64,000 nucleotides of DNA, taken from assembly GCA_013390905.1 (NCBI GenBank), contig JACATG010000002.1, positions 1 to 64,000 of the forward strand, written 5' to 3'. Shown piece by piece: positions 1 to 64,000 of this stretch. Positions within the stretch are counted from its first letter, which is position 1; the number at the start of each line of letters is the position of its first letter. The notes under the pieces were generated by a model, which was not told the DNA's origin, made no database searches, and was given only the letters and a program-made list of their open reading frames with translations. Position numbers and translations under genes: made by a program. This stretch comes from Marine Group I thaumarchaeote (GTDB lineage: Archaea; Thermoproteota; Nitrososphaeria; Nitrososphaerales; Nitrosopumilaceae).

Positions 1-207
1 ATTACTAGTCCAATGGCTCTTGTGCTTATCATAGGAGGACAAATAGGAATCATGATGATTGAAGGTTTGATTGTCTACATACAGTCTCTAAGGCTTCACC
101 TCTATGAGTTCTTTACAAAATGGTATGGGGGTGGTTCACAACCATTCAAACAATTAGTTCCAGAAAGGGTTTACAATACGTATTCTTGGACGAATAAGAA
201 AAAATAG
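1..207 (+). CDS. atpI: A/V-type ATP synthase subunit I, C-terminal fragment
   Basis: The open frame enters from the left edge, so only the last 68 codons are present. The peptide carries the ending typical of archaeal/V-type subunit I (a-subunit): a hydrophobic helix, then IQSLRLHLYEFFTKWYGGG and a short basic tail. In the family this is the last membrane helix of the proton-conducting stator. The rest of the ATP synthase operon presumably lies to the left. Subunit C is encoded separately at about 3.6 kb. The identification rests on this C-terminal signature only. Confidence 0.8.
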   Translation: MTSPMALVLIIGGQIGIMMIEGLIVYIQSLRLHLYEFFTKWYGGGSQPFKQLVPERVYNTYSWTNKKK

Positions 208-227
208 AAGTATGAGATAGTAAAGTA

Positions 228-314
228 ATGTCAAAAGAATTCATAATCACTTTAATTCCTGCACTTGTTATGCTTGGATTTGCCATTTTTGGCGTTATGG
301 TAGTTAGTTCATAG
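228..314 (+). CDS. 28-aa single-helix membrane peptide after atpI
   Basis: An ATG 20 nt after the atpI stop opens a 28-codon frame: MSKEF, a strongly hydrophobic stretch of about 20 residues, then VVSS and TAG. The predicted product is one transmembrane helix with almost nothing outside the membrane. Its place directly behind atpI suggests co-transcription and perhaps a small accessory part of the ATP synthase, but that is inference. No ribosome-binding site is obvious. Chance occurrence cannot be excluded at this length. Confidence 0.45.
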   Translation: MSKEFIITLIPALVMLGFAIFGVMVVSS

Positions 315-347
315 TTTGTTGTAAAGCTTAAGGTCTATTTTTTGTAA

Positions 348-1124
348 TTATTTTTCCACAGGTAAATCTAACTTATTTCCCCATTCTCCCCAAGAGCCTA
401 GATAAACACGGACATTCGTAAAACCAAGTTTCTTTAATGCAAAAAACGTGTTAGCAGCGCGATAGGCGCCTTGACAGTAAGTCACAATCTCAGTGTCTTT
501 TGGGATTTGGTAAAGTTTGGATAGTTCTTCATCTGATTTGAAAGTACCATCATCATTGATGTTAAGATTCCAATCAATATTGACAGATTTTGGAATATGT
601 CCTACTTGTGCTGCCCTTACAATAGTTCCATTATATTCTTCATCAGATCTAGCGTCAATAATCTTTAGCGTATCAATATTCTCTAAAATATATTCATAAC
701 TGGAAATAATTTTAGGGTTAATTTTTCCAGAAAATTTTATGGGTTGAAATGGGTTTTGTTTTATTTCCATTGGTCGATTTTCTTTTTTCCATTTTTTCAT
801 GCCACCATCTAACAAAGATACATCTGGATGTGAAAAATATTCCAACATCCAAACACCTCTTGCAGCTAGCATTCCAGAAACATTATCATAAAAAACAACT
901 TTCTTTTTAGAGCTTATCCCTACAAATGAAAAGATCATCTCTGCTTGTTTGTTAAAATTTTGTATTCCTTCTTTTGTTGTATCTATCCAATGAAATGCAA
1001 ACAGATCTAGATTGACAGACCCTGGAATATGTCCTTCTGAATATTCCTTAAATGAACGAGTGTCAATTAATAATAATTCAGATTGTTCAAGTTTTGATTC
1101 TAATTCAGATGTAGTGATTAACAT
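348..1124 (-). CDS. Tandem-domain rhodanese (thiosulfate/3-mercaptopyruvate sulfurtransferase)
   Basis: The 258-aa protein has two rhodanese domains (about residues 1-115 and 135-255), the usual architecture of thiosulfate and mercaptopyruvate sulfurtransferases. The catalytic cysteine is C217 in the loop YCQGAYRAA of the C-terminal domain; the N-terminal domain lacks a matching active-site Cys loop, as in the family. The enzyme would carry sulfane sulfur as a cysteine persulfide in the cytoplasm. The active loop CQGAYR matches neither the classic rhodanese (CRKGVT) nor the MST loop, so the donor is uncertain. It lies downstream of amt on the same strand. Confidence 0.85.
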   Translation of the reverse strand: MLITTSELESKLEQSELLLIDTRSFKEYSEGHIPGSVNLDLFAFHWIDTTKEGIQNFNKQAEMIFSFVGISSKKKVVFYDNVSGMLAARGVWMLEYFSHPDVSLLDGGMKKWKKENRPMEIKQNPFQPIKFSGKINPKIISSYEYILENIDTLKIIDARSDEEYNGTIVRAAQVGHIPKSVNIDWNLNINDDGTFKSDEELSKLYQIPKDTEIVTYCQGAYRAANTFFALKKLGFTNVRVYLGSWGEWGNKLDLPVEK

Positions 1125-1149
1125 GATTTTGGTGGATTGATCAAATCTA

Positions 1150-1196
1150 AATTGATTTGTATTAAAAAAAATAAAAAGAAAAGAAAAGGGTTTTTT
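1150..1196 (-). terminator. Pyrimidine-rich terminator after amt
   Basis: On the minus strand the amt stop codon is followed by several T runs separated by short A/C interruptions. Archaeal transcription commonly ends at such U-rich tracts without a hairpin. This would separate amt from the rhodanese gene downstream. Call by composition only. Confidence 0.4.
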
Positions 1197-2768
1197 CTAT
1201 TCGTTGACGTATGCTCTTTCGCCGTGCTGTGCCAAATCAATGCCAATCTCCTCTTCTTTAGGAGTGACTCTGATTCCGCCTGGCCAGATGGCATCCATAA
1301 TCTTGAAGATTATAATGGTAACACCAAAGGAGTAACCCACTGATATTGCAGCACCGATAATGCTGATTGCTTGCTGTTCCATTCCTTCTGGTGTACCAGT
1401 CCATGCGCCAATACCGTCTCCAGTATCCCAAACGTGTGGACTAGCTAATGTACCAGTCAAAATTGCACCTGTAAGACCGCCGATTCCATGTACTCCCCAT
1501 ACATCTAATGCGTCGTCCCATTTGCGTGCATTCTTGAATGCTATAGCACCATAACAAAGTGTACCAGCAGCTATACCGATTATAATCGAAGCCATTGGAC
1601 CTACCCAACCTGAAGCTGGAGTGATTGCTACCAATCCTGCTACTGCACCTGTTGCAGCTCCAACAATACTTGGTTTTCCGGTATGTGCCCATGACATCAA
1701 CAGCCATGTAACTGAAGCCATACCAGTTGCGGTATTAGTGACAGTCCATGCGCTTATGGTAATGCCGTCTACCATTACTTCACTTCCTGCGTTGAAACCA
1801 AACCAACCAAACCAAAGTATGGATGCACCAAGTACAACCATTGGAACGTTGTGTGGTTCCATTGGAACTTTGCCATATCCAAGTCTTCTGCCAAGGACTA
1901 AGGCTCCTGCCAATGCAGCGAATCCTGAAGTAATGTGTACTACAGTACCACCAGCAAAGTCTAATGCGTATGATGGCGATAAGTCTGGATCAAGGTCTAG
2001 TGAACCTCCTCCTATGTAACCACCTCCCCAAACCCAATGTGCTATTGGGTCGTAAACGAAGGTACCCCATATGAGTACGAATATGATCAATGCGCTGAAT
2101 TTGATTCTGTCAATCAAGCCACCAACAATTAGTGCTGGGGTGATAATTGCGAATGTTGCTTGGAACATTGCAAATAGTTGGTGAGGTACTGTACCTGGCC
2201 AACCTTGACTACAAACATCTCCATCTTTGAACTGTTGCATCTGATATGCATTAGACCATGTGTCTGCACATGGTCCTGCTTCACCTAATGGTGCCCATGC
2301 TGAGACTTGATTAAATCCAACATAGGTCAAATCTCCCATGAACATATTTTGTCCAGTTTCAATATCTGCGCCTGGTCCAAATGCTAGTGTGTATCCCCAT
2401 AGAACCCATTGTACTGACATTAGGCCTATAACAATAAAGACCATGCCAATAGTGTTTACTGCATTCTTTGATCTGGATAAACCTCCATAAAAGAATGCAA
2501 CGCCGGGAGTCATGAAGAGTACTAATGATGTTGCTGTTAGCATCCATGCCATATCACCTGTATCTACCATACAAGGGAGCATGCCGCCATCGCCATCATC
2601 AAACCAACATTCGTTTGGGTTACCAGTGTAAATTCCACTGGTTCCCACTACATATCCGTCCATACCATCATCAACACTTTGTGCATATGCCATAGACATT
2701 GCACTAGTTGCTGTGATTGATACTGCGGCTACAAGTAATAGAGCATACTTGTAGTTTCTAGAAATCAT
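1197..2768 (-). CDS. amt: Ammonium transporter (Amt/MEP/Rh family)
   Basis: The protein (523 aa from the chosen ATG) has a cleavable signal sequence ending near AYAQ, a short acidic extracellular segment with two cysteines, then about 11 membrane helices. Family landmarks are FFYGGLSRSKN, the first pore histidine in GGTVVHITSGFAALAG and the second in WGVHGIGGLTGAI. It imports ammonium/ammonia, the energy substrate of these archaea. An in-frame ATG 42 nt further upstream exists, but the inner start at 2768 sits about 22 nt downstream of a TATA-like CTTAAATC, fitting a leaderless mRNA, and begins directly with the signal peptide. Confidence 0.95.
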   Translation of the reverse strand: MISRNYKYALLLVAAVSITATSAMSMAYAQSVDDGMDGYVVGTSGIYTGNPNECWFDDGDGGMLPCMVDTGDMAWMLTATSLVLFMTPGVAFFYGGLSRSKNAVNTIGMVFIVIGLMSVQWVLWGYTLAFGPGADIETGQNMFMGDLTYVGFNQVSAWAPLGEAGPCADTWSNAYQMQQFKDGDVCSQGWPGTVPHQLFAMFQATFAIITPALIVGGLIDRIKFSALIIFVLIWGTFVYDPIAHWVWGGGYIGGGSLDLDPDLSPSYALDFAGGTVVHITSGFAALAGALVLGRRLGYGKVPMEPHNVPMVVLGASILWFGWFGFNAGSEVMVDGITISAWTVTNTATGMASVTWLLMSWAHTGKPSIVGAATGAVAGLVAITPASGWVGPMASIIIGIAAGTLCYGAIAFKNARKWDDALDVWGVHGIGGLTGAILTGTLASPHVWDTGDGIGAWTGTPEGMEQQAISIIGAAISVGYSFGVTIIIFKIMDAIWPGGIRVTPKEEEIGIDLAQHGERAYVNE

Positions 2769-2790
2769 TAAATTTATCGAAATTGGAGAA

Positions 2791-2798
2791 GATTTAAG
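2791..2798 (-). promoter_or_regulatory. TATA box of amt
   Basis: CTTAAATC on the minus strand lies 22 nt before the amt ATG at 2768. This spacing puts the transcription start at or next to the start codon, the usual leaderless arrangement in this lineage, and supports the shorter amt start. Confidence 0.5.
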
Positions 2799-2894
2799 GC
2801 TTGAAAACACTAGAATTTGTAAAAAAGTAAATTATTATATTTCAGTATATTCTGATAGTAACATAAAATATGAAAATTAGGTCAAGGATAAAAA

Positions 2895-3563
2895 ATGACG
2901 GCTAAATCAGTCATTAAACTAGCAATTTTTGATACATTCAAGACTAAGGGTGATGAATTAACAGGAGAAGCGAATAGACAAAGAGCAATCATTACAATAC
3001 TTGCCAGTAATGTCAATCCTGCAGAAAGAACTAGGACAGGGATATCTCAAAGAATAGCAAAAAAACAAGAAATTGCTTGGAAGAATATCTATTCGGGAAT
3101 ATTTCGTGATTTTGATGAGATTTTACTTCCAATGAAGATTGCAGAAGAGAATGGGAGATTGCCTCTAAAAAGAGGTCCAAGGGCTCTTCAAAAAATAGGG
3201 ATTCCATACTATCATTTGACCAAAAAGGGTATCTTGATAGCACTATCAATAAGTGAAATTACAGATAGAGAAAATTTACTAAAAGAGTTTTTTTCCAAGT
3301 CTGAATCTACTGAGAAGGAATTTGAAAAAATTCTCTCAACTCTTTTAAAGACTAGCCCAAATTTTACATATTCAATTCTTCAAAAATATGTTAAGGCTTT
3401 TTGTGATAATAAAATTAAAGATCTGCTTCCTTTTGATCTATCAAAACTTAAAGAAATTTCTGATGAGTCTTTAGGTATTCAAAAGGAGTTTTTTAAGGCG
3501 TTTTTAAAACTATCCAAACAAGAAAAGCAAGATACCATCAAATTCCTCAATAAAATAACCTAG
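2895..3563 (+). CDS. Conserved-looking hypothetical protein, 222 aa
   Basis: I do not recognise the family. The product is basic and largely alpha-helical, with no signal peptide or membrane helix. The first 115 residues read like a DNA- or RNA-binding unit: RQRAIITILASNVNP, GISQRIAKK, then a segment with HLTKKGILIALS that resembles the end of a winged-helix domain. The C-terminal half is charged helices. It is divergent from amt, sharing an AT-rich upstream region of about 125 bp, so a regulatory role is conceivable but not shown. Confidence 0.7.
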   Translation: MTAKSVIKLAIFDTFKTKGDELTGEANRQRAIITILASNVNPAERTRTGISQRIAKKQEIAWKNIYSGIFRDFDEILLPMKIAEENGRLPLKRGPRALQKIGIPYYHLTKKGILIALSISEITDRENLLKEFFSKSESTEKEFEKILSTLLKTSPNFTYSILQKYVKAFCDNKIKDLLPFDLSKLKEISDESLGIQKEFFKAFLKLSKQEKQDTIKFLNKIT

Positions 3564-3625
3564 TCCTAAACACAAACAAGAAAACGCCAAACATTAAAAT
3601 CGGTTATGTAGAGAGAACAGTCAAA

Positions 3626-4660
3626 ATGGGTGGATCTAAAAATGTCTATGCGTCTGTAAAATCCTATAGTAAAAGAGGAAAGTTACTAAAAAAAGCTGAT
3701 TTTCAAACACTAGCAGAATCAAGAGATCTTGATGAATTAATGACTAGAATTAAAAATACAGTTTATGGAGAGGCAGTAGCTGAAGTAGAGAAACCGTACA
3801 CGTCTCTGGGTATCGAGTCTGCACTAAAAAGTCACCTAGCTGATATTCATTATACCATTGCAAAAACTGCTGGTGAGTCACGTATCTTGGATGCTTATTA
3901 TTTGAAATTTATTATTTCTAATTTAAAACAAATTCTAAAAGGAAAAGTTTTGGGAAAATCACAGGAAGAGATTGAAACTCACATTAATCTTCATGCTGAA
4001 GAATTAATCAAACAAAGAGATATTGTAGTCAAAGCACTTGTCGCAAAAGATTTGGAAGAAACTGTTGCAAGTTTAAGCCAAGTTGAATTTGGTGAAGAGA
4101 TTGCAAAAGCAGCTGCTTTGTATGCAGATAAAAAGAATATCCAAATCTTTGATACATATTTTGATAAAATTTTGTATTTACGTCTTGTAAAGGCACTTAA
4201 ATCTGGAGACATAGATGCAAGTAGATTAATTGGAATGGATATTGATTTTTACAACATTCTAAGTGTAATTAGAGGAAAGTTTTGGGGACTTGATGAACAA
4301 CAAATTCAGGATTTAATTGTAATTCAATCTCCAGCTGCAAAAGAATTGCTAGCAAGAATGATATCATCTGAATCAATAAGAGATGCATTTAGCGAACTTG
4401 CTAATACAAAATATAAGGATTTGGTTCCTCAAAATGAAAATGAATTAGATGCAATAGCTGAATTTGAAAGATCCTTTGAAATAGCAATTTATCAAGCATC
4501 GTTAAACTCTTTTACAAAAATGTTCAGTTTAGCAACTACAGTAGGAATTACAAAACTAACTGCATTTGAAGTAAGAAATCTTGCAGCAATTGCTTATGCA
4601 GTTGAACAAAAAATACCAACTGAAATTACTATGTCTAAATTGATTTTAGAGACAGAATAA
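3626..4660 (+). CDS. atpC: A/V-type ATP synthase subunit C
   Basis: The 344-aa, all-helical protein has the N-terminal pattern of the family (YASVKSYSKRGKLLKKADFQTLAESRDLDEL) and the repeated three-fold helical-bundle layout of archaeal subunit C / eukaryotic subunit d. In the complex it forms the funnel that links the central stalk to the membrane rotor ring. The gene is separated from atpI by about 3.4 kb including the divergent amt region, so the ATP synthase genes are not one uninterrupted operon here. The small membrane protein gene begins 13 nt after its stop. Confidence 0.9.
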   Translation: MGGSKNVYASVKSYSKRGKLLKKADFQTLAESRDLDELMTRIKNTVYGEAVAEVEKPYTSLGIESALKSHLADIHYTIAKTAGESRILDAYYLKFIISNLKQILKGKVLGKSQEEIETHINLHAEELIKQRDIVVKALVAKDLEETVASLSQVEFGEEIAKAAALYADKKNIQIFDTYFDKILYLRLVKALKSGDIDASRLIGMDIDFYNILSVIRGKFWGLDEQQIQDLIVIQSPAAKELLARMISSESIRDAFSELANTKYKDLVPQNENELDAIAEFERSFEIAIYQASLNSFTKMFSLATTVGITKLTAFEVRNLAAIAYAVEQKIPTEITMSKLILETE

Positions 4661-4673
4661 TCTGGTATAAAAA

Positions 4674-4904
4674 ATGAGCAAGTTTCCATCGAAAAAATAT
4701 GAAACGTCGATTGATATTCTTACAAATTGGGTAAGTATCTCTATGGCATTGATTTTTGCTCTACCGTCGCTAGGAGTATTTTTGGGAATTTATTATGGAA
4801 CTGGAAATCTGATTATTGGAGCAGTTTTAGGATTTGGAGTTCATTTCGTCACACTTGCATTTTCAGGCAGAATTTCAAGTTATCTAAACAAGATTATGAA
4901 TTAA
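4674..4904 (+). CDS. Small two-helix membrane protein, 76 aa
   Basis: The product has a short basic N-terminus (MSKFPSKKYE), a membrane helix around residues 20-42, a glycine-rich turn (YYGTGNLIIGA) and a second helix to about residue 63. No catalytic residues are seen. It directly follows atpC and precedes the Cas4-like gene by 32 nt on the same strand, so it is probably co-transcribed with both. A role near the ATP synthase is possible from position only. Confidence 0.65.
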   Translation: MSKFPSKKYETSIDILTNWVSISMALIFALPSLGVFLGIYYGTGNLIIGAVLGFGVHFVTLAFSGRISSYLNKIMN

Positions 4905-4936
4905 CCTATATTGATCTAATTTTAAGATGATTTACT

Positions 4937-5584
4937 ATGATGGGAGATAGAGATTTTCGAAGTATTACTCATAATGCAATACGTTCTATAGGAAATGAAT
5001 TAGAAATTGACATAGATTCTAAGGATATTCAAACTATTCATCTTCAAGAAGTAACCCAATGTCTAAGACGCTCATATTATGATAGAATGGACCCTAATGA
5101 AATTGAAAGAAGAGGATTCAATGAACTTCTCTCAGGATTACTAAGAAAATTACAATATGGAACCGAACCAAAAGAATTTGCAATGGACGAAATTAAGCTA
5201 AAGGCACAGGTCGATATGATAACAGATGACTCTATTCTTTTATTCAGATCAGCATTATATGAGTTAGAAAACCCTCAAGCAAATGATATCCTATATCTTA
5301 ATGCATGTATGTGGATATATGACAAAGTTGATGGAGTAATTGTTTACATTACAGGAGATAAGAGAGAAATAACTTTTTCATTAACACGCAACAAAAAGAT
5401 GTTTGAGGAAATAATCAGAAGAGTTAGAGTTCTAAATGATCTTCTTAAAGAACAAAAAACACCCATCCTAGAACCATCATCTGATTGTTCTGGTTGTCAA
5501 TATTTTGAAAGATGTTTCATGAAAAAGAAGACTAGTAAACAGATATCCTTAATGGGAATATTTGGTAAGGAAAGTAAAGATTAG
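4937..5584 (+). CDS. Cas4/RecB-like PD-(D/E)XK nuclease with Fe-S cysteines
   Basis: The 215-aa protein carries the four-cysteine signature of Cas4/AddB-type nucleases: one Cys early (C42 in EVTQCLRRSYYD) and three near the end (C184, C187, C193 in CSGCQYFERC), which in the family hold a [4Fe-4S] cluster. Between them are a motif-II-like acidic residue (KAQVDMI), YELENPQ, and an LxLNACMWIY helix resembling the QhxxY motif. The usual D...ExK motif is weak (YELE without lysine), so activity is uncertain. No cas genes or CRISPR array are in the window, so this is a stand-alone member, perhaps for DNA repair. Confidence 0.7.
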   Translation: MMGDRDFRSITHNAIRSIGNELEIDIDSKDIQTIHLQEVTQCLRRSYYDRMDPNEIERRGFNELLSGLLRKLQYGTEPKEFAMDEIKLKAQVDMITDDSILLFRSALYELENPQANDILYLNACMWIYDKVDGVIVYITGDKREITFSLTRNKKMFEEIIRRVRVLNDLLKEQKTPILEPSSDCSGCQYFERCFMKKKTSKQISLMGIFGKESKD

Positions 5585-5624
5585 TCTAATAAATGAAAAA
5601 TATGAAAAAAGGATTGTTCCTTGG

Positions 5625-5735
5625 TTATTCTACTGGTTCTGGATGTCCTTTACCACGTAGAGCGAAACACACTACTGCGAGTGCAATTGCGACTCCAACT
5701 GCTGAGCCAAATGCTGCTAAACCTGCTTCTGCCAT
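5625..5735 (-). CDS. 36-aa single-helix membrane protein with strong promoter
   Basis: The frame begins with MAEAGLAAFGSAVGV, has one small-residue-rich transmembrane helix (about residues 5-26), then a basic turn (RGKG) and an acidic tail ending HPEPVE. A near-consensus TATA box, TTATAAAAG, lies 23 nt before the ATG, so the mRNA would be leaderless and well expressed. Gly/Ala spacing along the helix resembles helix-packing motifs, as in rotor-ring proteolipids, but there is no second helix and no carboxylate. The function is unknown. The ORF stands alone between two convergent or divergent neighbours. Confidence 0.65.
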   Translation of the reverse strand: MAEAGLAAFGSAVGVAIALAVVCFALRGKGHPEPVE

Positions 5736-5758
5736 TTGATAAAAAACGACTTTACGGG

Positions 5759-5767
5759 CTTTTATAA
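5759..5767 (-). promoter_or_regulatory. Strong TATA box for the 36-aa membrane protein
   Basis: TTATAAAAG on the minus strand, 23 nt before the ATG at 5735, is among the best archaeal TATA matches in the window. It argues that the tiny downstream frame is a real, strongly transcribed gene. Confidence 0.6.
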
Positions 5768-5833
5768 CTTTGCCAATATTTTTTTCTTAAAAACAAAGTA
5801 TCATAATTTTAAAATTTTGTGATACTATCTATT

Positions 5834-6391
5834 CTATTTGGTAAATTCAAAACGAAGTTCATTTTCTTGACCACTTATCAACGAACTTAGATTGTAAAAT
5901 ACATCACCAGTAACTTTCCAAGTTGCAGTATTGTTTTGAAGAACAGCCCATAATTCAGGAGTATTTCCAGAATTTCTCAAATTAATAGTGTCTTTTAGTA
6001 GGATAGAGTTGTTACCAAGAAGAACATAATAGTTTGAACCAAATTCTAGCATTCCCGTAGGTCTACTACCTATTTCACCACCTGCAATTTGTTCAGACGT
6101 AGAATAACCTGTTTCATGTAATCTATAATCCAAAGTTTGAATTATTACACTAGCGGGATTAGGATTAGAAATTCTAAATGCAATCTTAATTGTAGCTATT
6201 CGTGACGAAATTTCTGTAACAGAAAGTTCCTCTAGTTCAATTTGGAGAGGTTCAACTTGTGTAATGTTTTGATTTTCTATAAGAATTTCACCTTGAGGTA
6301 CTACAACCATTATAGGTCCTACCCAAATAATTCCTCCCAATACAGACATAAGCACTGCAATTGTGACAATAAGAAAGATTTTACGATTCAT
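5834..6391 (-). CDS. LEA14/WHy-like membrane-anchored protein
   Basis: The 185-aa protein has an uncleaved N-terminal membrane helix (residues 5-27) and an extracytoplasmic beta domain. The segment IATIKIAFRISNPNPASVIIQTLDYRL carries the NPNP core of the LEA14/WHy (water stress and hypersensitive response) fold, a fibronectin-like beta-sandwich. Related proteins occur at 33.7 kb and, broken, at 40.0 kb. The molecular role is unknown. The gene is divergent from 6461. Confidence 0.6.
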   Translation of the reverse strand: MNRKIFLIVTIAVLMSVLGGIIWVGPIMVVVPQGEILIENQNITQVEPLQIELEELSVTEISSRIATIKIAFRISNPNPASVIIQTLDYRLHETGYSTSEQIAGGEIGSRPTGMLEFGSNYYVLLGNNSILLKDTINLRNSGNTPELWAVLQNNTATWKVTGDVFYNLSSLISGQENELRFEFTK

Positions 6392-6444
6392 TATTTTTGC
6401 TTCACTTTAGATATCTTAAATGTTAAGATGGTTATTATACCATT

Positions 6445-6450
6445 GGAGGG
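6445..6450 (+). promoter_or_regulatory. Shine-Dalgarno site deciding the 6461 start
   Basis: The purine run GGAGGG, about 10 nt before ATG 6461, is a good complement to the 16S 3' end. Such sites are scarce for first genes in this window, so it favours this start over the upstream ATG. Confidence 0.4.
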
Positions 6451-6460
6451 AGAAAAAATT

Positions 6461-6817
6461 ATGCAATACTTCCAAGCAGTACAACAAGGAAAGCAAAGAG
6501 CAAATAAATCACAAATGAAGATGTTTGAAGCAGCTGGATTTGGGATGTTGACTTTGACAACCAAAAAAGTTAATGGAGAATTTCAACCAGTTGGAGAGGA
6601 AGAATTTACTGCTGTGATTAATTCTGAAGGTGGGGATGTGGCAATAATTGTAGATAAAGATGGATTTACAAAAGCTCAATCAAAGACAGTAAAAAAAGAA
6701 GAAGCGGTATCAATTTTCAAAAAACTTCGAGAATCAGGAATTCCTGAATATTCAGGAAAAGAAATTCAGATCTGGTCTGAAACAAGACCAACAGTTCAAA
6801 ACAAAATTTCTGAATAA
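6461..6817 (+). CDS. Hypothetical protein, 118 aa
   Basis: Not recognised. It is a small soluble alpha/beta protein with a lysine-rich surface (QQGKQRANKSQMKMFEAAGFG, then VNGEFQPVGEEEFTAVINSEGG). I chose ATG 6461 because GGAGGG lies about 10 nt upstream; an in-frame ATG at 6428 would add 11 residues and is the alternative. The stop abuts the end of the convergent pyrH gene with no spacer. Confidence 0.65.
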   Translation: MQYFQAVQQGKQRANKSQMKMFEAAGFGMLTLTTKKVNGEFQPVGEEEFTAVINSEGGDVAIIVDKDGFTKAQSKTVKKEEAVSIFKKLRESGIPEYSGKEIQIWSETRPTVQNKISE

Positions 6818-7501
6818 TTATTTTGAAGAAAGAATAATTTCTGTGCCTACATTGTCACCCTTTATGGCCTTTTCAATAATTTTTGGATCAGCTTTTATGA
6901 TTCTTGTTTTGATTTTAGAGCGTTCAATGATTTTTAGAGCAAGAATATCCATCAAGTCATAGCCTCCTGCAAGAGAATCTTCATGAATCAACATTTTTTT
7001 CAAATTTTTTAGTTCAATCCGTTTGAATTTTTTTGCTTTTTTGAATTTGTTTGGATCCCTATCATAGACTCCATCAACATCAGTAGCGTTAAGGAACTGT
7101 TCAGCATGTACTTTTTCAGCGATTAATGCAGCAGTACCATTGGTGCTTTGACCTGGATGTAAGCCGCCTGTTACAACTATTAATCCATCATCTACTGCAT
7201 GTCTAACTTCTTGTAAAGTAGTTGGTGGATGTGAGTATGCTCTGTTCTTAAGAGCATAAATCAATAGTTTTGCGTTAAGTCTTGAAATTTCAATTCCAAG
7301 TTCATCAAGAGTAGATTCATCCGCGCCAGAAGATCTTGCATGAGAAATGTAATGTCGTGCAATGTGTCCACCACCTGCAACAACAATTGGTTGGCAAATT
7401 TTACTTATTTTTACTAGAAATTCAGCGTAGTCTTTTAGTACTTTGACATTATCTGCACCAAAAACTCTTCCAGATAATTTGATAACGATTCTCTTTTTCA
7501 C
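6818..7501 (-). CDS. pyrH: UMP kinase (archaeal PyrH)
   Basis: The 227-aa amino-acid-kinase-fold protein matches archaeal UMP kinase in length and motifs: KLSGRVF at the start, [13 protein letters not shown] (phosphate-binding glycine loop), [14 protein letters not shown], and [13 protein letters not shown] near the ATP site. It phosphorylates UMP to UDP. It starts with GTG, which overlaps the TGA of the upstream HD-domain gene (GTGA), a sign of translational coupling. Order of transcription is tmk, HD hydrolase, pyrH: a pyrimidine nucleotide operon. Confidence 0.93.
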
Positions 7502-8733
7502 TTTAGATCACCAAGGATTGACTTTGCGGCAATTTCAACTTTTTTTCTGTTCTTTTGGTGAGTATAGATTCTTAGGATATTCATAAATCCAGAAATTGCT
7601 GAAACCGCAGGGATTTCTGAAATTAGCATCTCTTTTGCAGAGAATTTTCCATTATCATTTGTAATCAAAATTATAGATTTGGATTCGTTTTTGGATGGTG
7701 TAAGTGGAATTGATGGAGTAACAGAACTATCTACAAAAATTTCATTCTCATCAACTTTAGATTTTTTAGAGATCGAAGTTCTGAGTTCATCAGTTCGTGT
7801 TTTTTTCAAGTTAGTTTTGCTAGTCAAGATTCTCTCAAACACACATTTCAACAATTTCCTATTTTGATAATCTTGTGCAAATTGTCTAGCACGTTTTAAT
7901 TTTGAAGATTTTGATGAGATTAGACTAGATAAAACATATTCATCTGTGAGTTTAACGTATTCATTTAGATTAAAACTAGTAAAACCAAATTCGTCATCAG
8001 ATAATCTCAATGCTTCAATCAGCATAACTTCTGCAGCTCTTACAGTTTTGTGAAAATAGACTGCCTTGAACATTTGATATCTAGAATACATCATTGATTC
8101 AAAAGAATATAATGCTGAACGTTCCAAGGCTAGTTTTTTATGATGTACATAAAGTGATTGAGTGATTCTTTTATGATCAATTTTTGCATGTTCTGCTCCT
8201 GTAAAATAACCATCTCTAAGTAAATAGTCCATCATATCTGCACTAAGTGTACCTGAAACAATTTCATTCATAAATTGAAATTTGGAATTTCCAAAGGCAA
8301 TTTTTGTAATTAGTTTTTTGTCAAAGCCATTTTTTGATAAAACATCACCAATTTCAGATTTTAGAATAATTTCTTTACCATAGTCTTCATGTGAAATTTT
8401 CTTTTCTTGGATGATTTCCTCAAAAAGATGAGAAAAAGGTCCATGTCCTATGTCATGTAAGAGGCCAGCTAACCTAAGGATTTCAATGTCATCTGATTTG
8501 AAAATTCCTTTTTCATTTAATGCATGACCTGCTAGACTGGCAATGTGCATAACTCCCAATGAATGCTCAAATCTTGTATGTTGAGCTGCAGGATATGTCA
8601 AATGAGCACCAGAAAGCTGTCTAATGTGTCTTAATCTTTGAAAAATAGGTTTGTCAATTATTGATATCTCATGTTCATATACACGAATGAAATCATGAAT
8701 TGGATCAATTATGTCTACATAATTTTTTTTCAT
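7498..8733 (-). CDS. HD-domain phosphohydrolase (dNTPase/SAMHD1-like)
   Basis: The 411-aa protein has an N-terminal HD superfamily domain: [14 protein letters not shown] gives the first metal histidine and [15 protein letters not shown] the HD pair. [11 protein letters not shown] and [12 protein letters not shown] are typical of the dGTPase/SAMHD1-like branch. The C-terminal third is charged and poorly conserved. It overlaps tmk upstream (ATGA) and pyrH downstream (GTGA), so all three are translated together. A role in dNTP hydrolysis fits the neighbours, but the substrate is inferred. Confidence 0.8.
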
Positions 8734-9311
8734 AGTCTTATTTTCTTTGATAATCTCTTCAAAATTTCTTCATGTATTTCTTGTTTAGACTTTGATGCAT
8801 CAATTATTTCCCAATGTTTTTTCTTAGCAATTATTTTATAGATTTTAGAGATTTTTCTTAAAAATTCTTCATTTTTTTCGAATTTGTCTCTATGAGTTTT
8901 CTGTCTACGAAATGATTCTTTTTGTGTAACATCAAGTAAAATTACAAGATCACCTTTTGGAAGGCCAGCATCTAGATTATCAAGCCATTTTTGCTTCATA
9001 CCGTTTGCTATGCCGTAAACCAGATTAGAATGATAATAACGATTCATTATTAGAACAGAATTTTTTTCTTGGGCCGCTAAAATTTCATTTAGTTTTTCCC
9101 ATCTATTAGCAGCCAAAAGACAATGAATTACTTGAGGAGGAAATTTTCTTTTTCCATCTAAATATTTTCTGATTTCTTTTCCTATCGGAGTTTTGTAGTC
9201 GGGAAAATGAAATGCTTTAGTTTTGATCTTTCTTTTTTTAAGTGCTTTTTCCAATAAAGTTGATTGTGTTAATTTTCCTGCCTGATCTCCACCCTCAATT
9301 ACAATTATCAT
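8730..9311 (-). CDS. tmk: Thymidylate kinase-like protein
   Basis: The 193-aa P-loop protein begins MIIVIEGGDQAGKLTQ, the place and context of the dTMP kinase P-loop, followed by FHFPDYKTPIGKEIRKYLDG. It would phosphorylate dTMP to dTDP. Two deviations stand out: the residue after the P-loop lysine is leucine (L14) where families have Ser/Thr, and the DR(Y/F) motif is NRYY (N90-R91-Y92). The body of the enzyme is otherwise intact. It is the first gene of the tmk-HD-pyrH operon. Confidence 0.85.
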   Translation of the reverse strand: MIIVIEGGDQAGKLTQSTLLEKALKKRKIKTKAFHFPDYKTPIGKEIRKYLDGKRKFPPQVIHCLLAANRWEKLNEILAAQEKNSVLIMNRYYHSNLVYGIANGMKQKWLDNLDAGLPKGDLVILLDVTQKESFRRQKTHRDKFEKNEEFLRKISKIYKIIAKKKHWEIIDASKSKQEIHEEILKRLSKKIRL

Positions 9312-9403
9312 AAGTCATCAAAATAGAGAAATTAATTGATTAATAATCTATCATGTTTGATAATTTACAAATAATTTAATAGACACTTTATCGATTTATC
9401 ATT

Positions 9404-9529
9404 GTGGCTGATACATATTCATGTCCTTACTGTGAATCAATATTTGAGAGTAAAGAAGATCTTTCAAAACACATAGATAGAATACATGGAGATTCTGGAA
9501 TTCTCGAAGGAAGTTCTAAAAAATTCTAA
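9404..9529 (+). CDS. 41-aa C2H2 zinc-finger microprotein
   Basis: A GTG-initiated frame encodes one classical C2H2 finger: Y-x-CPYC-x12-H-x4-H (C7, C10, H23, H28), with a short Gly/Ser tail. A TTTAAT element lies about 25 nt upstream, fitting a leaderless start. Such one-finger proteins are frequent in archaea; they are presumed to bind DNA, RNA or protein, without a known partner here. A two-finger relative is at 44.0 kb. Confidence 0.75.
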   Translation: MADTYSCPYCESIFESKEDLSKHIDRIHGDSGILEGSSKKF

Positions 9530-9531
9530 AC

Positions 9532-9540
9532 TTTTTTTTT
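9532..9540 (+). terminator. T9 terminator after the zinc-finger gene
   Basis: An uninterrupted run of nine T starts two bases after the stop codon of the C2H2 gene, the archaeal intrinsic terminator type. Confidence 0.5.
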
Positions 9541-9602
9541 ACTAAAAATATTTTCATCCTAAATTCAAGTGTGTGGAATAAATTTTAAGGAAATCTATAA
9601 GG

Positions 9603-9611
9603 TTTATAACC
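9603..9611 (+). promoter_or_regulatory. TATA box of the Hsp20 gene
   Basis: TTTATAACC lies about 24 nt before ATG 9635. It selects that start over the in-frame codon 66 nt upstream, which would precede the promoter. Confidence 0.5.
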
Positions 9612-9634
9612 AAAAATTGAGAATATATCATAAA

Positions 9635-10015
9635 ATGGGACTTGTTAAAGAAGTAATGAAAGAAATTGGAAACAAATCCAGAGAATTCTATGAATTTGTG
9701 TTACCACCAATTGATATGCATCTAAATGAAGATAGCCTTAAAGTGGTAATTGATATTCCAGGATTTGCCAAAAAAGATATTGAATTGACTTTATGTGGTA
9801 ATATTCTTTCTATCAAAGCTCAAAAAACAATTGATGAAAAGGAATCAGAATCACTAATTTCAAATCAAAGACCAAATGTGATAGATAAAAAAATTAAGCT
9901 TCCAATTGATATTAAACAAGGAGAAGAAAAAATTGAATCAGCAAAATACCAAAATGGAATTCTTACACTAATTATTCTTGTAACAAAAAAAGCAAAGAAT
10001 ATCTCAATTGAGTAA
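9635..10015 (+). CDS. hsp20: Hsp20/alpha-crystallin small heat-shock protein
   Basis: From ATG 9635 the product is 126 aa. It has a short helical N-terminus (MGLVKEVMKEIGNKSREFYEF) and an alpha-crystallin domain: PPIDMHLNEDSLKVVIDIPGF, then KKDIELTLCGNILSIKAQK and the ending KYQNGILTLIILVTKK. In the family it forms oligomers that hold unfolding proteins for refolding. The usual C-terminal IxI anchor is weak (ISIE). It is convergent with the UbiB-type gene, with a 1-nt gap. Confidence 0.85.
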   Translation: MGLVKEVMKEIGNKSREFYEFVLPPIDMHLNEDSLKVVIDIPGFAKKDIELTLCGNILSIKAQKTIDEKESESLISNQRPNVIDKKIKLPIDIKQGEEKIESAKYQNGILTLIILVTKKAKNISIE

Positions 10016-10016
10016 T

Positions 10017-11561
10017 CTAATATTTTCTAAATAGTCCTGAAACTGCCATTATTAAGCCAGAACTAATCATTCCAACTAAACCAAGAAATTCACTTGATTG
10101 ATATAAAAATATTGAACCAATGAAAATTGCAGATGCAAATATACTTCCACTGATTAAAACCATAGGTGTCCTTTTTTTCATATAGATCTGAGCTTCATCC
10201 ATGAGTTCTTTCATCTCTGGTCCAATTCGAAGTATAGTATCAATTGATTTTGAGAAATTAGAAAAGGAGATCTTTAATTCTTCAACATATGCTCTTGGAA
10301 TCAGATTTTCTTCTTCAAGTATATTTTTTAGGACTTTTACAAACTTGAAATCAACATTGTGTGTTTTGTAGATTCCTTCAATTATTGACGCCATTCTCAT
10401 ATACAAAGCCAAGTTTTTTGGCAGCATAAATGGAAATTTACTCATAGTTTGATTTGCAAGCTCCATCAAGCTTTGCACTTCCATTTCATCAGGTTTGTTT
10501 CCATGCATAGCACGAATTGAGAGTTCTATTCCCTTTTCAATTACTGATCTATTGTATCCAGGAATTAACATTCCAAGATCAATCATAGCATTAACAACTC
10601 TTGGAGGATTTTTTTCAACTAGTGCAAGATATAATCTGATTAGTTTGAATCTTGTTTCATTATTCATCCGTCCAACCATTCCATAGTCATACAAGATGAG
10701 TTTTCCATCATCAGTTACTGATATGTTTCCAGGATGAGGGTCTGCATGAAAAATTGAGTGTTTGAGAAGCATGGTAAAAAACACCTTATGAACATCAATG
10801 ACTAGTTGTTCTCTATCAATTCCCTTCTCATCAAGAGCCTGTACATTCGTAACTTTGATCCCTGGAAGATATTCCATTGTTAGGACGCTTTTTGAGGAAA
10901 AATCATCAAAAACTGAGGGTACGATTACTTTGGTGTTTTTTTCCATATCTTTTTTGATTTCTTTGAGATTTTTAGATTCAATGGTATAATCCATTTCTTC
11001 GTGAATAGTCTCAATAAATTGAGATAGCATAGCTTTTGCTGAATATCGTAAGTTTGGATCAACAAATCTTAATGCTAGCGGAAGAATTTTTTTTAAAACT
11101 TTAAGATCTTTTGCTACAACTTTTTCAATGCCAGGTCTTTTTACTTTTATGGCAACTTGCTGACCAGAAATTGAACCTCGATAGACTTGTCCTAATGATG
11201 CACCTGAAATACAATTCGAATCTATTTCATCAAATTTTTCATTAATTGGTCCAAGATCTTTTTCAATTATTGGTTTTATTTGATCAAAAGGAGCAGGAGG
11301 GACACTATCCTGAAGTTTTGCAAGTTCTTCTAAATAAGGTTGAGGTAAGATGTCTGCTCTAGAAGAAAGCCATTGTCCCAATTTAATGTAGACAGGTCCT
11401 AACGAGATGAATGTATTAAGTACTTTACGAGCATTTTTACGAAATTGCTCTGAATTTATTTCTGCTTTCTCCTGATGAATCCATATTTTTCTATCTCTAC
11501 GTAATGCAAAAATTGATGGTAAAAGTTTAACGAATATTTGTATGGTTCTAATAATATACAT
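10017..11561 (-). CDS. ABC1/UbiB/AarF atypical kinase family protein
   Basis: The 514-aa protein carries the UbiB-family hallmarks: the KxGQ motif (YIKLGQWLSSRADILP), the alanine-rich nucleotide loop (SGASLGQVYRG), VAIKVKRPG with the catalytic lysine, and HADPHPGNISV plus YDYGMVG for metal binding. Two membrane helices end the protein, so it is anchored to the inner side of the membrane. Family members act as ATPases supporting quinone or isoprenoid lipid metabolism; the archaeal role is not settled. It starts 5 nt downstream of the 127-aa gene, so both form a unit. Confidence 0.9.
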   Translation of the reverse strand: MYIIRTIQIFVKLLPSIFALRRDRKIWIHQEKAEINSEQFRKNARKVLNTFISLGPVYIKLGQWLSSRADILPQPYLEELAKLQDSVPPAPFDQIKPIIEKDLGPINEKFDEIDSNCISGASLGQVYRGSISGQQVAIKVKRPGIEKVVAKDLKVLKKILPLALRFVDPNLRYSAKAMLSQFIETIHEEMDYTIESKNLKEIKKDMEKNTKVIVPSVFDDFSSKSVLTMEYLPGIKVTNVQALDEKGIDREQLVIDVHKVFFTMLLKHSIFHADPHPGNISVTDDGKLILYDYGMVGRMNNETRFKLIRLYLALVEKNPPRVVNAMIDLGMLIPGYNRSVIEKGIELSIRAMHGNKPDEMEVQSLMELANQTMSKFPFMLPKNLALYMRMASIIEGIYKTHNVDFKFVKVLKNILEEENLIPRAYVEELKISFSNFSKSIDTILRIGPEMKELMDEAQIYMKKRTPMVLISGSIFASAIFIGSIFLYQSSEFLGLVGMISSGLIMAVSGLFRKY

Positions 11562-11566
11562 AAAAT

Positions 11567-11950
11567 TTACTCCAAATAGTTTTTAATTTTTTTTGTTATT
11601 GTATATCCCAAATATCCAGAAATGATTGATGAGATCAAACTAGAAAAAAGAGTTGTCTTTTTTGATTTTTTATTAAGAAACTGTTTTGTAATTTGTGAAC
11701 CACCAAAAATTGCACATGCTAAACCAATTAAGACTTCAGGTGCATCATGAACTAAATGTCCAATTGGATCTTTTCTAGGATCAATTTTATCAGTATGAAC
11801 TAGAAACTTATCATCATACTCTCTAATGTGTAAATTACCATAACGATATTGTTTGTATGCTCCATTTTTTTTTCCAAGAAAGGTTTCTTCTGCTTCTTCT
11901 AGCATGAATTCTCGTAATTCCTTTGGAACTTCAATTTCATTCCCTGACAT
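11567..11950 (-). CDS. Hypothetical membrane protein, 127 aa
   Basis: The N-terminal 60 residues are charged and cytoplasmic-looking (KELREFMLEEAEETFLGKK), followed by two hydrophobic segments: APEVLIGLACAIFGGSQ and SSLISSIISGYLGYTITKK. Not recognised as a named family. It is directly upstream of the UbiB-type kinase and probably co-expressed, so it may be its membrane partner (inference). Confidence 0.65.
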   Translation of the reverse strand: MSGNEIEVPKELREFMLEEAEETFLGKKNGAYKQYRYGNLHIREYDDKFLVHTDKIDPRKDPIGHLVHDAPEVLIGLACAIFGGSQITKQFLNKKSKKTTLFSSLISSIISGYLGYTITKKIKNYLE

Positions 11951-11998
11951 GATCGCAAGATCTAGTAATTGCTTATAATCCTACGGTCTAGAAAATAT

Positions 11999-12067
11999 TC
12001 AGAGAAGGGGTGTTGTGATAAATCCCACTAAACTTCCTACTAGAAAGAGAAATACACCCTTTGCCAT
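11999..12067 (-). CDS. 22-aa single-helix membrane peptide
   Basis: A perfect-looking ribosome site (ACGGAGG) lies 10 nt before ATG 12067 on the minus strand. The frame encodes MAKGVFLFLVGSLVGFITTPLL, one glycine-spaced membrane helix starting behind a basic MAK. A GTG two codons upstream is an alternative start. The strong Shine-Dalgarno site is the main reason to believe it, as most single genes here lack one. Function unknown. Confidence 0.5.
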   Translation of the reverse strand: MAKGVFLFLVGSLVGFITTPLL

Positions 12068-12077
12068 ACCCACGATA

Positions 12078-12084
12078 CCTCCGT
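12078..12084 (-). promoter_or_regulatory. Shine-Dalgarno site of the 22-aa peptide
   Basis: ACGGAGG on the minus strand, 10 nt before ATG 12067. It is the strongest such site seen in the window and supports translation of the short downstream frame. Confidence 0.45.
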
Positions 12085-12138
12085 AAGATAGAATATAATA
12101 ATGATGTAAATTTCCCAAAACTGGGAATTAGTATTAGA

Positions 12139-12468
12139 TCAGGGTTTAGGTTCAATTTGGGATAATTTTTGGATTACTTGTTCAAGTTCTTCCTTGTTTT
12201 CATTAACAACTCGTTTTATGACTTCGATCTCTTCATTTAGTTGTTCAAAATTAATACTATCAGAGTTTTTGAACTGTTCTTCTAATTCTTTTAGGATTTG
12301 GTGATTGTATTGGTTTATTTTTTCTAATTCATTCTTGTATTTCTCTAAATTTCCATATGGACCAGAGATTTCAGAGATCTCAATATATTCTTGATTTGTA
12401 ATAAAACCTAGAACAATAATACTTCCAACAGCTAAAACTGAAATTAGAACAACAATAATTGATCTCAA
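12139..12468 (-). CDS. Membrane-anchored coiled-coil protein, 109 aa
   Basis: An N-terminal hydrophobic helix (IIVVLISVLAVGSIIVLGF) is followed by a long glutamate/lysine-rich heptad region (about residues 38-105), e.g. NEEIEVIKRVVNENKEELEQ. The coiled coil would lie outside the cell or project from the membrane. It is the last gene downstream of the ABC permease-ATPase-CARDB set on the same strand, 45 nt after the CARDB gene, and may be part of that module. Confidence 0.6.
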   Translation of the reverse strand: MRSIIVVLISVLAVGSIIVLGFITNQEYIEISEISGPYGNLEKYKNELEKINQYNHQILKELEEQFKNSDSINFEQLNEEIEVIKRVVNENKEELEQVIQKLSQIEPKP

Positions 12469-12513
12469 TTTGAATTGACCCTATTTTCCTGTTTTAGATT
12501 TGAAATTTAATCT

Positions 12514-13818
12514 TTAACTTTGCTCAATTATTACTTTTTTACGCCTACGCATAATGTAAATTCCTGCTCCTATTGCCAGAATAATTGGAATAATTATCAT
12601 TGTTTGATCTAAACTACCTTCATCGCTGTTTGATGGTTCTTTAACAAAGATTGTTGCATCATGAGTTAGAAAAATCTCATCTCTAATACTGTCTTTGTAT
12701 CTTACAGTAACAGTAATGTCGTGTTCTCCATATCTTGGTTCACCATCAAATTCAATTTGAATATTAAAGGGTACAGGTGCATCAGTCTCAATTTCATCAA
12801 TGAATTGAGTACTGGATTTGATATTGGAGTTTCCACGAGATTCAACAGTTACAAAGCCAAATAATCCATCTTCATTTCCTTCATTAATTATTTCTCCAAT
12901 TAGCATTTGTGTGCCAGACAATTCGATGACATCAACATTATAGATAAATAAATCAATAAAGCCTTTAACAAAGAAATCTGCAATTCGTGAAATAGTTTTT
13001 TTATCACCATGTGCATTAAAATAAGTTATTTCAATAGGTGCACGAAGTGTCTCACCTTTCAAAGATGCTGGTACATATACGTCAAGTTCGATAAATTTTT
13101 TCGATTTTGGTTCAATTCCACCAATTTCCCAATCAGTATTTAGAACTACAACGTTCTCAATATTAGTAACAGATTGACTTGTTGCTGCCCTTTCACTTTG
13201 TGTATTTTTTAGTCCAATATCTACACTTGAAATTGGTGCTGTTCCATCATTTGAAATTTCAATTATTATATGATTTTGTTGTAAGGATGTAAGAAATGGA
13301 TTCAGTGCACGTACATTTATCACGCTTTGTCCAGTTACTTTAAAATTAAAATCTTCAAATGCAGTTCGAACTCCAGATTCTCTTAGTCGCGAATAATCGA
13401 TTTTGATAGTACCAGAATATTGTTGAATTCTGACAGTATTATCTATATCAACAAAAAATGTTAGATAGAAATTTTCTCCGGCAATCGAATTGGAGTTAGC
13501 ATCTGCATCAATTAACGAACCAGGTCCATCTGAAGATGAAAATCCAAAAGGTAATGATAGTTGACCTCTTATTCCCGTAATATCTTGAGTCCCAACATTT
13601 GCCATTACTACAGTAAATGGTACGTTTTTGTTTCCAGAATCAATCTCAAATTTTTCATCAATTATTCCAAAATAGGCATCAAGAAATTTGACATCTCCAA
13701 AGTTTCTATCAAAAGGAGAATTGCCAAATCCTCCAGATGTTATTTGGGCAAATGAGTTATCAAAAACAAATGGTACAAGTCCAATTATAAATAATGATAA
13801 CAAGAGTTTAAGATTCAT
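12514..13818 (-). CDS. Exported CARDB-like beta-domain protein with C-terminal anchor
   Basis: The 434-aa protein has a signal peptide (residues 1-25), several extracellular beta-sandwich segments with features of CARDB/NEW3 domains (QNHIIIEISNDGTAPISSVDIGL, MLIGEIINEGNEDGLFGFVTV), and a C-terminal helix (IIIPIILAIGAGIYI) followed by RRRKK, which anchors it in the membrane. Its start overlaps the end of the ABC ATPase gene by 4 nt, so it is translationally coupled to the transporter and likely works with it outside the cell. Confidence 0.75.
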   Translation of the reverse strand: MNLKLLLSLFIIGLVPFVFDNSFAQITSGGFGNSPFDRNFGDVKFLDAYFGIIDEKFEIDSGNKNVPFTVVMANVGTQDITGIRGQLSLPFGFSSSDGPGSLIDADANSNSIAGENFYLTFFVDIDNTVRIQQYSGTIKIDYSRLRESGVRTAFEDFNFKVTGQSVINVRALNPFLTSLQQNHIIIEISNDGTAPISSVDIGLKNTQSERAATSQSVTNIENVVVLNTDWEIGGIEPKSKKFIELDVYVPASLKGETLRAPIEITYFNAHGDKKTISRIADFFVKGFIDLFIYNVDVIELSGTQMLIGEIINEGNEDGLFGFVTVESRGNSNIKSSTQFIDEIETDAPVPFNIQIEFDGEPRYGEHDITVTVRYKDSIRDEIFLTHDATIFVKEPSNSDEGSLDQTMIIIPIILAIGAGIYIMRRRKKVIIEQS

Positions 13819-14522
13819 TTTGCTAAGACCTCTATTTTTGAGGGCTGATCACCTTCGAAGGCTTTACCATCTTTAATTGTTATTACTCTATCTACATCAC
13901 CAAATTGTTGTCTATCATGTGTAACTATAATGAATGTTTGATTGAGTTTTTTTGCCATTGATTTCATTAATTTAACAATTGTTTCTGAAGTTACTGAATC
14001 AAGGTTACCAGTTGGCTCATCCGCTAAAACAATTGAAGGTCTATTGATTAATCCTCTTGCAATTGCTACTCTTTGAGCTTGCCCACCTGAAATCTTGTTT
14101 GCACGATTATGCATTTGGTTTTCAAGTCCAACTACTTTTAGTAAATCTCTAGCATCTTTTTCAGCAGTATCAATAGTTTTGGCAATTTGTCTCGGTAACA
14201 TTACATTTTCCAATACTGAAAGATCACTAAGCAAATTAGAAAATTGGAAGATAAATCCCAATTTTTTATTTCTAAATGAGGAAATTTCATTGTCATCAAG
14301 TGTTGCAGTCCCAATTCCATCAATGAAGATCTTTCCATTTGTTGGACGATCTAATAATCCAATCATGTTAAGCAATGTTGATTTGCCAGAGCCAGAACTT
14401 CCAACAATCAGAACAATTTCTCCTCGCTCAATTGAAAGTGATACATTATCAAGAGCTTTTATTTTTATTTCTCCTTCTCCGTAAATCTTACTTAGATTGG
14501 TGATTTCAAGTACTCTAGGCAG
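13815..14522 (-). CDS. ABC transporter ATPase, MacB/LolD type, non-canonical start
   Basis: The ATPase has Walker A SGSGKSTLLN, Q-loop (LGFIFQFSNLLSDLS), signature KISGGQAQRVAIARGL, Walker B IVLADEPTGNLDS and the H-loop (IIVTHDRQQ), as in MacB/LolD/FtsE-type exporters. The first ATG in frame (14375) comes after Walker A and cannot be the start. Upstream, the frame runs back to a TGA at 14526-14528 with no ATG, GTG or TTG. The best candidate is CTG at 14522, overlapping the permease stop and giving 235 aa, the normal family length. Other near-cognate codons are possible. Confidence 0.85.
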   Translation of the reverse strand: MPRVLEITNLSKIYGEGEIKIKALDNVSLSIERGEIVLIVGSSGSGKSTLLNMIGLLDRPTNGKIFIDGIGTATLDDNEISSFRNKKLGFIFQFSNLLSDLSVLENVMLPRQIAKTIDTAEKDARDLLKVVGLENQMHNRANKISGGQAQRVAIARGLINRPSIVLADEPTGNLDSVTSETIVKLMKSMAKKLNQTFIIVTHDRQQFGDVDRVITIKDGKAFEGDQPSKIEVLAK

Positions 14523-15702
14523 TTCTCATAGCCTCCACTGGCAACAGCTTGGTTGCTCTATACGACGGGTATAGTGATGCAATAATTGCCAAGAAAAATG
14601 AAGTCAAAGCTGTCTGTGTGATCTTTTCCCAGTTATAGGTGACTTCAAGAGGGAGGCTATTATTGAATTCCATTTTTGTTTCCTTTGCATAATACGTATA
14701 GCCTAATCCGGCAGCAGTTCCTACGCCAGCACCAATTGCTCCAATAATCATTCCTTGAAAAATAAAAATTATTAGAATGTCTTTTCTTTTAGCTCCTATT
14801 GATCTCATGACACCAATTTCTCTAGTTTTTCCATTTACTAACATCATCTGAATTGTAACAATAGCAAATGCTGATGACATCATCCCAAAGTAACCTATCA
14901 TGTTAATCATTGCAATTCCAGATCTAAAACCAGCAAGTTGTTGTTCTGCTGATTCTTCTATAGTTTCTGCACGAAAATCATCGTTAGGAAAAGAACGCAA
15001 GAAGAATTCTTTTACTTCTAATGCTTTAGAAGGATCATTTAGTTTTACCATTATTGAACCAGTTTGTCCAGATCTACTTAACATATCACGTAAAGTATCA
15101 ATATGTATGACAACAGTATAATCAAATCCTTGACCTCCAGGTGATTTTGCAATTCCAGAAACAGTAAATCTTTGAATTTGATCTTCTCCCCATCTATCAA
15201 CTACTTTAACTTTAATACTATCTCCCACTTGAGCTCCTCCAAGATCTTTTGCTACATTAGATCCTAACACAATAGAATTTCTTGAGAAGACATAGTTTCC
15301 TTCTAAAATAGTTTCATGAACAGTAGATGTTCGAATATCACGAAATGGATCTACTCCTACAATTGGTATTCTAGTTTCTTCATATCGCTTTCCATTTTTT
15401 ATCATATTTATTTCGGCAGTTGATGAAAGCCGCGGAGTAGCCGCTTCAACATATGGAATTCTTTCAAACCAATTTACAAGTAATAAATCTGATTTATCGA
15501 TATAGTCGGATTCATCAGTTACAAGAATATCACCATTTCGATAATTACTGATATCTCTAACTATGGCATCAAACAGTCCTTGAAATATTACAAAATTTAC
15601 GTGAATTACCAAAATCCCAATGGTTACAGCTAAAACTGCACCAATCAAACTACTTCTTTTATTGAAAAGCATTCTTTTTGCTAATCTTAATCTATAATCC
15701 AC
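14515..15702 (-). CDS. ABC transporter permease, MacB/FtsX family
   Basis: The 395-aa protein has one N-terminal membrane helix, a large extracellular MacB_PCD-type domain (about residues 40-265), and three C-terminal helices containing the FtsX motif region TREIGVMRSIGAKRKDI. This is the mechanotransmission type (type VII) transporter, which moves lipoproteins, peptides or drugs outside the membrane rather than through it. It is first in the operon with the ATPase and the CARDB-like protein. There is no MacA-like adaptor nearby, so the CARDB protein may take its place. Confidence 0.88.
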   Translation of the reverse strand: MDYRLRLAKRMLFNKRSSLIGAVLAVTIGILVIHVNFVIFQGLFDAIVRDISNYRNGDILVTDESDYIDKSDLLLVNWFERIPYVEAATPRLSSTAEINMIKNGKRYEETRIPIVGVDPFRDIRTSTVHETILEGNYVFSRNSIVLGSNVAKDLGGAQVGDSIKVKVVDRWGEDQIQRFTVSGIAKSPGGQGFDYTVVIHIDTLRDMLSRSGQTGSIMVKLNDPSKALEVKEFFLRSFPNDDFRAETIEESAEQQLAGFRSGIAMINMIGYFGMMSSAFAIVTIQMMLVNGKTREIGVMRSIGAKRKDILIIFIFQGMIIGAIGAGVGTAAGLGYTYYAKETKMEFNNSLPLEVTYNWEKITQTALTSFFLAIIASLYPSYRATKLLPVEAMRTA

Positions 15703-15819
15703 AAGAGTAAATAAAATAGTCTAATATTTAATGTATATGATATATAATACTATGATTATAGACAATTTTATATTAAATAAGTAAATACTATATTCTATGG
15801 AGCTATTTTAGGTGATGAA
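15703..15819. promoter_or_regulatory. Divergent AT-rich promoter region of ABC operon and regulator
   Basis: About 117 bp, almost all A/T, separates the permease start (minus) from the AsnC-like regulator (plus). Several TATA-like strings are visible (TATATAATAC, TTATATTAAATAAG), so both genes can be served. No clear inverted repeat operator was found by eye. Confidence 0.45.
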
Positions 15820-16722
15820 ATGGACAATTTAGATATGAAAATTCTAAGCAGACTTTTGAATAATTGTAGAGAATCTGACAGGCAAATAGGCATAAAATTG
15901 GGAATATCTGGTGGAGCAGTTCGTGCTAGAATTAGAAAGATGGAAGAGAGAAAAGTTATTGGAGAATTTTTTATCAAAGTTGAACCATCTGTATTTGGTT
16001 ATGGTGTTTTGTACTTTGTTGTATCAGGAGAAAATATTGACGAGATTTTTGAGCAAGTAAGTCTTGTAGGTGAGCCATTTTTTGTGGTACCATGTGTAGG
16101 TGGAATTTCAGTCTGCAGTATTGTTGTAAAAGAGAATATGAAACAAAAAATTGAGCTTGCAAGTAAATTGATGAAAGATGTTAGAGTCCTATCAATTTTT
16201 GAAGCAGAGAATACTGGATTTAGTTCAAATCTTACAAAAACAGATTTAGAAATTCTAGAGAAACTAATAATAGATCCTAGACAGAAAATTGAAAATATTG
16301 CTAAAAGTACAAACTTGTCAACTAAAACAATAACAAGATGTATTGAAAAGTTACAGAAGAACGATGGAATACAGTTTACCTTAATTTATGATTCTAGAAA
16401 AATTGAAGATTTTATTCCTCATGCCATACTTACTTGGATAGAAGGTAATCTAAAAGAAACATTAGAAAATCTGAATAATACTTTTTCTGAATCATATTTA
16501 CAAATTCCTTTCATTGCAAAAAATCAAATTGTTTTATTTATGTATAGTGATAATATTTTCAAGATGGATGAATTAACTCAAAAAGTTAGAACCATTAAAA
16601 ATGTGAAATCAGCAGATTTATTTATTCCAAAAAAGATTTTGTTTTACATCAAATGGTTAGAAAAGGCTATTAATAATTTCAAAAAATCATCTAGATTACA
16701 TTTAACATATCAAACAAATTAA
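15820..16722 (+). CDS. Lrp/AsnC-like regulator with two HTH domains
   Basis: The 300-aa protein has an N-terminal AsnC-type HTH (MDNLDMKILSRLLNNCRES through AVRARIRKMEERKVI), a ligand-sensing-like domain, then a second HTH (DLEILEKLIIDPRQKIE..., STKTITRCIEKLQ) and another alpha/beta segment. This duplicated layout is common among thaumarchaeal transcription factors. It is divergent from the MacB-type operon and shares its upstream region, so it is the likely regulator of that operon (inference). Confidence 0.82.
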   Translation: MDNLDMKILSRLLNNCRESDRQIGIKLGISGGAVRARIRKMEERKVIGEFFIKVEPSVFGYGVLYFVVSGENIDEIFEQVSLVGEPFFVVPCVGGISVCSIVVKENMKQKIELASKLMKDVRVLSIFEAENTGFSSNLTKTDLEILEKLIIDPRQKIENIAKSTNLSTKTITRCIEKLQKNDGIQFTLIYDSRKIEDFIPHAILTWIEGNLKETLENLNNTFSESYLQIPFIAKNQIVLFMYSDNIFKMDELTQKVRTIKNVKSADLFIPKKILFYIKWLEKAINNFKKSSRLHLTYQTN

Positions 16723-16746
16723 ATAATATGATTTCTAAGATTTTTT

Positions 16747-17262
16747 ATGAAGAAAAAGAAAATCTATGAGGGAAAAATTTTAGGTCTTAGTGTTTATGAT
16801 GGGAAAATAGAGGGAAGAAGAGTCAAACGTGAAATAATAGAACATCGAGGTGCTGCAGCAATGCTTGCTTTTGATGAAAAAAATAAAGTAATTCTTGTTA
16901 GGCAACATAGATTTCCTCATGGATATGTTTTAGAGATTCCTGCTGGGACATTAGAGAAAAGAGAAGAGCCAATAAAATGTGCATTCAGAGAACTAGAAGA
17001 AGAGACTGGATATAGAGCAAAAAAGATGACCCCATTAATCACCTACTATCCATCAATTGGCTATAATTCTGAGATAATTCACTGTTTTCTAGCCTCAGGA
17101 TTAAAGAAAATTGCTGGTTTGAAATTAGATGATGATGAAATATTATCTGTAGTAAAAATGGATTTGCAAAAGCTACTTAGAATGATAAAATCTGGAAAAA
17201 TTCAAGATTCAAAAACAATTTGTGCAGTCTTGACTTATGCTGCTAAAAAGAAATTATACTAA
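16747..17262 (+). CDS. Nudix hydrolase, ADP-ribose pyrophosphatase-like
   Basis: The 171-aa protein holds a complete Nudix box: GTLEKREEPIKCAFRELEEE followed by TGY (G-x5-E-x7-REUxEExGU). VKREIIEHRGAAAMLAF and VRQHRFPHGYVLEIPAG upstream are typical of the ADP-ribose pyrophosphatase branch, which cleaves ADP-ribose to AMP and ribose 5-phosphate. It follows the regulator by 24 nt on the same strand. Its TAA abuts the stop of the convergent PhoU-like gene. Confidence 0.87.
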   Translation: MKKKKIYEGKILGLSVYDGKIEGRRVKREIIEHRGAAAMLAFDEKNKVILVRQHRFPHGYVLEIPAGTLEKREEPIKCAFRELEEETGYRAKKMTPLITYYPSIGYNSEIIHCFLASGLKKIAGLKLDDDEILSVVKMDLQKLLRMIKSGKIQDSKTICAVLTYAAKKKLY

Positions 17263-18243
17263 TTATTCGTTGTAGATAGGCTGTACAAGATCTACTACAT
17301 CAGCCCAAGATTTTGCTATTCTTTCAAACATATACACCACATCAAGAAAATCTATCGGAATCTGTTTTTTATTATCTAATGTAATTCTTAGTTTACTAAG
17401 TTTTTCTTGATATTTTTTATGTAGTGATATTGCTTCAATAGCCAAAAGTCTATCAGGTTTTGTAAATGCATTAATAGATTTTTCTGCAAGTTTACTAAAA
17501 TCCTTAACTACATCAAAGATTTTTTTTGAGTGTTCTTTTGATAAAGATGAGTTATAAATAAAATTTGAAAGTTCAACAATTGAATCACCTGCATTTTCAA
17601 GAAGATTTGCTGCAACTCTATAATCAATAATATCAATATTTTCTAAATTAAATGCATTAGCTAATCTTTTATCAACAAGTGTACTACGAATTAAACGGAC
17701 AAGTAAAAAATACTGTCTATTAACCTCAACATCACGTTTAGATAATGTTTGTAAATTGGACTTGTCATCTAAAATTAATCCATTTAATGCATCATCATAC
17801 ATGCCAAGAGCAATTGAGCTCATTCTTTTGAGAATTTTTTCTGGATTAAGTGTTATTGTATCTAAAAGAAATTGTGTGTTGATATGAGATGCATCTTCTT
17901 CAATGATTTCCATTCCAACTAATCTTCTCATGGAGTTACGAATTTTTTCTCTATCTTCTGCCGGAATGGTTGATTTTGAATTAATTTGAATAAGATCATA
18001 TCCTAAAAGATAAGCTCCAGTAATATTTGCGGTAATATTTTCTCCTTTGGGTAATGGGTAGGAAATTACAAGTTCTTTTGTTGGACGTGTCTCCCTATTT
18101 GCAGATATTGAAATACTATCCTGCCCGGTTTCAATTTCTACTTGATGACCTTTATCCAGATTATTTGCATCAACCCACTCTTTTGGTAGTGATACTAGAA
18201 TACTACTTCCAATTCTTTGTAGTCGTCGAATAAATTTAGCCAA
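17263..18243 (-). CDS. PhoU-like phosphate uptake regulator with AbrB-type N-terminus
   Basis: The first 50 residues form a SpoVT/AbrB swapped-hairpin domain (FIRRLQRIGSSILVSLPKEWV, then HQVEIETGQDSISI). The rest is a helical PhoU-type region. This AbrB-PhoU fusion (326 aa) is a frequent archaeal form. PhoU proteins bind metal clusters and control phosphate transport, but no phosphate transporter genes are in the window, so the regulated target is unknown. Divergent from the CoA operon. Confidence 0.8.
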   Translation of the reverse strand: MAKFIRRLQRIGSSILVSLPKEWVDANNLDKGHQVEIETGQDSISISANRETRPTKELVISYPLPKGENITANITGAYLLGYDLIQINSKSTIPAEDREKIRNSMRRLVGMEIIEEDASHINTQFLLDTITLNPEKILKRMSSIALGMYDDALNGLILDDKSNLQTLSKRDVEVNRQYFLLVRLIRSTLVDKRLANAFNLENIDIIDYRVAANLLENAGDSIVELSNFIYNSSLSKEHSKKIFDVVKDFSKLAEKSINAFTKPDRLLAIEAISLHKKYQEKLSKLRITLDNKKQIPIDFLDVVYMFERIAKSWADVVDLVQPIYNE

Positions 18244-18308
18244 TTTATACTAATTTAATTAATTTAAGCCATATTCTTATATTTTGTGTAAAATTTAAAC
18301 TAAGAACA

Positions 18309-19220
18309 ATGAAAGCTACGGCATTTTGTCCCGCTCACATCACAGGCTTTTTTAAAGCTTATTTAGATGACAATCAAAATTCTTTAGAAAATTTTGGATC
18401 TACGGGAGCTGGATTCTCAATTAAACAAGGAGTTACAACAAGAGTAAAAGTAGATACAAAAGATAATCAAGAATCAAACTTTAGAATCACAACAAAAGGA
18501 TATCAACCAGATAAAACAGATGTATCAGAATTTGTTTTAAATGAATTCTTAAAGCTTGGAAAATTTTCAAATAAGTTTTTTGATATTGAACATGAGATAT
18601 CAATTCCAGTTGGATATGGTTTAGGTTCTAGTGGTGCAGTTGCATTATCACTCTCATTTGCATTAGATCAAGCTCTTGAAACAAAATTAGATAAAACAAC
18701 AATTGGGCAAATTGCACATAATGCGGAAGTTAATTGTAAAACTGGATTGGGGGATGTTTTAGCATCATTTCATGGGGGTTTTGAAATTCGTGTAAAACCT
18801 GGTGCCCCAGGAATTGGTTGTGTCGAAAAAATCTTTACAAATGAAATCTCTGTAATTATGATATGTTTCTCTCCAATTTCTACAAATAAATTCATCAAAG
18901 AACGTTTATCTCAAATTAATGGTCTTGGTGGAAAAATGGTAAACAGATTATTAGAATCAAAAAATTATAAACATTTTCAAGATATGTCGTTAGAATTTGC
19001 AAAATTTGTTAATGTTATAACTCCAAGAATGCAAAAATTAGTTAATGAGTTATCTAAAAATAACATTAAATGTGGAATTGCATTTTTTGGAGAGACAGTT
19101 TTTTCAATGATTCCAAAAGAAGATGAAGATAGAGTTTTAGAGATTTTACAAAAGTATTCTGATGGAATAGTAATAAAATCAGAATTGGATAATAATGGAG
19201 CAAGAGTTCTTTACAATTAA
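18309..19220 (+). CDS. Pantoate kinase (archaeal CoA pathway)
   Basis: This 303-aa GHMP kinase starts KATAFCPAHITGFFKA and has the ATP loop PVGYGLGSSGAVALSLS. It matches archaeal pantoate kinase, which makes 4-phosphopantoate, replacing the bacterial order in which pantothenate is formed first. The next gene is phosphopantothenate synthetase, the enzyme using its product, and panB and coaBC follow, which strongly supports the assignment. Confidence 0.9.
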   Translation: MKATAFCPAHITGFFKAYLDDNQNSLENFGSTGAGFSIKQGVTTRVKVDTKDNQESNFRITTKGYQPDKTDVSEFVLNEFLKLGKFSNKFFDIEHEISIPVGYGLGSSGAVALSLSFALDQALETKLDKTTIGQIAHNAEVNCKTGLGDVLASFHGGFEIRVKPGAPGIGCVEKIFTNEISVIMICFSPISTNKFIKERLSQINGLGGKMVNRLLESKNYKHFQDMSLEFAKFVNVITPRMQKLVNELSKNNIKCGIAFFGETVFSMIPKEDEDRVLEILQKYSDGIVIKSELDNNGARVLYN

Positions 19221-19230
19221 TTGAAATTGC

Positions 19231-19995
19231 ATGCCTTTAATTCCTAAATCACATCCTAGAGCTAAATCACTTTTAATTCGTGAAAAACTAGTTAATGGAT
19301 TTGATAATGGATTGGTTGCAAAAGAAGGACTTTTAGCTCAAGGAAGAGGAGAAGCCTTTGATTATCTACTAGGAGAAAAAACAGGCAAGGCTGCGAAGCA
19401 GGCCATTAAGGCTGCAGCAGCACAACTTCTTTTGGCAGAAATACCTGTAATCTCAGTTAATGGAAATATTGCAGCCTTATGTCCAAAACAAATCGTAAGA
19501 CTATCAAAACAGATTAAGGCAAAACTTGAGGTAAATCTGTTTTACACTAACAAAAAGAGACAACAGGCAATAATTAGGACTCTCAAAAAGAATGGGGCAA
19601 GAGAGGTTTTAGGTACAAGTCTTACTTCATCTACAAAACTATCAGGTATTGATTCAGCTAGAAGGATTGTAGATAAAAATGGAATTTTTGCAGCTGATGT
19701 TGTAGTTGTACCTCTAGAAGATGGAGATCGAACGTTGGCACTTAGGAAGGCAGGAAAGACTGTTATTACATTTGATCTAAATCCTCTTTCTAGAACTTCA
19801 CAAACTGCCAACATTACAATTGTTGATAATGTTACACGAGCAATTGATTTGTTAATTGATGAGTCTAAAAAACTATCTAAAAAGAATCGAAAAACTCTTC
19901 AAAAAATTGTTAATAATTTTGATAATAAGAAAAATCTCACGGAAAATGTTATTCAAATAAAAAATAATCTTACAAGGAGAGCTAGAATTGCATAA
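19231..19995 (+). CDS. 4-phosphopantoate--beta-alanine ligase (phosphopantothenate synthetase)
   Basis: The 254-aa protein has the family start IPKSHPRAKSLLIREKLV, the segment PVISVNGNIAALCPKQIV, and VVVVPLEDGDRTLALRKAGK with ITFDLNPLSRTSQTA. It couples 4-phosphopantoate to beta-alanine using ATP, giving 4-phosphopantothenate. It lies 10 nt after pantoate kinase and its end overlaps panB by 8 nt, so the set is one operon. Confidence 0.92.
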   Translation: MPLIPKSHPRAKSLLIREKLVNGFDNGLVAKEGLLAQGRGEAFDYLLGEKTGKAAKQAIKAAAAQLLLAEIPVISVNGNIAALCPKQIVRLSKQIKAKLEVNLFYTNKKRQQAIIRTLKKNGAREVLGTSLTSSTKLSGIDSARRIVDKNGIFAADVVVVPLEDGDRTLALRKAGKTVITFDLNPLSRTSQTANITIVDNVTRAIDLLIDESKKLSKKNRKTLQKIVNNFDNKKNLTENVIQIKNNLTRRARIA

Positions 19996-20827
19996 AACAG
20001 TACAAGATATTCTAAATATGAAAAAAGAAAAGAAGAAAATTTCAGTAATTACAAGTTATGATTACACTCTGGCTTCTCTATGTGATAATTCAGGAATTGA
20101 TGTATTGTTAGTTGGAGATAGTGCAGGTATGGTAATGCTTGGATATGAAAATACAATTCCTGTAACGATGGATCAAATGTGTATGTTTACAGAAGCAGTT
20201 AGTAGAGCAAGAAAGAATTCGTTATTGGTATCAGATTTACCATTTATGTCATACCAAGCAAGTATAGAAGATGCTATCAATAATTCTGGTAGACTAATCA
20301 AAGCAGGAGCTGATGCTGTAAAACTTGAAGGTGGTTCAGTAATGGCTGAGACAATTAGTGCAATTGTGGATGTAGGAATTCCAGTAATGGGTCATATTGG
20401 ATTACAACCTCAAACAACAGTGCTTTCACAGGGGTACAAAGTACAAGGAAAAACAAAAGACACAGCAATGAGGTTAATTGAGGATGCAAAAGAGCTTGAA
20501 GAAGCAGGTGTGTTTAGTATTGCATTAGAAATGGTCACTCATGAGGTAGCAAAGATAATCTCTGAAACTGTTAGTATACCTACAATTGGAATTGGTTCAG
20601 GAGTAGGTTGTGATGGACAAGTACTAGTTGTTCAAGATTTGTTAGGAATGTACGATAAGATAAAACCAAAATTTGCAAAAAGATACATGAATTTATCTGA
20701 AGATATTGTAAAATCACTTAAAATTTTTAAAAAGGATGTGGAATCAGGTGTGTTTCCTGCAGCAGAGCACTGGTTCTCAATGAGTGAAGAAGAGTTAAAA
20801 AAATTACGTGAACAAATTGGCAGCTAA
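19988..20827 (+). CDS. panB: 3-methyl-2-oxobutanoate hydroxymethyltransferase
   Basis: The 279-aa TIM-barrel protein shows PanB motifs: ISVITSYDYTLASLCD, VLLVGDSAGMVMLGYENT, KLEGGSVMAETI, VMGHIGLQPQT and IPTIGIGSGVGCDGQVLV. It transfers a one-carbon unit to ketoisovalerate to make ketopantoate, the first dedicated CoA step. The start is TTG inside the end of the preceding gene (8-nt overlap). Ketopantoate reductase (PanE) is not in the window. Confidence 0.95.
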   Translation: MHKTVQDILNMKKEKKKISVITSYDYTLASLCDNSGIDVLLVGDSAGMVMLGYENTIPVTMDQMCMFTEAVSRARKNSLLVSDLPFMSYQASIEDAINNSGRLIKAGADAVKLEGGSVMAETISAIVDVGIPVMGHIGLQPQTTVLSQGYKVQGKTKDTAMRLIEDAKELEEAGVFSIALEMVTHEVAKIISETVSIPTIGIGSGVGCDGQVLVVQDLLGMYDKIKPKFAKRYMNLSEDIVKSLKIFKKDVESGVFPAAEHWFSMSEEELKKLREQIGS

Positions 20828-22070
20828 AAAGAAGATAAAGAAAAGAGAACATCCATCTTTAGATATTGTTAGTTCATATGGTGTAGAATTATCTGGAAAA
20901 AGAATTGTACTTTGTGTTGCAGGAAGTGTTGCAGCATACAAAGCAATTGAACTTGCAAGATTACTTATGAGACATGGAGCAGATGTGACATGTGTAACAA
21001 GTAATGCTGCTACAAAATTAATACAGCCTGATTATTTCAAATGGGCTACTGGAAATGAGGTAATTACAAAACTTACAGGTGAACTAGAACATATTAGATT
21101 AGCAGATTATAATCAATCAGATCTAATAATTGTATATCCTGCTACTGCTAATACATTAGGAAAATTAGCAAATGGTATTGATGATACACCAATTTCTACT
21201 GTACTTACTGTAGGGTTTGGATCAAAGATTCCAATTTTAATGTGTTTAGCGATGCATGATTCAATGTATGCGAATTCAGCTGTAAAAAAAAATATACAAT
21301 TTCTAAAAAATAAAATTGAGTTTATTTCTCCTCAAATGATTGAAGGAAAAGCAAAAGCTCCAGAACCAGAAGATGTTTTAGAATATATTCTAAAGAAATT
21401 TGGATTCTCATCAGCATTAAAGAATAAAAAAGTGTTAATGACTGCAGGACCAACAATTGAACATATAGATCCTGTTCGAGTAATTACAAATCAAAGTACA
21501 GGAAAAACAGGACTAAGTTTAGCGTCTGAATTAATTTCTGCAGGAGCCAAAGTTACTCTTGTTTATGGTCCTGGAGAAGAAAAACCCCCTAATGGTGCAA
21601 AGATTATCAATGTTTTATCTAGCAAAGAAATGCTCAATGCTGTTAAAACAGAATTAAAGAAAAAATTTGACATTGTAATAATGACTGCAGCAGTTGCAGA
21701 TTATATCCCAACAAATCCAAGCAAGAAAAAGATCAAAAGTTCAAAAGATAAAATAGAAATTAGTCTCAAAAAAGCACCAAAAATTATAGATCAAATCAAA
21801 AAATTTCAAAAAAATGTATTGTTAGTAGGCTTCAAGGCAGAGACAAATCTAACAAAAAATCAATTAATCAAATCCGCTCAAAAAAAATTAAAAGAATCAT
21901 CTTCAGATATGATAGTAGCAAACGACATTGGTTCATCAAGATATAAGAAAAATCCTCAGAACAATCAGGTAATTATTGTAGATACTGAGAAAGTTGTTAT
22001 GTCAAAATGGATGAATAAACAAAAAATTGCAAAGTTTATCAAAAAACAAATTGAACAAAAAATAAAATGA
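20808..22070 (+). CDS. coaBC: Bifunctional phosphopantothenoylcysteine decarboxylase/synthetase
   Basis: The 420-aa fusion has the CoaC flavoprotein half (residues 30-200; LCVAGSVAAYKAIELARLL, PATANTLGKLANGIDD) and the CoaB ligase half (from about 205; LMTAGPTIEHIDPVRVITNQ then STGKTG). It adds cysteine to phosphopantothenate and decarboxylates the product to phosphopantetheine. The GTG start overlaps panB by 20 nt. The N-terminus has a lysine-rich extension of about 25 residues. Confidence 0.94.
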   Translation: MNKLAAKKKIKKREHPSLDIVSSYGVELSGKRIVLCVAGSVAAYKAIELARLLMRHGADVTCVTSNAATKLIQPDYFKWATGNEVITKLTGELEHIRLADYNQSDLIIVYPATANTLGKLANGIDDTPISTVLTVGFGSKIPILMCLAMHDSMYANSAVKKNIQFLKNKIEFISPQMIEGKAKAPEPEDVLEYILKKFGFSSALKNKKVLMTAGPTIEHIDPVRVITNQSTGKTGLSLASELISAGAKVTLVYGPGEEKPPNGAKIINVLSSKEMLNAVKTELKKKFDIVIMTAAVADYIPTNPSKKKIKSSKDKIEISLKKAPKIIDQIKKFQKNVLLVGFKAETNLTKNQLIKSAQKKLKESSSDMIVANDIGSSRYKKNPQNNQVIIVDTEKVVMSKWMNKQKIAKFIKKQIEQKIK

Positions 22071-22909
22071 AACTCAAGCATTCTGAATACAAACAAAGAA
22101 CCATGAAAATTTGGAATGAAGTTGCTCCTCGTTATCATAAAAGATGGGCCAGTGTAAGTGTAGGACCATTTCAGAGCACTGCAAAATTAATAGAATTGGT
22201 AGATATCAACAAAGGTAACAAAGTTTTAGATCTTGCATGTGGTACAGGTGTAGTAACAAAAAAAATTCGAAGTAAGGTTGGTAATTCAGGATATGTTATA
22301 GGTGCTGATACTTCAATCACTGCAATTAAAATAGCAAAAAAGTGGAATGAAAGAAAATCAAATTTAGATTTTGTAAATATTGATGCAGAAAAGTTTTATT
22401 TTTCAAAAAAATTTGATATTGTTACTTGTCAGTATGCACTGTTCTTCTTTCCAAATGCACAAAAAGCATTAAAAAATATAAGAAATAGCCTCAAAAAATC
22501 AGGCAAAATAGGAATTTCTGTTCACGGGAGAAAAGAGAGAGTTCCTTTTTTTAGCAGTATTTTAGATTCAGTGACTCAATACATCCCAGATTATATCCCT
22601 CCTGGTGCACCAAATCTTGATAGATTTGGTACAAAATCTGCATTAAAAAAAGAGATCAGTAGAGCAGGATTCTCAAAAATATCTGTAAAAGAATTTGTTT
22701 TTCATTACAGTCCTGGAAAATTTGAAGATTATTGGAGAAATTATATCAAATACATTCCAAAACCTCTAAAAGAAAAGCTAGATGGATTAGATTATTCAAA
22801 AAGAAAACAATTGAAACAATTAGTAAAAGAGAAAACAATTCAATACACAAAGAAGAATGGTGAAATTCTATTTCCATGGCAAGTTTTAATTTTAACTGCA
22901 AAATACTAG
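22067..22909 (+). CDS. Class I SAM-dependent methyltransferase (UbiE-like)
   Basis: The 280-aa protein has a Rossmann methyltransferase core: KVLDLACGTGVVTKKI (motif I), GADTSITAIKIAKKW (II), DFVNIDAEKF and FDIVTCQYALFFFPN (IV). The overall layout resembles the UbiE/MenG group, but the substrate cannot be told from sequence. The ATG overlaps the coaBC stop (ATGA), so it belongs to the CoA operon's transcript. Confidence 0.8.
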   Translation: MKLKHSEYKQRTMKIWNEVAPRYHKRWASVSVGPFQSTAKLIELVDINKGNKVLDLACGTGVVTKKIRSKVGNSGYVIGADTSITAIKIAKKWNERKSNLDFVNIDAEKFYFSKKFDIVTCQYALFFFPNAQKALKNIRNSLKKSGKIGISVHGRKERVPFFSSILDSVTQYIPDYIPPGAPNLDRFGTKSALKKEISRAGFSKISVKEFVFHYSPGKFEDYWRNYIKYIPKPLKEKLDGLDYSKRKQLKQLVKEKTIQYTKKNGEILFPWQVLILTAKY

Positions 22910-22927
22910 AAAATCGGAGAGATAGAA

Positions 22928-23410
22928 ATGGGTAAAGATAGAAAAGAGAAAGAAGAAAAACCAAAAAAGAATGATTTTAAAGCATTTCTTAAAAAAAGAG
23001 CACCAATTTATCTCGGTATAATTGGATTGTTCATGTTATTTGTAGTTCCTGATTTAATGAAAGGGGATTTAGAGAGTAGTTTTCCAGAACTTTCATCTGA
23101 AGAACAACAAGTTGTTGATATCTTAATGGGGTATAATGGACCAAATGAATCTGGATTAACTGTAATGGATGCAATTTCAATGAAAATTAGCGAAGAATAT
23201 CCAGATGAAAAAATTTACGACAACAAAAAAACCAATGTAGAACTAATTGTATCAAGTGTAGGTTCAGAAGAGTATCAAGTTGTTTTGAATTTTGAGTCAC
23301 ATAAAGGAGAAATGAATTATAATTGGAATGTAGATATGACTTCTGGAAAAATTACATCAAATAATCAAGAATCAAAATACATCATTAATTTAGTAGACTT
23401 TTATGATTAG
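22928..23410 (+). CDS. Hypothetical membrane-anchored protein, 160 aa
   Basis: A lysine/glutamate-rich N-terminus (DRKEKEEKPKKNDFKAFLKKR) precedes one membrane helix (YLGIIGLFMLFVVPDLM). The remaining 110 residues form a small alpha/beta domain outside the cell. GGAGAG lies 8 nt upstream as a ribosome site. Last gene of the CoA/methyltransferase run, convergent with the M24 peptidase. Not recognised. Confidence 0.65.
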   Translation: MGKDRKEKEEKPKKNDFKAFLKKRAPIYLGIIGLFMLFVVPDLMKGDLESSFPELSSEEQQVVDILMGYNGPNESGLTVMDAISMKISEEYPDEKIYDNKKTNVELIVSSVGSEEYQVVLNFESHKGEMNYNWNVDMTSGKITSNNQESKYIINLVDFYD

Positions 23411-23412
23411 GC

Positions 23413-24477
23413 TCAAATTGTAACTAAATCTTTAGTAAATTTGTGCATTACAATTGGCAGATCTCTTACAATTAGTGAATCTTCTATTCTAATTCCAAAT
23501 TTGTTTTCAATATAGATTCCTGGTTCTACAGTAATTGCCATATTTTCTTTTAATTTTGTATCACTTTTAGAAGAAACAGTTGGAAGTTCATGTACTTCTA
23601 ATCCAATTCCATGACCAGTAGAATGAATAAAGTATTGACCATAGTTTTTTTCTTCAATGTATTTTCTACATGCAGAATCTACATCTTTACAATCTACATT
23701 TAGTTTAACAGCTTTTAGACCAAGTTTTTGAGATTCTTTAACAATTTCATAAGCTTCATTTGCTTGAGTTGAAATTTTTCCAAGTGCAAATGTTCTAGTC
23801 GCATCAGAAACATATCCCTTGTATCTTAATGTAAGATCAGTTACTACAAGATCACCATTTTTGAATTTTCTTTGACTAACTTGAGCATGTGGTAAAGCAC
23901 CGTTAGGACCTCCAGCAATAATTAGAGGGTTAAGTGTAGATTTGTATCCAGTATCAAACATTTGTTGTTCCATTGCATATTTCATCAAAATTGTTTGTAA
24001 TTCTGATTCTTTTTGACCAACTTTCATCTTTTTTGAACAAATCTCAAACATTTCATCTATGATTTTAGAAGCTTTTTTGAGTATTTGGATTTCTTTTTCG
24101 TCTTTAATTATACGAGAATTATAAAATGGTTCTGTAGATGATTTTATTTTTGGAATAGATTTCTTCAGAGATATCATAATAGAATAATTTTGGCAATCAG
24201 TACAAATACGATTTTTCTTTATTTTTTCTATAAGCGATGAAATTAAGCCAGTTCCACGTTCTGCTGTAATTACATCACAGTCTTGAGATTCTCCTTTTGC
24301 TCTTCCCACTTCAAGTTCTGGAGCAATGATAGTTGTTTTTCCATTTTTTTCAAGTAATCCTACTGCCTCACCCCAAAATCCAGTCATGTAAAACAAGTTC
24401 TCAGGCTCAAATGTAACTAGTGTATCACAGCCGATCTTTTGTGCATATTTTAAAAGATTTTTTCTACGCTGTTTCAT
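23413..24477 (-). CDS. pepQ: M24-family aminopeptidase (Xaa-Pro type)
   Basis: The 354-aa protein has an N-terminal creatinase-like domain (about 1-120) and a pita-bread M24 domain with the five metal ligands in order: Asp in VVTDLTLRYKGYVSDATRTF (two Asp), His in HSTGHGIGLEVHE, Glu in VEPGIYIE and Glu in IRIEDSLIV. It removes or cleaves N-terminal residues before proline. The gene symbol follows the family and is approximate. Divergent from the PP-loop gene. Confidence 0.88.
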   Translation of the reverse strand: MKQRRKNLLKYAQKIGCDTLVTFEPENLFYMTGFWGEAVGLLEKNGKTTIIAPELEVGRAKGESQDCDVITAERGTGLISSLIEKIKKNRICTDCQNYSIMISLKKSIPKIKSSTEPFYNSRIIKDEKEIQILKKASKIIDEMFEICSKKMKVGQKESELQTILMKYAMEQQMFDTGYKSTLNPLIIAGGPNGALPHAQVSQRKFKNGDLVVTDLTLRYKGYVSDATRTFALGKISTQANEAYEIVKESQKLGLKAVKLNVDCKDVDSACRKYIEEKNYGQYFIHSTGHGIGLEVHELPTVSSKSDTKLKENMAITVEPGIYIENKFGIRIEDSLIVRDLPIVMHKFTKDLVTI

Positions 24478-24548
24478 ACAAAAAAATCTCTGTTTCTCAA
24501 TTTATGTATGATGTAAAGTTTGTATATGGAAATTTTGATTGGATCTTT

Positions 24549-25556
24549 ATGACAGAAGAAAAGAAGAAAGTAGTTGCATTACTATCAGGAGGGTTAGATA
24601 GTCAACTTGCAGTAAGAATGATGCAAGAGCAAGGTTTTGAAGTTTCAGCTGTTGCAATAAAAACTCCTTTTTGTGATTTTGATTGTGGGAGAGGATGTGG
24701 GTTTGAAATTAGAGAAAGAGCTGATGATCTTAATATTAATTTAAAGACAGTTTATCTTGGTGATGAATACATTGAGATGTTAAAACATCCAAAACATGGA
24801 ATCGGTGCTGGTTTTAATCCATGTGTTGATTGTAGAACAATGATGTTTGATGCAGCAAAAAAACACATGGAAGAAATTGGTGCAGAGTTTATTATTTCAG
24901 GTGAAGTATTAGGTCAACGTCCAATGAGTCAACATGCACCATCATTACATATTATTGAAAAAGAATCAAATTTAACTGGAAAAATTGTTAGACCGTTATC
25001 TGCTGGATTATTACCACCAACAGATGCTGAAAAAGATGGTTTGATCAAAAGAGAAAATCTTGGAATGATTAAAGGAAGACAAAGAAAAATTCAAATACAA
25101 ATGGCTAAAGAATATGGAATTGAAAATCCACCAAATGCAGGTGGTGGTTGTTTATTAACAGAGCCACAATTTGGAATTAAAGCTAAAGATTTGTTTGATC
25201 ATATGGAAACTCCAACAATTAATGAAATTGATTTGTTAAAAATTGGAAGACATTTTAGATTAGATGAGAAAACAAAATTTGTTGTAGGAAGAAATAAAGA
25301 TGAAAATGAAATGATTAAAGCATTAGCATTACCTGGTGATATTTTACTTGAAGCTAAAGATTACGTAGGACCAGTTTCAATTTTACGTGGTAAGAATGCA
25401 AAGTTACATGTAGAATTTGCATCAGCTGTAACTCTAAGATATTCAGATGCACCAAAAACTGAACACAGTATTGTTTCTGTTAAAAATAGAGATTCAACTG
25501 ATGAAGTTAGTTCAGAATGTGCTAAAGAACAATCTTATATCAAATTTAGAATGTAG
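24549..25556 (+). CDS. PP-loop ATPase, tRNA-thiolation (MnmA/ThiI)-like
   Basis: From ATG 24549 the product is 335 aa. It opens with VVALLSGGLDSQLAVRMM, the SGGxDS PP-loop that adenylates the substrate. Cysteines follow in a loop FCDFDCGRGCGF, and NPCVDCRTMMFD and GGGCLLT supply more. This is the archaeal group often annotated as tRNA 2-thiouridylate-related. The cysteine clusters could carry sulfur or an Fe-S cluster. The long upstream frame was trimmed because a TATA-like GTATATG sits about 25 nt before the chosen ATG. Confidence 0.82.
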   Translation: MTEEKKKVVALLSGGLDSQLAVRMMQEQGFEVSAVAIKTPFCDFDCGRGCGFEIRERADDLNINLKTVYLGDEYIEMLKHPKHGIGAGFNPCVDCRTMMFDAAKKHMEEIGAEFIISGEVLGQRPMSQHAPSLHIIEKESNLTGKIVRPLSAGLLPPTDAEKDGLIKRENLGMIKGRQRKIQIQMAKEYGIENPPNAGGGCLLTEPQFGIKAKDLFDHMETPTINEIDLLKIGRHFRLDEKTKFVVGRNKDENEMIKALALPGDILLEAKDYVGPVSILRGKNAKLHVEFASAVTLRYSDAPKTEHSIVSVKNRDSTDEVSSECAKEQSYIKFRM

Positions 25557-25629
25557 GCATGAAATTTTTTAAAAATTAGTTAGAACTAAGGAAGAGTTTT
25601 TGTGGGAGTAGATCGCATTTTCGTCAAGG

Positions 25630-25908
25630 ATGCAAAAACAAGAAACCCCCACATATCTAAAGGCTATAACGATTAGAGACATCAGTGATGTTCATTCTAT
25701 CAAAGAAGATATCAAAAAGGGTATGATTTTGATTCTGAGAGTTACACCATTAGCACACAAGGATGTGGATCAACTTCGGAAAGTAGTTGAAGAGTTGTAT
25801 TCTATTGCAAAAGCTGCTGGTGCAGATATTGCAAGATTAGGAGAAGAGAGAATTATTATTGCTCCATCTGGTGTAAAGATCTGGAAACCAGAATACGATC
25901 TAAAATAA
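25630..25908 (+). CDS. sepF: SepF-like cell division protein
   Basis: The 92-aa protein matches the SepF core (DUF552): YLKAITIRDISDVHSIKEDI, GMILILRVTPLAHKD, and an ending with ERIIIAPSGVKIWKP. Archaeal SepF anchors FtsZ to the membrane through an amphipathic N-terminal helix. Here the N-terminus before the core is only about 8 residues, so that helix is short or missing. Neither FtsZ nor the Cdv genes are in this window. The 3' end overlaps the convergent aCPSF1 gene by 9 bp. Confidence 0.85.
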   Translation: MQKQETPTYLKAITIRDISDVHSIKEDIKKGMILILRVTPLAHKDVDQLRKVVEELYSIAKAAGADIARLGEERIIIAPSGVKIWKPEYDLK

Positions 25909-27837
25909 TTTAATTGCTTCTTGAATTTGAGGATAATGAGCAGGTACTCTATACATTCGTCTAATATTCATAGCAAGATTTTCTGATTTTTTACGTTCTC
26001 CGTGATTAACTAGAACTCTTCGAAGTTTTGGTCTTAGTCTTTGTACAAATGACATCAACTGATTATAATCACTGTGACCACTGAACCCATCTAGTTTTTC
26101 AACACTACTATTGATGGTAACAACTTCAATTTTACCTTCTTTTCCTAACATGGATACTTGTTTAGAACCATCAAGAACTCTTCTTCCCATAGTTCCATTA
26201 ACTTGGTAAGAAACAAACAATACTTTGTTCTTTTTGTCAGGTGCAATGTTTTTGAAGTATTCTAAAACAGGACCGCCTTCTAACATTCCTGATGTTGCTA
26301 AGATAATACATGGTGAATTCTCTCTCATTGGTTCTTCCCTAGCGTCTGCGTGTTCAATATTAGTGAAATATTCAGAATCAAATGGATTATCATCAGTCTC
26401 TAAGATTTTTTTCTTAAGTTCTCTTTCCAGATATTCTGGATAGGATTCATGAATGGCTGATGCTTCAGAAATCATTCCTTCTGTAAAGACTGGTGCTTCA
26501 ACCATTTCTCCTGATTTCATATAATGATCAATTACCATCATGATTTCTTGTGCACGACCAACTGCTGGAATAGGTATCAAAACTTTACCATCATCTGCCA
26601 AAGTGTTATTTACTGCGTTAATGAAAGCAGATTCTACCTCTTGCCTAGTTGGTTGGATATCTTCTTTAAGACCATAGGTACTTTCAATCAACAATGTTTC
26701 TACTCTTGGAAAATTCCAGCTAGCAGCTTCAAACAAAATACTTTTTCCGAATTTTATATCACCTGAATAAACAAAGTTATGATTACCATTTCCAATATGA
26801 AAATGACATAAGGCTGAACCTAGAATGTGACCTGCATTTGCAAAAACTAATTTTATGTCAGGAGAAATATCGGTAACAGTTCCATATGGTAAAGTAATTG
26901 TCTGTTTCATAATTTGTTTAACATCACGTTCTGAGTAGATTGGAGTTCTACCTTGTGCAGTAGCTACTTTGATTGCATCTAATTGAATTAAGTTCATCAT
27001 AGGAAGTGTTGGTTCAGTACAATAGATTGGACCTTTATAGCCATATTTGCACAATGTTGGCAAAAATCCAGTGTGATCCAAATGTGCATGTCCAATAACT
27101 ACTGCATCTAGATCATCTAATGTAATATCGAGAGAATCTAATCTTGGAAATGCGTCCATTGGAGATCGTGCACCAGGATTAATTCCACAATCAATTAAGA
27201 TCTTACTTTCAGGTGTAGATAATAACATTGAAGATCTTCCTACTTGACCAAATCCACCAAGGGTATGAAGAGAAACTTCAGTTCTTTGAGATAGTCTAGG
27301 TCTGAAAATGTCGTCACCAACCTGTTTCAGCTGTTTACTTCTCTCGGAGGAGGATTGTTTTAGAGTTGCATTAATTGTTTGAATTGTACGTGAAGGTATA
27401 GTTGTAGCTTTCCGAATACGTAATCTCCATCCTGTTTTCTCAGTAACCTCAACATGATTGAATTCCTTTGCATCTCTTTGTAGTAGCCAAGGTCTTTTTA
27501 CTTCAACTGAGACTTCACCAGTAGCTGTATCAAAGATAGTTCCTTGTAGATTTGCTTCTTTTGGTACACATTCTGCAAGAATTCGTCTAGCTTCATCTTC
27601 AGGTTTTCTAATTGATTCATCAGTTCTTACAACAATTCTTTTTTTTATTACATTTACAAGATTAGATATTGTTTCATTATTTTCCATTAGATAACGAGGA
27701 GTCTTTGTGTAAAGAGCAATTCGTGGTCCTTCGTATTCTATTTTTGTAATATTTGCCTCTTTGGGAATACTTTGCAGTATGGTGGCCATTATATTTTGGC
27801 TGGAAGGTAATTCTTTTTGTTGTTGTTTTCTTTGCAT
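25900..27837 (-). CDS. aCPSF1/FttA beta-CASP ribonuclease and termination factor
   Basis: The protein (645 aa from ATG 27837) has the archaeal CPSF1 layout: N-terminal KH-like domains (about 20-160, ILQSIPKEANITKIEYEGP), metallo-beta-lactamase with IGHAHLDHTGFL, SGDIKFG, and a beta-CASP domain with LLIESTYG, ILATSGMLEGG, and GFSGHSDYNQL. It is the endonuclease that cuts nascent RNA to end transcription. An ATG at 27876 would overlap psmB by 32 nt; 27837 lies just after the psmB stop and is preferred. Likely the same operon as psmB. Confidence 0.94.
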   Translation of the reverse strand: MQRKQQQKELPSSQNIMATILQSIPKEANITKIEYEGPRIALYTKTPRYLMENNETISNLVNVIKKRIVVRTDESIRKPEDEARRILAECVPKEANLQGTIFDTATGEVSVEVKRPWLLQRDAKEFNHVEVTEKTGWRLRIRKATTIPSRTIQTINATLKQSSSERSKQLKQVGDDIFRPRLSQRTEVSLHTLGGFGQVGRSSMLLSTPESKILIDCGINPGARSPMDAFPRLDSLDITLDDLDAVVIGHAHLDHTGFLPTLCKYGYKGPIYCTEPTLPMMNLIQLDAIKVATAQGRTPIYSERDVKQIMKQTITLPYGTVTDISPDIKLVFANAGHILGSALCHFHIGNGNHNFVYSGDIKFGKSILFEAASWNFPRVETLLIESTYGLKEDIQPTRQEVESAFINAVNNTLADDGKVLIPIPAVGRAQEIMMVIDHYMKSGEMVEAPVFTEGMISEASAIHESYPEYLERELKKKILETDDNPFDSEYFTNIEHADAREEPMRENSPCIILATSGMLEGGPVLEYFKNIAPDKKNKVLFVSYQVNGTMGRRVLDGSKQVSMLGKEGKIEVVTINSSVEKLDGFSGHSDYNQLMSFVQRLRPKLRRVLVNHGERKKSENLAMNIRRMYRVPAHYPQIQEAIKLF

Positions 27838-27844
27838 AAAATCA

Positions 27845-28486
27845 CTAAAGTTCGATGACTGTTTTCTTTTGTTCATCGGTCAAAAGACGGAATCCATCTT
27901 TATCCATTACTGCGATGTTAATTCCATCGCCAGTACCAATATTTCTAACTATTGCGGCTTTAACAGCTTGTAGAGCTATTTTTTTTGCTTCTTCAACTGT
28001 AAGATCTTCTTTATATTTTTCTTCAAGTAAACCATAAGCTACTGGTGAACCGCTACCAGTTGTAACATACGATTTCTCTTCAACTGAACCAAACATATCA
28101 ACGTTAAACAATGCAGGACCATTTACATCATAACCACCAAGCAAGATATCAGCCATGAATGGATAACCTCTATTTTGATGGAATATCAATGAACAGAGTC
28201 TTGCGAGTGAATGAATTGCGATTGGGTTTTCTTGTTCAACTCTGTGTAAATTAGAATGATAACGTAAAATATCAACAATATTTTGTGCATCTGCCACACC
28301 ACCAGCCAGGGTTAATCCTGCGTGTAGATCAATTTTTTGAATTTTCATTGTGTTATTGTTTGCTATAAAATAACCCGCACTAGCTCTCATATCAGCACAC
28401 AATATGACACAGTCTTTAGCTTTGATACCTACAGTGGTAGTCCCGTGCAGAATTTTTTCTTCAACATTGTTCGACAAAAAATACAC
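27845..28486 (-). CDS. psmB: Proteasome beta subunit
   Basis: The 213-aa protein has a 15-residue propeptide ending HG, cleaved to expose the catalytic threonine T16 (TTTVGIKAKDCVILCADMRAS). Asp in ADMRAS and the lysine in MKIQKID complete the Ntn-hydrolase active site; YVTTGSGSPVAYGLLEE is also typical. It builds the inner rings of the 20S proteasome. Upstream of aCPSF1 on the same strand, divergent from the G1P dehydrogenase. Confidence 0.95.
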   Translation of the reverse strand: MYFLSNNVEEKILHGTTTVGIKAKDCVILCADMRASAGYFIANNNTMKIQKIDLHAGLTLAGGVADAQNIVDILRYHSNLHRVEQENPIAIHSLARLCSLIFHQNRGYPFMADILLGGYDVNGPALFNVDMFGSVEEKSYVTTGSGSPVAYGLLEEKYKEDLTVEEAKKIALQAVKAAIVRNIGTGDGINIAVMDKDGFRLLTDEQKKTVIEL

Positions 28487-28517
28487 CTATTAAGATAAAG
28501 TAAGTGGCATGTCACCC

Positions 28518-28527
28518 TTTTAAATAA
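28518..28527 (+). promoter_or_regulatory. TATA box of the G1P dehydrogenase gene
   Basis: TTTTAAATAA lies 27 nt before ATG 28555, giving a leaderless transcript and supporting that start rather than the ATG seven codons further in. Confidence 0.5.
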
Positions 28528-28554
28528 CTTTTTGATTCTCTGAAATCATAAATA

Positions 28555-29619
28555 ATGACAAAAAATCAAGATCGCATGCAATCGCATACGATGGAATTAC
28601 CTAGGCTCATTGAAATTGGTGAAAAGAATATTGCTGATTTTGGAAAATTTCTAAACTCACTAAACAAACCAAAAAAAGTTTCTTTAATAGCTGGAATAAA
28701 TGTTCAAAAAGTTTTAAGGAAAAAAATTGAAAAATCACTCAAATCAAAAAAAATTCAATTTATTTGGCATACATCAAAAGATAATCAAGTAAAATCATTG
28801 AATCAAATTCAAAAAAATGTTAAAAAAGATAATTCTGATTTGATTGTTGGTATTGGTGGAGGTCGTTCTGTAGATACAGCAAAATTGATTTCATATAATT
28901 TGGGTAAACAATTTGTAAGTTTACCAACTGCAGCTTCTCATGATGGAATGGCAAGTCCATTTGTATCTGTAAAAAGTAACATACCACATTCAATTGTGGC
29001 ATCTGCACCAATGGGTGTTTTTGTAGATATTGATGTAATTAGAAAAGCTCCTGTTAGATTGTTAGCTAGTGGTTGTGGAGATCTTATTGCAAACATTATA
29101 GCAGTAAAGGATTGGCAATTAGGTCACAAAAAGAAGAAGGAGTACTATGGAAGATATGCAGCAAATCTAGCAATGATGAGTGCCAAGATAGTTATAGAAA
29201 ATTCTTCCAAATTTGCAAAGAAAGGATTGGATGCAAGGGTAATTGTAGAAGGATTGATCAGTGCAGGAGTAGCGTCGTGTATTGCAGGAAGTAGTAGACC
29301 ATGTTCTGGTTCAGAACATCTTTTTTCACACGCACTTGACAAAATTGCTCCTGGAATTGGACTACATGGAGAGAAATGTGGAATTGGTTCTATTATGATG
29401 GCAAAATTACATGGACAAGATTGGAAAAAATTTATTAAGACATTGAAAGATGTTGGAGCACCAACAACTGCAAAACAAATTGGTCTTAAACCAGATGTGA
29501 TAATAAAAGCTCTAACTATTGCACAAGGATTAAGACCAGAGAGATATACAATTTTAAAAGAAATTAAAATGACTGAGAAAAGAGCACGTAGTCTTGCAAA
29601 GAGTACAAAAGTAATTTGA
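28555..29619 (+). CDS. egsA: sn-Glycerol-1-phosphate dehydrogenase
   Basis: The 354-aa protein has the NAD(P)-binding loop VGIGGGRSVDTAKLISY, SLPTAASHDGMASPF, and zinc ligands in the region SGSEHLFSHALD and LHGEKCGIG. It reduces dihydroxyacetone phosphate to sn-glycerol-1-phosphate, the backbone of archaeal membrane lipids. This is a strong sign that the window is archaeal. Confidence 0.94.
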   Translation: MTKNQDRMQSHTMELPRLIEIGEKNIADFGKFLNSLNKPKKVSLIAGINVQKVLRKKIEKSLKSKKIQFIWHTSKDNQVKSLNQIQKNVKKDNSDLIVGIGGGRSVDTAKLISYNLGKQFVSLPTAASHDGMASPFVSVKSNIPHSIVASAPMGVFVDIDVIRKAPVRLLASGCGDLIANIIAVKDWQLGHKKKKEYYGRYAANLAMMSAKIVIENSSKFAKKGLDARVIVEGLISAGVASCIAGSSRPCSGSEHLFSHALDKIAPGIGLHGEKCGIGSIMMAKLHGQDWKKFIKTLKDVGAPTTAKQIGLKPDVIIKALTIAQGLRPERYTILKEIKMTEKRARSLAKSTKVI

Positions 29620-29620
29620 G

Positions 29621-30367
29621 TTAAGCAGTTTTTTGTTCAGGTACTTTTTGTTTTATTTCAGATTTCTTTTCCTGAGTTTGTTTATTGATATGTGTTTCAA
29701 CAAAACTTGCTTTTTCCAAAGTTGAAACAAATTTAAAAATATCTAATTGAATAAAGTGTTTCATTATTTGTAAACCATCTACACGTAAAATTTCCTCAGG
29801 AATTACAATGTGTACTTCTTTATCCTTCAAGTCAAATGCAATTTTTGAATCCTCTACAGGGAATCTGTTTTTAAGAATTCCATCTATCTTGTCAGTTGGA
29901 GAATCTAATGATTTGATTACATTTACATCAAAGAGAATTATTTTTCCTGCAAATCTGTGGTTGTAATCAATTTGGACTCTACCAGATCCAATAAAACGAA
30001 TAATTCCTCTTTTATTATCAACTTCAATTGTATCACCTACTGAAACTTTCTCTGCATCTTCACCTAGTTTTCTTATAGGAATCATTCTAACTTTTTTAGA
30101 ATCTCTTTCACCAAAACCTTTGTCAGGCGTAACTTCAACTGTAAGTTTATCTCCAACGGATGTTTTTGCAAGTGCTTCATCTAATCCTTTGAGAACAGGA
30201 TAAGATACTTCACCAATAGAAACTAGTTTTGGGTGATATTTGACATTTTGTTCATGAATTGAATGTTTTTTTGCATCCTCTTCAATGGTGGTATCAAAGA
30301 CCTCATTGGTATCTTTTACTTTTGCAGTATAGTCTACTAGAATTAATGAACCTTTATCGAAAGTCAA
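29621..30367 (-). CDS. FKBP-type peptidyl-prolyl isomerase (SlyD-like, long form)
   Basis: The 248-aa protein has an FKBP core interrupted by the insert-in-flap domain: GSLILVDYTAKVKDTNEVFDTT, VLKGLDEALAKTSVGDKLTVE, and VQIDYNHRFAGKIILFDV. A C-terminal domain (about 150-230) is found in archaeal long FKBPs, and a lysine/glutamine tail ends the chain. It speeds proline isomerisation and can act as a chaperone. Convergent with egsA, only 1 nt apart. Confidence 0.9.
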   Translation of the reverse strand: MTFDKGSLILVDYTAKVKDTNEVFDTTIEEDAKKHSIHEQNVKYHPKLVSIGEVSYPVLKGLDEALAKTSVGDKLTVEVTPDKGFGERDSKKVRMIPIRKLGEDAEKVSVGDTIEVDNKRGIIRFIGSGRVQIDYNHRFAGKIILFDVNVIKSLDSPTDKIDGILKNRFPVEDSKIAFDLKDKEVHIVIPEEILRVDGLQIMKHFIQLDIFKFVSTLEKASFVETHINKQTQEKKSEIKQKVPEQKTA

Positions 30368-30408
30368 TGTGTTCGGTCTCGAATTTCCTTATATTAAGTT
30401 AACAGGGT

Positions 30409-31557
30409 CTAGAGAGCTTTTAGTTTCTCTTCTGCAGTTTGAAGTCCTGCTTTAGCATCTGTATCATACCCCATCATTGATAAGGTAGATGAAATTGCAG
30501 AAATAGTTCGCATTACATGATATGGACTAACTTCTCCCATACATCCAACTCTGAATACTTTTCCTTTAAGATCTCCAAATCCGCCTGCCACTAAGACTCT
30601 GAATTTGTTTGCTAGTGTGTTTCTGAAAGTCTTGTCTTCTAGTCCATCCAAATAGTTTAATGCAACAATTGAAATCGAGCGATCTTCTTCTTTTGCAACA
30701 TATGGTGTTAAACCAATTGCACTTAATCCAGAGTATAATGCATCAGAACAAATCTTGTGACGTTTGTAGACATTTTGTAGTCCTTCTTCTAACATTATTG
30801 TTAGGGCTTCTCTGTATGCATAAAGTAAAGGTAATGCAGGAGTAAAAGGAGTATGTTTTGATTCTTCATAGTATTGAAAGTATCTTGCTAAATTGAAGTA
30901 CATTGTGGATGGTGGGTTTTCGATCATGTATTTTTTGGCTTTAGCACTTACAGATATAGGAGAAATGCCTGGAGGAGCAGCAAGTGCTTTTTGTGATCCA
31001 GTTAGACACACATCAATATTCCATTTATCCACTGGAAGTTCAACACCACCAAGTAAAGAAACAGAATCTACAACATAGAATGTATCATTTCTAGATGTTA
31101 AATCAGATATTTTATCAAGATAATTTACCATTGTTCCAGTTGAAGTTTCATTGTGAACAACATAGAATGCTTTAACATCTTTATTGTTATCAAATGCTTC
31201 TTTTATTTGATCAAAAGTTGCATTTTGTCCGGGTGGAGTTTCAAGTCTAACAACATTAGCTCCTTGACCTTCAATAAGTTGTGATAGTCTGTTACTAAAT
31301 TCTCCATTTACAGGAATTATGATTTTATCACCTTTTTTAACTAGATTAATTACACTTGCTTCTACAGCACCTGTTCCAGATGCAGATAATACGACAATAT
31401 CGTTTTGTGTTTCAAATACTTTTTGAGTTTTTTCAATAACATCAGTGTATAACTCAACAAAATCATCACTTCTGTGATTAATAATTGGTGCAAGCATTGC
31501 TCTCATTACTCTATTAGGTACATTTGTTGGACCTGGAAGCATTGAAAGATATTCCAT
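30409..31557 (-). CDS. Class V aminotransferase (alanine/serine--glyoxylate type)
   Basis: The 382-aa PLP enzyme has MLPGPTNVPNRVMRAM, SGTGAVEASV, VVDSVSLLGG and the PLP lysine in TGSQKALAAPPG, all typical of the alanine-glyoxylate/serine-pyruvate aminotransferase group. It may move amino groups between alanine or serine and 2-oxo acids; the substrate is not fixed by sequence. Confidence 0.88.
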   Translation of the reverse strand: MEYLSMLPGPTNVPNRVMRAMLAPIINHRSDDFVELYTDVIEKTQKVFETQNDIVVLSASGTGAVEASVINLVKKGDKIIIPVNGEFSNRLSQLIEGQGANVVRLETPPGQNATFDQIKEAFDNNKDVKAFYVVHNETSTGTMVNYLDKISDLTSRNDTFYVVDSVSLLGGVELPVDKWNIDVCLTGSQKALAAPPGISPISVSAKAKKYMIENPPSTMYFNLARYFQYYEESKHTPFTPALPLLYAYREALTIMLEEGLQNVYKRHKICSDALYSGLSAIGLTPYVAKEEDRSISIVALNYLDGLEDKTFRNTLANKFRVLVAGGFGDLKGKVFRVGCMGEVSPYHVMRTISAISSTLSMMGYDTDAKAGLQTAEEKLKAL

Positions 31558-31599
31558 ATGTTATCTACTTTGTCAGTGAGATATGAGGTTTATTTATAA

Positions 31600-32094
31600 T
31601 TAGAGATTTTTCAAACGCTCTTTTGCACTAATGTTAATCAGAAAATTTTTTGTACCTTCAGGAACAAGATCATCCCATTTTTGATCGCTGATTATTAAAT
31701 TACGAATGTTAGTTCCAGATAATTCATCTCTTTTTAAAAATGGAATAGAAATTACTTGAACAGTTCTTATTGAATACAGATGTTTTGTAAACTCATCATT
31801 TGAAAAAACTATATCAAATTTTGGAACAATAGTATCTATTTTTTCAATCCATTGAATATGATTATCAAAATCGGGTATAAAATAAATTGAAATTTTGTCT
31901 TTCATTGAATCATCAGTTGAAGATAGAATCATTTCTTTTCGCTCCTCAGTAGAGAAAGGATCGTTTTTTTGTGCAGGTTTGTTAGAACTACCTATGCCTA
32001 CCCATAATTTGTCTACTTTTGATAGTGCAAACTGAAATGCTTCTAGATGACCCAAGTGAAAAGGTTGAAATCTTCCGATCAGCAAACCGTTCAT
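31600..32094 (-). CDS. nadM: Nicotinamide-nucleotide adenylyltransferase
   Basis: The 164-aa nucleotidyltransferase has GRFQPFHLGHLEAF (HxGH motif) and the distal SGTNIRNLI motif (ISGTxxR type). Size and motifs fit archaeal NMNAT, which joins NMN and ATP to make NAD. It stands just downstream of the aminotransferase on the same strand, divergent from rtcA by 49 bp. Confidence 0.9.
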   Translation of the reverse strand: MNGLLIGRFQPFHLGHLEAFQFALSKVDKLWVGIGSSNKPAQKNDPFSTEERKEMILSSTDDSMKDKISIYFIPDFDNHIQWIEKIDTIVPKFDIVFSNDEFTKHLYSIRTVQVISIPFLKRDELSGTNIRNLIISDQKWDDLVPEGTKNFLINISAKERLKNL

Positions 32095-32143
32095 ACAAAA
32101 ATATAGAAAATTTCTTTTAAAAAACTATCATAAAGAGTTGTAA

Positions 32144-33181
32144 TTGGAAAAAACTGTGGAATTTCTAAAAATTAATGGAGGATATGGTGAAGGAGGAGGA
32201 CAAATAATACGTTCAGCAATTGCACTTTCATGTATTACAAAACGACCAATTCATTTAGAAAATATAAGGAAAAACAGGAAAGTTCCAGGATTAAGACCAC
32301 AACATCTTACAGCAATAAAAATTCTTCAAAAAGTTGCAAATGCTAAAGTGGTTGGGGCAGAAATTGGTTCTACTGAATTAAAATTCATTCCAGGTAATAT
32401 TAAAAATTTAGAACTAGTTGAAGATGTGGGAACAGCAGGAAGTATTTCTTTAATTTTACAAGTTTTAATCCCTGTAGTCGCTATTTCTCAGAAAAAACTT
32501 AGTTTGACAATTAAAGGAGGTACAGATGTGCTTTGGAGTCCCTCTATTGACTACACTCAATATGTGTTAAGAGATGCATTTTCTAGAATGGGAATAGAAT
32601 TTTCATTTGAGTTAAGCAAACGTGGTTACTATCCAAAAGGAGGTGGAGAAATTAATTTACAAGTATATCCATCTCGTGTAAAATCAATTTCATTTTTAGA
32701 AAGAAAAACAAATTCTGTTAAATTAATTTGTACGTTTTCAAAACTTTCAATTGAAAAAATTAAAAATCAAATTGAAGAGATCAAAAATAAATTAACAAAA
32801 GAAAATTTTATTGTCGAGATAGAAATTAAAAATCAAAAAGCTGAAGATTCAGGAGCATCTTTGTTAATTTACAGTATTGATGAAGATTCAATTATAGGAG
32901 TTGATGCGTTGTTTAATAAAAAAACACAAAGGTTTGATTTAGATTTAGATAAATTTGTTGAAAACCCATTAGGAGTAGATGACAATCTAGCAGATATGCT
33001 TGTAGTTCCTGCTAGTTTGGGTCAGAAAAAAACAACATTTCAAGTTAGAAAAATTACAAAACATTTAGAGACAAATTTGTTTGTAACATCAAAAATTACG
33101 GGTTGTAAGTATGGGATTAGAAGATTAACTAATGGATTTGAGGTAATTATTGAGGGAGTTTCAGACTCCAGCATCAAGTAA
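32144..33181 (+). CDS. rtcA: RNA 3'-terminal phosphate cyclase
   Basis: The 345-aa protein has GGYGEGGGQIIRSAIALS, NIRKNRKVPGLRPQHLTA and a late NLFVTSKITGCKYGIRR, matching RtcA. It converts RNA 3'-phosphates to 2',3'-cyclic phosphates through an adenylated histidine. The start codon is TTG. The 3' end overlaps the convergent CopD-like gene by 21 bp. No rtcB is present in the window. Confidence 0.92.
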   Translation: MEKTVEFLKINGGYGEGGGQIIRSAIALSCITKRPIHLENIRKNRKVPGLRPQHLTAIKILQKVANAKVVGAEIGSTELKFIPGNIKNLELVEDVGTAGSISLILQVLIPVVAISQKKLSLTIKGGTDVLWSPSIDYTQYVLRDAFSRMGIEFSFELSKRGYYPKGGGEINLQVYPSRVKSISFLERKTNSVKLICTFSKLSIEKIKNQIEEIKNKLTKENFIVEIEIKNQKAEDSGASLLIYSIDEDSIIGVDALFNKKTQRFDLDLDKFVENPLGVDDNLADMLVVPASLGQKKTTFQVRKITKHLETNLFVTSKITGCKYGIRRLTNGFEVIIEGVSDSSIK

Positions 33182-33658
33182 AGATGCAAAAAATAGAATT
33201 GCTAATGATAAAACTACTATTATTTCTCCAAGAATAATAATTTTTTTTCTTAATTTTTGAATTTGAGATTTTGACATTTGTTTTGACATAATTTTTTCTT
33301 CAATATCTTTACGAATTACCCTAACATGTACTGCATACGTAATTATTAGAACAATAACAAGAATTATCTTAACAATTAGAAATGTTCCATAACTTGTTGA
33401 AACAAGAAGTTCAGGTTTACCGAGTAACACATGAGAACTATACAATCCGGTTGCCATTAAAATAATTAATGATGGAACAGCAATTATGTTAAATCGTCTT
33501 CCAACACGGATCATTATTTGCATTCTTTCTTCAAGAGAATCAGTCATTGTTTTTAGAAGTGGAGAAAATACAATGCCAATGAAAAGCGAACCGCCTACCC
33601 ATATTGCAGCTGCAACAAGATGAATCCAAGTAAGAATTGCTTGTTCTAGCACAGTCAT
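33161..33658 (-). CDS. CopD-like integral membrane protein
   Basis: The 165-aa protein has four membrane helices. The first, AILTWIHLVAAAIWVGGSLFIG, carries the His-x6-W-GG pattern of the copper-resistance D and related families. A conserved-looking arginine-rich loop (RVGRRFN) precedes helix 2. In bacteria CopD takes part in copper uptake; copper is essential for archaeal ammonia oxidation, so a metal role would fit, but it is inferred. Confidence 0.7.
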   Translation of the reverse strand: MTVLEQAILTWIHLVAAAIWVGGSLFIGIVFSPLLKTMTDSLEERMQIMIRVGRRFNIIAVPSLIILMATGLYSSHVLLGKPELLVSTSYGTFLIVKIILVIVLIITYAVHVRVIRKDIEEKIMSKQMSKSQIQKLRKKIIILGEIIVVLSLAILFFASLLDAGV

Positions 33659-33740
33659 AAAATATGATATTTTAAATCAAATATTATGTATTTGGATCTT
33701 AACAACCTTTTTTAATTGTACATAATCTGATACCATTGAA

Positions 33741-34235
33741 ATGGCACTTCAGAGCAAAATAACAGTTTATGCTGCATTAGTTGGGGTTGTGGCTTTGATG
33801 GGAGGAATTTTTTTCTATGGTAGCCTTGATAATGTACAGCTTGAGCAAGTTGAGATTAAATTAATAAATGTAGAATTAAGAGATGTTAGTACAAAAGATA
33901 ATCAAGCAAAATTTGATATTACATTTCTTGTAAAGAACCCAAGTGATAAAACATTTACAGTTCCACTAATTGAATACCAGCTTTACGGTGATGGGATACT
34001 GTTAGGTTCAGGGGAGTACTCTACAGTAGATATTGCAATGCCTGGAAGAGCTGCATTTTTTCCAGATACAGAAATTCCTCTAAAAAGTACATTTATTCTT
34101 TTCAAGTCTGAAGTTAATTCAGAAATTTATCAAGATGCCATAGAAAATAGAATCAATAGTTTTTCAGCGGAAGGAAGTATCACTACTCAATCTTCATGGA
34201 TGACTTTGGATAAAGAATTCAAAACAGGATTTTAA
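33741..34235 (+). CDS. LEA14/WHy-like membrane-anchored protein
   Basis: The 164-aa product has an N-terminal membrane helix (ITVYAALVGVVALMGGIFFYG) and an extracellular beta domain with KFDITFLVKNPSDKTFTVPLIEYQLYGDG, the NP core of the LEA14/WHy fold. It is related in layout to the 5.8-kb protein and to the broken gene at 40.0 kb. Function unknown; surface stress-protection has been suggested for relatives elsewhere. A tRNA gene follows on the opposite strand. Confidence 0.65.
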   Translation: MALQSKITVYAALVGVVALMGGIFFYGSLDNVQLEQVEIKLINVELRDVSTKDNQAKFDITFLVKNPSDKTFTVPLIEYQLYGDGILLGSGEYSTVDIAMPGRAAFFPDTEIPLKSTFILFKSEVNSEIYQDAIENRINSFSAEGSITTQSSWMTLDKEFKTGF

Positions 34236-34244
34236 TTGAAAAAG

Positions 34245-34318
34245 TGGGCCGAGTGAGATTCGAACTCACGATCACCGCCGTGTCGAGGCGGTATCCTAAC
34301 CAGCTAGACTACCGGCCC
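34245..34318 (-). tRNA. tRNA-Val (GAC)
   Basis: The minus strand folds as a complete tRNA: acceptor GGGCCGG with UCGGCCC, D-stem GUCU with GGAU, anticodon stem CCGCC/GGCGG, T-stem GUGAG/CUCAC with loop UUCGAAU, discriminator A and no encoded CCA. The seven-base anticodon loop is UCGACAC, so the anticodon is GAC (Val). Position 33, almost always U, reads C here. Confidence 0.85.
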
Positions 34319-34400
34319 ATTGAAAAACAAGACTAGGTGCTGGCATTATTAACGTTTAACAAAAGAAAGGATGAATAAAAAGAAGGAAAGTGTGAAATAG

Positions 34401-35111
34401 TTGACAGAGAATTTTACTGAAGAAGAAAAAAGAGGTTTCTATAAGGCAATTTATTCAAGAAGAGATGTAAGATCTCATTTTATCTCAAAACCAATAGAAG
34501 ATAATATTTTATCAAAAATACTACATGCTGCACATCATGCCCCATCAGTAGGATTTTCTCAACCATGGAATTTTATCTTGATAAAAGATACTGAAACAAA
34601 AAAGAAAATCAAAGAATCTTTTGAGGAAGAAAAAAATCGATCATCAAAACTAGTTGAAGAACCAAAGAGATCAAAATATCTTTCATTCAAGCTAGAAGGA
34701 ATTTTAGAATCTTCAGTAAATCTTTGTGTAACATATGATCCTACAAAATTTGGTCCTTTTATTATTGGCAGATCAAGTATACCAGAAGCAGGACTATACA
34801 GTGTATGTTGTGCAATACAAAATTTATGGTTGTCAGCAAGGACAGAAGGAGTAGGTCTTGGATGGGTAAGTATTCTTTCAAATGAAATTTTAAAAGAAAC
34901 TCTAGCATTGCCAGACCATGTTATTCCTATTGCATACTTGTGTTTAGGATATGTTGACGAATTTGCAGAAAAACCAGATCTTGAGACTGCAGGTTGGTTA
35001 CCAAGACTAGAACTCAAAGATGTTGTATATTTTGAAAAATGGAATGACAAAGAAAATAAGAATTGGAATAGTATTAAAGAAATGATTAGAGATAATTTTG
35101 ATTACGCTTAA
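34401..35111 (+). CDS. bluB: 5,6-Dimethylbenzimidazole synthase (BluB)
   Basis: The 236-aa nitroreductase-fold flavoprotein has YSRRDVRSHFISKPI at the start, HHAPSVGFSQPWNFILI, and GRSSIPEAGLYSVCCAIQNLWL, matching BluB. It breaks down reduced FMN with oxygen to make the lower base of vitamin B12. With cobJ at 45.3 kb this suggests the organism makes true cobalamin. The start codon is TTG. A T9 run follows and overlaps the spacer before the tRNA-Arg gene. Confidence 0.9.
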   Translation: MTENFTEEEKRGFYKAIYSRRDVRSHFISKPIEDNILSKILHAAHHAPSVGFSQPWNFILIKDTETKKKIKESFEEEKNRSSKLVEEPKRSKYLSFKLEGILESSVNLCVTYDPTKFGPFIIGRSSIPEAGLYSVCCAIQNLWLSARTEGVGLGWVSILSNEILKETLALPDHVIPIAYLCLGYVDEFAEKPDLETAGWLPRLELKDVVYFEKWNDKENKNWNSIKEMIRDNFDYA

Positions 35112-35124
35112 ATAATTAAGAGTG

Positions 35125-35133
35125 TTTTTTTTT
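35125..35133 (+). terminator. T9 terminator after bluB
   Basis: Nine consecutive T lie 13 nt after the bluB stop and 3 nt before the tRNA-Arg 5' end, a U-tract terminator in the space that also holds the tRNA start site. Confidence 0.45.
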
Positions 35134-35136
35134 GCT

Positions 35137-35228
35137 GGGCTTGTGGCGCAGAGTCATTTGACGCGAAATATGGATAGCGTGGTAACCTCCTAAGTTACAG
35201 GTCGAGGGATCGAAGCCCTCCAAGCCCG
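35137..35228 (+). tRNA. tRNA-Arg (CCT) with about 20-nt insertion in the D-loop
   Basis: The ends pair well: acceptor GGGCTTG with CAAGCCC, D-stem GCGC/GCGT, anticodon arm GTAAC-CTCCTAA-GTTAC (anticodon CCT), T-stem GAGGG/CCCTC, discriminator G. Between A14-G15 and TGGATA of the D-loop lie about 17-20 extra nt (35152 to about 35171), holding a small GTCA/TGAC hairpin and a second GCG that could compete with the D-stem. The likely explanation is a short intron at a non-canonical site. The T-loop is ATCGAAG, with A at 54. A TTAAATAA box is 22 nt upstream. Confidence 0.75.
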
Positions 35229-35280
35229 TTAAATTATTAAAGTCACGGGAATTTATATACAAAGATAGATGGTTTGAGAT

Positions 35281-35811
35281 ATGAAAGTTGTAGTTATTTC
35301 TGGAAGTCCAAGAAAAAATGGTCTAACACAAGTTATGATGAAGTATGTTTATGATTATGCTAAATCAAAAAACCAAGACACAAAATTGATCAATCTCTCA
35401 GATGGCCAAATTGAATGCTATAGAGGATATGGTGAAGAATACAATGAGGCTACAACTACAGCATCTAATGACATAACTGATGCAGATGTATGGTTAATAG
35501 GAACCCCAATCTACAATTCGTTTTTTAGTTCAGCATTGAAAAATTTGTTTGAATATATCAATTATAAAAAAACTGCAGGAAAGGTATCTGGAATGGCAAT
35601 TTTAGCTTCTGGAAATATTGGTTTTACCGATGTCCAGACATTAATCACACAACTGTTATCATACTTTAGAGTAGTAGCAAATCCTAAGGCTGTGTTTCTA
35701 ACCACAGAAGCTATCACTGATAATTCTGTTTCCGATGTGAATGCACAAAATAGGCTAAAAGAGATGGTAGATGAAACTTTGGAAATTGCGTCTAAATTGC
35801 GTCAAGATTAG
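35281..35811 (+). CDS. NADPH-dependent FMN reductase-like flavodoxin-fold protein
   Basis: The 176-aa protein has the FMN phosphate loop VVISGSPRKNGLTQ, WLIGTPIYNSFFSSALKNLFEYI and AGKVSGMAILASG, typical of the NADPH-dependent FMN reductase/ArsH/azoreductase group. It would reduce flavin or a flavin-dependent acceptor; the physiological substrate is not known. BluB needs reduced FMN, and the gene lies two genes downstream of bluB, which makes a supply role possible but unproven. Confidence 0.82.
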   Translation: MKVVVISGSPRKNGLTQVMMKYVYDYAKSKNQDTKLINLSDGQIECYRGYGEEYNEATTTASNDITDADVWLIGTPIYNSFFSSALKNLFEYINYKKTAGKVSGMAILASGNIGFTDVQTLITQLLSYFRVVANPKAVFLTTEAITDNSVSDVNAQNRLKEMVDETLEIASKLRQD

Positions 35812-35847
35812 AGTATAGATAGTATGAAATTCTAACGAAGGTCAAAC

Positions 35848-36102
35848 CTAGATAATTTTTAATGTAGGAAAAATGTTAAAATCATCAAAGTAGTGTTTGA
35901 ATTTGTATTTATTATAATCATCTTCATTTACAGGAGTTTGAGCAAAGTATGCTTTTCCATAATTATCTCTTCAACAAATATCCATTGAAGTTTATTCTCT
36001 ACAAAGATGTTCATTTGATAGTGAATTTTTCAATGCTGAACTAAAAAACGAATTGATAATTGGAGTTATTTTAGTTTGATAATCTATTGATTCTACAAAT
36101 TA
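35848..36102 (-). pseudogene. Decayed ORF with two in-frame stops
   Basis: One minus-strand frame reads as a coherent protein for 83 codons: VESIDYQTKITPIINSF..., then TAA (35992-35994), a short stretch, TGA (35971-35973), then RDNYGKAYFAQTPVNEDD... to a TAG at 35848. The composition on both sides of the stops (aromatic, charged, few rare residues) looks coding, unlike the shadows around it. I could not identify a family. A TAA also ends the frame upstream. It is probably a dying gene; the alternative is an AT-rich non-coding coincidence. Confidence 0.45.
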
Positions 36103-36255
36103 ATTTGTATTATAAAATACGCTAATTAACAAATTAGCTATAATAGTATCTACAAAGACTGTATTTTAGATGTTATAGAATAACTCCATATTTAGAATAA
36201 AAAATTTATTCTAATTCATTTATGTTCAAACTTTAAAAGTAAAATATTAACATGA

Positions 36256-36471
36256 CATAGAAATTATACTATTGAATTTGAAAAAGGACCCAACTGAATT
36301 ATGTTCATGTAAATGCCATTATGGTGGTGCTGAAAGTTGCCCCAGTTGTAAAGATAATCATGGCATAGAAATTATACTATTGAATTTGAAAAAGGACCCA
36401 ACTGAATTATGTTCATGTAAATGCCATTATGGTGGTGCTGAAAGTTGCCCCAGTTGTAAAGATAATCATGG
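36256..36471 (+). repeat. Exact 108-bp tandem duplication
   Basis: Two adjacent copies, 36256-36363 and 36364-36471, read identically by eye over 108 bp, followed by a partial third copy (CATAGAA) before divergence. The unit is 36 codons long, so the reading frame is kept. Perfect identity means the duplication is recent or maintained. Confidence 0.95.
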
Positions 36472-36499
36472 CATAGAATGTTGCCATTGTAAAGATTAG
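36272..36499 (+). CDS. Duplicated Cys-rich (zinc-binding-like) small protein
   Basis: The frame (75 aa from TTG 36272) contains two copies of a unit with LCSCKCHYGGAESCPSCKD and ends GIECCHCKD. Each unit has five cysteines and a histidine (CxCxCH...CxxC), suitable for a small metal site. The unit itself includes the TTG and its surroundings, so a second start at 36380 would give a single-unit 39-aa product, probably the ancestral form. A TTTAAAAG box lies upstream. The family is unknown to me; metal binding is inferred from the spacing. Confidence 0.65.
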   Translation: MNLKKDPTELCSCKCHYGGAESCPSCKDNHGIEIILLNLKKDPTELCSCKCHYGGAESCPSCKDNHGIECCHCKD

Positions 36500-36501
36500 A
36501 A

Positions 36502-36753
36502 CTATTTATTTTTAGTTTTTCTTTTAGAAGCTAACATTTTCAGATTTGTCAATTCAGTTTTTAATGATTCAATCTGAACAAGAGTTTGCAGGTTAGAAAT
36601 TTCCTGATTTAATCTTTCAATTTCATTATCTTTTAGTTTCATGGATTCTTTGAGATCATTAAGTTCAGAAGATAATTTATGTTAAACTTGTTTTATTTTC
36701 GGAAGACTGATTTGGCTACCTGTTGTAGTAACAATGGTTTGTGTGTTACTCAA
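36502..36753 (-). pseudogene. Coiled-coil protein gene with a premature stop
   Basis: From TTG 36753 the frame reads MSNTQTIVTTTGSQISLPKI..., meets TAA at 36682-36684 after 23 codons, and then continues as a heptad-rich coiled coil (DNEIERLNQEISNLQTL) to TAG at 36502. The TTG overlaps the stop of the upstream 77-aa membrane protein by 8 nt, as for a coupled pair. The downstream part could still be made from ATG 36642 (46 aa). It looks like a recent nonsense mutation or a sequence error. Confidence 0.55.
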
Positions 36754-36979
36754 GCTTTTTTTTGCTGTTAGAATGTTCGGATGTCTGTTTATGCACATAA
36801 TCTGTACTTTTCTGGGACATCCAACATGCAAATGTAAGAAACCATGTAATAGGGACTATTACCATAAATGTAAAATTCAGTATTGGTGCAAAGTCAATAA
36901 AGTATGGCCAAAGTCCTGTTAGTACTGCCGCAAAAGCACCAACAGAAAGAGTGGCTAAATGATTATAGAAATATCCCAT
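36746..36979 (-). CDS. Small two-helix membrane protein, 77 aa
   Basis: Two hydrophobic helices (about 8-30 and 36-58) are joined by a short loop; the tail is charged (KSTDYVHKQTSEHSNSKKK). Not recognised. It is coupled to the broken coiled-coil gene downstream (8-nt overlap), so the two once formed a membrane/coiled-coil pair. Confidence 0.6.
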   Translation of the reverse strand: MGYFYNHLATLSVGAFAAVLTGLWPYFIDFAPILNFTFMVIVPITWFLTFACWMSQKSTDYVHKQTSEHSNSKKKLE

Positions 36980-37062
36980 TATTTATTTGAAAAAATTGTT
37001 GTTTATAAGAGTAATGCTAAAAATCATAGAATAAAATAATTAAAAAGAAAAAAGAATCGAGT

Positions 37063-37293
37063 TTAATCGTCTTTCTCAGAAATAGTTGATTTAGGCATAT
37101 CAGATTGTAAGATTTGGATCTTTTGTAATAATTCAGTTCTCAGATCTCTTGCAACTCTCCTCACAGTTGGTCTTGGAACTCCAAGTTCATCAACAACTTT
37201 AGTATAGATATCCTGTTTGTCTGTTACTCCTTTGTCAAGAAAAGAATTAATTGCTTCTTTAATTATCGTGCTTTGATTTGTACGATTCAACAA
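37063..37293 (-). CDS. Small helix-turn-helix protein, 76 aa
   Basis: The chain reads as an HTH: INSFLDKGVTDKQDIYTKVV, then DELGVPRPTVRRVARDLRTE with the recognition helix PTVRRVARDL, and a short helical tail. The start is one of two consecutive TTG codons. A TATA-like TTATATAG is about 30 nt upstream. It is probably a DNA-binding regulator; it lies upstream of, and on the same strand as, the membrane/coiled-coil pair. Confidence 0.7.
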   Translation of the reverse strand: MLNRTNQSTIIKEAINSFLDKGVTDKQDIYTKVVDELGVPRPTVRRVARDLRTELLQKIQILQSDMPKSTISEKDD

Positions 37294-37525
37294 ACAATAA
37301 ATTTTGTTTGTTCTATATAAGACTATAACTTGTTGGATCTCTAAAATGCTATATTTAATAAATTTGTATTTTTACTTATTAAAAAAAATAAAGTCTTCAA
37401 CGATAAATTTATCAACTAAAAACGTATTGATTACTATAAATTTTTTAACATGCACAAAGTATCTATAAAAATTTTCAAGAGATTTTCGCAAAAGACTCAT
37501 ATGATAAGATAATAGATAAATTTTG

Positions 37526-38005
37526 ATGACTGCTGCGAATATTGAAACAAGTTTTGGAAAGATTTCATTTAAACTTATACCTGAGTCAGCGCCGGAGACA
37601 GTTAGAAATTTTGAAAAATTAGCTAGAGAAGGGTTCTATAATGGAACTCTATTTCACAGAGTTATTCCTGGATTTATGATTCAGGGAGGCGACCCAAATA
37701 CAAAAACTGATAACAAAGGTTCATGGGGAATGGGAGGACCAGGATATAATATCAAGGCTGAATTTAGTTCAAGATCTCATTTACGAGGCATAGTTTCCAT
37801 GGCAAGATCACAAGATCCAGATAGTGCAGGCTCACAATTTTTCATAGTAACTGCTGATAGTACATTTTTGGATAGGCAATATACTGTATTTGGTGAAGTG
37901 TTAGAAGGCATGGATGTTGTAGACAAAATTGTAAATCTTAAAAGAGATGGCAATGATTGTCCCTTAGAAAAAACACAGATGATTCGTGTAAGTGTGAATA
38001 AATAA
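37526..38005 (+). CDS. ppiB: Cyclophilin-type peptidyl-prolyl isomerase
   Basis: About 159 aa with the cyclophilin core: FHRVIPGFMIQGGDP (catalytic Arg), GGPGYNIKAEF, MARSQDPDSAGSQFFI and LDRQYTVFGEV. It catalyses proline isomerisation in the cytoplasm; no signal peptide is present. ATG 37526 is preferred to the TTG one codon upstream. The next gene starts 2 nt after its stop, so they share a transcript. Confidence 0.93.
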   Translation: MTAANIETSFGKISFKLIPESAPETVRNFEKLAREGFYNGTLFHRVIPGFMIQGGDPNTKTDNKGSWGMGGPGYNIKAEFSSRSHLRGIVSMARSQDPDSAGSQFFIVTADSTFLDRQYTVFGEVLEGMDVVDKIVNLKRDGNDCPLEKTQMIRVSVNK

Positions 38006-38007
38006 AT

Positions 38008-38976
38008 ATGAAGATTCTTGGATTTCTAATAATTCTATCAATAATATTAGTAATTCCTGTGGCTGATGCCCAACTTTCACTTGGTCAAAAAGCTGTTCAG
38101 AAATCTGTAGAGGTGGTTATAAATTCAGATGGCGATGTTCATGTCAAACATGTTGTAGATTCATCAAATTATCCAAAAGATCTTGAGTTGATTTATGGAA
38201 CAGTTTCAAATATTTTAGTTACAAATGAACAGGGAGAAGAGATACTATCCTCAACTTCAAGAGATAATAGCATGGTATTGATTCAACCATCTAAAGGAAA
38301 TTCTATTATAGAATATAACCTTGCTAACGTACTTTCTCAAAAAGATAACTTATGGACATGGAATTTCAGCTATATTCAAACAACTTCTTTTATTATGCCT
38401 GAAGAAGTGGATGTATTATTTGTTAATGGATCTCCTGCTTTCTTGGGTGAAAAAAAGGGAATAGCATGTCATGGATGTCAAATGGTTTTAGAATATTCAA
38501 TTAATGAACCTAATAATATCAGACAAGTAAATTGGGAAGATGAAGAATTTCTTGTAGAGATTAGAACTTGGTCAGAAATAGAAAATTTTGATTTCAATTG
38601 GCTTAATAAAAAAATTAGCTTTGAAATAAATGGCAACAATCAGTTTGTCACTACTGTTGTTCCATTAGAATTGTTATTGAAACCATATACAATACTTCTT
38701 GATGAAGAAAGAATATTATATCATGAATTCAACAATAATGGAACTCATGTTTGGCTTAGTATGAGACCTGAAACTTCAGGAGAAATTACAATTACAGGAA
38801 CCACAGTAATTCCTGAAACTTCAGGAGAAATTACAATTACAGGAACCACAGTAATTCCTGAACCCCCAGTAAGTACACCGCCAGGGCTTTCGACTAATGC
38901 AGTTATAGGAATTATAGCCGGTGTATCAGTAGGTGCCGCTACATTGGGTTATCTAGTTTTTAGGAAAAGAAGATAA
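38008..38976 (+). CDS. Exported membrane-anchored protein with duplicated stalk
   Basis: The 322-aa protein has a signal peptide (to about AQL, residue 23), an extracellular beta-rich domain with a CxxC (ACHGCQ), a stalk with an exact tandem repeat of PETSGEITITGTTVI (two copies), a proline-rich linker (PEPPVSTPPG) and a C-terminal helix with RKRR. This is the architecture of an archaeal surface protein anchored by its C-terminus. Function unknown. Confidence 0.72.
   Translation: MKILGFLIILSIILVIPVADAQLSLGQKAVQKSVEVVINSDGDVHVKHVVDSSNYPKDLELIYGTVSNILVTNEQGEEILSSTSRDNSMVLIQPSKGNSIIEYNLANVLSQKDNLWTWNFSYIQTTSFIMPEEVDVLFVNGSPAFLGEKKGIACHGCQMVLEYSINEPNNIRQVNWEDEEFLVEIRTWSEIENFDFNWLNKKISFEINGNNQFVTTVVPLELLLKPYTILLDEERILYHEFNNNGTHVWLSMRPETSGEITITGTTVIPETSGEITITGTTVIPEPPVSTPPGLSTNAVIGIIAGVSVGAATLGYLVFRKRR
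38767..38856 (+). repeat. Exact 45-bp tandem duplication in the stalk
   Basis: Two adjacent 45-bp units (38767-38811, 38812-38856) read identically by eye, followed by the first bases of a third (CCTGAA). Each adds 15 residues to the stalk of the surface protein. In frame, so the gene stays open. Confidence 0.95.
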
Positions 38977-39003
38977 TTCTTGTTGTGCCACTAATAAAAA
39001 AAT

Positions 39004-39180
39004 TTAATCTCCACTAGAGCCACACGAACAAAATCCATATTCATCAATCCTAACATTACAAACTGGGCATTTTTCACCATAATCTACTTCCCACGGTTCC
39101 TTTCCATAAAGCTTGAAATGATCATCAATTTCTAATGGTATGTCCCTTTTCTTTTCCAATGATTTGTATAGGGATTGCAA
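39004..39180 (-). CDS. Zinc-ribbon microprotein, about 58 aa
   Basis: The minus-strand frame carries a late zinc ribbon: CPVC-x8-CSCG, with YGKEPWEVDYGEK before it and a GSSGD tail. The start is uncertain. TTG 39180 directly follows an in-frame stop; TTG 39159 (51 aa) has a TATA-like TATGTATAG at the proper distance and may be the real one. It is divergent from another Cys-rich microprotein gene starting at 39207. Confidence 0.6.
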   Translation of the reverse strand: MQSLYKSLEKKRDIPLEIDDHFKLYGKEPWEVDYGEKCPVCNVRIDEYGFCSCGSSGD

Positions 39181-39206
39181 CTATACATACATTATCAGAA
39201 AAAATC

Positions 39207-39398
39207 ATGAAAGTTGAATGTGGTTGTCATTGTATAAAATGTAAAAGTACAGATCTTGAATCAAATAGAATTGGAGAGGTCGAGAAAGATGGATATTTTG
39301 ATATGCATCATACGTGCAACCAGTGTAATACACATTTTAATCATTTAGCAGGAGAAACTTTTTCTATTTGTGAAAAGTGTAATTATTTTTCTAGTTAG
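39207..39398 (+). CDS. Cys-rich zinc-binding-like microprotein, 63 aa
   Basis: From ATG 39207 the product has three cysteine clusters: CGCHCIKC near the start, CNQCNTHFNH in the middle and CEKC at the end, a likely two-site zinc protein. An upstream in-frame ATG exists at 39135 but would overlap the divergent gene, and its extension is hydrophobic without cysteines, so it is rejected. The 3' end overlaps the convergent gene by 8 bp. Confidence 0.65.
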   Translation: MKVECGCHCIKCKSTDLESNRIGEVEKDGYFDMHHTCNQCNTHFNHLAGETFSICEKCNYFSS

Positions 39399-39876
39399 AT
39401 ATTAATGATTCTCGAACAAAATAATGAGCTCGATCCTCATGAGAGTTTTTCATAAGTTCTTTGTTTGATGCCATTTTTGCTAAAGCTTTTGATACATCTA
39501 ATGAACTTGAAGCCCAACCATATTCCCTAAGTTGTTGAACAGTTTCAGTGACTGTTCTTGGAGAATCAAAGAACCTACTTGTTTCTAAAATTCGTAATTT
39601 TGATTTAATTTCATGAGGAGTAATGTATTTTGGTTCACTAAATTCTGGTTCATATACTTCAGCATCATCCAAGTATTCTAAACCAGATTGAGTTAGATGT
39701 TCCACTTGAGTTGATTTTTGGATAGATTCAGTTTCATACACAATTTTTGCATGATTTTCTGGTAAATGATGTGAAATACTATCTATGATTTCACCTAACG
39801 TTTGATTATCAATGTAAAAATCTCTAGAGTCAACCTCGATCTCATTTTCTCCAATTTTGAGTTTAATTCTAGCCAA
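39391..39876 (-). CDS. Hypothetical protein with winged-helix-like C-terminus, 161 aa
   Basis: The first 60 residues are a ubiquitin-like beta strand set (ARIKLKIGENEIEVDSRDF); the C-terminal 75 residues (SRFFDSPRTVTETVQQLREYGWASSSLDVSKALAKMASNKELMK broken here as SPRTVTETVQQLREYG and SLDVSKALAKM) resemble a winged helix of the type seen in thaumarchaeal conserved proteins. Not named. No membrane segment. Confidence 0.65.
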   Translation of the reverse strand: MARIKLKIGENEIEVDSRDFYIDNQTLGEIIDSISHHLPENHAKIVYETESIQKSTQVEHLTQSGLEYLDDAEVYEPEFSEPKYITPHEIKSKLRILETSRFFDSPRTVTETVQQLREYGWASSSLDVSKALAKMASNKELMKNSHEDRAHYFVRESLISN

Positions 39877-39986
39877 TAAGAAATAATCATCAAGTTTTGA
39901 TTTATTTTGTTAGCTCTAAGGAGCTTTAAGATTAGATCAAAACTTTTACACAATTTATGGGAATTTTTTTCCTTTTGAGTTAAAAT

Positions 39987-40459
39987 GTGGTTTTTAAAAA
40001 ATTAATTATAAGGTCACCCAAAAAAGCTGGTCTAATTGTACTTTTCGTGCTAGGCATGAGTATTTTTGGATATTCACAGTATGTATTTGCATCACAGATA
40101 GGAGTAAGCATTACTCAGAGTGAATTATTGAATGAGAATGAAAAAGGTTCAAACTATAATATTGAATTACAATTTGAAAATCCTTCATTATTAATACTAA
40201 CTGCAGGTAATACTGAATTCTTTATTATTGCTAATAATGAAATGGTTGGCGCAGGTCAATTAGAACCATTCACATTACAACCATTAGGTAATAGTTATGT
40301 CAAAGGTACTTTTCATACAGATTCAACGTTGATGAAAAATCTCAATCTATAAAAATTTCTGGAGTTACAAAATATGATCTGTTCTTTACATCTATTGATG
40401 TTCCATTTGTTTACTATCCAACAGAAGAACAAGCAAGAGAATTTATACATCAAAATTAA
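39987..40459 (+). pseudogene. LEA14-like gene broken by a frameshift
   Basis: From GTG 39987 the frame has a membrane helix (AGLIVLFVLGMSIFGYSQYV) and NIELQFENPSLLILTAG, a third LEA14/WHy-like copy. It ends early at TAA 40350. A different frame picks up around 40328 as DEKSQSIKISGVTKYDLFF and runs to TAA 40457, ending in FIHQN. One base appears to be missing near 40325-40330; restoring it would rejoin the two parts as one protein of about 157 aa. Confidence 0.7.
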
Positions 40460-40470
40460 TTTCTTCTCAA

Positions 40471-41364
40471 ATGCTTACTGTTTTTGGCTCTACTGCATTA
40501 GATACAATTAGAACACCAAAAAAAATATTAAAGAATATTCTAGGAGGAGCAGCAACTTTTGCAGCAATTTCTGCAAGTAATTTTGTGCATACGGGATTAA
40601 TTGCGGTGGTTGGAAAAGATTTTCCAAAACAGTATCATAATATTTTATCCAAATATCTTGATTTGCAAGGATTAACTATCAAGGAAGGTAAAACATTTCG
40701 TTACGATGGAAGTTATGACAATACACTAAGTACTAGATCTACTTTAAAAACTGAATTAAATGTACTCGCTGACTTTAAACCAACTGTTCCTGAAGCTTAT
40801 AGAAAATCTCAATTTGTATATCTTGCAAACAATGATCCTGAACAGAATACATTACTAATCAAAGAATTTGATAGGGTAAAATTTTCTATGTGTGATACTA
40901 TAGATTTTTGGATTTCTACCAAACGAGAAGCAGTGATTAAGATGATAAAAGCTGTGGATGCAGTTGTAATAAATGATGATGAAGCTAAACTCCTTACAAA
41001 AGAATTTAACTTAATAAAATGTGCAAAAAAAATGATGTATTGGGGCGCAAAATATGTAATCATTAAGAAAGGCGAACATGGTTCTTTGATGTTCTATGAT
41101 GATGTAATTTTCCCAACAGTGGGTTTTCCGTTAGAAGATATTGTGGATCCTACAGGTGCAGGGGATTCTTTTGCGGGGGCTATGATAGGATATCTTGCAA
41201 GCAAAAAATCAATTAGCATATCTGAGATTAAAAAAGCAGTAGTTTATGGAAATGTCTTAGGATCTTTTGCAGTTGAGAGATATGGGTTAGATGGATTACT
41301 AAAGATCAAAAAGAGTGACATTACAAAACGATTCAAGATATATGAAAAAATGATCCGATTCTAA
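40471..41364 (+). CDS. PfkB-family carbohydrate/nucleoside kinase
   Basis: The 297-aa ribokinase-fold protein has LGGAATFAAISASNF (substrate side) and the signature DPTGAGDSFAGAMIGYLAS with the catalytic Asp. YVIIKKGEHGSLMF is also typical. The substrate (ribose, adenosine or another nucleoside) cannot be read from the sequence. It begins 11 nt after the broken LEA14-like gene. Confidence 0.85.
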   Translation: MLTVFGSTALDTIRTPKKILKNILGGAATFAAISASNFVHTGLIAVVGKDFPKQYHNILSKYLDLQGLTIKEGKTFRYDGSYDNTLSTRSTLKTELNVLADFKPTVPEAYRKSQFVYLANNDPEQNTLLIKEFDRVKFSMCDTIDFWISTKREAVIKMIKAVDAVVINDDEAKLLTKEFNLIKCAKKMMYWGAKYVIIKKGEHGSLMFYDDVIFPTVGFPLEDIVDPTGAGDSFAGAMIGYLASKKSISISEIKKAVVYGNVLGSFAVERYGLDGLLKIKKSDITKRFKIYEKMIRF

Positions 41365-41403
41365 AAAGACTTAAGTTTAATTATTTCTCAAATTTATTTA
41401 TCA

Positions 41404-41754
41404 TTGTCACAAGAAATGTCTGAAAAAGATCGACTAAATACAATATTCAAACTTCAAAAAGGTCTATCAGATATGATGAATCTAGATAGATACCCAAAAG
41501 ATTCTGAAGGAAGAATATCTGTTTTGTGTACTGCAATTATACATGAAGCAGTAGAGCTACAAAGGACAACAAACTGGAAATGGTGGAAAACACCAACTGA
41601 GTTCAATAAAGCTGAAGCAAGAGAAGAATTAATTGACATATGGCATTTTGTTGTTCAGGCATCACTTGAGCTAAATCTAACACCCGATAATATTATAGAT
41701 GAGTACAAAAAGAAAAACGAAATTAATCGAGAAAGACAGAGAAATGGATACTAG
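41404..41754 (+). CDS. All-alpha dUTPase/MazG-like pyrophosphatase
   Basis: The 116-aa protein has EAVELQRTTNWKWWK and AREELIDIWHFVVQASLEL, the ExxE and ExxD metal motifs of the dimeric all-alpha NTP pyrophosphatases, with the WKWWK loop typical of the dUTPase branch. It would turn dUTP to dUMP, which feeds dTMP synthesis upstream of Tmk. Start is TTG 41404, or ATG four codons later. Confidence 0.85.
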   Translation: MSQEMSEKDRLNTIFKLQKGLSDMMNLDRYPKDSEGRISVLCTAIIHEAVELQRTTNWKWWKTPTEFNKAEAREELIDIWHFVVQASLELNLTPDNIIDEYKKKNEINRERQRNGY

Positions 41755-42227
41755 TAAATTCTAATTTTATCTAAAATTATTTCAAAATCAGTTTCGTTAA
41801 TTAAATTTACAAGAGTTATGTTATTTTGAAAAAATTGTATTTCAGGTTTAGAAACAGTAAGATGTGGATCTGGACTAGTTGAATTAATTATTCTTTTATT
41901 TTTATCAACTCCATTTTTGTGTAATCGAAACAATGAATGACCAGCTTTATGACCCCAAACTTCTTTTCCACAAACTATGATAGTGGTAATTTTTTGATTT
42001 TTATTTACGTGTTTGATAATCGAATCAATTCCTTTATTTTCAGAAAGTAGTCTTCCTGCTATCGATATGTGATTTAGAATTTCAGAATTTACAAACTTTT
42101 TGAGTAAATCTATGCTTGAAAGCGTACAAACCGCTATTGATGAATCAGGGTTTCCACTATAAGACTCCTCAGTAATGGGTAAGATAATCTTACATAGTTC
42201 TCCAATTGTCTCGCCTAGAGTATTCAT
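41751..42227 (-). CDS. MtrA-like protein (corrinoid-protein subunit family)
   Basis: The 158-aa protein resembles the soluble domain of tetrahydromethanopterin S-methyltransferase subunit A: IAVCTLSS, ISIAGRLLSENKGIDSII, and IIVCGKEVWGHKAGHSLFRL with the histidine of the corrinoid-binding GHxxG region, then NGVDKNKRII and PDPHLTV. The other Mtr subunits and the C-terminal helix of MtrA are absent, so this is not a methanogenesis enzyme. It overlaps the DegT gene by 4 nt, so they are translated together. Confidence 0.75.
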   Translation of the reverse strand: MNTLGETIGELCKIILPITEESYSGNPDSSIAVCTLSSIDLLKKFVNSEILNHISIAGRLLSENKGIDSIIKHVNKNQKITTIIVCGKEVWGHKAGHSLFRLHKNGVDKNKRIINSTSPDPHLTVSKPEIQFFQNNITLVNLINETDFEIILDKIRIY

Positions 42228-43306
42228 AATATATCACGCATAGTTTTAGCAATAAATTCAATATTTTTTTGAGTTACTTTTGGATGGATTGGTAAAGAAA
42301 CAACATGTGAAGCAGCCCAGACAGTAATAGGAAGTTTCGTTTTTAGTTTGTAAAATGAAGTTTTGTGAACTGGTGTGGGATAGTAAGATGCAGCACCAAT
42401 TCCTTTTTTGTTTAGTTTCTTCAAAAGTTTATCACGATTTTTAGTTGCAATAGTATAAAGATACCAATTAACATTTTCATTTTTTCGTTGGTGAGGAAGT
42501 TTAATTTTAAGATCAGAGATCAGTTTTGATAAAAGTTCTGCATTCTTTTTTCTAGATTTTAGAAAGTCTGGAAGTTTTTTTATTTGAATGGTTGCAATTG
42601 CAGCATTAATTTCAGGTAATCGTAGGTTTAAGCCAAATATTCTAGTATCATATCCATTAATCATTCCATGATTTCTAATCATCAATAATTTGTCTCTGAG
42701 TTTTTTGTTATTTGTTACAACAAAACCACCTTCTCCAGAAGTCATTACTTTTGCAGGATACATACTATAACACCCCATTTCAAAGAAAGTACCAGTATGT
42801 TTTCCTTTGTAAGTAGAACCTAAAGACTGTGCAGAATCTTCAATAATAGGAAGATTATATTTTTTAACAATTTCAGCGAGTCTTTCTACATTTGCTATAT
42901 TTCCATAAAGATGGACAGGGATAATGGCACGAGTTTTTTTTGTTATCTTTTTTTGTAGATCATCTGGATCTATAGTGTAGTTTTCTTTTAGAATATCAAC
43001 AAAAATGGGTTTTGCTCCCGTTGAAACAATGGCATTTGCTGTGGCAACAAAAGTAAATGATGGAACTAGAACTTCGTCACCTTTTTTGATATCTAATGCA
43101 TAAAGAGCAGCTTGTAAGGCGGCAGTACCAGAATTAACTGCAATAGCATATTTTGATTTTACAAAAGAGGTTATGGATTTTTCAAAAGCTTGGACATGTT
43201 TGCCTCCTTGGTTAGCAGATGAGGTTAAAGCACCATTTCTAAGTATAGAAGTAACTACAGAGATCTCTTCTTTGCCTAATATAGGAATGTTAATTGCAAT
43301 TTTCAA
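42224..43306 (-). CDS. DegT/DnrJ/EryC1-type sugar aminotransferase
   Basis: The 360-aa PLP enzyme has AVNSGTAALQAALYAL, VPSFTFVATANAIVSTGAKP, EDSAQSLGSTYKGKHTG and the PLP lysine in SMYPAKVMTSGEGGF. In the family it aminates nucleotide-linked keto-sugars for surface polysaccharides or protein glycans. No other sugar genes are adjacent; the partner gene is the MtrA-like one, an unusual pairing. Confidence 0.88.
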   Translation of the reverse strand: MKIAINIPILGKEEISVVTSILRNGALTSSANQGGKHVQAFEKSITSFVKSKYAIAVNSGTAALQAALYALDIKKGDEVLVPSFTFVATANAIVSTGAKPIFVDILKENYTIDPDDLQKKITKKTRAIIPVHLYGNIANVERLAEIVKKYNLPIIEDSAQSLGSTYKGKHTGTFFEMGCYSMYPAKVMTSGEGGFVVTNNKKLRDKLLMIRNHGMINGYDTRIFGLNLRLPEINAAIATIQIKKLPDFLKSRKKNAELLSKLISDLKIKLPHQRKNENVNWYLYTIATKNRDKLLKKLNKKGIGAASYYPTPVHKTSFYKLKTKLPITVWAASHVVSLPIHPKVTQKNIEFIAKTMRDIL

Positions 43307-43351
43307 TAGTAATTCTGTTTATAACCAGTCTATAAGTCTCATCTAGCATGC

Positions 43352-43960
43352 ATGAATTTTTATATTTCAAAATCAGGCAAACGCATTATGAAACCACGTC
43401 ATCTTGAAAAAACTGATTTAGGTTATAAGGTTTATCTGTACATTTTCTATGTTTGTGGATTCATCATGGTATCATCTTTAGTTTTTGGTGTGTATGTAAC
43501 AATGATAGAATGGATGGAAAATGGCACTTATGTAATGGGAGAAGCTATTCACAATACAACTATTCCTTTTGAAAATTTTGCAAGAGTAACAACTTGGATA
43601 TTTTTTTCTACAATAATTGGATGGTATTGTGTTACTAGAATTGGTTGGAGAAGAACCGCTGGAAACAAAATTGTTGGTACAAAAATGGCATTACTTCAGT
43701 TAATGTTACTGGGATTTTCAATTATTGCACTTTATGAAGTATTATACAATTTTACAGTGTTGAATGCACAGATTACTGCAGGAATTATTGATGGAGTAGT
43801 TCCAGACATTGATAGATTATCAATTGCTTATCCAGATCCAGATAGACCATGGAATTTAATTTTTGCAACTAAAATATTTCTTGCAGGTTTTATCATTAGT
43901 ACTCATGCATTTTATCTCAGTATTAAACCTAGAAAAAGCTTAGATAAGCCAGAATTATAG
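43352..43960 (+). CDS. Hypothetical membrane protein with four helices, 202 aa
   Basis: Four hydrophobic helices are predicted, with a positively charged N-terminus (KSGKRIMKPRHLEKTDLG) and a conserved-looking segment YPDPDRPWNLIFATK in the last outside loop. Not recognised. A TTTATAACC box is about 28 nt before the start. An inner ATG (MKPRHLEK) at 43388 is the alternative. Confidence 0.7.
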   Translation: MNFYISKSGKRIMKPRHLEKTDLGYKVYLYIFYVCGFIMVSSLVFGVYVTMIEWMENGTYVMGEAIHNTTIPFENFARVTTWIFFSTIIGWYCVTRIGWRRTAGNKIVGTKMALLQLMLLGFSIIALYEVLYNFTVLNAQITAGIIDGVVPDIDRLSIAYPDPDRPWNLIFATKIFLAGFIISTHAFYLSIKPRKSLDKPEL

Positions 43961-44029
43961 AGCGATCAAGTATTTTGTATGAATATTACGTAAAAACTAT
44001 TTTTTATAGTATATAGAAATACTTTTGGT

Positions 44030-44218
44030 ATGGGATTATTTGGATCAAGTAAAAATGAATTGAAATGCAAAAAATGCGGTACAGTTCTATCAGATCCTGA
44101 AAGACTAAAGAAACATCAGGAAAAAGCACATACCAGAAAAAAAGAAATATGTAGGAATTGTGGAACTGAATTTAATTCCCAAGATGATTTAAGGAAACAC
44201 AAGAAAAAGTGTAAGTAA
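44030..44218 (+). CDS. Two-finger C2H2 zinc-finger protein, 62 aa
   Basis: Two fingers are visible: CKKCGTVLSDPERLKKHQEKAH (given in two parts here as CKKCGTVLSDPER and LKKHQEKAH) and CRNCGTEFNSQDDLRKHKKK with a final Cys. The second ends H-x-x-x-C rather than H-x-x-x-H. The linker is basic. It may bind nucleic acid. A related one-finger protein is at 9.4 kb. Confidence 0.8.
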   Translation: MGLFGSSKNELKCKKCGTVLSDPERLKKHQEKAHTRKKEICRNCGTEFNSQDDLRKHKKKCK

Positions 44219-44275
44219 AAATTTAGAATTGTTTAGAATAACTTTATAGGCTTAGATCTCAAAAGTTGTTTTGAT

Positions 44276-45322
44276 TTGGATATTTTAGAAAAAGTAGATT
44301 TGATTGAAAGACCGCCAACTGAAGAAGTAGTAACACATGATGAGTTAATCGAATTATTCAAGACAAATTCTTCACCAAAACATTACATTGGTTTAGAGAT
44401 TTCTGGTTTCTTACATCTTGGTAGTTTAATCAGCACTGGTTTCAAAATTAATGATTTTGTAAAGGCTGGTGTCAAATGCACAGTTTTTCTTGCAGATTGG
44501 CATACTCTAATTAATGACAAACTAGGAGGAGATTGGGATGTTATCACAAAAGTCTCAAAATATTATGCAGATGCTTTCAAACTTGTATGTCCAGGAGTAA
44601 ATATTGTTCTTGGTTCTGAACTTTATGATTCAAGAAAAGAATACTGGAGAGAATTTGTTGAATTCACTAAACATATGTCACTGAAACGCACTATGCGTAC
44701 TCTAACTATTATGGGAAGAACTGAAGATGAAACAAAGATTGATCTTGCAAAATTACTTTATCCTCCTATGCAAGCAGTTGATATTCATTCACTTGACTTA
44801 GACATTGTACATTCAGGAATGGATCAAAGAAAGATTCACATGTTAGTAAGAGAAATTTTTCCTAAAATGAAATGGAAAGTTCCAGTGGCTGTTCACCACA
44901 AACTATTACCTGGTCTTTCAAAACCTGCAGACACCAGTGATTCTCAGGTATTAGGAAAGATGAGCAAATCAGATCCAAATTCAGGTGTTTTTATTCATAA
45001 TTCAGACGATGAAATAAAGAAAAATATTAGTAAAGCATGGTGTGAAGAAGCAAATACTCAGAATAACCCATTATTAGAGATTGCAAGAACAATAATTTTT
45101 CATGAGTTCAATGAAATGAATGTTGAAAGGCCTGAAAAATTTGGTGGTAATATATCATATACAGATTATAATCAATTAGAAACAGACTTTGCTGAAAAGA
45201 AATTACATCCAGGAGATTTGAAACAAACTGTTGGAAATTATTTGATAAAAATAATTTCTCCAATTAGAGAAAAGCTAAATCTAAGTAAAGAACTGCGCGA
45301 GACAATAGAGAAAAACTATTAG
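44276..45322 (+). CDS. tyrS: Tyrosyl-tRNA synthetase
   Basis: The 348-aa class I synthetase has YIGLEISGFLHLGSLIS (HIGH-like HLGS) and LGKMSKSDPNSGVF (KMSKS). The length and lack of a C-terminal S4 domain fit archaeal/eukaryotic TyrRS; VFLADWHTLINDKLGG and the motif region PMQAVDIHSLDLDIVHSGMD (the latter for tyrosine and ATP) agree. Start is TTG. The 3' end overlaps the convergent cobJ gene by 4 bp. Confidence 0.92.
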   Translation: MDILEKVDLIERPPTEEVVTHDELIELFKTNSSPKHYIGLEISGFLHLGSLISTGFKINDFVKAGVKCTVFLADWHTLINDKLGGDWDVITKVSKYYADAFKLVCPGVNIVLGSELYDSRKEYWREFVEFTKHMSLKRTMRTLTIMGRTEDETKIDLAKLLYPPMQAVDIHSLDLDIVHSGMDQRKIHMLVREIFPKMKWKVPVAVHHKLLPGLSKPADTSDSQVLGKMSKSDPNSGVFIHNSDDEIKKNISKAWCEEANTQNNPLLEIARTIIFHEFNEMNVERPEKFGGNISYTDYNQLETDFAEKKLHPGDLKQTVGNYLIKIISPIREKLNLSKELRETIEKNY

Positions 45323-46113
45323 ACTTTAAGATCTGAGTTGGTTTGTTCTTCTAAATTGTATTTTGATTTGTATCCTCTTGGGTTTATCATCAAATCTTTG
45401 TAAGTATATGTAGACGAATTTCCGATAATTACTGTAGTAATCATGCCTAATTTGTCTGAATGATTGGGTAAATTTTCTAAATCAGTCATAACAATTGTTT
45501 CAGATTTTCTAAATGCTCCTTTAATAATTGCTACAGGAGTTGTTGGTTTTCGATATTTTAGAAGAATTTTTCTAGTGTCTTGTAATTGATGAATTCTTTT
45601 TTTACTAGCTGGATTGTAAATAACAATTACAAAATCACCTTGTGCTGCAGCTTCAACTCTTTTTTGAATAATTTCCCATGGAACTAACAGATCACTCATA
45701 CTAACAACTGCAAAATCAGTCATCAATGGTGAACCAATTATTGATGCACAAGAATTTAGTGCTGACACACCTGGAACGATCTCAACTTGGAGGCCATCTT
45801 TAGGATCCCAACCAGATTCAGCAAGTGTTTCATAAATTAGACCAGCCATTCCATAAATTCCAGGATCTCCACTTGATACAAGAGAAACAATTTTTCCTGA
45901 TTTTGCAAGATCAATGCATTGATGAGCTCTTTCAACTTCTTGTGTCATTGCATAACGATAAACTGTTTTACCTTCAATTAGATCTTGAACTAAATTCACA
46001 TAGGTTTCATATCCAACAATTGTATCACTTTTAACAATTACTTCTTTTGCTCGAAATGTCATGTGGTCATGGTTACCAGGACCAACACCAACAATGTAGA
46101 GTTTACCAGTCAA
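45319..46113 (-). CDS. cobJ: Precorrin-3B C17-methyltransferase
   Basis: The 264-aa SAM enzyme has LYIVGVGPGNHDHMTFRA, IVSLVSSGDPGIYGMAGL and FVIVIYNPASKKR, as in CobJ/CbiH. It methylates C17 and contracts the corrin ring during cobalamin synthesis. Other corrin genes are not next to it here. With bluB it supports B12 production by this organism. Confidence 0.93.
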   Translation of the reverse strand: MTGKLYIVGVGPGNHDHMTFRAKEVIVKSDTIVGYETYVNLVQDLIEGKTVYRYAMTQEVERAHQCIDLAKSGKIVSLVSSGDPGIYGMAGLIYETLAESGWDPKDGLQVEIVPGVSALNSCASIIGSPLMTDFAVVSMSDLLVPWEIIQKRVEAAAQGDFVIVIYNPASKKRIHQLQDTRKILLKYRKPTTPVAIIKGAFRKSETIVMTDLENLPNHSDKLGMITTVIIGNSSTYTYKDLMINPRGYKSKYNLEEQTNSDLKV

Positions 46114-46161
46114 TTTTACAACAAATCTTTTGTCAAGTAATTTATCCGTTTAGGAAAATTT

Positions 46162-47625
46162 TTATTGGAATGGATCGATGAACGGACAATTAACTATATG
46201 ATCAGCATTGGTTGGTCGTGCAATGCTTACAGTTATCAAGTCATCGGCACGAAATGAGTCAATATCTGATTTTGTTTCTAGAATTTTTGCTGATTCTGCA
46301 TCATTCCATTCAACTAGATAAATTCGCCACATTGGGCTGTAATTTGTATCACCAAGAGCTGCACCAGCAATTCCTGGTTGGAATCCTAGTGGACCAGAGC
46401 CTTTAATTCCATTTTTAAATTGGAAAAGATCAACTGCTCCATAATGAGTTAATAGATTTGCAGAAGTAGGAGATGAGACAACCCCCATTGTTTCTGCAGG
46501 TCCTGATGGAGTAGCATCAGTAACAATACAGTAAACGGTTATTCCATTAGGTCCCCAACCTCTATGAGCTACAAAGGTTACATTCAATTCTTCCTCATTA
46601 ATTTCAATTATCTGACCCCCACCATATGGCATTTCATCTGTAATTTCTTTGTCAGAACGTACCATCATCTGTCCATCAGGCCAGATGATTTGAGGAGTGT
46701 TAAGAACAATTCCTGTTTCATTAAATTTAATCCTACCACCTTCTTCAGCAGTAATTACATCAGCTACAGATTCAAATATTTTTTCTTTTTGACCTATTTT
46801 CCATGTAACTTCAATTACAGAATTTAATGCGCTATATTCTGATTCTTGTGATGGAGTACTAGAAAATAATTCATCTTGGAATCCATAAATTCCATCACCT
46901 TTAATCCCATTTTTAAAAATAAATAATTTTTGAAGAGCATCTTCTGGCACATCTGCGATAGCTGGAGCAAGTTCAACATTCCATCCTTGTTTTTCGGAGA
47001 GAATTTTTGCATAATTCTCATCACTACCATCAGTTATTATGTAGAGAATTTGATTTCCCTCATAGATTCCTTTGTGCATTGGAATTGTAGCTGGAACATT
47101 TGTTCTTGAAAGTAATAATGATGGGTCTTCTTTTTCAAATTCAATTTTTTGCATAGTTACTTCAATAGGTTGTCCCCGTATCCAACCATCAACGCTTACA
47201 GTTACAGTGAATTCTTTTGAATTAGAAGAATGTAATGCAAGTGCAGCTCCTGTAAACTCAAAAGAACCTGATTTTTCCTCTAAATCAATTAGGGATAAGC
47301 CATAAACAGTATTTCCATCAACAGTCCAGGTAGGTTGGCCTTTTGCCTCTTGAGAGCTAATTTCGTGTAAAACAACTATCTGAACAGTCTCACTTGACGT
47401 AAATGTCATAGAACCATCATAAAGAGTTCCTTCATTTGGTGATAGAATTAGTGCCAATTGATGATTTTGATGTCCTTGTCCTGGATCTTGAGAGGATGTG
47501 ATAGTTTGAGTAAAGTGAATTTTTTTTCTAGAACCTGCATCAACAAATTGATCAGATATTGAAGAAACAGAAATGATACTAGCTACAAAAATTCCAACAA
47601 TCAAAATAGCAATTAATTTGTTCAA
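46162..47625 (-). CDS. Exported protein with an internal domain duplication, 487 aa
   Basis: A signal peptide (residues 1-30) precedes an Ig-like domain (about 35-160) and two copies of a domain of about 110 residues. Each copy shows LxxFKNGIKGxGxxGFQ (residues 237 and 403) with an NxxxVxW/NYSPMWRIYLVEW-type strand. It is a secreted protein without a recognised C-terminal anchor. The thaumarchaeal homologs I recall have no known function. Confidence 0.72.
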   Translation of the reverse strand: MNKLIAILIVGIFVASIISVSSISDQFVDAGSRKKIHFTQTITSSQDPGQGHQNHQLALILSPNEGTLYDGSMTFTSSETVQIVVLHEISSQEAKGQPTWTVDGNTVYGLSLIDLEEKSGSFEFTGAALALHSSNSKEFTVTVSVDGWIRGQPIEVTMQKIEFEKEDPSLLLSRTNVPATIPMHKGIYEGNQILYIITDGSDENYAKILSEKQGWNVELAPAIADVPEDALQKLFIFKNGIKGDGIYGFQDELFSSTPSQESEYSALNSVIEVTWKIGQKEKIFESVADVITAEEGGRIKFNETGIVLNTPQIIWPDGQMMVRSDKEITDEMPYGGGQIIEINEEELNVTFVAHRGWGPNGITVYCIVTDATPSGPAETMGVVSSPTSANLLTHYGAVDLFQFKNGIKGSGPLGFQPGIAGAALGDTNYSPMWRIYLVEWNDAESAKILETKSDIDSFRADDLITVSIARPTNADHIVNCPFIDPFQ

Positions 47626-47662
47626 TGAATTTGATTAGTTTATCCCCTTAAATGATTTTTTC

Positions 47663-49066
47663 TTAATGAATTTTATCAAGTGCAAACGCATCATGTAAAG
47701 CACGTACTGCTGTATTCGTATCAGAATTTTTTACAACAAATGCAAGATTAAGCTCAGATGAACCTTGAGTAATCATAGATACGTTAACTTTGTTTTTCTC
47801 AATTGCTCCAAAAACTTTTGAAGCAACCCCAACAGTTCCTCGCATACCTGAACCAATTAATGCAATAATAGATACATCTGTAGTGACTTCTAATTTTTTG
47901 ATAATTTTTCCTAATAGTTCTATTTCTAATGTACTGACTGCTTTATCAAGATCAGTATTCTTTACTACAATTGTAATACTTGATTCCGAAGGATTTTGGG
48001 AGATCATCATTACATTGATTTCAGCTTTTGCCAGTGTTGCAAATATTTTTGCTGCAGTTCCTGGGGTTCCAACCATACTACCACCTTGAATGTCGATTAA
48101 CCCATTATTTTGAACATTACTTACACATTTTACAGTATTTTTAGCGGATAAAGAAGTAGATGCAGTTACTATGGTTCCTTCATTTTTTACATTGAAGGAA
48201 TTCCTAATTTTCATTGGGATTTTCTTTGTGAGTAGAGGCTCAAATGTTCGTGGATGTATCTGTTTTGCACCAAACAGAGCCATTTCAATTGCTTCTACGT
48301 ATGATACTTCTTTGAGTAATTTTGCATTTTTGACAATTTTTGGATCTGCAGTCATAAGTCCATCTACATCGCTCATCAACCAAATCTCGTCTGCTTTAAT
48401 ACAAGAACCAATAATTGTTGCAGAATAATCAGAGCCTCCTCTGCCAAATGTGGTTACATGTCCATGTTGATCTGCACCTGCAAATCCCCCCACTACAGGG
48501 ATTGTTTTCTGTAAGAACAAAGTATCCACTGTCTTTGATACTCTCAGTCTAGTTGTATCCAAAAGTGGTTTAGATTCACCAAACTTAGAATCAGTTACAA
48601 TTCCTACTTCTTTGCCAGTAAGAGGAATTGATTTTTTACCTGAATCATTAATTGCTGATGAAACTAATTTTATTGACAATCTTTCACCAAGTGAAATTAG
48701 ATAATCCATTGATCTGGGTGTAACTTCACCTAGTAATATCATTCCATCAATTAATGCAAGAAGTTCTGTAAAATCTTGATCTAATTTTTCTAGCAATTTC
48801 TTTCGTACATCAGATTTTTTTATTGTTTGTTTTGCTAATTGTTTATGTCTATTGATAATTTTTGATGCAAGTCGTTCAGCTTTTGATTTGTTTTCTTTCT
48901 TTATAGACTCAGATATTTCTATAAGATCATCAGTAGTTTTACTTGTTGCAGAACAAACAACTAGAATCTGATATTTTTTTGATAATGTGTTAATGTGATT
49001 AGCTACAGCTTGAATATCTTTTGCAGTAGAAATTGATGTTCCACCATATTTTATAACGAGTCTCAT
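47663..49066 (-). CDS. lysC: Aspartokinase
   Basis: The 467-aa protein starts LVIKYGGTSISTAKDIQ, contains GFAGADQHGHVTTFGRGGSDYSA (kinase site; listed as GFAGADQHGHV and TTFGRGGSDYSA) and two ACT domains near the end (NVMMISQNPSESSITIVV, KVNVSMITQGSSELNLAFVV). It phosphorylates aspartate for lysine, threonine and methionine synthesis and is likely feedback-regulated through the ACT pair. It follows PCNA in the same direction. Confidence 0.95.
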   Translation of the reverse strand: MRLVIKYGGTSISTAKDIQAVANHINTLSKKYQILVVCSATSKTTDDLIEISESIKKENKSKAERLASKIINRHKQLAKQTIKKSDVRKKLLEKLDQDFTELLALIDGMILLGEVTPRSMDYLISLGERLSIKLVSSAINDSGKKSIPLTGKEVGIVTDSKFGESKPLLDTTRLRVSKTVDTLFLQKTIPVVGGFAGADQHGHVTTFGRGGSDYSATIIGSCIKADEIWLMSDVDGLMTADPKIVKNAKLLKEVSYVEAIEMALFGAKQIHPRTFEPLLTKKIPMKIRNSFNVKNEGTIVTASTSLSAKNTVKCVSNVQNNGLIDIQGGSMVGTPGTAAKIFATLAKAEINVMMISQNPSESSITIVVKNTDLDKAVSTLEIELLGKIIKKLEVTTDVSIIALIGSGMRGTVGVASKVFGAIEKNKVNVSMITQGSSELNLAFVVKNSDTNTAVRALHDAFALDKIH

Positions 49067-49101
49067 TTCAAAATACCTGAATTCGTTAATCTTTAAATGC
49101 T

Positions 49102-49848
49102 TTAACTTTCCACGCGTGGAGCCAAGTAAAAGTGAATTCTACCAATATTTGCGACTTTGAATTCAATTCTAAGAGGTTTTGCGCTTGAAAACTCACATGT
49201 AATCAAGCCTGCAGTATGTCCTACAGCTTTTATCACTGGATTAAGATATTCAAGACTGTAAGTTCCAGTACTATCTTCTTTTGAAGAAATTTCTTCAATA
49301 TCTTCATCATCTTTATCAAGATCAATTACAACTTCACCAGAGTCACCTTTACCTGAAAAATCTGCTTTTGAATCAGATGTATGAATTGTTAGATAATCAG
49401 ATACAACTTGTACATCACCAAGAATTTTGTCAAACTTTGAAGAAGATAAAGTAATTTTTGAAGCATAGGGAATTTTTGGTAGTGGAGTATCGGTTGCAGA
49501 ACTTTCAATTAAACGCATTTTGTATTTTTTATTTTTTCCAACTGTTACAAGTAACATATTTTGATCAGAAATACTAATCTCTATACTATCTTTTTTATCT
49601 GCTCTTTTGATCAGTTTTGAAAATTCATCTATTTGTACTCCAAATTTAATATCACTGTCACACTCATATTTTTCAAATGCAGAATTAGGCCATGATATAT
49701 CAATAAGAGCAACATGTGAAGGATCCATTCCTCTAAAAGTAATTCCTTCTGCTGTTGCAACAAAAGTCGCTTCTTCAACAAGTGTAGATATTGCAGAGAT
49801 TATTGCTTTTAGATCATCTGAACCGCTTGTTTTTGCTGCAAAAGTCAA
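49102..49848 (-). CDS. pcn: DNA polymerase sliding clamp (PCNA)
   Basis: The 248-aa protein has MTFAAKTSGSDDLKAIISAI, GMDPSHVALIDISWP and the C-terminal KPLRIEFKVANIGRIHFYLAPRV (split as KPLRIEFKVAN and IGRIHFYLAPRV), as archaeal PCNA. It forms a ring that holds polymerase, ligase and FEN1 on DNA. The start is TTG 49848; no ATG is available upstream before a stop, with only a CTG as an alternative. Operon order rpo11, tfs, pcn. Confidence 0.94.
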   Translation of the reverse strand: MTFAAKTSGSDDLKAIISAISTLVEEATFVATAEGITFRGMDPSHVALIDISWPNSAFEKYECDSDIKFGVQIDEFSKLIKRADKKDSIEISISDQNMLLVTVGKNKKYKMRLIESSATDTPLPKIPYASKITLSSSKFDKILGDVQVVSDYLTIHTSDSKADFSGKGDSGEVVIDLDKDDEDIEEISSKEDSTGTYSLEYLNPVIKAVGHTAGLITCEFSSAKPLRIEFKVANIGRIHFYLAPRVES

Positions 49849-49882
49849 ATCAACCTTCTTGATTTTAAGTTCCAGTTAAACG

Positions 49883-50200
49883 TTATGAGTAATCACGCCA
49901 AGTGTATTTGCATTTTGAACAACGATAAAATCTGGTTGTAGGTTCATCAGCACTTCGAGTTTGAAACATCCACCAAACTGCTTCATCATGTCCACATTTT
50001 TTACAATCCATTTTGATTGTTGAATATGATTCTTCTCCTTCATTTCCTTCAAAAGCAAGAAGGGAAAAATCGGGTTCTTTTTCACTAACAATTTTTTTTG
50101 TTTGCTTTACTTCTTGTCCTTCAGTATAACCACATTTCGAACATTGAAGTCCTGAATTACTTTTTTTTAGTTTAACCTCACATTTGGGGCAAAACTTCAA
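49883..50200 (-). CDS. tfs: Transcription factor S (TFIIS/Rpb9-like)
   Basis: The 105-aa protein has two zinc ribbons: CPKC...CSKCGY at the start and CKKCGHDEAVWW with RCSKCKYTW at the end. The acidic tip SADEPTT carries the DE pair that stimulates RNA cleavage by a stalled polymerase. It is directly downstream of rpo11 and upstream of PCNA. Confidence 0.94.
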   Translation of the reverse strand: MKFCPKCEVKLKKSNSGLQCSKCGYTEGQEVKQTKKIVSEKEPDFSLLAFEGNEGEESYSTIKMDCKKCGHDEAVWWMFQTRSADEPTTRFYRCSKCKYTWRDYS

Positions 50201-50201
50201 T

Positions 50202-50480
50202 CTAATTTACCTTAATTTTAGAATTAAATAATTGTTTGAACTCTTCTGCCATTTTTATTGCTGAATCTGCAGCTTTTTTCATCTCTCCTAATGGTTTTGT
50301 TTTAGAAGTGATTCTCATCCAGATTTCATTGGTAAGAGGATGCTTTACGATAACACCTGCAAAATCGATATTTGGTTCCTTTAGTAGCTCATCTTGAATA
50401 ATGTATAAAATTCCTATATCAGTATCTGTTATTGAAATGCTGACTTCCTTAGGTTCTAAACTGATCACTTGAGCATGCAT
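50202..50480 (-). CDS. rpo11: RNA polymerase subunit Rpo11 (L)
   Basis: The 92-aa protein matches Rpb11/RpoL: DTDIGILYIIQDELLKEPNIDFAGV, VKHPLTNEIWMRITSKTK. It pairs with Rpo3 in the assembly platform of archaeal RNA polymerase. It heads the rpo11-tfs-pcn set; the tfs start codon begins 1 nt after its stop. Confidence 0.9.
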   Translation of the reverse strand: MHAQVISLEPKEVSISITDTDIGILYIIQDELLKEPNIDFAGVIVKHPLTNEIWMRITSKTKPLGEMKKAADSAIKMAEEFKQLFNSKIKVN

Positions 50481-50531
50481 GTATTCGGAAAAAGAACTTA
50501 TTGTGGATATAAATCATTATGAGCGAATAGA

Positions 50532-51068
50532 ATGACAGAAAGCAAAATTTCAGAGATTCAATTGATAAAATCTAGGGAGGAGTACTCATCTGATGATAAT
50601 ATTGAGATTAACGTCCAGTTTGTAATTGAGGGGGACATTAGAGATACGTTCAATGAGACAAATTGGACAAAAGCATACAACAATAATGATGTTGGATTCA
50701 AGATGAAATATGGCGTAAAATTGACGTCAGGGGGAATCAGAAAGAAGGAATTAGGTAGAACTGTTAAAACCTACAGAAAAGCATCGATCTTTTGGACAAG
50801 AAACCCAAAACTGGTCAATCCAAATAAAGACAAAAGAATCTGGGTTCAGATTGCCAAAAACTTTGAGCCATTTATCAGACTTTCAGAAGAAGAGGTAAGA
50901 CAAGAATTATTTGACTTTAATGAAAAATTTGTATTCAAAGCATCAGATTTGGGAAAAGGTAAACACAAGATTGGGGCTGAAGCATTTGCATCATGGCAAA
51001 AGCATGACTATACAGAACCAGGAAGTATCAAAAATAATTCTAGCGAGATTGTGATTACAATCAATTAG
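50532..51068 (+). CDS. Hypothetical beta-rich protein, 178 aa
   Basis: Not recognised. The chain is mostly beta strands (IEINVQFVIEGDI, SEIVITIN at the end) with aromatic and basic patches (RIWVQIAKNFEPF). It has no signal peptide or membrane helix. It precedes two paralogous microproteins on the same strand by 29 nt. Confidence 0.68.
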   Translation: MTESKISEIQLIKSREEYSSDDNIEINVQFVIEGDIRDTFNETNWTKAYNNNDVGFKMKYGVKLTSGGIRKKELGRTVKTYRKASIFWTRNPKLVNPNKDKRIWVQIAKNFEPFIRLSEEEVRQELFDFNEKFVFKASDLGKGKHKIGAEAFASWQKHDYTEPGSIKNNSSEIVITIN

Positions 51069-51097
51069 GATATAAGGAACTTTTTAATTGAATCAAT

Positions 51098-51250
51098 ATG
51101 GCAAAATACGATGGTCTGTTAGGACAACCAATACTTGAAGTGGAAGAACCTGATAAGGAAGGCGGAATTACCTTTATTATTAAAGATAACAGATTTTTGT
51201 TCGTAAAAGTAGTTGATGGAAAAATTGATACTGTATCAATCCCAGAATAG
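51098..51250 (+). CDS. 50-aa beta microprotein A
   Basis: From ATG 51098: MAKYDGLLGQP, then EPDKEGGITFIIKDN and LFVKVVDGKIDTVSIPE. It shares its pattern (MxKYD, E(E/D)PDxEGG, KVVDGK) with the next frame, so the two are tandem paralogs, which makes both frames credible. Function unknown. Confidence 0.7.
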   Translation: MAKYDGLLGQPILEVEEPDKEGGITFIIKDNRFLFVKVVDGKIDTVSIPE

Positions 51251-51260
51251 GTGAATATGA

Positions 51261-51407
51261 ATGGGAAAATATGATCAAATCAGAATGGTAGAAATTGTAA
51301 AGATAGAAGATCCTGATTCGGAAGGCGGATTAACTTTGATCTTTCGAGATAACAAGATTTTGAAGATTAAGGTTGTTGATGGAAAACTAGTTTCAGAATT
51401 CGTCTAA
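51261..51407 (+). CDS. 48-aa beta microprotein B
   Basis: From ATG 51261: MGKYDQIRMVE, EDPDSEGGLTLIFRDN, LKIKVVDGKLVSEFV. It is a tandem paralog of the preceding frame, 10 nt downstream. Pairwise identity is about 40% by eye. The stop abuts the convergent phosphatase gene. Confidence 0.7.
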   Translation: MGKYDQIRMVEIVKIEDPDSEGGLTLIFRDNKILKIKVVDGKLVSEFV

Positions 51408-51902
51408 CTAATTTCTTACATGTTTTTCGTAAAAACCGATAGCTAGCTCTTGTATTTCAGATTGAATAGAGCCTGGTCTTTCATCTCTAATTTTTTTAAT
51501 TGCTTCATCTGTTGAAAATTTTTTGTATTTTACAAAGTAGCATGCAAGAATTGTTCCTGCTCTTCCCATTCCAGCAGCACAATGAACCATTACAGCTTGA
51601 TCGTTTTTGATTTGTTCATGGATAAAATCTACTGCTAAATCTATTTTATCCATATCAGGTGCGCTCAGATCAGTAGTTGGTACATGTAGATAATCAATAT
51701 CTTTTACCCAGTTATCTGGTAGAGCATTCTCAGTCATAGTTACAATTGATTTTACTCCTTGGTTTAGAACCCAATCAAACTCATCTGAACTTGTTGGCAT
51801 TCCAGAACCAGCTAATTTTTTTTCAATTAGCCAAGAGAAGTTAGTTGGTTTTTTTGTAATTTTGCCATGAACCTTTCTCCAGATATTTCCAGGTTTACTC
51901 AT
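51408..51902 (-). CDS. Dual-specificity/tyrosine phosphatase
   Basis: From ATG 51902 the protein is 164 aa and contains the phosphatase loop MVHCAAGMGRAGTILA (HCx5R) and the general acid region TTDLSAPDMD. It removes phosphate from protein or nucleotide substrates; the target is unknown. The start was chosen because a TATA-like AAAAATATGG is about 25-30 nt upstream; a longer frame starts 33 nt earlier. Confidence 0.85.
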   Translation of the reverse strand: MSKPGNIWRKVHGKITKKPTNFSWLIEKKLAGSGMPTSSDEFDWVLNQGVKSIVTMTENALPDNWVKDIDYLHVPTTDLSAPDMDKIDLAVDFIHEQIKNDQAVMVHCAAGMGRAGTILACYFVKYKKFSTDEAIKKIRDERPGSIQSEIQELAIGFYEKHVRN

Positions 51903-51957
51903 GTAAAGTATTGATATTTTCCATATTTTTAGCATTACGGAATTGTATGTGAGTAGA

Positions 51958-52599
51958 TTATGATGCTATTGCTCTTACAGGAGAACCTGTAGCATCTTTA
52001 AGCTTCAGTGGAAGAATTGTAAAATTAAATTCCTTTGATGAAATTTTGTTCAAGTTTACTAGATTCTCAACAATTAAAATATTATTTTTTGACAAAATGT
52101 GATGAACGCTAAATGATTCATCTTTTCCGAGATCTATACTTGGAGAATCTATTCCAACTAGGTTGATCTTTTTTGATGCAAGATATTTGGCTGCTGATAT
52201 AGTCAATCCCGGATTTTCTGTGAAGTAGTTATCTTTTTTCAAATTTTTTTGCCATCCAGTAAAGAAGAAGACAGATAAGTAATTAGGAATCTTTCCATTC
52301 CTTTTTTCAAATGTAGTAATATCTAATTTGGTAATGGCAGTATTCTTAGTTTTTTGGAGTTTGATTAGTGTAGCTTTTCCTATTAGTCTATCAAGTAAAA
52401 TTTGGTGGATTTTAAGACCATTTTTTACAAAATGATATGGTGCATCAAGATGTGTTCCAGTGTGTGAACTTAAGAATAATAGTTCAAGATTATACCCATC
52501 CTCCTTAAGATCAGACCAAAGAATGAATTGAGGTTTTGGAGAACCAGGAAAGATTGGAATGGATTTTGATATTGTTAGTGTTAGATCTATTGGTTTCAC
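51958..52599 (-). CDS. Cyclase family protein (kynurenine formamidase-like)
   Basis: The 213-aa protein has SHTGTHLDAPYHFVKNG, the HxGTHxDxPxH metal motif of the cyclase/KynB family, and NLVGIDSPSIDLG. It would hydrolyse an amide or ester such as N-formylkynurenine or related compounds. It follows the phosphatase in the opposite direction of the microproteins, 23 nt apart. Confidence 0.84.
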   Translation of the reverse strand: MKPIDLTLTISKSIPIFPGSPKPQFILWSDLKEDGYNLELLFLSSHTGTHLDAPYHFVKNGLKIHQILLDRLIGKATLIKLQKTKNTAITKLDITTFEKRNGKIPNYLSVFFFTGWQKNLKKDNYFTENPGLTISAAKYLASKKINLVGIDSPSIDLGKDESFSVHHILSKNNILIVENLVNLNKISSKEFNFTILPLKLKDATGSPVRAIAS

Positions 52600-52675
52600 A
52601 CTAACAAATCATAATGGTAATTAATCAGTTTTTGAACTATGAAAGATTAAATTACTGTTTGATAAAAAATTTCTT

Positions 52676-52933
52676 GTGCCTACTGCATATGTTTTATTAA
52701 ATTCTGATTTAGGATCAGACGAGTCTATCATTAATGAAGTAAAACAGATTCTTGCTGAAGAAGATGTCACATTTGAGGTTCAAGGTGTATATGGAGTATA
52801 CGACATTGTTTTGAAGTTGTCTTCGGGTGATAGTGAAAACCTACGTGCAATTATCACTAACAAAGTCAGAAAAATCAGCAAAGTTCAGTCAACATTGACT
52901 ATGATGGTAATAGAAGAGCAGGAAAACCTATAG
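52676..52933 (+). CDS. Stand-alone Lrp/AsnC ligand-binding (RAM) domain protein
   Basis: The 85-aa protein is only the effector domain: YVLLNSDLGSDESIINEV, VQGVYGVYDIVLKL, and ISKVQSTLTMMVIEE. It has no DNA-binding domain. It may sense amino acids and act with full-length Lrp partners. Start is GTG. Confidence 0.85.
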   Translation: MPTAYVLLNSDLGSDESIINEVKQILAEEDVTFEVQGVYGVYDIVLKLSSGDSENLRAIITNKVRKISKVQSTLTMMVIEEQENL

Positions 52934-54079
52934 CTTCTTTATTGCATCAATAACCTGAAGCATTTCATATTCTGTGTTAAAAAAGTGAGGAGATGCTCGT
53001 ATTATCTTTTTTTCCATAATTTCTCTTACTGCCAAAATAATATTTTGTTTTTCAAGTTTATCAACTACTTCTTGTGAATCAAAACCATCGATGTTAAAAG
53101 ATACAATACTGGTTCTATCATTTGGATCTTCTGGTCCATATAAAATAACATTTGGGATTTTTGATAATTCTTCTCTCAAAAGATTTGACAGGTTTTGGTT
53201 TTTTTCATGAATATTTTTCAACCCAAAGTTTAGCAAGTAGATTATAGATGATTCTAATCCAACTATTCCTACATAATTTCTAAAACCAGTTTGAAATTTG
53301 TCTGGTAGTTCTTTAAAAACAAGATTTGTATCATCATAAATTATTGCAGATTCACCACCAATTGTCATTGGTTCTAATAATTCACTTGATTTTCTATTAC
53401 AATAAAACAAGCCAGTTCCCATTGGACCACAAAGCCATTTGGAGCCATTAAATGACATGAAATTACATTTAATCTTAGATACATCAATGTCACCTATACA
53501 TCCTACAGTTTGAGCACTATCAATAAAGAATGGAACTCTATCTTGAAGAATATTTCCGATTTCTTCTACAGGCAATATTGAACCAGTGTTATACAGAGCA
53601 TGACTTAGAGATACTAGTTTTGTGTTAATATCAATATAAGATTCTAGATCATCTAATTTGAAAAAACCGTTTTCATCTATAGGAAGATTTTTTATTGAAA
53701 TTTTTTCTTTTAATTTAATCCAAGGATAAAAGTTTGAATGATGTTCATGCGTCATTCCACGAATTATTATGTTGGAACTAGCATCAAAAGAGAGGCCATT
53801 TGCTACAATATTGATCCCATCAGTAGTACTTTGAGTAAGAACAACTTCATCAGGTTGACAGGAGATAATTTTTGCAATTATTTTTCTTACGTTACGTATT
53901 TTTTCAGTAACAAATGTTTCTGAATCCTTAGAATCTGGTCCAATTGAATTGTATGAGATTAGAAACTCTTTCATGGCTTCAATGCTCTGAGAAGGCATTA
54001 GAGAGACTGATGCATTGTTTAGATAGATTTTGCCTGAATTAGGAAAATCACTTGAAATATCTTTTGATACTAAATTCAT
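52928..54079 (-). CDS. Class V aminotransferase, cysteine desulfurase-like
   Basis: The 383-aa PLP enzyme has YLNNASVSLMPSQS, VVLTQSTTDGINIVANGL, FFIDSAQTVGCIGDIDV and the PLP lysine in MSFNGSKWLCGPMGTGLFY. It belongs to the NifS/isopenicillin-epimerase branch. The active-site cysteine of true desulfurases is not clear in the usual loop, so the reaction is uncertain. Confidence 0.85.
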   Translation of the reverse strand: MNLVSKDISSDFPNSGKIYLNNASVSLMPSQSIEAMKEFLISYNSIGPDSKDSETFVTEKIRNVRKIIAKIISCQPDEVVLTQSTTDGINIVANGLSFDASSNIIIRGMTHEHHSNFYPWIKLKEKISIKNLPIDENGFFKLDDLESYIDINTKLVSLSHALYNTGSILPVEEIGNILQDRVPFFIDSAQTVGCIGDIDVSKIKCNFMSFNGSKWLCGPMGTGLFYCNRKSSELLEPMTIGGESAIIYDDTNLVFKELPDKFQTGFRNYVGIVGLESSIIYLLNFGLKNIHEKNQNLSNLLREELSKIPNVILYGPEDPNDRTSIVSFNIDGFDSQEVVDKLEKQNIILAVREIMEKKIIRASPHFFNTEYEMLQVIDAIKKL

Positions 54080-54102
54080 TATTATATCTGTAAAATGCTA
54101 AA

Positions 54103-54726
54103 GTGGTGTTGAATAAAAGTCCTGAGCAGATTTTAGATAATAGTTTAACACATATTCAAAATGAATTTGGGAAGAACATTCCAAGTATTGTGTTATGCTC
54201 AGACCCTTTTCATAAAGCAGAATTTCTTAACAGACTAATCAACTCCAGCGAAAGTCCAATAATTTTTGTAGATATGGATTTACTTTATACTGGATATGTT
54301 GAATCTGGAATGATTCAGAAAAAAAACAATGTAATAATTTTTCATCCTAATAAAGCAAGTTGGAAAGAAAAATTATCAGAAATCATAACTAAAGTATCAA
54401 AGAAGAGATTCCTAGTTGTAATTGATTCATTCAATGGAGTTTACAATATGTTTGATGATCTTGAATCTGCTAGATTCATCAATTCATGTATTATGTTACT
54501 CGCATCTGTTGGAAGAAAAACAAGTTCATCTGTTGTTATAACTACAATGGCAAGAAAGAAAGAAGATAATGGATGGATATTATCACCAGGGGGAAAACAG
54601 ATCATAAAATCAAAAAAAACAGGAATTTATTTACTTAAAAAAATTGAAAATAATTTAGTCATAAGTACTCTTGAAGATATGGATACAAGTTCAAAGATAT
54701 TCAAAATAGAACAAGAAAAGCATTGA
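54103..54726 (+). CDS. RecA/KaiC-fold protein without a P-loop
   Basis: The 207-aa protein has the strand order of a RecA-like ATPase: SPIIFVDMDLLY, RFLVVIDSFNGVYN as a Walker B-like strand, and SSVVITTMARKK. Where Walker A is expected the sequence is LCSDPFHKAE, with no GxxxxGK[ST]. It probably cannot bind ATP in the usual way and may be a structural or partner form of RadA/KaiC-type proteins. Start is GTG. Confidence 0.65.
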   Translation: MVLNKSPEQILDNSLTHIQNEFGKNIPSIVLCSDPFHKAEFLNRLINSSESPIIFVDMDLLYTGYVESGMIQKKNNVIIFHPNKASWKEKLSEIITKVSKKRFLVVIDSFNGVYNMFDDLESARFINSCIMLLASVGRKTSSSVVITTMARKKEDNGWILSPGGKQIIKSKKTGIYLLKKIENNLVISTLEDMDTSSKIFKIEQEKH

Positions 54727-54786
54727 TTTTGATTTTTTTGCGATCAATAAGTGAAACGGCGTTATAAGAGACATTTTTGAGGCAAG

Positions 54787-54795
54787 TTATATTAA
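54787..54795 (+). promoter_or_regulatory. TATA box of the ferredoxin gene
   Basis: TTATATTAA lies 25 nt before ATG 54821, giving a leaderless mRNA. Confidence 0.5.
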
Positions 54796-54820
54796 GCCAA
54801 AAATCATAAAATTTTTCATA

Positions 54821-55120
54821 ATGCCAGTAGCAATACTTCCAGACATCAGTGAACAGATGTGTATAGGTTGTGCACTATGTGTAGAAATCTGTACAACTCT
54901 TGGTCCAGATGTCCTTAGAGTAAAACCAGTTGAAGGCTGGAAAAGAGGTAAAGCATTTGTATTTTATCCAGAAAGATGCATCACAGATGGTGCATGCATA
55001 GGTGTATGCCCAACAAAAGCAATCTTTTGGATGAGACCAATGGACTTTACTGTTGGACAACCAGTTCCACTATACAAGGACTCAGTCTTCGTTAAAGGTT
55101 GGACCGAATTAATCGATTAG
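54821..55120 (+). CDS. 2[4Fe-4S] ferredoxin
   Basis: The 99-aa protein has two cluster sites: CIGCALCVEIC and CITDGACIGVCPTKAI. The second has three extra residues between its first two cysteines, as in some longer ferredoxins, and there is a 35-residue C-terminal tail (MRPMDFTVGQPVPLYKD). It carries low-potential electrons in the cytoplasm. Its partners are not in the window. Confidence 0.9.
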   Translation: MPVAILPDISEQMCIGCALCVEICTTLGPDVLRVKPVEGWKRGKAFVFYPERCITDGACIGVCPTKAIFWMRPMDFTVGQPVPLYKDSVFVKGWTELID

Positions 55121-55156
55121 ATTAGTTCAATCATTTTTTCATTTCTTTTTATTATT

Positions 55157-56347
55157 TTAGATTTTTACAGTACCAGGTTTGCTTTGGCCAGAATATTTTT
55201 TAGGTTTTCTAAATTTTGATGTCCAACCACTTTTTTGTTTTTTGTTTGATTTCTTTGAAAGGTTATCTAACATTTCATATGTAATTGTAAATCCATATCC
55301 AACCATGGTAGCATTTTTCTCATAGATCTCCTTGTTAGGTACAAATTCATCAGCTAAATCTTTGATTTTTTTGGTTTTTAGATCGAATAATTGAATTTTT
55401 TTACCATTTTCAAGTTTGATTATTGCATCGCCACTTAATCCTTGAATTGAAAAGTTTTCAAAAAATCGTATTGAGCCACCTTGTTTCAATTCAATTACAG
55501 AATCATGGGTGAATTTTCCTCCATAAAATAAAATTTCACGTGCAGAAAGTGTTACATCATCTTCAACATTAAGAATAATTATTGTATTAGCATCAAGTAA
55601 AACAGTGTTTACTGCATTTTCAGCAATAATTTTTCCATTTGGGGCTGAAATGTATGTTTTGTATTCTTGAATCTTAAAAATGCCAACCCTTCCTTCTGGA
55701 TCTTCAACTCTATATTTTCTACCAAAGACATTTCCTATTATAATATCTCCATTATCTGCAATAATTCTAGCACCATTCTCAATTTTGTATTTAGTTTCTA
55801 AGGGATTAACAAATTTGAAATTACCTTTAGTCAGATGTATGTTTGTTCTATATTCTTGTGTCCATGAGGGACTAGTTATACTTCCTTGCATAATTATCGA
55901 GCCATCATATGTTAGATTTCCAGCCATAAAATTTCCTTTAATTGATAGAACACCATTTGCTTTTCTTTCTAGCTCAATTTCTCCAAGAGTTTTTGATCCA
56001 AATAATCTTGTTGCAGTCAAGTTTGATCTATTCAAAGCTGCTGCCCATTCTTCAGCAGTTTTCATTTCTTTTGATAGTTGCTGACCTAGAATCTGATTCT
56101 TTCTTCTAACTTCAGCTTCAGTATCACCAGAAAACACTCTCGAGTTTCTTATTTTTTCAATGTATGTATCAGGATATTTTTTACCAATTTTGAGATCTTC
56201 ATATGCTTGTTTTATTTTTATGAATTGTTCATTTTCCCCACCACGATCTGAATGAAATTGTAATGCTAATCGTCTAAATGCATTTCGAGTTTCTTTCTTA
56301 GTTGAACCTTCCACAATTCCTAAAATATCATAATTGCTTTCTACCAT
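55157..56347 (-). CDS. J-domain protein with beta-solenoid C-terminus and HSD motif
   Basis: Residues 1-60 are a J-domain (YDILGIVEGSTKKETRNAF, FIKIKQAYEDLK), but the loop needed to activate Hsp70 reads HSD (H32-S33-D34) instead of HPD. Residues 80-360 form short beta strands with repeated Gly/Asn turns (GNLTYDGSIIMQGSI, SGDAIIKLENGKKI), like a polymer-forming or solenoid domain. No membrane helix. The fusion is unusual; it may be a scaffold protein rather than a DnaJ co-chaperone. Confidence 0.75.
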   Translation of the reverse strand: MVESNYDILGIVEGSTKKETRNAFRRLALQFHSDRGGENEQFIKIKQAYEDLKIGKKYPDTYIEKIRNSRVFSGDTEAEVRRKNQILGQQLSKEMKTAEEWAAALNRSNLTATRLFGSKTLGEIELERKANGVLSIKGNFMAGNLTYDGSIIMQGSITSPSWTQEYRTNIHLTKGNFKFVNPLETKYKIENGARIIADNGDIIIGNVFGRKYRVEDPEGRVGIFKIQEYKTYISAPNGKIIAENAVNTVLLDANTIIILNVEDDVTLSAREILFYGGKFTHDSVIELKQGGSIRFFENFSIQGLSGDAIIKLENGKKIQLFDLKTKKIKDLADEFVPNKEIYEKNATMVGYGFTITYEMLDNLSKKSNKKQKSGWTSKFRKPKKYSGQSKPGTVKI

Positions 56348-56413
56348 ATTTACATCAACTAGGTTAATTTTTCATAATTCCTATACTTGTAGGTTATTAC
56401 ACCATGATAAATT

Positions 56414-57778
56414 CTAAGATTCTGGATAATCGTCAAATGGATTAGTTGTTTTGTAATTTTTCATTTCTTCATCAAAGAAGAATTTTTCAGTAAGTGCAGG
56501 TTTTAGATCGTCTAACCAAATTGCATTCTCATCATATTTTGCAAAAAATGGAATTTGTACCCAATCAGGGTTTCTGCCCTGCAAAAATCTCAAAACAATT
56601 ACCCTCTGATTATTTAGAGTTGCAGTGCCAATAACGTGTACTTTTCCTGGAGTTGCAGACATACTAGGTCCACGAACAGTTCTTGCCAACCCACTTACTG
56701 AAGAATAGGCTTTTCTGAAAATTTCATATGCCTTTACTAGAGGAACTCCAAAGTAGTGTTGAGCACCAGTATCTCTAACGACAAACATGTAATATGGAAT
56801 ACATCCTAACTGAACCTGCTTACTCCACATTTTTGCCCACATTGCTGAATCGTCATTAATATGTGCTAAAAGAGGAGATTGAGTTCTAATTTCTGCACCG
56901 GTTGTCCTCACTTGTTGAATTGCATTTTTAACAGAATCTGTTGATAATTCATTCAAATGATTAAAGTGAGCCATAAATGCAAGATGTAATCCATTATCAG
57001 TAATCTTTCTAAAAATATCTAACATTTCTTGAGAATCAGAATCTGTTAAAAATTTGTAAGGCCAATAAGATAGAGCTTTTGTTCCAATTCTAATTGTTTT
57101 AAGATTTGGAAGTTTTGCATCAATTAAAGTATCAATATATGTTGAAAATACTTTGGCTTTCATAATCATTGGATCACCCCCTGTAAAGAGTACATCACTG
57201 ATCTCTGGATGCTCTATAAGATATTGAACAAGTTGTTCACCCTCTCGCATTGCAAATTTCATTTCATCCATTCCAACAAATTGTGGCCATCTGAAACAAA
57301 AAGTACAGTATGCATGACAAGTTTGACTTTGACTAGGGAAGAAAAGACAGGTTTCCCTGTACTTATGTTGCATACCATATAACTTGGTTCCATCCTTTAG
57401 TGATGGAACATTAAGTTCCATTTGGCCTGCTGGATGTGGATTTAGTTGTAAACGAATTTCATTTGCAATAGATGTTATTTCTTTTTTGTCAGGATTATTT
57501 TTTAAAAGAGTTGCCATTTTTTCATAATGTTCTGGTTTCAACATTCCTTTTTGGGGAAAAGTTAAAACATAAATTGGATCGTTTGGGATATTGTTCCAAT
57601 CAATTAATTGTTCAACAACGTAGTTATTTGCTTTAAATGGTAAAACATTTCCTACAACTTCCATCTCAAATCGAGTTTCTTCAGAAAGATTCTGAATTTG
57701 TGGGAGTTCACGAAAATTTGATAATGTGTATGATTTTAGTGATGGTGAATCATCCCAGATTGATTCTTGATAGGTCAT
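56414..57778 (-). CDS. KamA-like radical SAM protein (lysine 2,3-aminomutase family)
   Basis: The 454-aa protein has the radical SAM motif CHAYCTFCFR (CxxxCxxC), LFTGGDPMIMKAK and a later APK/PGK region (GPSMSATPGKVHVIG) where KamA binds PLP. Length and layout match lysine aminomutase, which makes beta-lysine, a compatible solute in archaea. The substrate is not proven; glutamate 2,3-aminomutases look alike. Divergent from the MscS gene. Confidence 0.85.
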   Translation of the reverse strand: MTYQESIWDDSPSLKSYTLSNFRELPQIQNLSEETRFEMEVVGNVLPFKANNYVVEQLIDWNNIPNDPIYVLTFPQKGMLKPEHYEKMATLLKNNPDKKEITSIANEIRLQLNPHPAGQMELNVPSLKDGTKLYGMQHKYRETCLFFPSQSQTCHAYCTFCFRWPQFVGMDEMKFAMREGEQLVQYLIEHPEISDVLFTGGDPMIMKAKVFSTYIDTLIDAKLPNLKTIRIGTKALSYWPYKFLTDSDSQEMLDIFRKITDNGLHLAFMAHFNHLNELSTDSVKNAIQQVRTTGAEIRTQSPLLAHINDDSAMWAKMWSKQVQLGCIPYYMFVVRDTGAQHYFGVPLVKAYEIFRKAYSSVSGLARTVRGPSMSATPGKVHVIGTATLNNQRVIVLRFLQGRNPDWVQIPFFAKYDENAIWLDDLKPALTEKFFFDEEMKNYKTTNPFDDYPES

Positions 57779-57903
57779 TTAGTAAATTAAACATTAGTCC
57801 TTGATAAAAGTTACAGGCTTTTTACGCATGAAAATTTTTAAATTTAATAAAAGTTTGATAAAAATTTCAATCAATAATGATAATAGAAGTTAACTTTGTA
57901 TTC

Positions 57904-57911
57904 TATATTAA
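57904..57911 (+). promoter_or_regulatory. TATA box of the MscS gene
   Basis: TATATTAA lies 22 nt before ATG 57934. The GGAG near 57924 is in the same stretch, so a very short leader is possible. Confidence 0.45.
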
Positions 57912-57933
57912 ACTGTGATTTAATGGAGTAGAT

Positions 57934-59673
57934 ATGGCTGAGGAAGAAGTTACACAGATTTCTGTAGGAGAATTTGAAACAATACCTCAACTTCTGGCTT
58001 CTTCAGAGTCTCTTCAGATAGCCTTTGTTCTTTTAATCATTGGTTTGGTAATTATTGGAGTAATTTACCGTAAATTTTCTAATTGGATTTTATCGCAAAA
58101 ATTCAACTATACACAACCAGATGCTTCTAGATTTGTTCGCAAGGCAGTGCTACCATTTTTTGCAATAGTTTTAGTATCATCCATTAATGTTTACATACAA
58201 ACTACTGAGTTATTTGAAGCAGAGAATACAATTAGTGGTACGGATAAATCCGATACTGCTGAAAAATTTGCAAAAATTCTTAATTCTATTAACATACTAG
58301 TTATTGGTTGGACAATATCACACTTAGTTCCGATTGCTTTAGCAAAACGTGACAAATCTATTCTGGAAAGAGAAGATTATGAAATGTGGAATGACAAGCG
58401 AGGATTTACAGACGATGATGATGAATTATTCTACAAATGCTTCAAGTGGAGTCCACCTCAGACAACTCCTTTTGACATGAAAGATGATGAATTTCAAAAA
58501 TATATCCAAACAGAGGATGGTCTAAAATTTCTTGAAAAATATCGCACTTCCGCGGGTTTACCTGTTGGTGGTTATGATAAACTAGTAGATGAACCATTTG
58601 TAGAATGGAAAAAATCAGAGAGAGTAAAATATAAAAAATATTATGAAAATTGTATAACTGGAAAAAACCAGACAGGACAAAAACTAAGACCAGGACGTGT
58701 GCCAGAAGAAATTTATCCTATAGATAAGTGGCGAGAACAGAAGAGACAAAATAACTATGAACCAATAATTCCAAGTTCGAGACCACCAGGATATGCAAGG
58801 AAGCAAAAAGAAGGAGTTCCAAGATCTGCAAAACAAGTTCTTCCTATAGGAATTTTTCTTGCTACAATACTTGGTGTAGTTACATGGTGGGGAGTAGACT
58901 TGGTGGTTTTGGCAACTGCAACTGGGGGACTTGCACTCGGTATAGGACTTGCACTAAAAGAAACAATGGAAAACTACTTTGCATATATCATGATAAAGAA
59001 AGACAAGGTTATCAAAGTAGGTGATAGGGTAACTTTGCCTAGTGGATACAACGGTCTAGTATACAAAATTACACCTAGAGTAACCTATATCAGACATGGT
59101 CTTAACGAGTCTTTGGCAATTATTCCCACAAAACAAATCGTCTCAGAAGAAATAATCAATTTTACTAAAGAATTCAAGCTTGTTCCTGCCTCTATTGATG
59201 TTGGAGTTTCATATCTAAATAATCCTGTGCAAGTAGAAGCAATTCTAATTAAGATAGGTAAACGTGCCATGATAGAAGTTAAGGATGGAGAGGGTAAACA
59301 TCTAGCCAGACAGAAAAGATGTCCGTATCTTGATAAACACCAACCAAGTTGTGGATGTGATAAAGAATTATACGTAGATATAGGTGATCCTGTTGTAAGA
59401 TTTAACAATTTTAACGATTCAGCACTTGATTTTGGACTCAGAGTGTTTGTGCGAGATTATGGTTCTCAGTTTAGAATGAAAAGTGAAATGCGAACAATCA
59501 TGTACGAAGAATTCAAAAAGTATGACATTAGAATTCCATGGCCTATACGAACTGTTTACCAAGGCGATGAGAAAAGTGAAGCAGAGGAAATTGGTAAATT
59601 CGATGAAATGCGTAACAAAGTGGTTAAGAAGTATGGCCCCAAAAAGACTGATGGTGCAGCAGAAGATGATTAA
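57934..59673 (+). CDS. MscS-type mechanosensitive channel with large soluble insertion
   Basis: The 579-aa protein has membrane helices around 28-48, 70-88, 115-135 and 303-325 and the Gly/Ala pore helix TATGGLALGIGLALKETMENYFA (329 on, cut here) followed by the MscS beta domain (KVGDRVTLPSGYNGLVYKI). Two additions are odd: an about 150-residue charged insertion (140-300) between helices, and a C463/C473/C475 group (RCPYLDKHQPSCGCD) inserted in the beta domain. It releases solutes on osmotic downshock; the inserts may gate or sense. Confidence 0.82.
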   Translation: MAEEEVTQISVGEFETIPQLLASSESLQIAFVLLIIGLVIIGVIYRKFSNWILSQKFNYTQPDASRFVRKAVLPFFAIVLVSSINVYIQTTELFEAENTISGTDKSDTAEKFAKILNSINILVIGWTISHLVPIALAKRDKSILEREDYEMWNDKRGFTDDDDELFYKCFKWSPPQTTPFDMKDDEFQKYIQTEDGLKFLEKYRTSAGLPVGGYDKLVDEPFVEWKKSERVKYKKYYENCITGKNQTGQKLRPGRVPEEIYPIDKWREQKRQNNYEPIIPSSRPPGYARKQKEGVPRSAKQVLPIGIFLATILGVVTWWGVDLVVLATATGGLALGIGLALKETMENYFAYIMIKKDKVIKVGDRVTLPSGYNGLVYKITPRVTYIRHGLNESLAIIPTKQIVSEEIINFTKEFKLVPASIDVGVSYLNNPVQVEAILIKIGKRAMIEVKDGEGKHLARQKRCPYLDKHQPSCGCDKELYVDIGDPVVRFNNFNDSALDFGLRVFVRDYGSQFRMKSEMRTIMYEEFKKYDIRIPWPIRTVYQGDEKSEAEEIGKFDEMRNKVVKKYGPKKTDGAAEDD

Positions 59674-59712
59674 TCTTCTCAAAACTTAAGAATCCCATCA
59701 AATCACATTTTC

Positions 59713-60594
59713 TTGTTGAGTAAGCTATCAGTAATTTCAGGAAAATTGTCAGAAGATATAGCTAAAAGATTATCAAAAAAACTAAAAGCAAATCTTGTAA
59801 AATCAGAAGTTAGAATTTTCCCTGATGGAGAAAGTAAGATTACTCTTAGTGGAAATATATCGAAAAGAAAATCAATTGTTGTACAGTCAATTTATCCTCC
59901 CGTCGATACTAATCTTGTGCAAGCATTATCATTAATTTCAAAAGCAAAAGAAGTATCATCAAAAGTAACTGCTGTCATTCCGTACATGGGATATGCAAGA
60001 CAAGATAGAGAATTTTTACCAGGTGAAATTGTTACGATGAAAGTTCTTGGGAAATTGTTTAAAGCTGCTGGCGCATCAAAAATAATTACTGTTGATATCC
60101 ATAGTATGGTTGGTCTCAAGCACTTTAATATGAAATCAAAAAATGTAACTGCAATTCCAGATCTAGTAAAATATTTTAAGAAATTAAGCCTAAAAAATCC
60201 CTTGATTGTTTCACCTGATCAAGGTGGAAAAGATAGAGCAAAAGAATTTGCAAAAGAGTTTGATTCAGAGTATATTTCACTAGAAAAAAAAAGAGACCGA
60301 AAAACAGGTAAAGTACAAATTAAAACAAAAAATACAGATAAAGTTGCTGACAGAGATCTGATTTTAGTTGATGATATGATAAGTACGGGAGAAAGTATAA
60401 TCAAGGCTACACAATTTCTTAAAAAACAAAAATGTAAGAGAGTATATGTTGCATGTACACATGCTCTTTTAATGAACGATGCAGAAAAAAAGATAAGAAA
60501 GGCAGGTGTTACAAAGATTGTTTGTACAAACACAATTCCAAGTAAAACATCAATCGTTGATGTTTCCAATACAATTGCACAGGCAATAATGTAA
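59713..60594 (+). CDS. prs: Ribose-phosphate pyrophosphokinase (PRPP synthetase)
   Basis: The 293-aa protein has VRIFPDGESKITLSG, IPYMGYARQDREFLPGE, the flexible ATP region and VDDMISTGESIIKAT (PRPP loop). It makes PRPP for nucleotides, histidine and tryptophan. Start is one of two adjacent TTG codons. It heads the prs-trmG10-rnz-sir2 operon; its TAA shares a base with the next ATG. Confidence 0.94.
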   Translation: MLSKLSVISGKLSEDIAKRLSKKLKANLVKSEVRIFPDGESKITLSGNISKRKSIVVQSIYPPVDTNLVQALSLISKAKEVSSKVTAVIPYMGYARQDREFLPGEIVTMKVLGKLFKAAGASKIITVDIHSMVGLKHFNMKSKNVTAIPDLVKYFKKLSLKNPLIVSPDQGGKDRAKEFAKEFDSEYISLEKKRDRKTGKVQIKTKNTDKVADRDLILVDDMISTGESIIKATQFLKKQKCKRVYVACTHALLMNDAEKKIRKAGVTKIVCTNTIPSKTSIVDVSNTIAQAIM

Positions 60595-61541
60595 TGCCAG
60601 AAAGTTTTTTTATTTTATCTAAAGATTATCTAGAGCTTGCAAGTGATGAAATAATTGCAATATCGAAAATATATGATAGATTTGCTAAAGCTAAAATAAT
60701 TTCTAATTTAATAATTATTCAATCTAAAACAAATTGGACTGAAATTACAAAACGTGCTTCGTTTGTTAAAGTTTCTGGACAAATATTGCGTAAGATGACG
60801 GGATTATTTTTAGATGATGATAATTTTCAAGTGCTAAAAAATGCAAATACATTTGTTTGCAGAATAATTAATTTATCATCAAAGCAATTGAATATTCCAG
60901 AATTAGAAAGATCTATGGGTGATATGATATCAAAATTTTCTCATGCAAAAGTAGAATTAGTAGATCCTGATATGACAGTATATCTAATTTTTACAGATGA
61001 GGAGAGTTTTTTTGGATTTTCTAAACGAGTTAAAGAAGAAAGCAGACCAAAAAAGATCAAAAATCACCCTCATGAATTAGACTGGAAGTTAACTAGAGTA
61101 ATGATAAACTTAACTGGATTAAAAGAAGGTGAAACTGTATGTGATCCATTTTGTGGTACTGGCACAACTCTTTTAGAGGCTGAATCTATGGGCATTCATG
61201 CAATTGGGTTAGATTTTGATGAAAAAATGTACAAGATTTCAAAAGAAAATCTCAAAGCAAATGGGTATAAATCAAAGGTTTTCAAGTTAGATTTTCAAGA
61301 ATTAACAAAAATCTCTGGAAAGTTTGATGGAATTGTCACTGACTTGCCATATGGAAGAGCATCAAAAGCATCAGAAAAACCCGAAGAAATCTTAAAGAAA
61401 TTTTTCTCAATTCTACCTAAACGTAAGAGAATAGCAATTATGTACAAAAAAGAATTGGAAAGTAATTTGAAGTTAAGTGGATTAAAGAAATACGAAATCT
61501 ATAGGCATAAAAGCTTGACAAGGACAATTTTAATTAAATGA
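60594..61541 (+). CDS. tRNA (guanine-N2)-methyltransferase, Trm11/TrmG10 type
   Basis: The 315-aa protein has an N-terminal THUMP-like region (about 50-150) and a Rossmann methyltransferase with [19 protein letters not shown] and GIVTDLPYG (the DPPY-type motif as DLPY). It methylates G10 of tRNA to N2-methyl/dimethylguanosine. It overlaps prs by 1 nt and rnz by 4 nt. Confidence 0.88.
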
Positions 61542-62437
61542 AACTTGTATTCTTAGGAACATCAGCATCTCAACCCACTGAAAACAGAGGACTATCTTGT
61601 ATTTGTTTAGAAAGAGAGGGAGAGATCTTAATGTTTGATGCTGGAGAATCTACACAAATTTCCTATATGAAATCAGGTTTAGGATGGAATAAGAGGATGA
61701 AAATTTTTGTTACACATCTACATGGAGATCATTGTGTGGGAATTCTAGGATTATTACAAACAATGTCTATGCAAAAGAGAACTGAAACTTTGGAAATTTT
61801 TGGTCCAAATGGAATTGATGAATTCATTGCAGCAAATATAAAAATATTAAATTTTGGATTATCATTTCCTGTTTTAATTACTATTATCAAAGAAGGAAAA
61901 ATTCTTGAGAATGAAAAATTTTCAATGTATGCATGCAAAGCGAATCACTCAGTTACTGCATTTTCATATCTGTTTGAAGAAAAAGATAAGCCTGGAAGAT
62001 TCAATGTTGAAAAGGCTAAGGAATTAGGCATACCTGAAGGAGAATTGTGGAATAAATTGCAAAATGGAAATGAAATTATCATTAATGAAAAAACAATAAG
62101 ACCAGATCAGGTATTAGGAAAAAAACGTCCAGGTAAAAAGATAGGAATTTCAGGTGATACAATGCCTACTAAAGAATTAGAAAAATTTTTTGAGGAATGT
62201 GATTATCTTATATTTGATTCTACATTTCTTGATGAAGAAAAACAAAGAGCGCAAGATACAAGTCATTCTACAGCAAAACAAGCTGCAACTTTAGGAAAAA
62301 ATGCAAAAGTAAAAAATTTAGTTCTAACACATTTTTCAGCTAGATACAAAGATGAAGAGGGACATTTAAGACAAGCACAGGAAATTCATGATTCAGTAAT
62401 AACTGCAAGAGATCTTTTAGAAATAGAAATTAAATGA
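61538..62437 (+). CDS. rnz: Ribonuclease Z
   Basis: The 299-aa metallo-beta-lactamase has [19 protein letters not shown], the zinc motif [34 protein letters not shown] and LTHFSARY. It cuts the 3' trailer of pre-tRNA. The tRNA genes here lack encoded CCA, so RNase Z processing before CCA addition is expected. It overlaps its neighbours on both sides by 4 nt. Confidence 0.94.
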
Positions 62438-63168
62438 AAATGTTTGAGTTAATTAAAGATCACATTAAAGATATTAAAAAAATTGTATTTGTAACTGGTG
62501 CTGGAATATCACAAGAAAGTGGGATACCTACATTTAGAGGAAAAGATGGACTGTGGAGAGACTATGATGTAATGAAATTAGCTACAATTGATGCGTTTTA
62601 TGATAATCCAAAATTGGTTTGGGAATGGTATAATGAAAGAAGAATGAATATCTTTGCTGCACAACCAAACTTAGGTCACAAAGCAATTGCTGAACTTGAA
62701 AAATATACCAAAGTCATGGTTTTAACACAGAATATTGATGGACTTCATCAAAAGGCAGGTAGCTCAGTGGTGTTGGAGTTACATGGGAGTATCATAAAGA
62801 TCAAGTGTTCAGTTTGTGATTTTAAAGATGAAATAATGACAGAATTTTCTGAAATTCCACCATTATGTGAGTGTGGAAATATACTTAGGCCTGATGTTGT
62901 CTGGTTTGGAGAATCTCTACCACAAGATGTATGGCAAAAAGCCGTGATTTTTGCAAATGAATGTGATTTAATGATAATTGCTGGCACATCTCTTGTTGTG
63001 TCACCAGCAAATACACTACCAATCTATGCAAAACAAAATAATGCAATATTGATAGAAATCAATCCAGAAGATACTGAAATGTCATCAGAGATGGATTTAG
63101 TTATAAGAAATACAAGTGTAATTACATTACCTGAACTAGTTTCAGTTTTTAGTAAAGTAGATAATTAA
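62434..63168 (+). CDS. cobB: Sir2-family NAD-dependent deacylase
   Basis: The 244-aa protein has [36 protein letters not shown] (catalytic His), zinc cysteines CSVC...CEC and [10 protein letters not shown]. It removes acetyl or acyl groups from lysines using NAD, as on archaeal chromatin proteins. Last gene of the prs operon; its stop overlaps the convergent hypothetical by 4 nt. Confidence 0.92.
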
Positions 63169-63884
63169 GATTTGGAGAATACGCCGTTAATTATCGTATC
63201 AGGACTATCTACAGGATTAAATACAGATGAAGAAATTGTTCCATATTCTTCATGTTCTATTACCATATCAATAAAATAAGATGTTTGTGTTACATCCTGT
63301 ACAAATGTTTCAAACATTGAGGAATAAAAAATTCCTGTGAAGAGTTCTTTTTCAGTTGTTCGTAAAGTTACAGTAACGCTAATTGTTTTTCCTGAAGTAT
63401 CTTCATAGCGAAGCATAATATTATCATTTGATTGTTGGGTAAATTTGAGGGATAGTGTTTCAAATGTTTGTATTGTTTGTTCGCCTGATGCTTTAGTACT
63501 AAAAGGTGATTCTGTTGCTGAATATGTTCCAGTTGTTGATGAGCTGCTTTGATCCATAGATTCATTATTAGTTTGATCATCTCCTAAGATACCAGCAAAG
63601 CCTATAGTTTGTAGTGTGGATTCACTAAAATCGTTGATACTCTTTGATATACTTTCGAATATACTTTCAGTTGAGCTTTCGGTAAAATCTTTAACTTGAT
63701 TATCAACTAGTTTACCGCCTTGTTCAATTGTTGTTCCTGTTTTTTGAATGGCATCATCTTTAATTTTCTCAAAATCATTTTTTACATTTGAGGAAGTTTC
63801 AGGGAATAATTGATAAATTTCATTTGGAAATACTATAACGGCTACTAACAAAATCGAACCAATTATGGCTAATTTTATAAACAT
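63165..63884 (-). CDS. Hypothetical membrane-anchored protein, 239 aa
   Basis: An N-terminal helix (IKLAIIGSILLVAVIVFP) anchors a long polar region with serine/threonine/glutamine stretches (SMDQSSSSTTGTYSATES) and a small C-terminal beta domain. It looks like a surface protein with a flexible stalk. Not recognised. It is convergent with cobB. Confidence 0.6.
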   Translation of the reverse strand: MFIKLAIIGSILLVAVIVFPNEIYQLFPETSSNVKNDFEKIKDDAIQKTGTTIEQGGKLVDNQVKDFTESSTESIFESISKSINDFSESTLQTIGFAGILGDDQTNNESMDQSSSSTTGTYSATESPFSTKASGEQTIQTFETLSLKFTQQSNDNIMLRYEDTSGKTISVTVTLRTTEKELFTGIFYSSMFETFVQDVTQTSYFIDMVIEHEEYGTISSSVFNPVDSPDTIINGVFSKS

Positions 63885-64000
63885 TATAAAATAGTTCTAA
63901 AAAAAGGATTTTAGATTCTCACTAAAAAAAATATTCAAAAATGATTGAATTTTCTTAGCTAAGTTTCATCATACCTAGAAACAATCCAGTCAATTATTCT

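Follow-up and report, generated by a model that had tools for sequence, protein, structure and literature searches.

The microprotein gene and its neighborhood

The 64,000-nucleotide stretch of thaumarchaeal DNA analyzed here (the window) carries on its minus strand, at positions 5735 to 5625, an open reading frame with an ATG start and a TAA stop whose 36-residue product is MAEAGLAAFGSAVGVAIALAVVCFALRGKGHPEPVE. A TATA box, TTATAAAAG, lies at 5767 to 5759 on the same strand and starts 32 bases before the ATG, the spacing typical of leaderless transcripts in archaea. The first-pass annotation of this DNA had described a single-helix membrane microprotein with small-residue packing motifs behind a TATA box at leaderless distance, and each of these elements is borne out. 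The AlphaFold model of the single chain has one helix, residues 2–26, with a mean pLDDT of 86.6, and the KD19 maximum of the sequence is 2.43. Both glycines of G10-xxx-G14 are invariant in 19 aligned copies, which suggests helix packing. Acidic residues occur only at positions 3, 33, and 36, the first of them before the helix, and basic residues follow the helix at positions 27, 29, and 31.

Past the microprotein gene, which belongs to what we call type A of its family, the gene order in the window is a Cas4-like gene, tm76, atpC, a 222-aa open reading frame, and an ammonium transporter gene. The Cas4-like gene (4937 to 5584, plus strand) is tail-to-tail with the microprotein gene. The next two genes (3626 to 4904, plus strand) encode ATP synthase subunit C (atpC) and a 76-residue product with two transmembrane segments (tm76). 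The latter is without a Pfam or NCBIfam match, and atpC and tm76 travel together. The transporter (1197 to 2810, minus strand; start codon uncertain) is of the long, high-affinity Amt2 type and is the partner that we propose below for the microprotein.

The microprotein has no match over the curated cutoffs of Pfam (best DUF5665, 14 bits against a cutoff of 27) or NCBIfam (best the PsbN model, 11.7 against 70). Among solved structures the best match to the microprotein profile has an E-value of 0.085; AmoA matched no archaeal AMO there. Several other identities were considered and rejected. An RNA gene does not account for the locus, as a tRNA is the sole match in the window to Rfam at gathering thresholds. 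The A-type ATP synthase proteolipid (subunit K) is a two-helix hairpin with a membrane carboxylate, whereas the microprotein has one helix and no match to that family. A viral origin was set aside because 47 pattern matches in viral contigs included no relatives.

Conservation of peptide and promoter

By itself, neither a TATA box nor a hydrophobic short reading frame is unusual. The window contains one TTATAAAAG against 2.9 matches expected, and a TATA-like string lies upstream of two of the nine reading frames of 30–60 residues in the window that have a strongly hydrophobic stretch. What exceeds chance is conservation. A single-sequence search found the microprotein in 35 of 61 genomes, comprising 35 of the 37 from the same genus and none of the 24 from other families, and the best same-genus copies are 80–100% identical. 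The two same-genus genomes with no match, G012 and G029, are 85 and 63% complete, respectively. From 155 confirmed loci with named relatives, whose titles include Nitrosopumilus, Nitrosarchaeum, Nitrosopelagicus, Cenarchaeum, and Nitrosotenuis, 80 were kept; the orthologous set of 73 excludes L129 and L130, in which the 5′ end is cut, and keeps five paralogous loci apart. Over the first 33 codons of 60 distinct sequences from the orthologous loci and the window, dN/dS is ∼0.14 (ratio of means; 1701 pairs with finite dS), and the variable columns number 14, 10, and 31 of 33 at the three codon positions. Because the gene is conserved across same-genus genomes under purifying selection, we regard it as real and not as a chance reading frame.

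The promoter is conserved along with the peptide, a check that had been proposed for this gene at first pass. Exact TTATAAAAG is present in 42 of the 73 orthologous loci, at −32 every time, and the remaining 31 have TATA-like strings around the same place, as judged by eye. AmoA and an amo cluster are found in the same genome, in keeping with the description of the locus as a conserved-promoter membrane microprotein gene of an ammonia oxidizer.

Additional paralogues lie at dispersed sites and differ in promoter and tail, with four copies in G022. Some (L043 at G000:C17:18210, L035, and L038–L042 are among the paralogues) have longer acidic or His-rich tails; the window's own genome has a 59-aa paralogue, and G036 has a 53-aa copy with several histidines. 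Some paralogues lie near Lrp-like and TFB-like genes, and one paralogous copy, L044 (G018:C4:142837), is broken by a stop and looks decayed.

Range of the family

More distant copies were located starting from the Cas4-like gene. Short one-span reading frames lie tail-to-tail with it in three f8 genomes (G119, G125, and G140) and one f2 genome (G037), and the gene beside them is the short Cas4-like form in these four of the five distant genomes; in the fifth, G188, the Cas4-like gene is at a contig edge. We take G119 to be N. viennensis and G037 to be N. cavascurensis. Similarity was tested with profile A1, built from 19 Nitrosopumilaceae copies including paralogues, against 500 shuffles that kept composition. 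The real score against A1 was reached by 0–1 of 500 shuffles for four of five Nitrososphaera forms (the fifth, in G092, is weak, with 12 of 500) and by 2 of 500 for the Nitrosocaldus forms. For a second subtype, type B, it was reached by 1–7 of 500, and hhalign of A1 against the type B profile, A3, gives a probability of 54.9 and an E-value of 1.2e-4. Type B is thus a probable relative of type A, with moderate sequence support plus common gene neighbors. Homology of the most divergent members is putative and draws in part on shared gene neighbors.

Once the distant copies had been added, the resulting profile, A2, matched 165 of the order's 300 genomes at E ≤ 1e-3 and 186 at the looser E ≤ 0.1. 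Profile A3 matched 26 genomes at E ≤ 1e-3, the majority from g25 and g28, and types A and B combined reach 176 of the 300 at that threshold. Genus labels are provisional here: g8 is Nitrosocosmicus-type, g49 is Nitrososphaera-type, and g25/g28 are Nitrosotalea-like, the last from gene order and from NDEV numbers in excerpts of PMC4836417.

AmoA was found in 190 of the 300 genomes; 164 have both AmoA and the microprotein, 26 have AmoA alone, 12 have the microprotein alone, and 98 have neither. All 12 genomes with the microprotein alone come from AmoA-bearing families, and no match at E ≤ 1e-3 was obtained outside those families (f1, f2, f3, and f8). Values above this threshold were scored as misses, the best in families without AmoA being 0.0011 in f10 and 0.0077 in f4, and so were matches in G171, G233, and G301; G171 and G233, with E-values just above threshold (0.002 and 0.006), are therefore counted among the 26 AmoA-positive non-carriers. 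Fourteen of the 26 belong to g8 and five to g42. Among the genomes searched, the profile matches at E ≤ 1e-3 have so far been found only in the families of ammonia-oxidizing archaea (AOA), to which the microprotein family appears to be confined. We found no description of the family in the literature at the level of titles and the starts of abstracts.

The Cas4-like gene and atpC as neighbors

The Cas4-like gene adjoins the microprotein gene in 75 of the 80 named loci, the other five being paralogous copies, and a second paralogue pair joins type B with a 260-aa Cas4-like form. At E ≤ 1e-15, a Cas4-like profile matches 171 of the 300 genomes, and every one of these belongs to f1, f2, f3, or f8. 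The two genes also share their phyletic range: among AmoA-positive genomes, 158 have both, six the microprotein alone, none the Cas4-like gene alone, and 26 neither, and among all 300 the corresponding numbers are 170, six, one, and 123. G264 and G276 have the microprotein and no Cas4-like match. In the Cas4-like alignment, the four cysteines are kept in nine of nine rows, and no canonical E-x-K is seen at the place where the Cas4 nuclease motif is expected, so the product may be an Fe-S protein that is not a nuclease. The ∼215-aa form (as in the window, 4937–5584, plus strand) and the ∼250-aa form (L147:1435-2181) are perhaps non-nuclease Fe-S regulators.

The atpC gene lies ∼1 kb from the microprotein gene in the window and in most named loci. 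Neither atpC nor tm76 was detected in the sequence fetched for L107, L116, L129, and L132, and L091 has its atpC ∼5.6 kb away; in all five the microprotein and Cas4-like genes stay together. Since these loci keep the microprotein without an adjacent atpC, the two are separable, with the caveat that the genomes may hold atpC elsewhere. These five loci may also have another ATPase type or arrangement.

Association with Amt2-type transporters

The Pfam Amt family was searched in 50 genomes, and a tree was built from 51 Amt proteins of 50 loci plus that of the window; the long branches L220, L221, and L231 are of unsure placement. The Amt2 clade has 30 rows (support 100/99) and the Amt1 clade 16. 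Within Amt2, group Amt2a has 10 Nitrosopumilaceae rows, the window included, and three f2 rows; Amt2b has the six g25/g28 genomes, G057, and G037; and Amt2c has nine f8 rows. Excerpts of PMC12254950 indicate that some authors swap the names Amt1 and Amt2.

Amt2 content could be decided for 44 AOA genomes (32 by the tree and 12 by frame length alone; G105 and G147 are undecided). All 33 Amt2-positive genomes have the microprotein, and 10 of the 11 Amt2-negative genomes are without it, which is the co-occurrence expected of an accessory of the transporter. The sole Amt2-negative carrier, G038, is a 130-contig assembly with an Amt1-type transporter only. The 10 non-carriers (seven from g8, two from g42, and one from g57) are the AmoA-positive genomes without the microprotein that were searched for Amt, and each has a single Amt of Amt1 type. 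This finding indicates Amt2 at least as much as AMO. As the AmoA-positive absences are clustered in a few genera (g8 and g42), they may reflect one or a few losses, and their independence is overstated by Fisher values. Nitrosocosmicus is described in part of PMC12254950 as having only a low-affinity Amt.

Proximity of the genes follows the transporter subtype. A type B gene is found no more than 4.5 kb from Amt2b in eight of eight rows, which span three families (G037, G057, and the six g25/g28 genomes); in the six g25/g28 genomes the two genes are head-to-head with 127–195 bp between start codons. Type A is within ∼4.5 kb of Amt2a in nine of the 10 Nitrosopumilaceae rows, the exception being a second Amt2 in G217. 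The distance in this family is 3–4.5 kb, and the Cas4-like gene is nearer and more constant. Next to the three f2 (Nitrosocaldaceae-type) Amt2a genes, a copy convergent to the transporter was read directly at 0.85–0.98 kb, with weak profile E-values in two cases (0.012 and 0.048). No microprotein was found near the 16 Amt1 rows or adjoining the nine Nitrososphaera-type Amt2c genes by a proximity filter that also overlooked the three f2 copies beside Amt2a. A motif search for PII genes near Amt had no match anywhere and is thus uninformative.

Association with the amo genes

In all six g25/g28 genomes the pair of type B and Amt2b sits between amoYZ and amoB; in five of them the contig continues with amoC, amoX, and amoA, and in G211 it ends. 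The N. devanaterra numbering in excerpts of PMC4836417, with amt2 as NDEV_1784 and amoA as NDEV_1777, fits the arrangement in G123. In g49, a microprotein copy lies downstream of amoA in all six neighborhoods read, with a gap of ∼93–121 bp in G119, G122, G140, and G125 and of ∼0.7–1.0 kb in G092 and G131. In the window's genome, the microprotein gene is not in the amo cluster, and separate genes fit AmoX, AmoY, and AmoZ, as assigned by gene order and by the description in excerpts of PMC10030591.

A subunit of AMO would be expected in every AMO-bearing genome, and the microprotein is present in 164 of the 190 AmoA-positive genomes. The g8 genomes G043, G077, and G085, each a single contig and AmoA-positive, have no match, and three g8 neighborhoods and one g42 neighborhood of amoA contain no candidate at the amino-acid level.

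Two side observations concern amo regions. Both the window's genome and g25/g28 genomes retain a 175-aa membrane-like open reading frame (L197:2119-2646, minus strand; MIWPGMGDP...) that separates amoYZ from amoB or from the Cas4-like gene. The microprotein match L171 (G038:C73:257-367) adjoins a ribosomal-protein-like reading frame that flanks amoZ in the window's genome, and L171 may lie in the amo region of G038, an f3 genome.

By gene counting, the amoA-adjacent copy of G119 is probably NVIE_027260, with an uncertainty of one or two genes. The count starts at a COX2 gene assumed to be NVIE_027520 and works back over 22 predicted genes and two clear genes in a gap until it reaches amoA. Between NVIE_027520 and the gene presumed to be NVIE_027550 it comes out one gene short, and the gene finder used missed the microprotein itself. 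The neighbors predicted for NVIE_027260 by this count are a radical SAM protein and amoA. In Table 1 of Hodgskiss et al. 2023 (PMC10030591), NVIE_027260 appears as an unknown protein exclusive to AOA, and on native gels it co-migrates with AmoA, AmoB, and AmoC6. The same table has amt co-migrating with AmoA and AmoB in N. cavascurensis and has S-layer, complex I, and complex IV proteins co-migrating with AMO as well. By way of the gene counting, the co-migration of NVIE_027260 would support an AMO association, and if NVIE_027260 is indeed MADAMSTYAITIG..., published co-migration data already apply to the microprotein family. In Table 1 NVIE_027260 lacks the mark "conserved in extant AOA"; it was perhaps not taken further because short divergent proteins easily fail such a conservation filter. 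A small-ORF scan (L163) found no family member near the estimated place in G119 of NVIE_013530, a top-expressed, co-migrating protein.

Weighing the explanations

Our preferred reading, which we hold tentatively and at a little under an even chance, is that the microprotein is an AOA-specific one-span accessory of the ammonia uptake and use machinery, with Amt2 as its likeliest direct partner and AMO as the second. The evidence against a partnership with Amt2 is the set of Amt2c genes without a copy, the draft genome G038, the steadier Cas4-like neighbor, the clustering of the absences, and the scattered paralogues. The microprotein could instead be a further small AMO subunit like AmoX, AmoY, or AmoZ that fills transmembrane positions missing in archaeal AMO, the linkage to Amt2 then being mere co-location of ammonia genes. 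Its AOA-only range, its place downstream of amoA in the six g49 genomes, the position of type B between amoYZ and amoB in g25/g28 (with amoA on the same contig in five), and the co-migration of the probable g49-type copy, NVIE_027260, with AmoABC in Table 1 of PMC10030591 all fit such a subunit. We nevertheless consider it unlikely given the 26 AmoA-positive non-carriers, the single-contig G043, G077, and G085 included, the three g8 and one g42 surroundings of amoA in which no copy was found, and the location outside the amo cluster in the window's genome. A linker that couples Amt2 to AMO in a membrane "metabolon," where ammonium delivered by Amt2 would be handled next to the enzyme, would draw on both associations. 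Such a linker would account for the placement of copies next to Amt2 or next to amoA depending on the lineage, for the position of type B and Amt2b between amoYZ and amoB in g25/g28, for the lack of the microprotein in genomes without Amt2, and for the finding in Table 1 of PMC10030591 that amt of N. cavascurensis co-migrates with AmoA and AmoB. We rate this linker as rather improbable.

Other explanations place the partner elsewhere or do without one. As the most constant neighbor (75 of 80 named loci, four of five distant genomes, and the second paralogue pair) with the same phyletic range, the Cas4-like protein could be what the microprotein anchors to the membrane or antagonizes, with the transporter link secondary. 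This is improbable: the genes are mostly convergent and hence not co-transcribed, contig breaks in drafts remove both at once and so inflate the match in range, and the microprotein occurs in G264 and G276 with no Cas4-like match. A free membrane peptide of stress or signaling, with no fixed partner and with neighborhoods that are relics of ancestral gene order, would suit the paralogues scattered with other promoters and tails (four copies in G022, the 59-aa one in the window's genome); we find it distinctly unlikely because, across the order, the microprotein is absent together with Amt2 and the Cas4-like gene, and because its pairing with Amt2b in three families is specific to the subtype. 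The suggestion at first pass was an accessory subunit of an energy-converting complex, to be sought by co-purification with ATP synthase or AMO. An accessory role stands as plausible and AMO as a possible partner, but the ATP synthase part is weakened by the five loci in which the microprotein has no adjacent atpC and tm76 (L091 carries atpC elsewhere). We judge an accessory of ATP synthase or the respiratory chain very improbable, despite atpC being 1 kb off in the window and near in most named loci and despite the complex I and IV proteins listed with AMO in Table 1 of PMC10030591, as the microprotein has one helix only and no Pfam or NCBIfam match to such a subunit.

Proposed role and comparison with known systems

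For the preferred accessory of Amt2, a topology can be predicted from the positive-inside rule. The basic residues after the helix and the acidic residue before it suggest that the N terminus would be outside and the basic RGKGHPEPLD tail in the cytosol. The small-residue face of the helix (G10xxxG14) would pack against the Amt2 trimer, and the tail may modulate Amt2 or provide a place for another protein to dock, possibly the Cas4-like product of the tail-to-tail gene. This topology, the putative binding to Amt2, and any effect on transport are inferred. AOA live at very low ammonium. The microprotein family, present in all four AmoA-bearing families searched, is a concrete candidate for a missing component in the relation between Amt2 uptake and AMO oxidation and may be an overlooked part of ammonia uptake and use in AOA.

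Three kinds of small protein invite comparison. One short helix with a charged tail, as in the microprotein, is also the build of KdpF-, AcrZ-, and CydX-type peptides, which stabilize or tune a large membrane protein; their partners are different, and no related model matched the microprotein. AmoX, AmoY, and AmoZ, as described in excerpts of PMC10030591, are like it in being AOA-only, small, helical, and amo-linked in some lineages, whereas the microprotein is shorter, has no match in g8 (Nitrosocosmicus-type), and follows Amt2. Compared by description, a counterpart in role would be sP36 of Methanosarcina mazei, a 61-aa protein that binds and regulates AmtB1, with homologues named in Methanosarcinia, Halobacteria, and some bacteria but AOA not among the groups listed (excerpts of PMC10714827). 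According to that source, sP36 lacks a transmembrane helix and shuttles between the cytosol and the membrane, whereas the microprotein is a one-span membrane protein; both are tiny archaeal proteins tied to an ammonium transporter, and the precedent of sP36, as far as those excerpts describe it, indicates that regulation of Amt proteins by very small proteins does occur in archaea.

Follow-up and report, generated by a model that had tools for sequence, protein, structure and literature searches.

Where does translation begin in a gene whose reading frame holds no ATG, GTG or TTG ahead of its Walker A motif? An ABC transporter ATPase gene raises this question in the window analysed here (the whole stretch of 64,000 nt from the start of contig JACATG010000002.1 of a Marine Group I thaumarchaeote, a Nitrosopumilus-like archaeon). 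Its frame lies on the minus strand, where 236 codons run open from 14525 to a stop at 13817-13815; upstream, an in-frame TGA (14528-14526) closes it.

A CTG codon at the head of the ATPase frame

After this TGA the codons run GAA, CTG, CCT, AGA, GTA, CTT, GAA, ATC and onward. We re-read the minus strand and found, in agreement with a preliminary description of this DNA, no ATG, GTG or TTG in frame from the TGA down to a TTG at 14375-14373, which is codon 51 after the TGA. The same description had placed the first ATG at 14375 and after Walker A; the position is indeed past Walker A, but the codon there is the TTG, and the first in-frame ATG is at 14366-14364. Since both codons lie after Walker A, neither could start a working ATPase.

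The CTG at 14522-14520, two codons downstream of the TGA, is the only sensible start. Initiation there would yield a MacB/LolD-like ATPase of 235 amino acids plus a stop (13815-14522, minus strand; Pfam ABC_tran), and the length and the overlap with the permease TAG that had been described for this codon agree with the coordinates, the overlap being 8 nt. The first residue of MJ0796, the best solved relative, aligns with residue 6 of the frame, and so the true start should be close to the CTG.

Start codons at the same position in relatives

The preliminary description had proposed an alignment of the start region in relatives, and we carried this out with orthologues from across Nitrosopumilaceae, taking in Nitrosopumilus and many further genera. 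Across the family the junctions align without gaps from a GAGG motif to the start codon. Of 129 distinct genes aligned initially, 97 have CTG 9 nt downstream of GAGG, 19 have ATG, 11 TTG and 2 GTG, and no codon other than NTG occurs at exactly this distance. When this set was enlarged with further genera to 138 distinct genes, the counts became 99 CTG, 23 ATG, 12 TTG, 3 GTG and 1 ACG. The single ACG orthologue (G192, L329/L354) is less certain, as its N-terminus is extended and a CTG in the same frame offers an alternative. A non-canonical codon stands there in 100 orthologues. In 90 of them the frame holds no canonical codon upstream, and 36 of the 90 lack one for at least 40 codons downstream as well; in the other 10, the upstream canonical codon lies inside the permease gene. 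A stop codon stands at the same distance upstream as the TGA of the window in 108 of the 138 genes.

Outgroup orthologues continue this pattern. In f3 (genus g27), where the gene order is the same, two genomes have ATT at the position and one has TTG; in f15, two operon copies have ATT and ATG there. ATT was seen 9 nt after GAGG in outgroup loci L332, L334 (G225, G290) and L335/L363 (G310); L334 and L335 offer no canonical codon close by in its place. Some genomes carry two ATPase copies, among them G164 (L119, L151) and G073 (C43, C20); in G164 one copy has ATG at this position and the other GTG. All codons found at the start position are AUG or its one-base neighbours. CTG is thus conserved at a place without a usable ATG, GTG or TTG, and is exchanged only for ATG, TTG or GTG, once for ACG, and in outgroups for ATT. 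A local mutation or an assembly error would be a vanishingly improbable source of the CTG, as independently assembled genomes throughout the family, some of them single contigs, carry the same codon there.

Initiation could also be imagined at another near-cognate codon further down, such as ATC at 14504-14502 or ATT at 14486-14484. Both are in frame, and translation table 11 permits ATT and ATC as starts. However, relatives have ATT, ATA, GTT, GTA or GTC in place of the ATC, and a start there would lack a conserved Shine-Dalgarno (SD) sequence at the right distance and would shorten the first strand of the ABC fold. We consider such a start highly unlikely. From the aligned sequences, the CTG at 14522-14520 is very probably the real start codon of the ATPase.

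Column changes on the gene tree

The preliminary description had offered, besides initiation at CTG, a frameshift that links the two genes. A programmed +1 shift near the permease stop would produce a permease-ATPase fusion and remove the need for any ATPase start codon. This is consistent with the ATPase frame being +1 relative to the permease frame, and since the TGA just upstream closes the ATPase frame, a shift would be possible only in a short window before the permease stop. Within that region, however, the aligned orthologues have no conserved slippery sequence near the zero-frame stop; the last permease codons vary, and the stops themselves are divided among TAA (63), TGA (43) and TAG (31). 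In many lineages ATG, GTG or TTG stands in for CTG at the same codon.

The substitution pattern bears on this further. On a gene tree quickly built from 140 sequences, in which support for the forks is weak, the six codon states require at least 20 changes, and at least 16 switches (gains or losses) separate CTG from non-CTG. The changes fall almost wholly on the first base of the codon, with at least 19 there against one each at the second and third bases; nearby third-position columns that vary freely show 35 and 31 changes on the same tree. Read in the permease frame, the second base of the start codon falls at a wobble position and would be expected to vary freely, yet it is nearly fixed. 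This locking of the second and third bases argues strongly for the signature of a start codon, as opposed to an internal leucine codon or a frameshift site. Conservation of start-capable codons thus speaks strongly against the frameshift, to which we give very little credence.

Overlap with the permease and the Shine-Dalgarno sequence

The gene upstream encodes a MacB_PCD/FtsX permease (14515-15702, minus strand) with a probable GTG start at 15702-15700 and a TAG stop at 14517-14515. This GTG has no SD sequence, its surroundings are rich in AT, and a TATA-like stretch precedes it; the mRNA is possibly leaderless. The ATPase start and the permease stop share 8 nt (CTGCCTAG, 14515-14522, minus strand), a short stop/start overlap of the kind found in coupled pairs, and it is kept in the aligned orthologues of the family.

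A GGAGG (14532-14536, minus strand) within the permease gene precedes the CTG by 9 nt and is complementary to the 3' end of 16S rRNA, whose tail GGATCACCTCCT was found in the window's own genome. Its GAGG is invariant in the family at 9 nt upstream of the ATPase start codon. Because this GAGG falls within the permease motif V-E-A, selection on the protein could explain part of its conservation. The codon choice nevertheless points to selection for the SD sequence: the glutamate there is encoded by GAG in 129 of 129 genes, although GAG is the rarer glutamate codon elsewhere in the same permeases (279 of 1,223, or 23%, with the sequences being related).

A third gene follows on the same strand (12514-13818), whose ATG overlaps the ATPase TGA by 4 nt. 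It encodes a probable secreted or membrane-anchored protein of 434 amino acids, for which a profile search of Pfam and NCBIfam gave no match; this probable exoprotein is possibly the outside partner of the exporter. A divergent Lrp/AsnC-type regulator (15820-16722, plus strand) adjoins the operon. The ATPase is of the MacB/LolD exporter type, with an ABC_tran domain that carries Walker A, signature and Walker B and with a MacB_PCD/FtsX permease beside it. Its scores are below the NCBIfam equivalog cut-offs for LolD (254 against 308 bits) and for MacB (201 against 966 bits), and the LolC/E cut-offs are likewise not reached. The arrangement resembles MacB, LolCDE and FtsEX-type exporters in its ABC_tran ATPase beside a MacB_PCD+FtsX permease, and differs from them as an archaeal three-gene cluster with an exoprotein and scores below these cut-offs.

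How CTG may be used and why it may be kept

Given the 8-nt overlap between the start and the permease stop, the best reading of the mechanism is SD-assisted, translationally coupled initiation at CTG. Ribosomes that finish the permease would reach a stop overlapping the ATPase start, the GGAGG 9 nt upstream would hold the small subunit at the CTG, and initiator Met-tRNA would start the ATPase there despite the mismatch. The first residue would then be methionine. Such weak initiation would probably keep ATPase synthesis low and tied to translation of the permease. Of the earlier proposal that CTG initiation is coupled to the permease, the CTG is borne out by the alignment of relatives, and the coupling is suggested by anatomy, namely the 8-nt overlap and the GAGG 9 nt upstream. 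An ARAGORN scan for an unusual initiator tRNA returned only CAT anticodons for Met, in a scan that missed several expected tRNAs.

The weakness of the start may itself be a selected property, but selection acting at the permease C-terminus may also account for the retained C. In its fullest form the latter explanation makes CTG a tolerated by-product without a regulatory role: a requirement for a small residue (Thr, Ser or Ala) near the permease C-terminus dictates the C in the overlap, and a strong SD sequence plus coupling make the weak start good enough. This explanation too takes CTG to be the start and departs only over the reason for its retention, so that its probability, which we put a little short of even, does not compete with that of CTG initiation. 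Given the overlap of start and stop, permease selection does help to conserve this region. In CTG genes every overlapped permease residue is T, S or A (83, 11 and 5, respectively), and ATG goes with Y or N there and TTG with V, F or I. On the other hand, this residue is not strictly conserved, as T, S, N, Y, A, F, V, I and G (nine) all occur, and although AGT (Ser) would leave the residue small and create a canonical GTG, only 3 of 138 genes have GTG. Either selection on the weak start or selection on the permease may explain the retention of CTG as the ATPase start.

An apparent second near-cognate start in Nitrosopumilus

We screened 936 orthologous reading frames of two Nitrosopumilus genomes (1.2 Mb each) for coding-type conservation upstream of the first canonical codon. 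Two pairs stood out, the ABC ATPase and a single-domain Lrp/AsnC regulator. Simple upstream-alignment screens yielded numerous false candidates, since short stretches of upstream DNA can align in any frame by chance; only a comparison of changes at third positions with those at first and second positions was informative. This codon-position filter is insensitive where the first canonical codon lies within about 10 codons of the real start, and the ABC ATPase pair was recognised in an earlier candidate list and not by the filter. As the screen is insensitive to short cases, the two cases are a lower bound.

In the window's own genome the regulator lies at G000:C18:9571-10020 on the plus strand (L307; also found at L293-L303 and L312-L315). 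Its start is an ACG that directly follows an in-frame stop (AGGTGTTTTAG, then ACG), with AGGTG 6 nt upstream. ACG is present in the Nitrosopumilus genomes examined and in g3 and g2; the same codon is ATG in g4, g5, g8, g9 and outgroups, and TTG in g6. In g4, which has ATG instead of ACG, the upstream AGGTG has become GAGAG. Of 95 Nitrosopumilus genomes, a pattern search recovered this ACG arrangement in 57, the window's own included; the rest may differ at a base of the pattern or lack the contig. Near-cognate starts are rare but apparently real in Nitrosopumilaceae.

Comparison with known systems

Since the CTG start is kept across most of the family, our results suggest that weak start codons can be stably used in marine ammonia-oxidising archaea and are missed by gene-finding software. 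Gene callers limited to ATG, GTG and TTG would truncate this ATPase past Walker A, or drop the gene, in many marine archaeal genomes. CUG gains are very rare: across 36 bacterial and archaeal groups they number 2 among 61,358 ancestral AUG starts, 1 among 5,080 GUG and 1 among 2,468 UUG (PMC5622118). CUG is the majority state here, kept across an archaeal family. We found no earlier report of a CUG start in this ATPase in the open-access literature on archaeal CUG starts, and CUG starts are not mentioned in a review of archaeal initiation or in a review of translational coupling. The latter review does describe short stop/start overlaps, with -8 among the recurrent spacings, in genes for subunits of one complex, as is seen for the permease and the ATPase. 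In Sulfolobus, aIF1 reportedly discriminates against non-canonical starts (PMC8211752). The ATPase CTG lets start-codon stringency be tested by natural comparison in archaea, whose mode of initiation is similar to that of eukaryotes.

The closest parallels are bacterial. Like the ATPase, Streptomyces sigR has a non-canonical start conserved in related genomes (GTC in 32 of 34, GTT in 2), a strong conserved SD sequence (AGGAGGTG) and membership of a translationally coupled pair, and experiment has shown that its GTC lowers synthesis and sets stoichiometry via IF3 (PMC5472188). It differs in being bacterial, in using GTC, and in being confined to one genus, with its absence from other actinobacterial genera (PMC5472188). 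In addition, sigR is the upstream gene of its pair whereas the ATPase is the downstream gene, and archaea have aIF1 and not the bacterial IF3. The infC gene, with ATT in E. coli and ATC in Streptomyces, has likewise kept a near-cognate start in evolution (PMC5472188), but its start serves IF3 autoregulation, whereas the ATPase is part of a transporter with no known link to initiation fidelity. Tentatively, and with rather more doubt than confidence, we propose that the CTG ABC ATPase and the ACG Lrp/AsnC regulator may belong to a small, regulated class of weak starts in ammonia-oxidising archaea, with output set by SD strength, coupling and aIF1 stringency, which would be the archaeal counterpart of IF3-controlled infC and sigR. 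Conserved non-canonical starts are already known in bacteria from these two genes; to them the ATPase CTG adds an archaeal, family-wide example.
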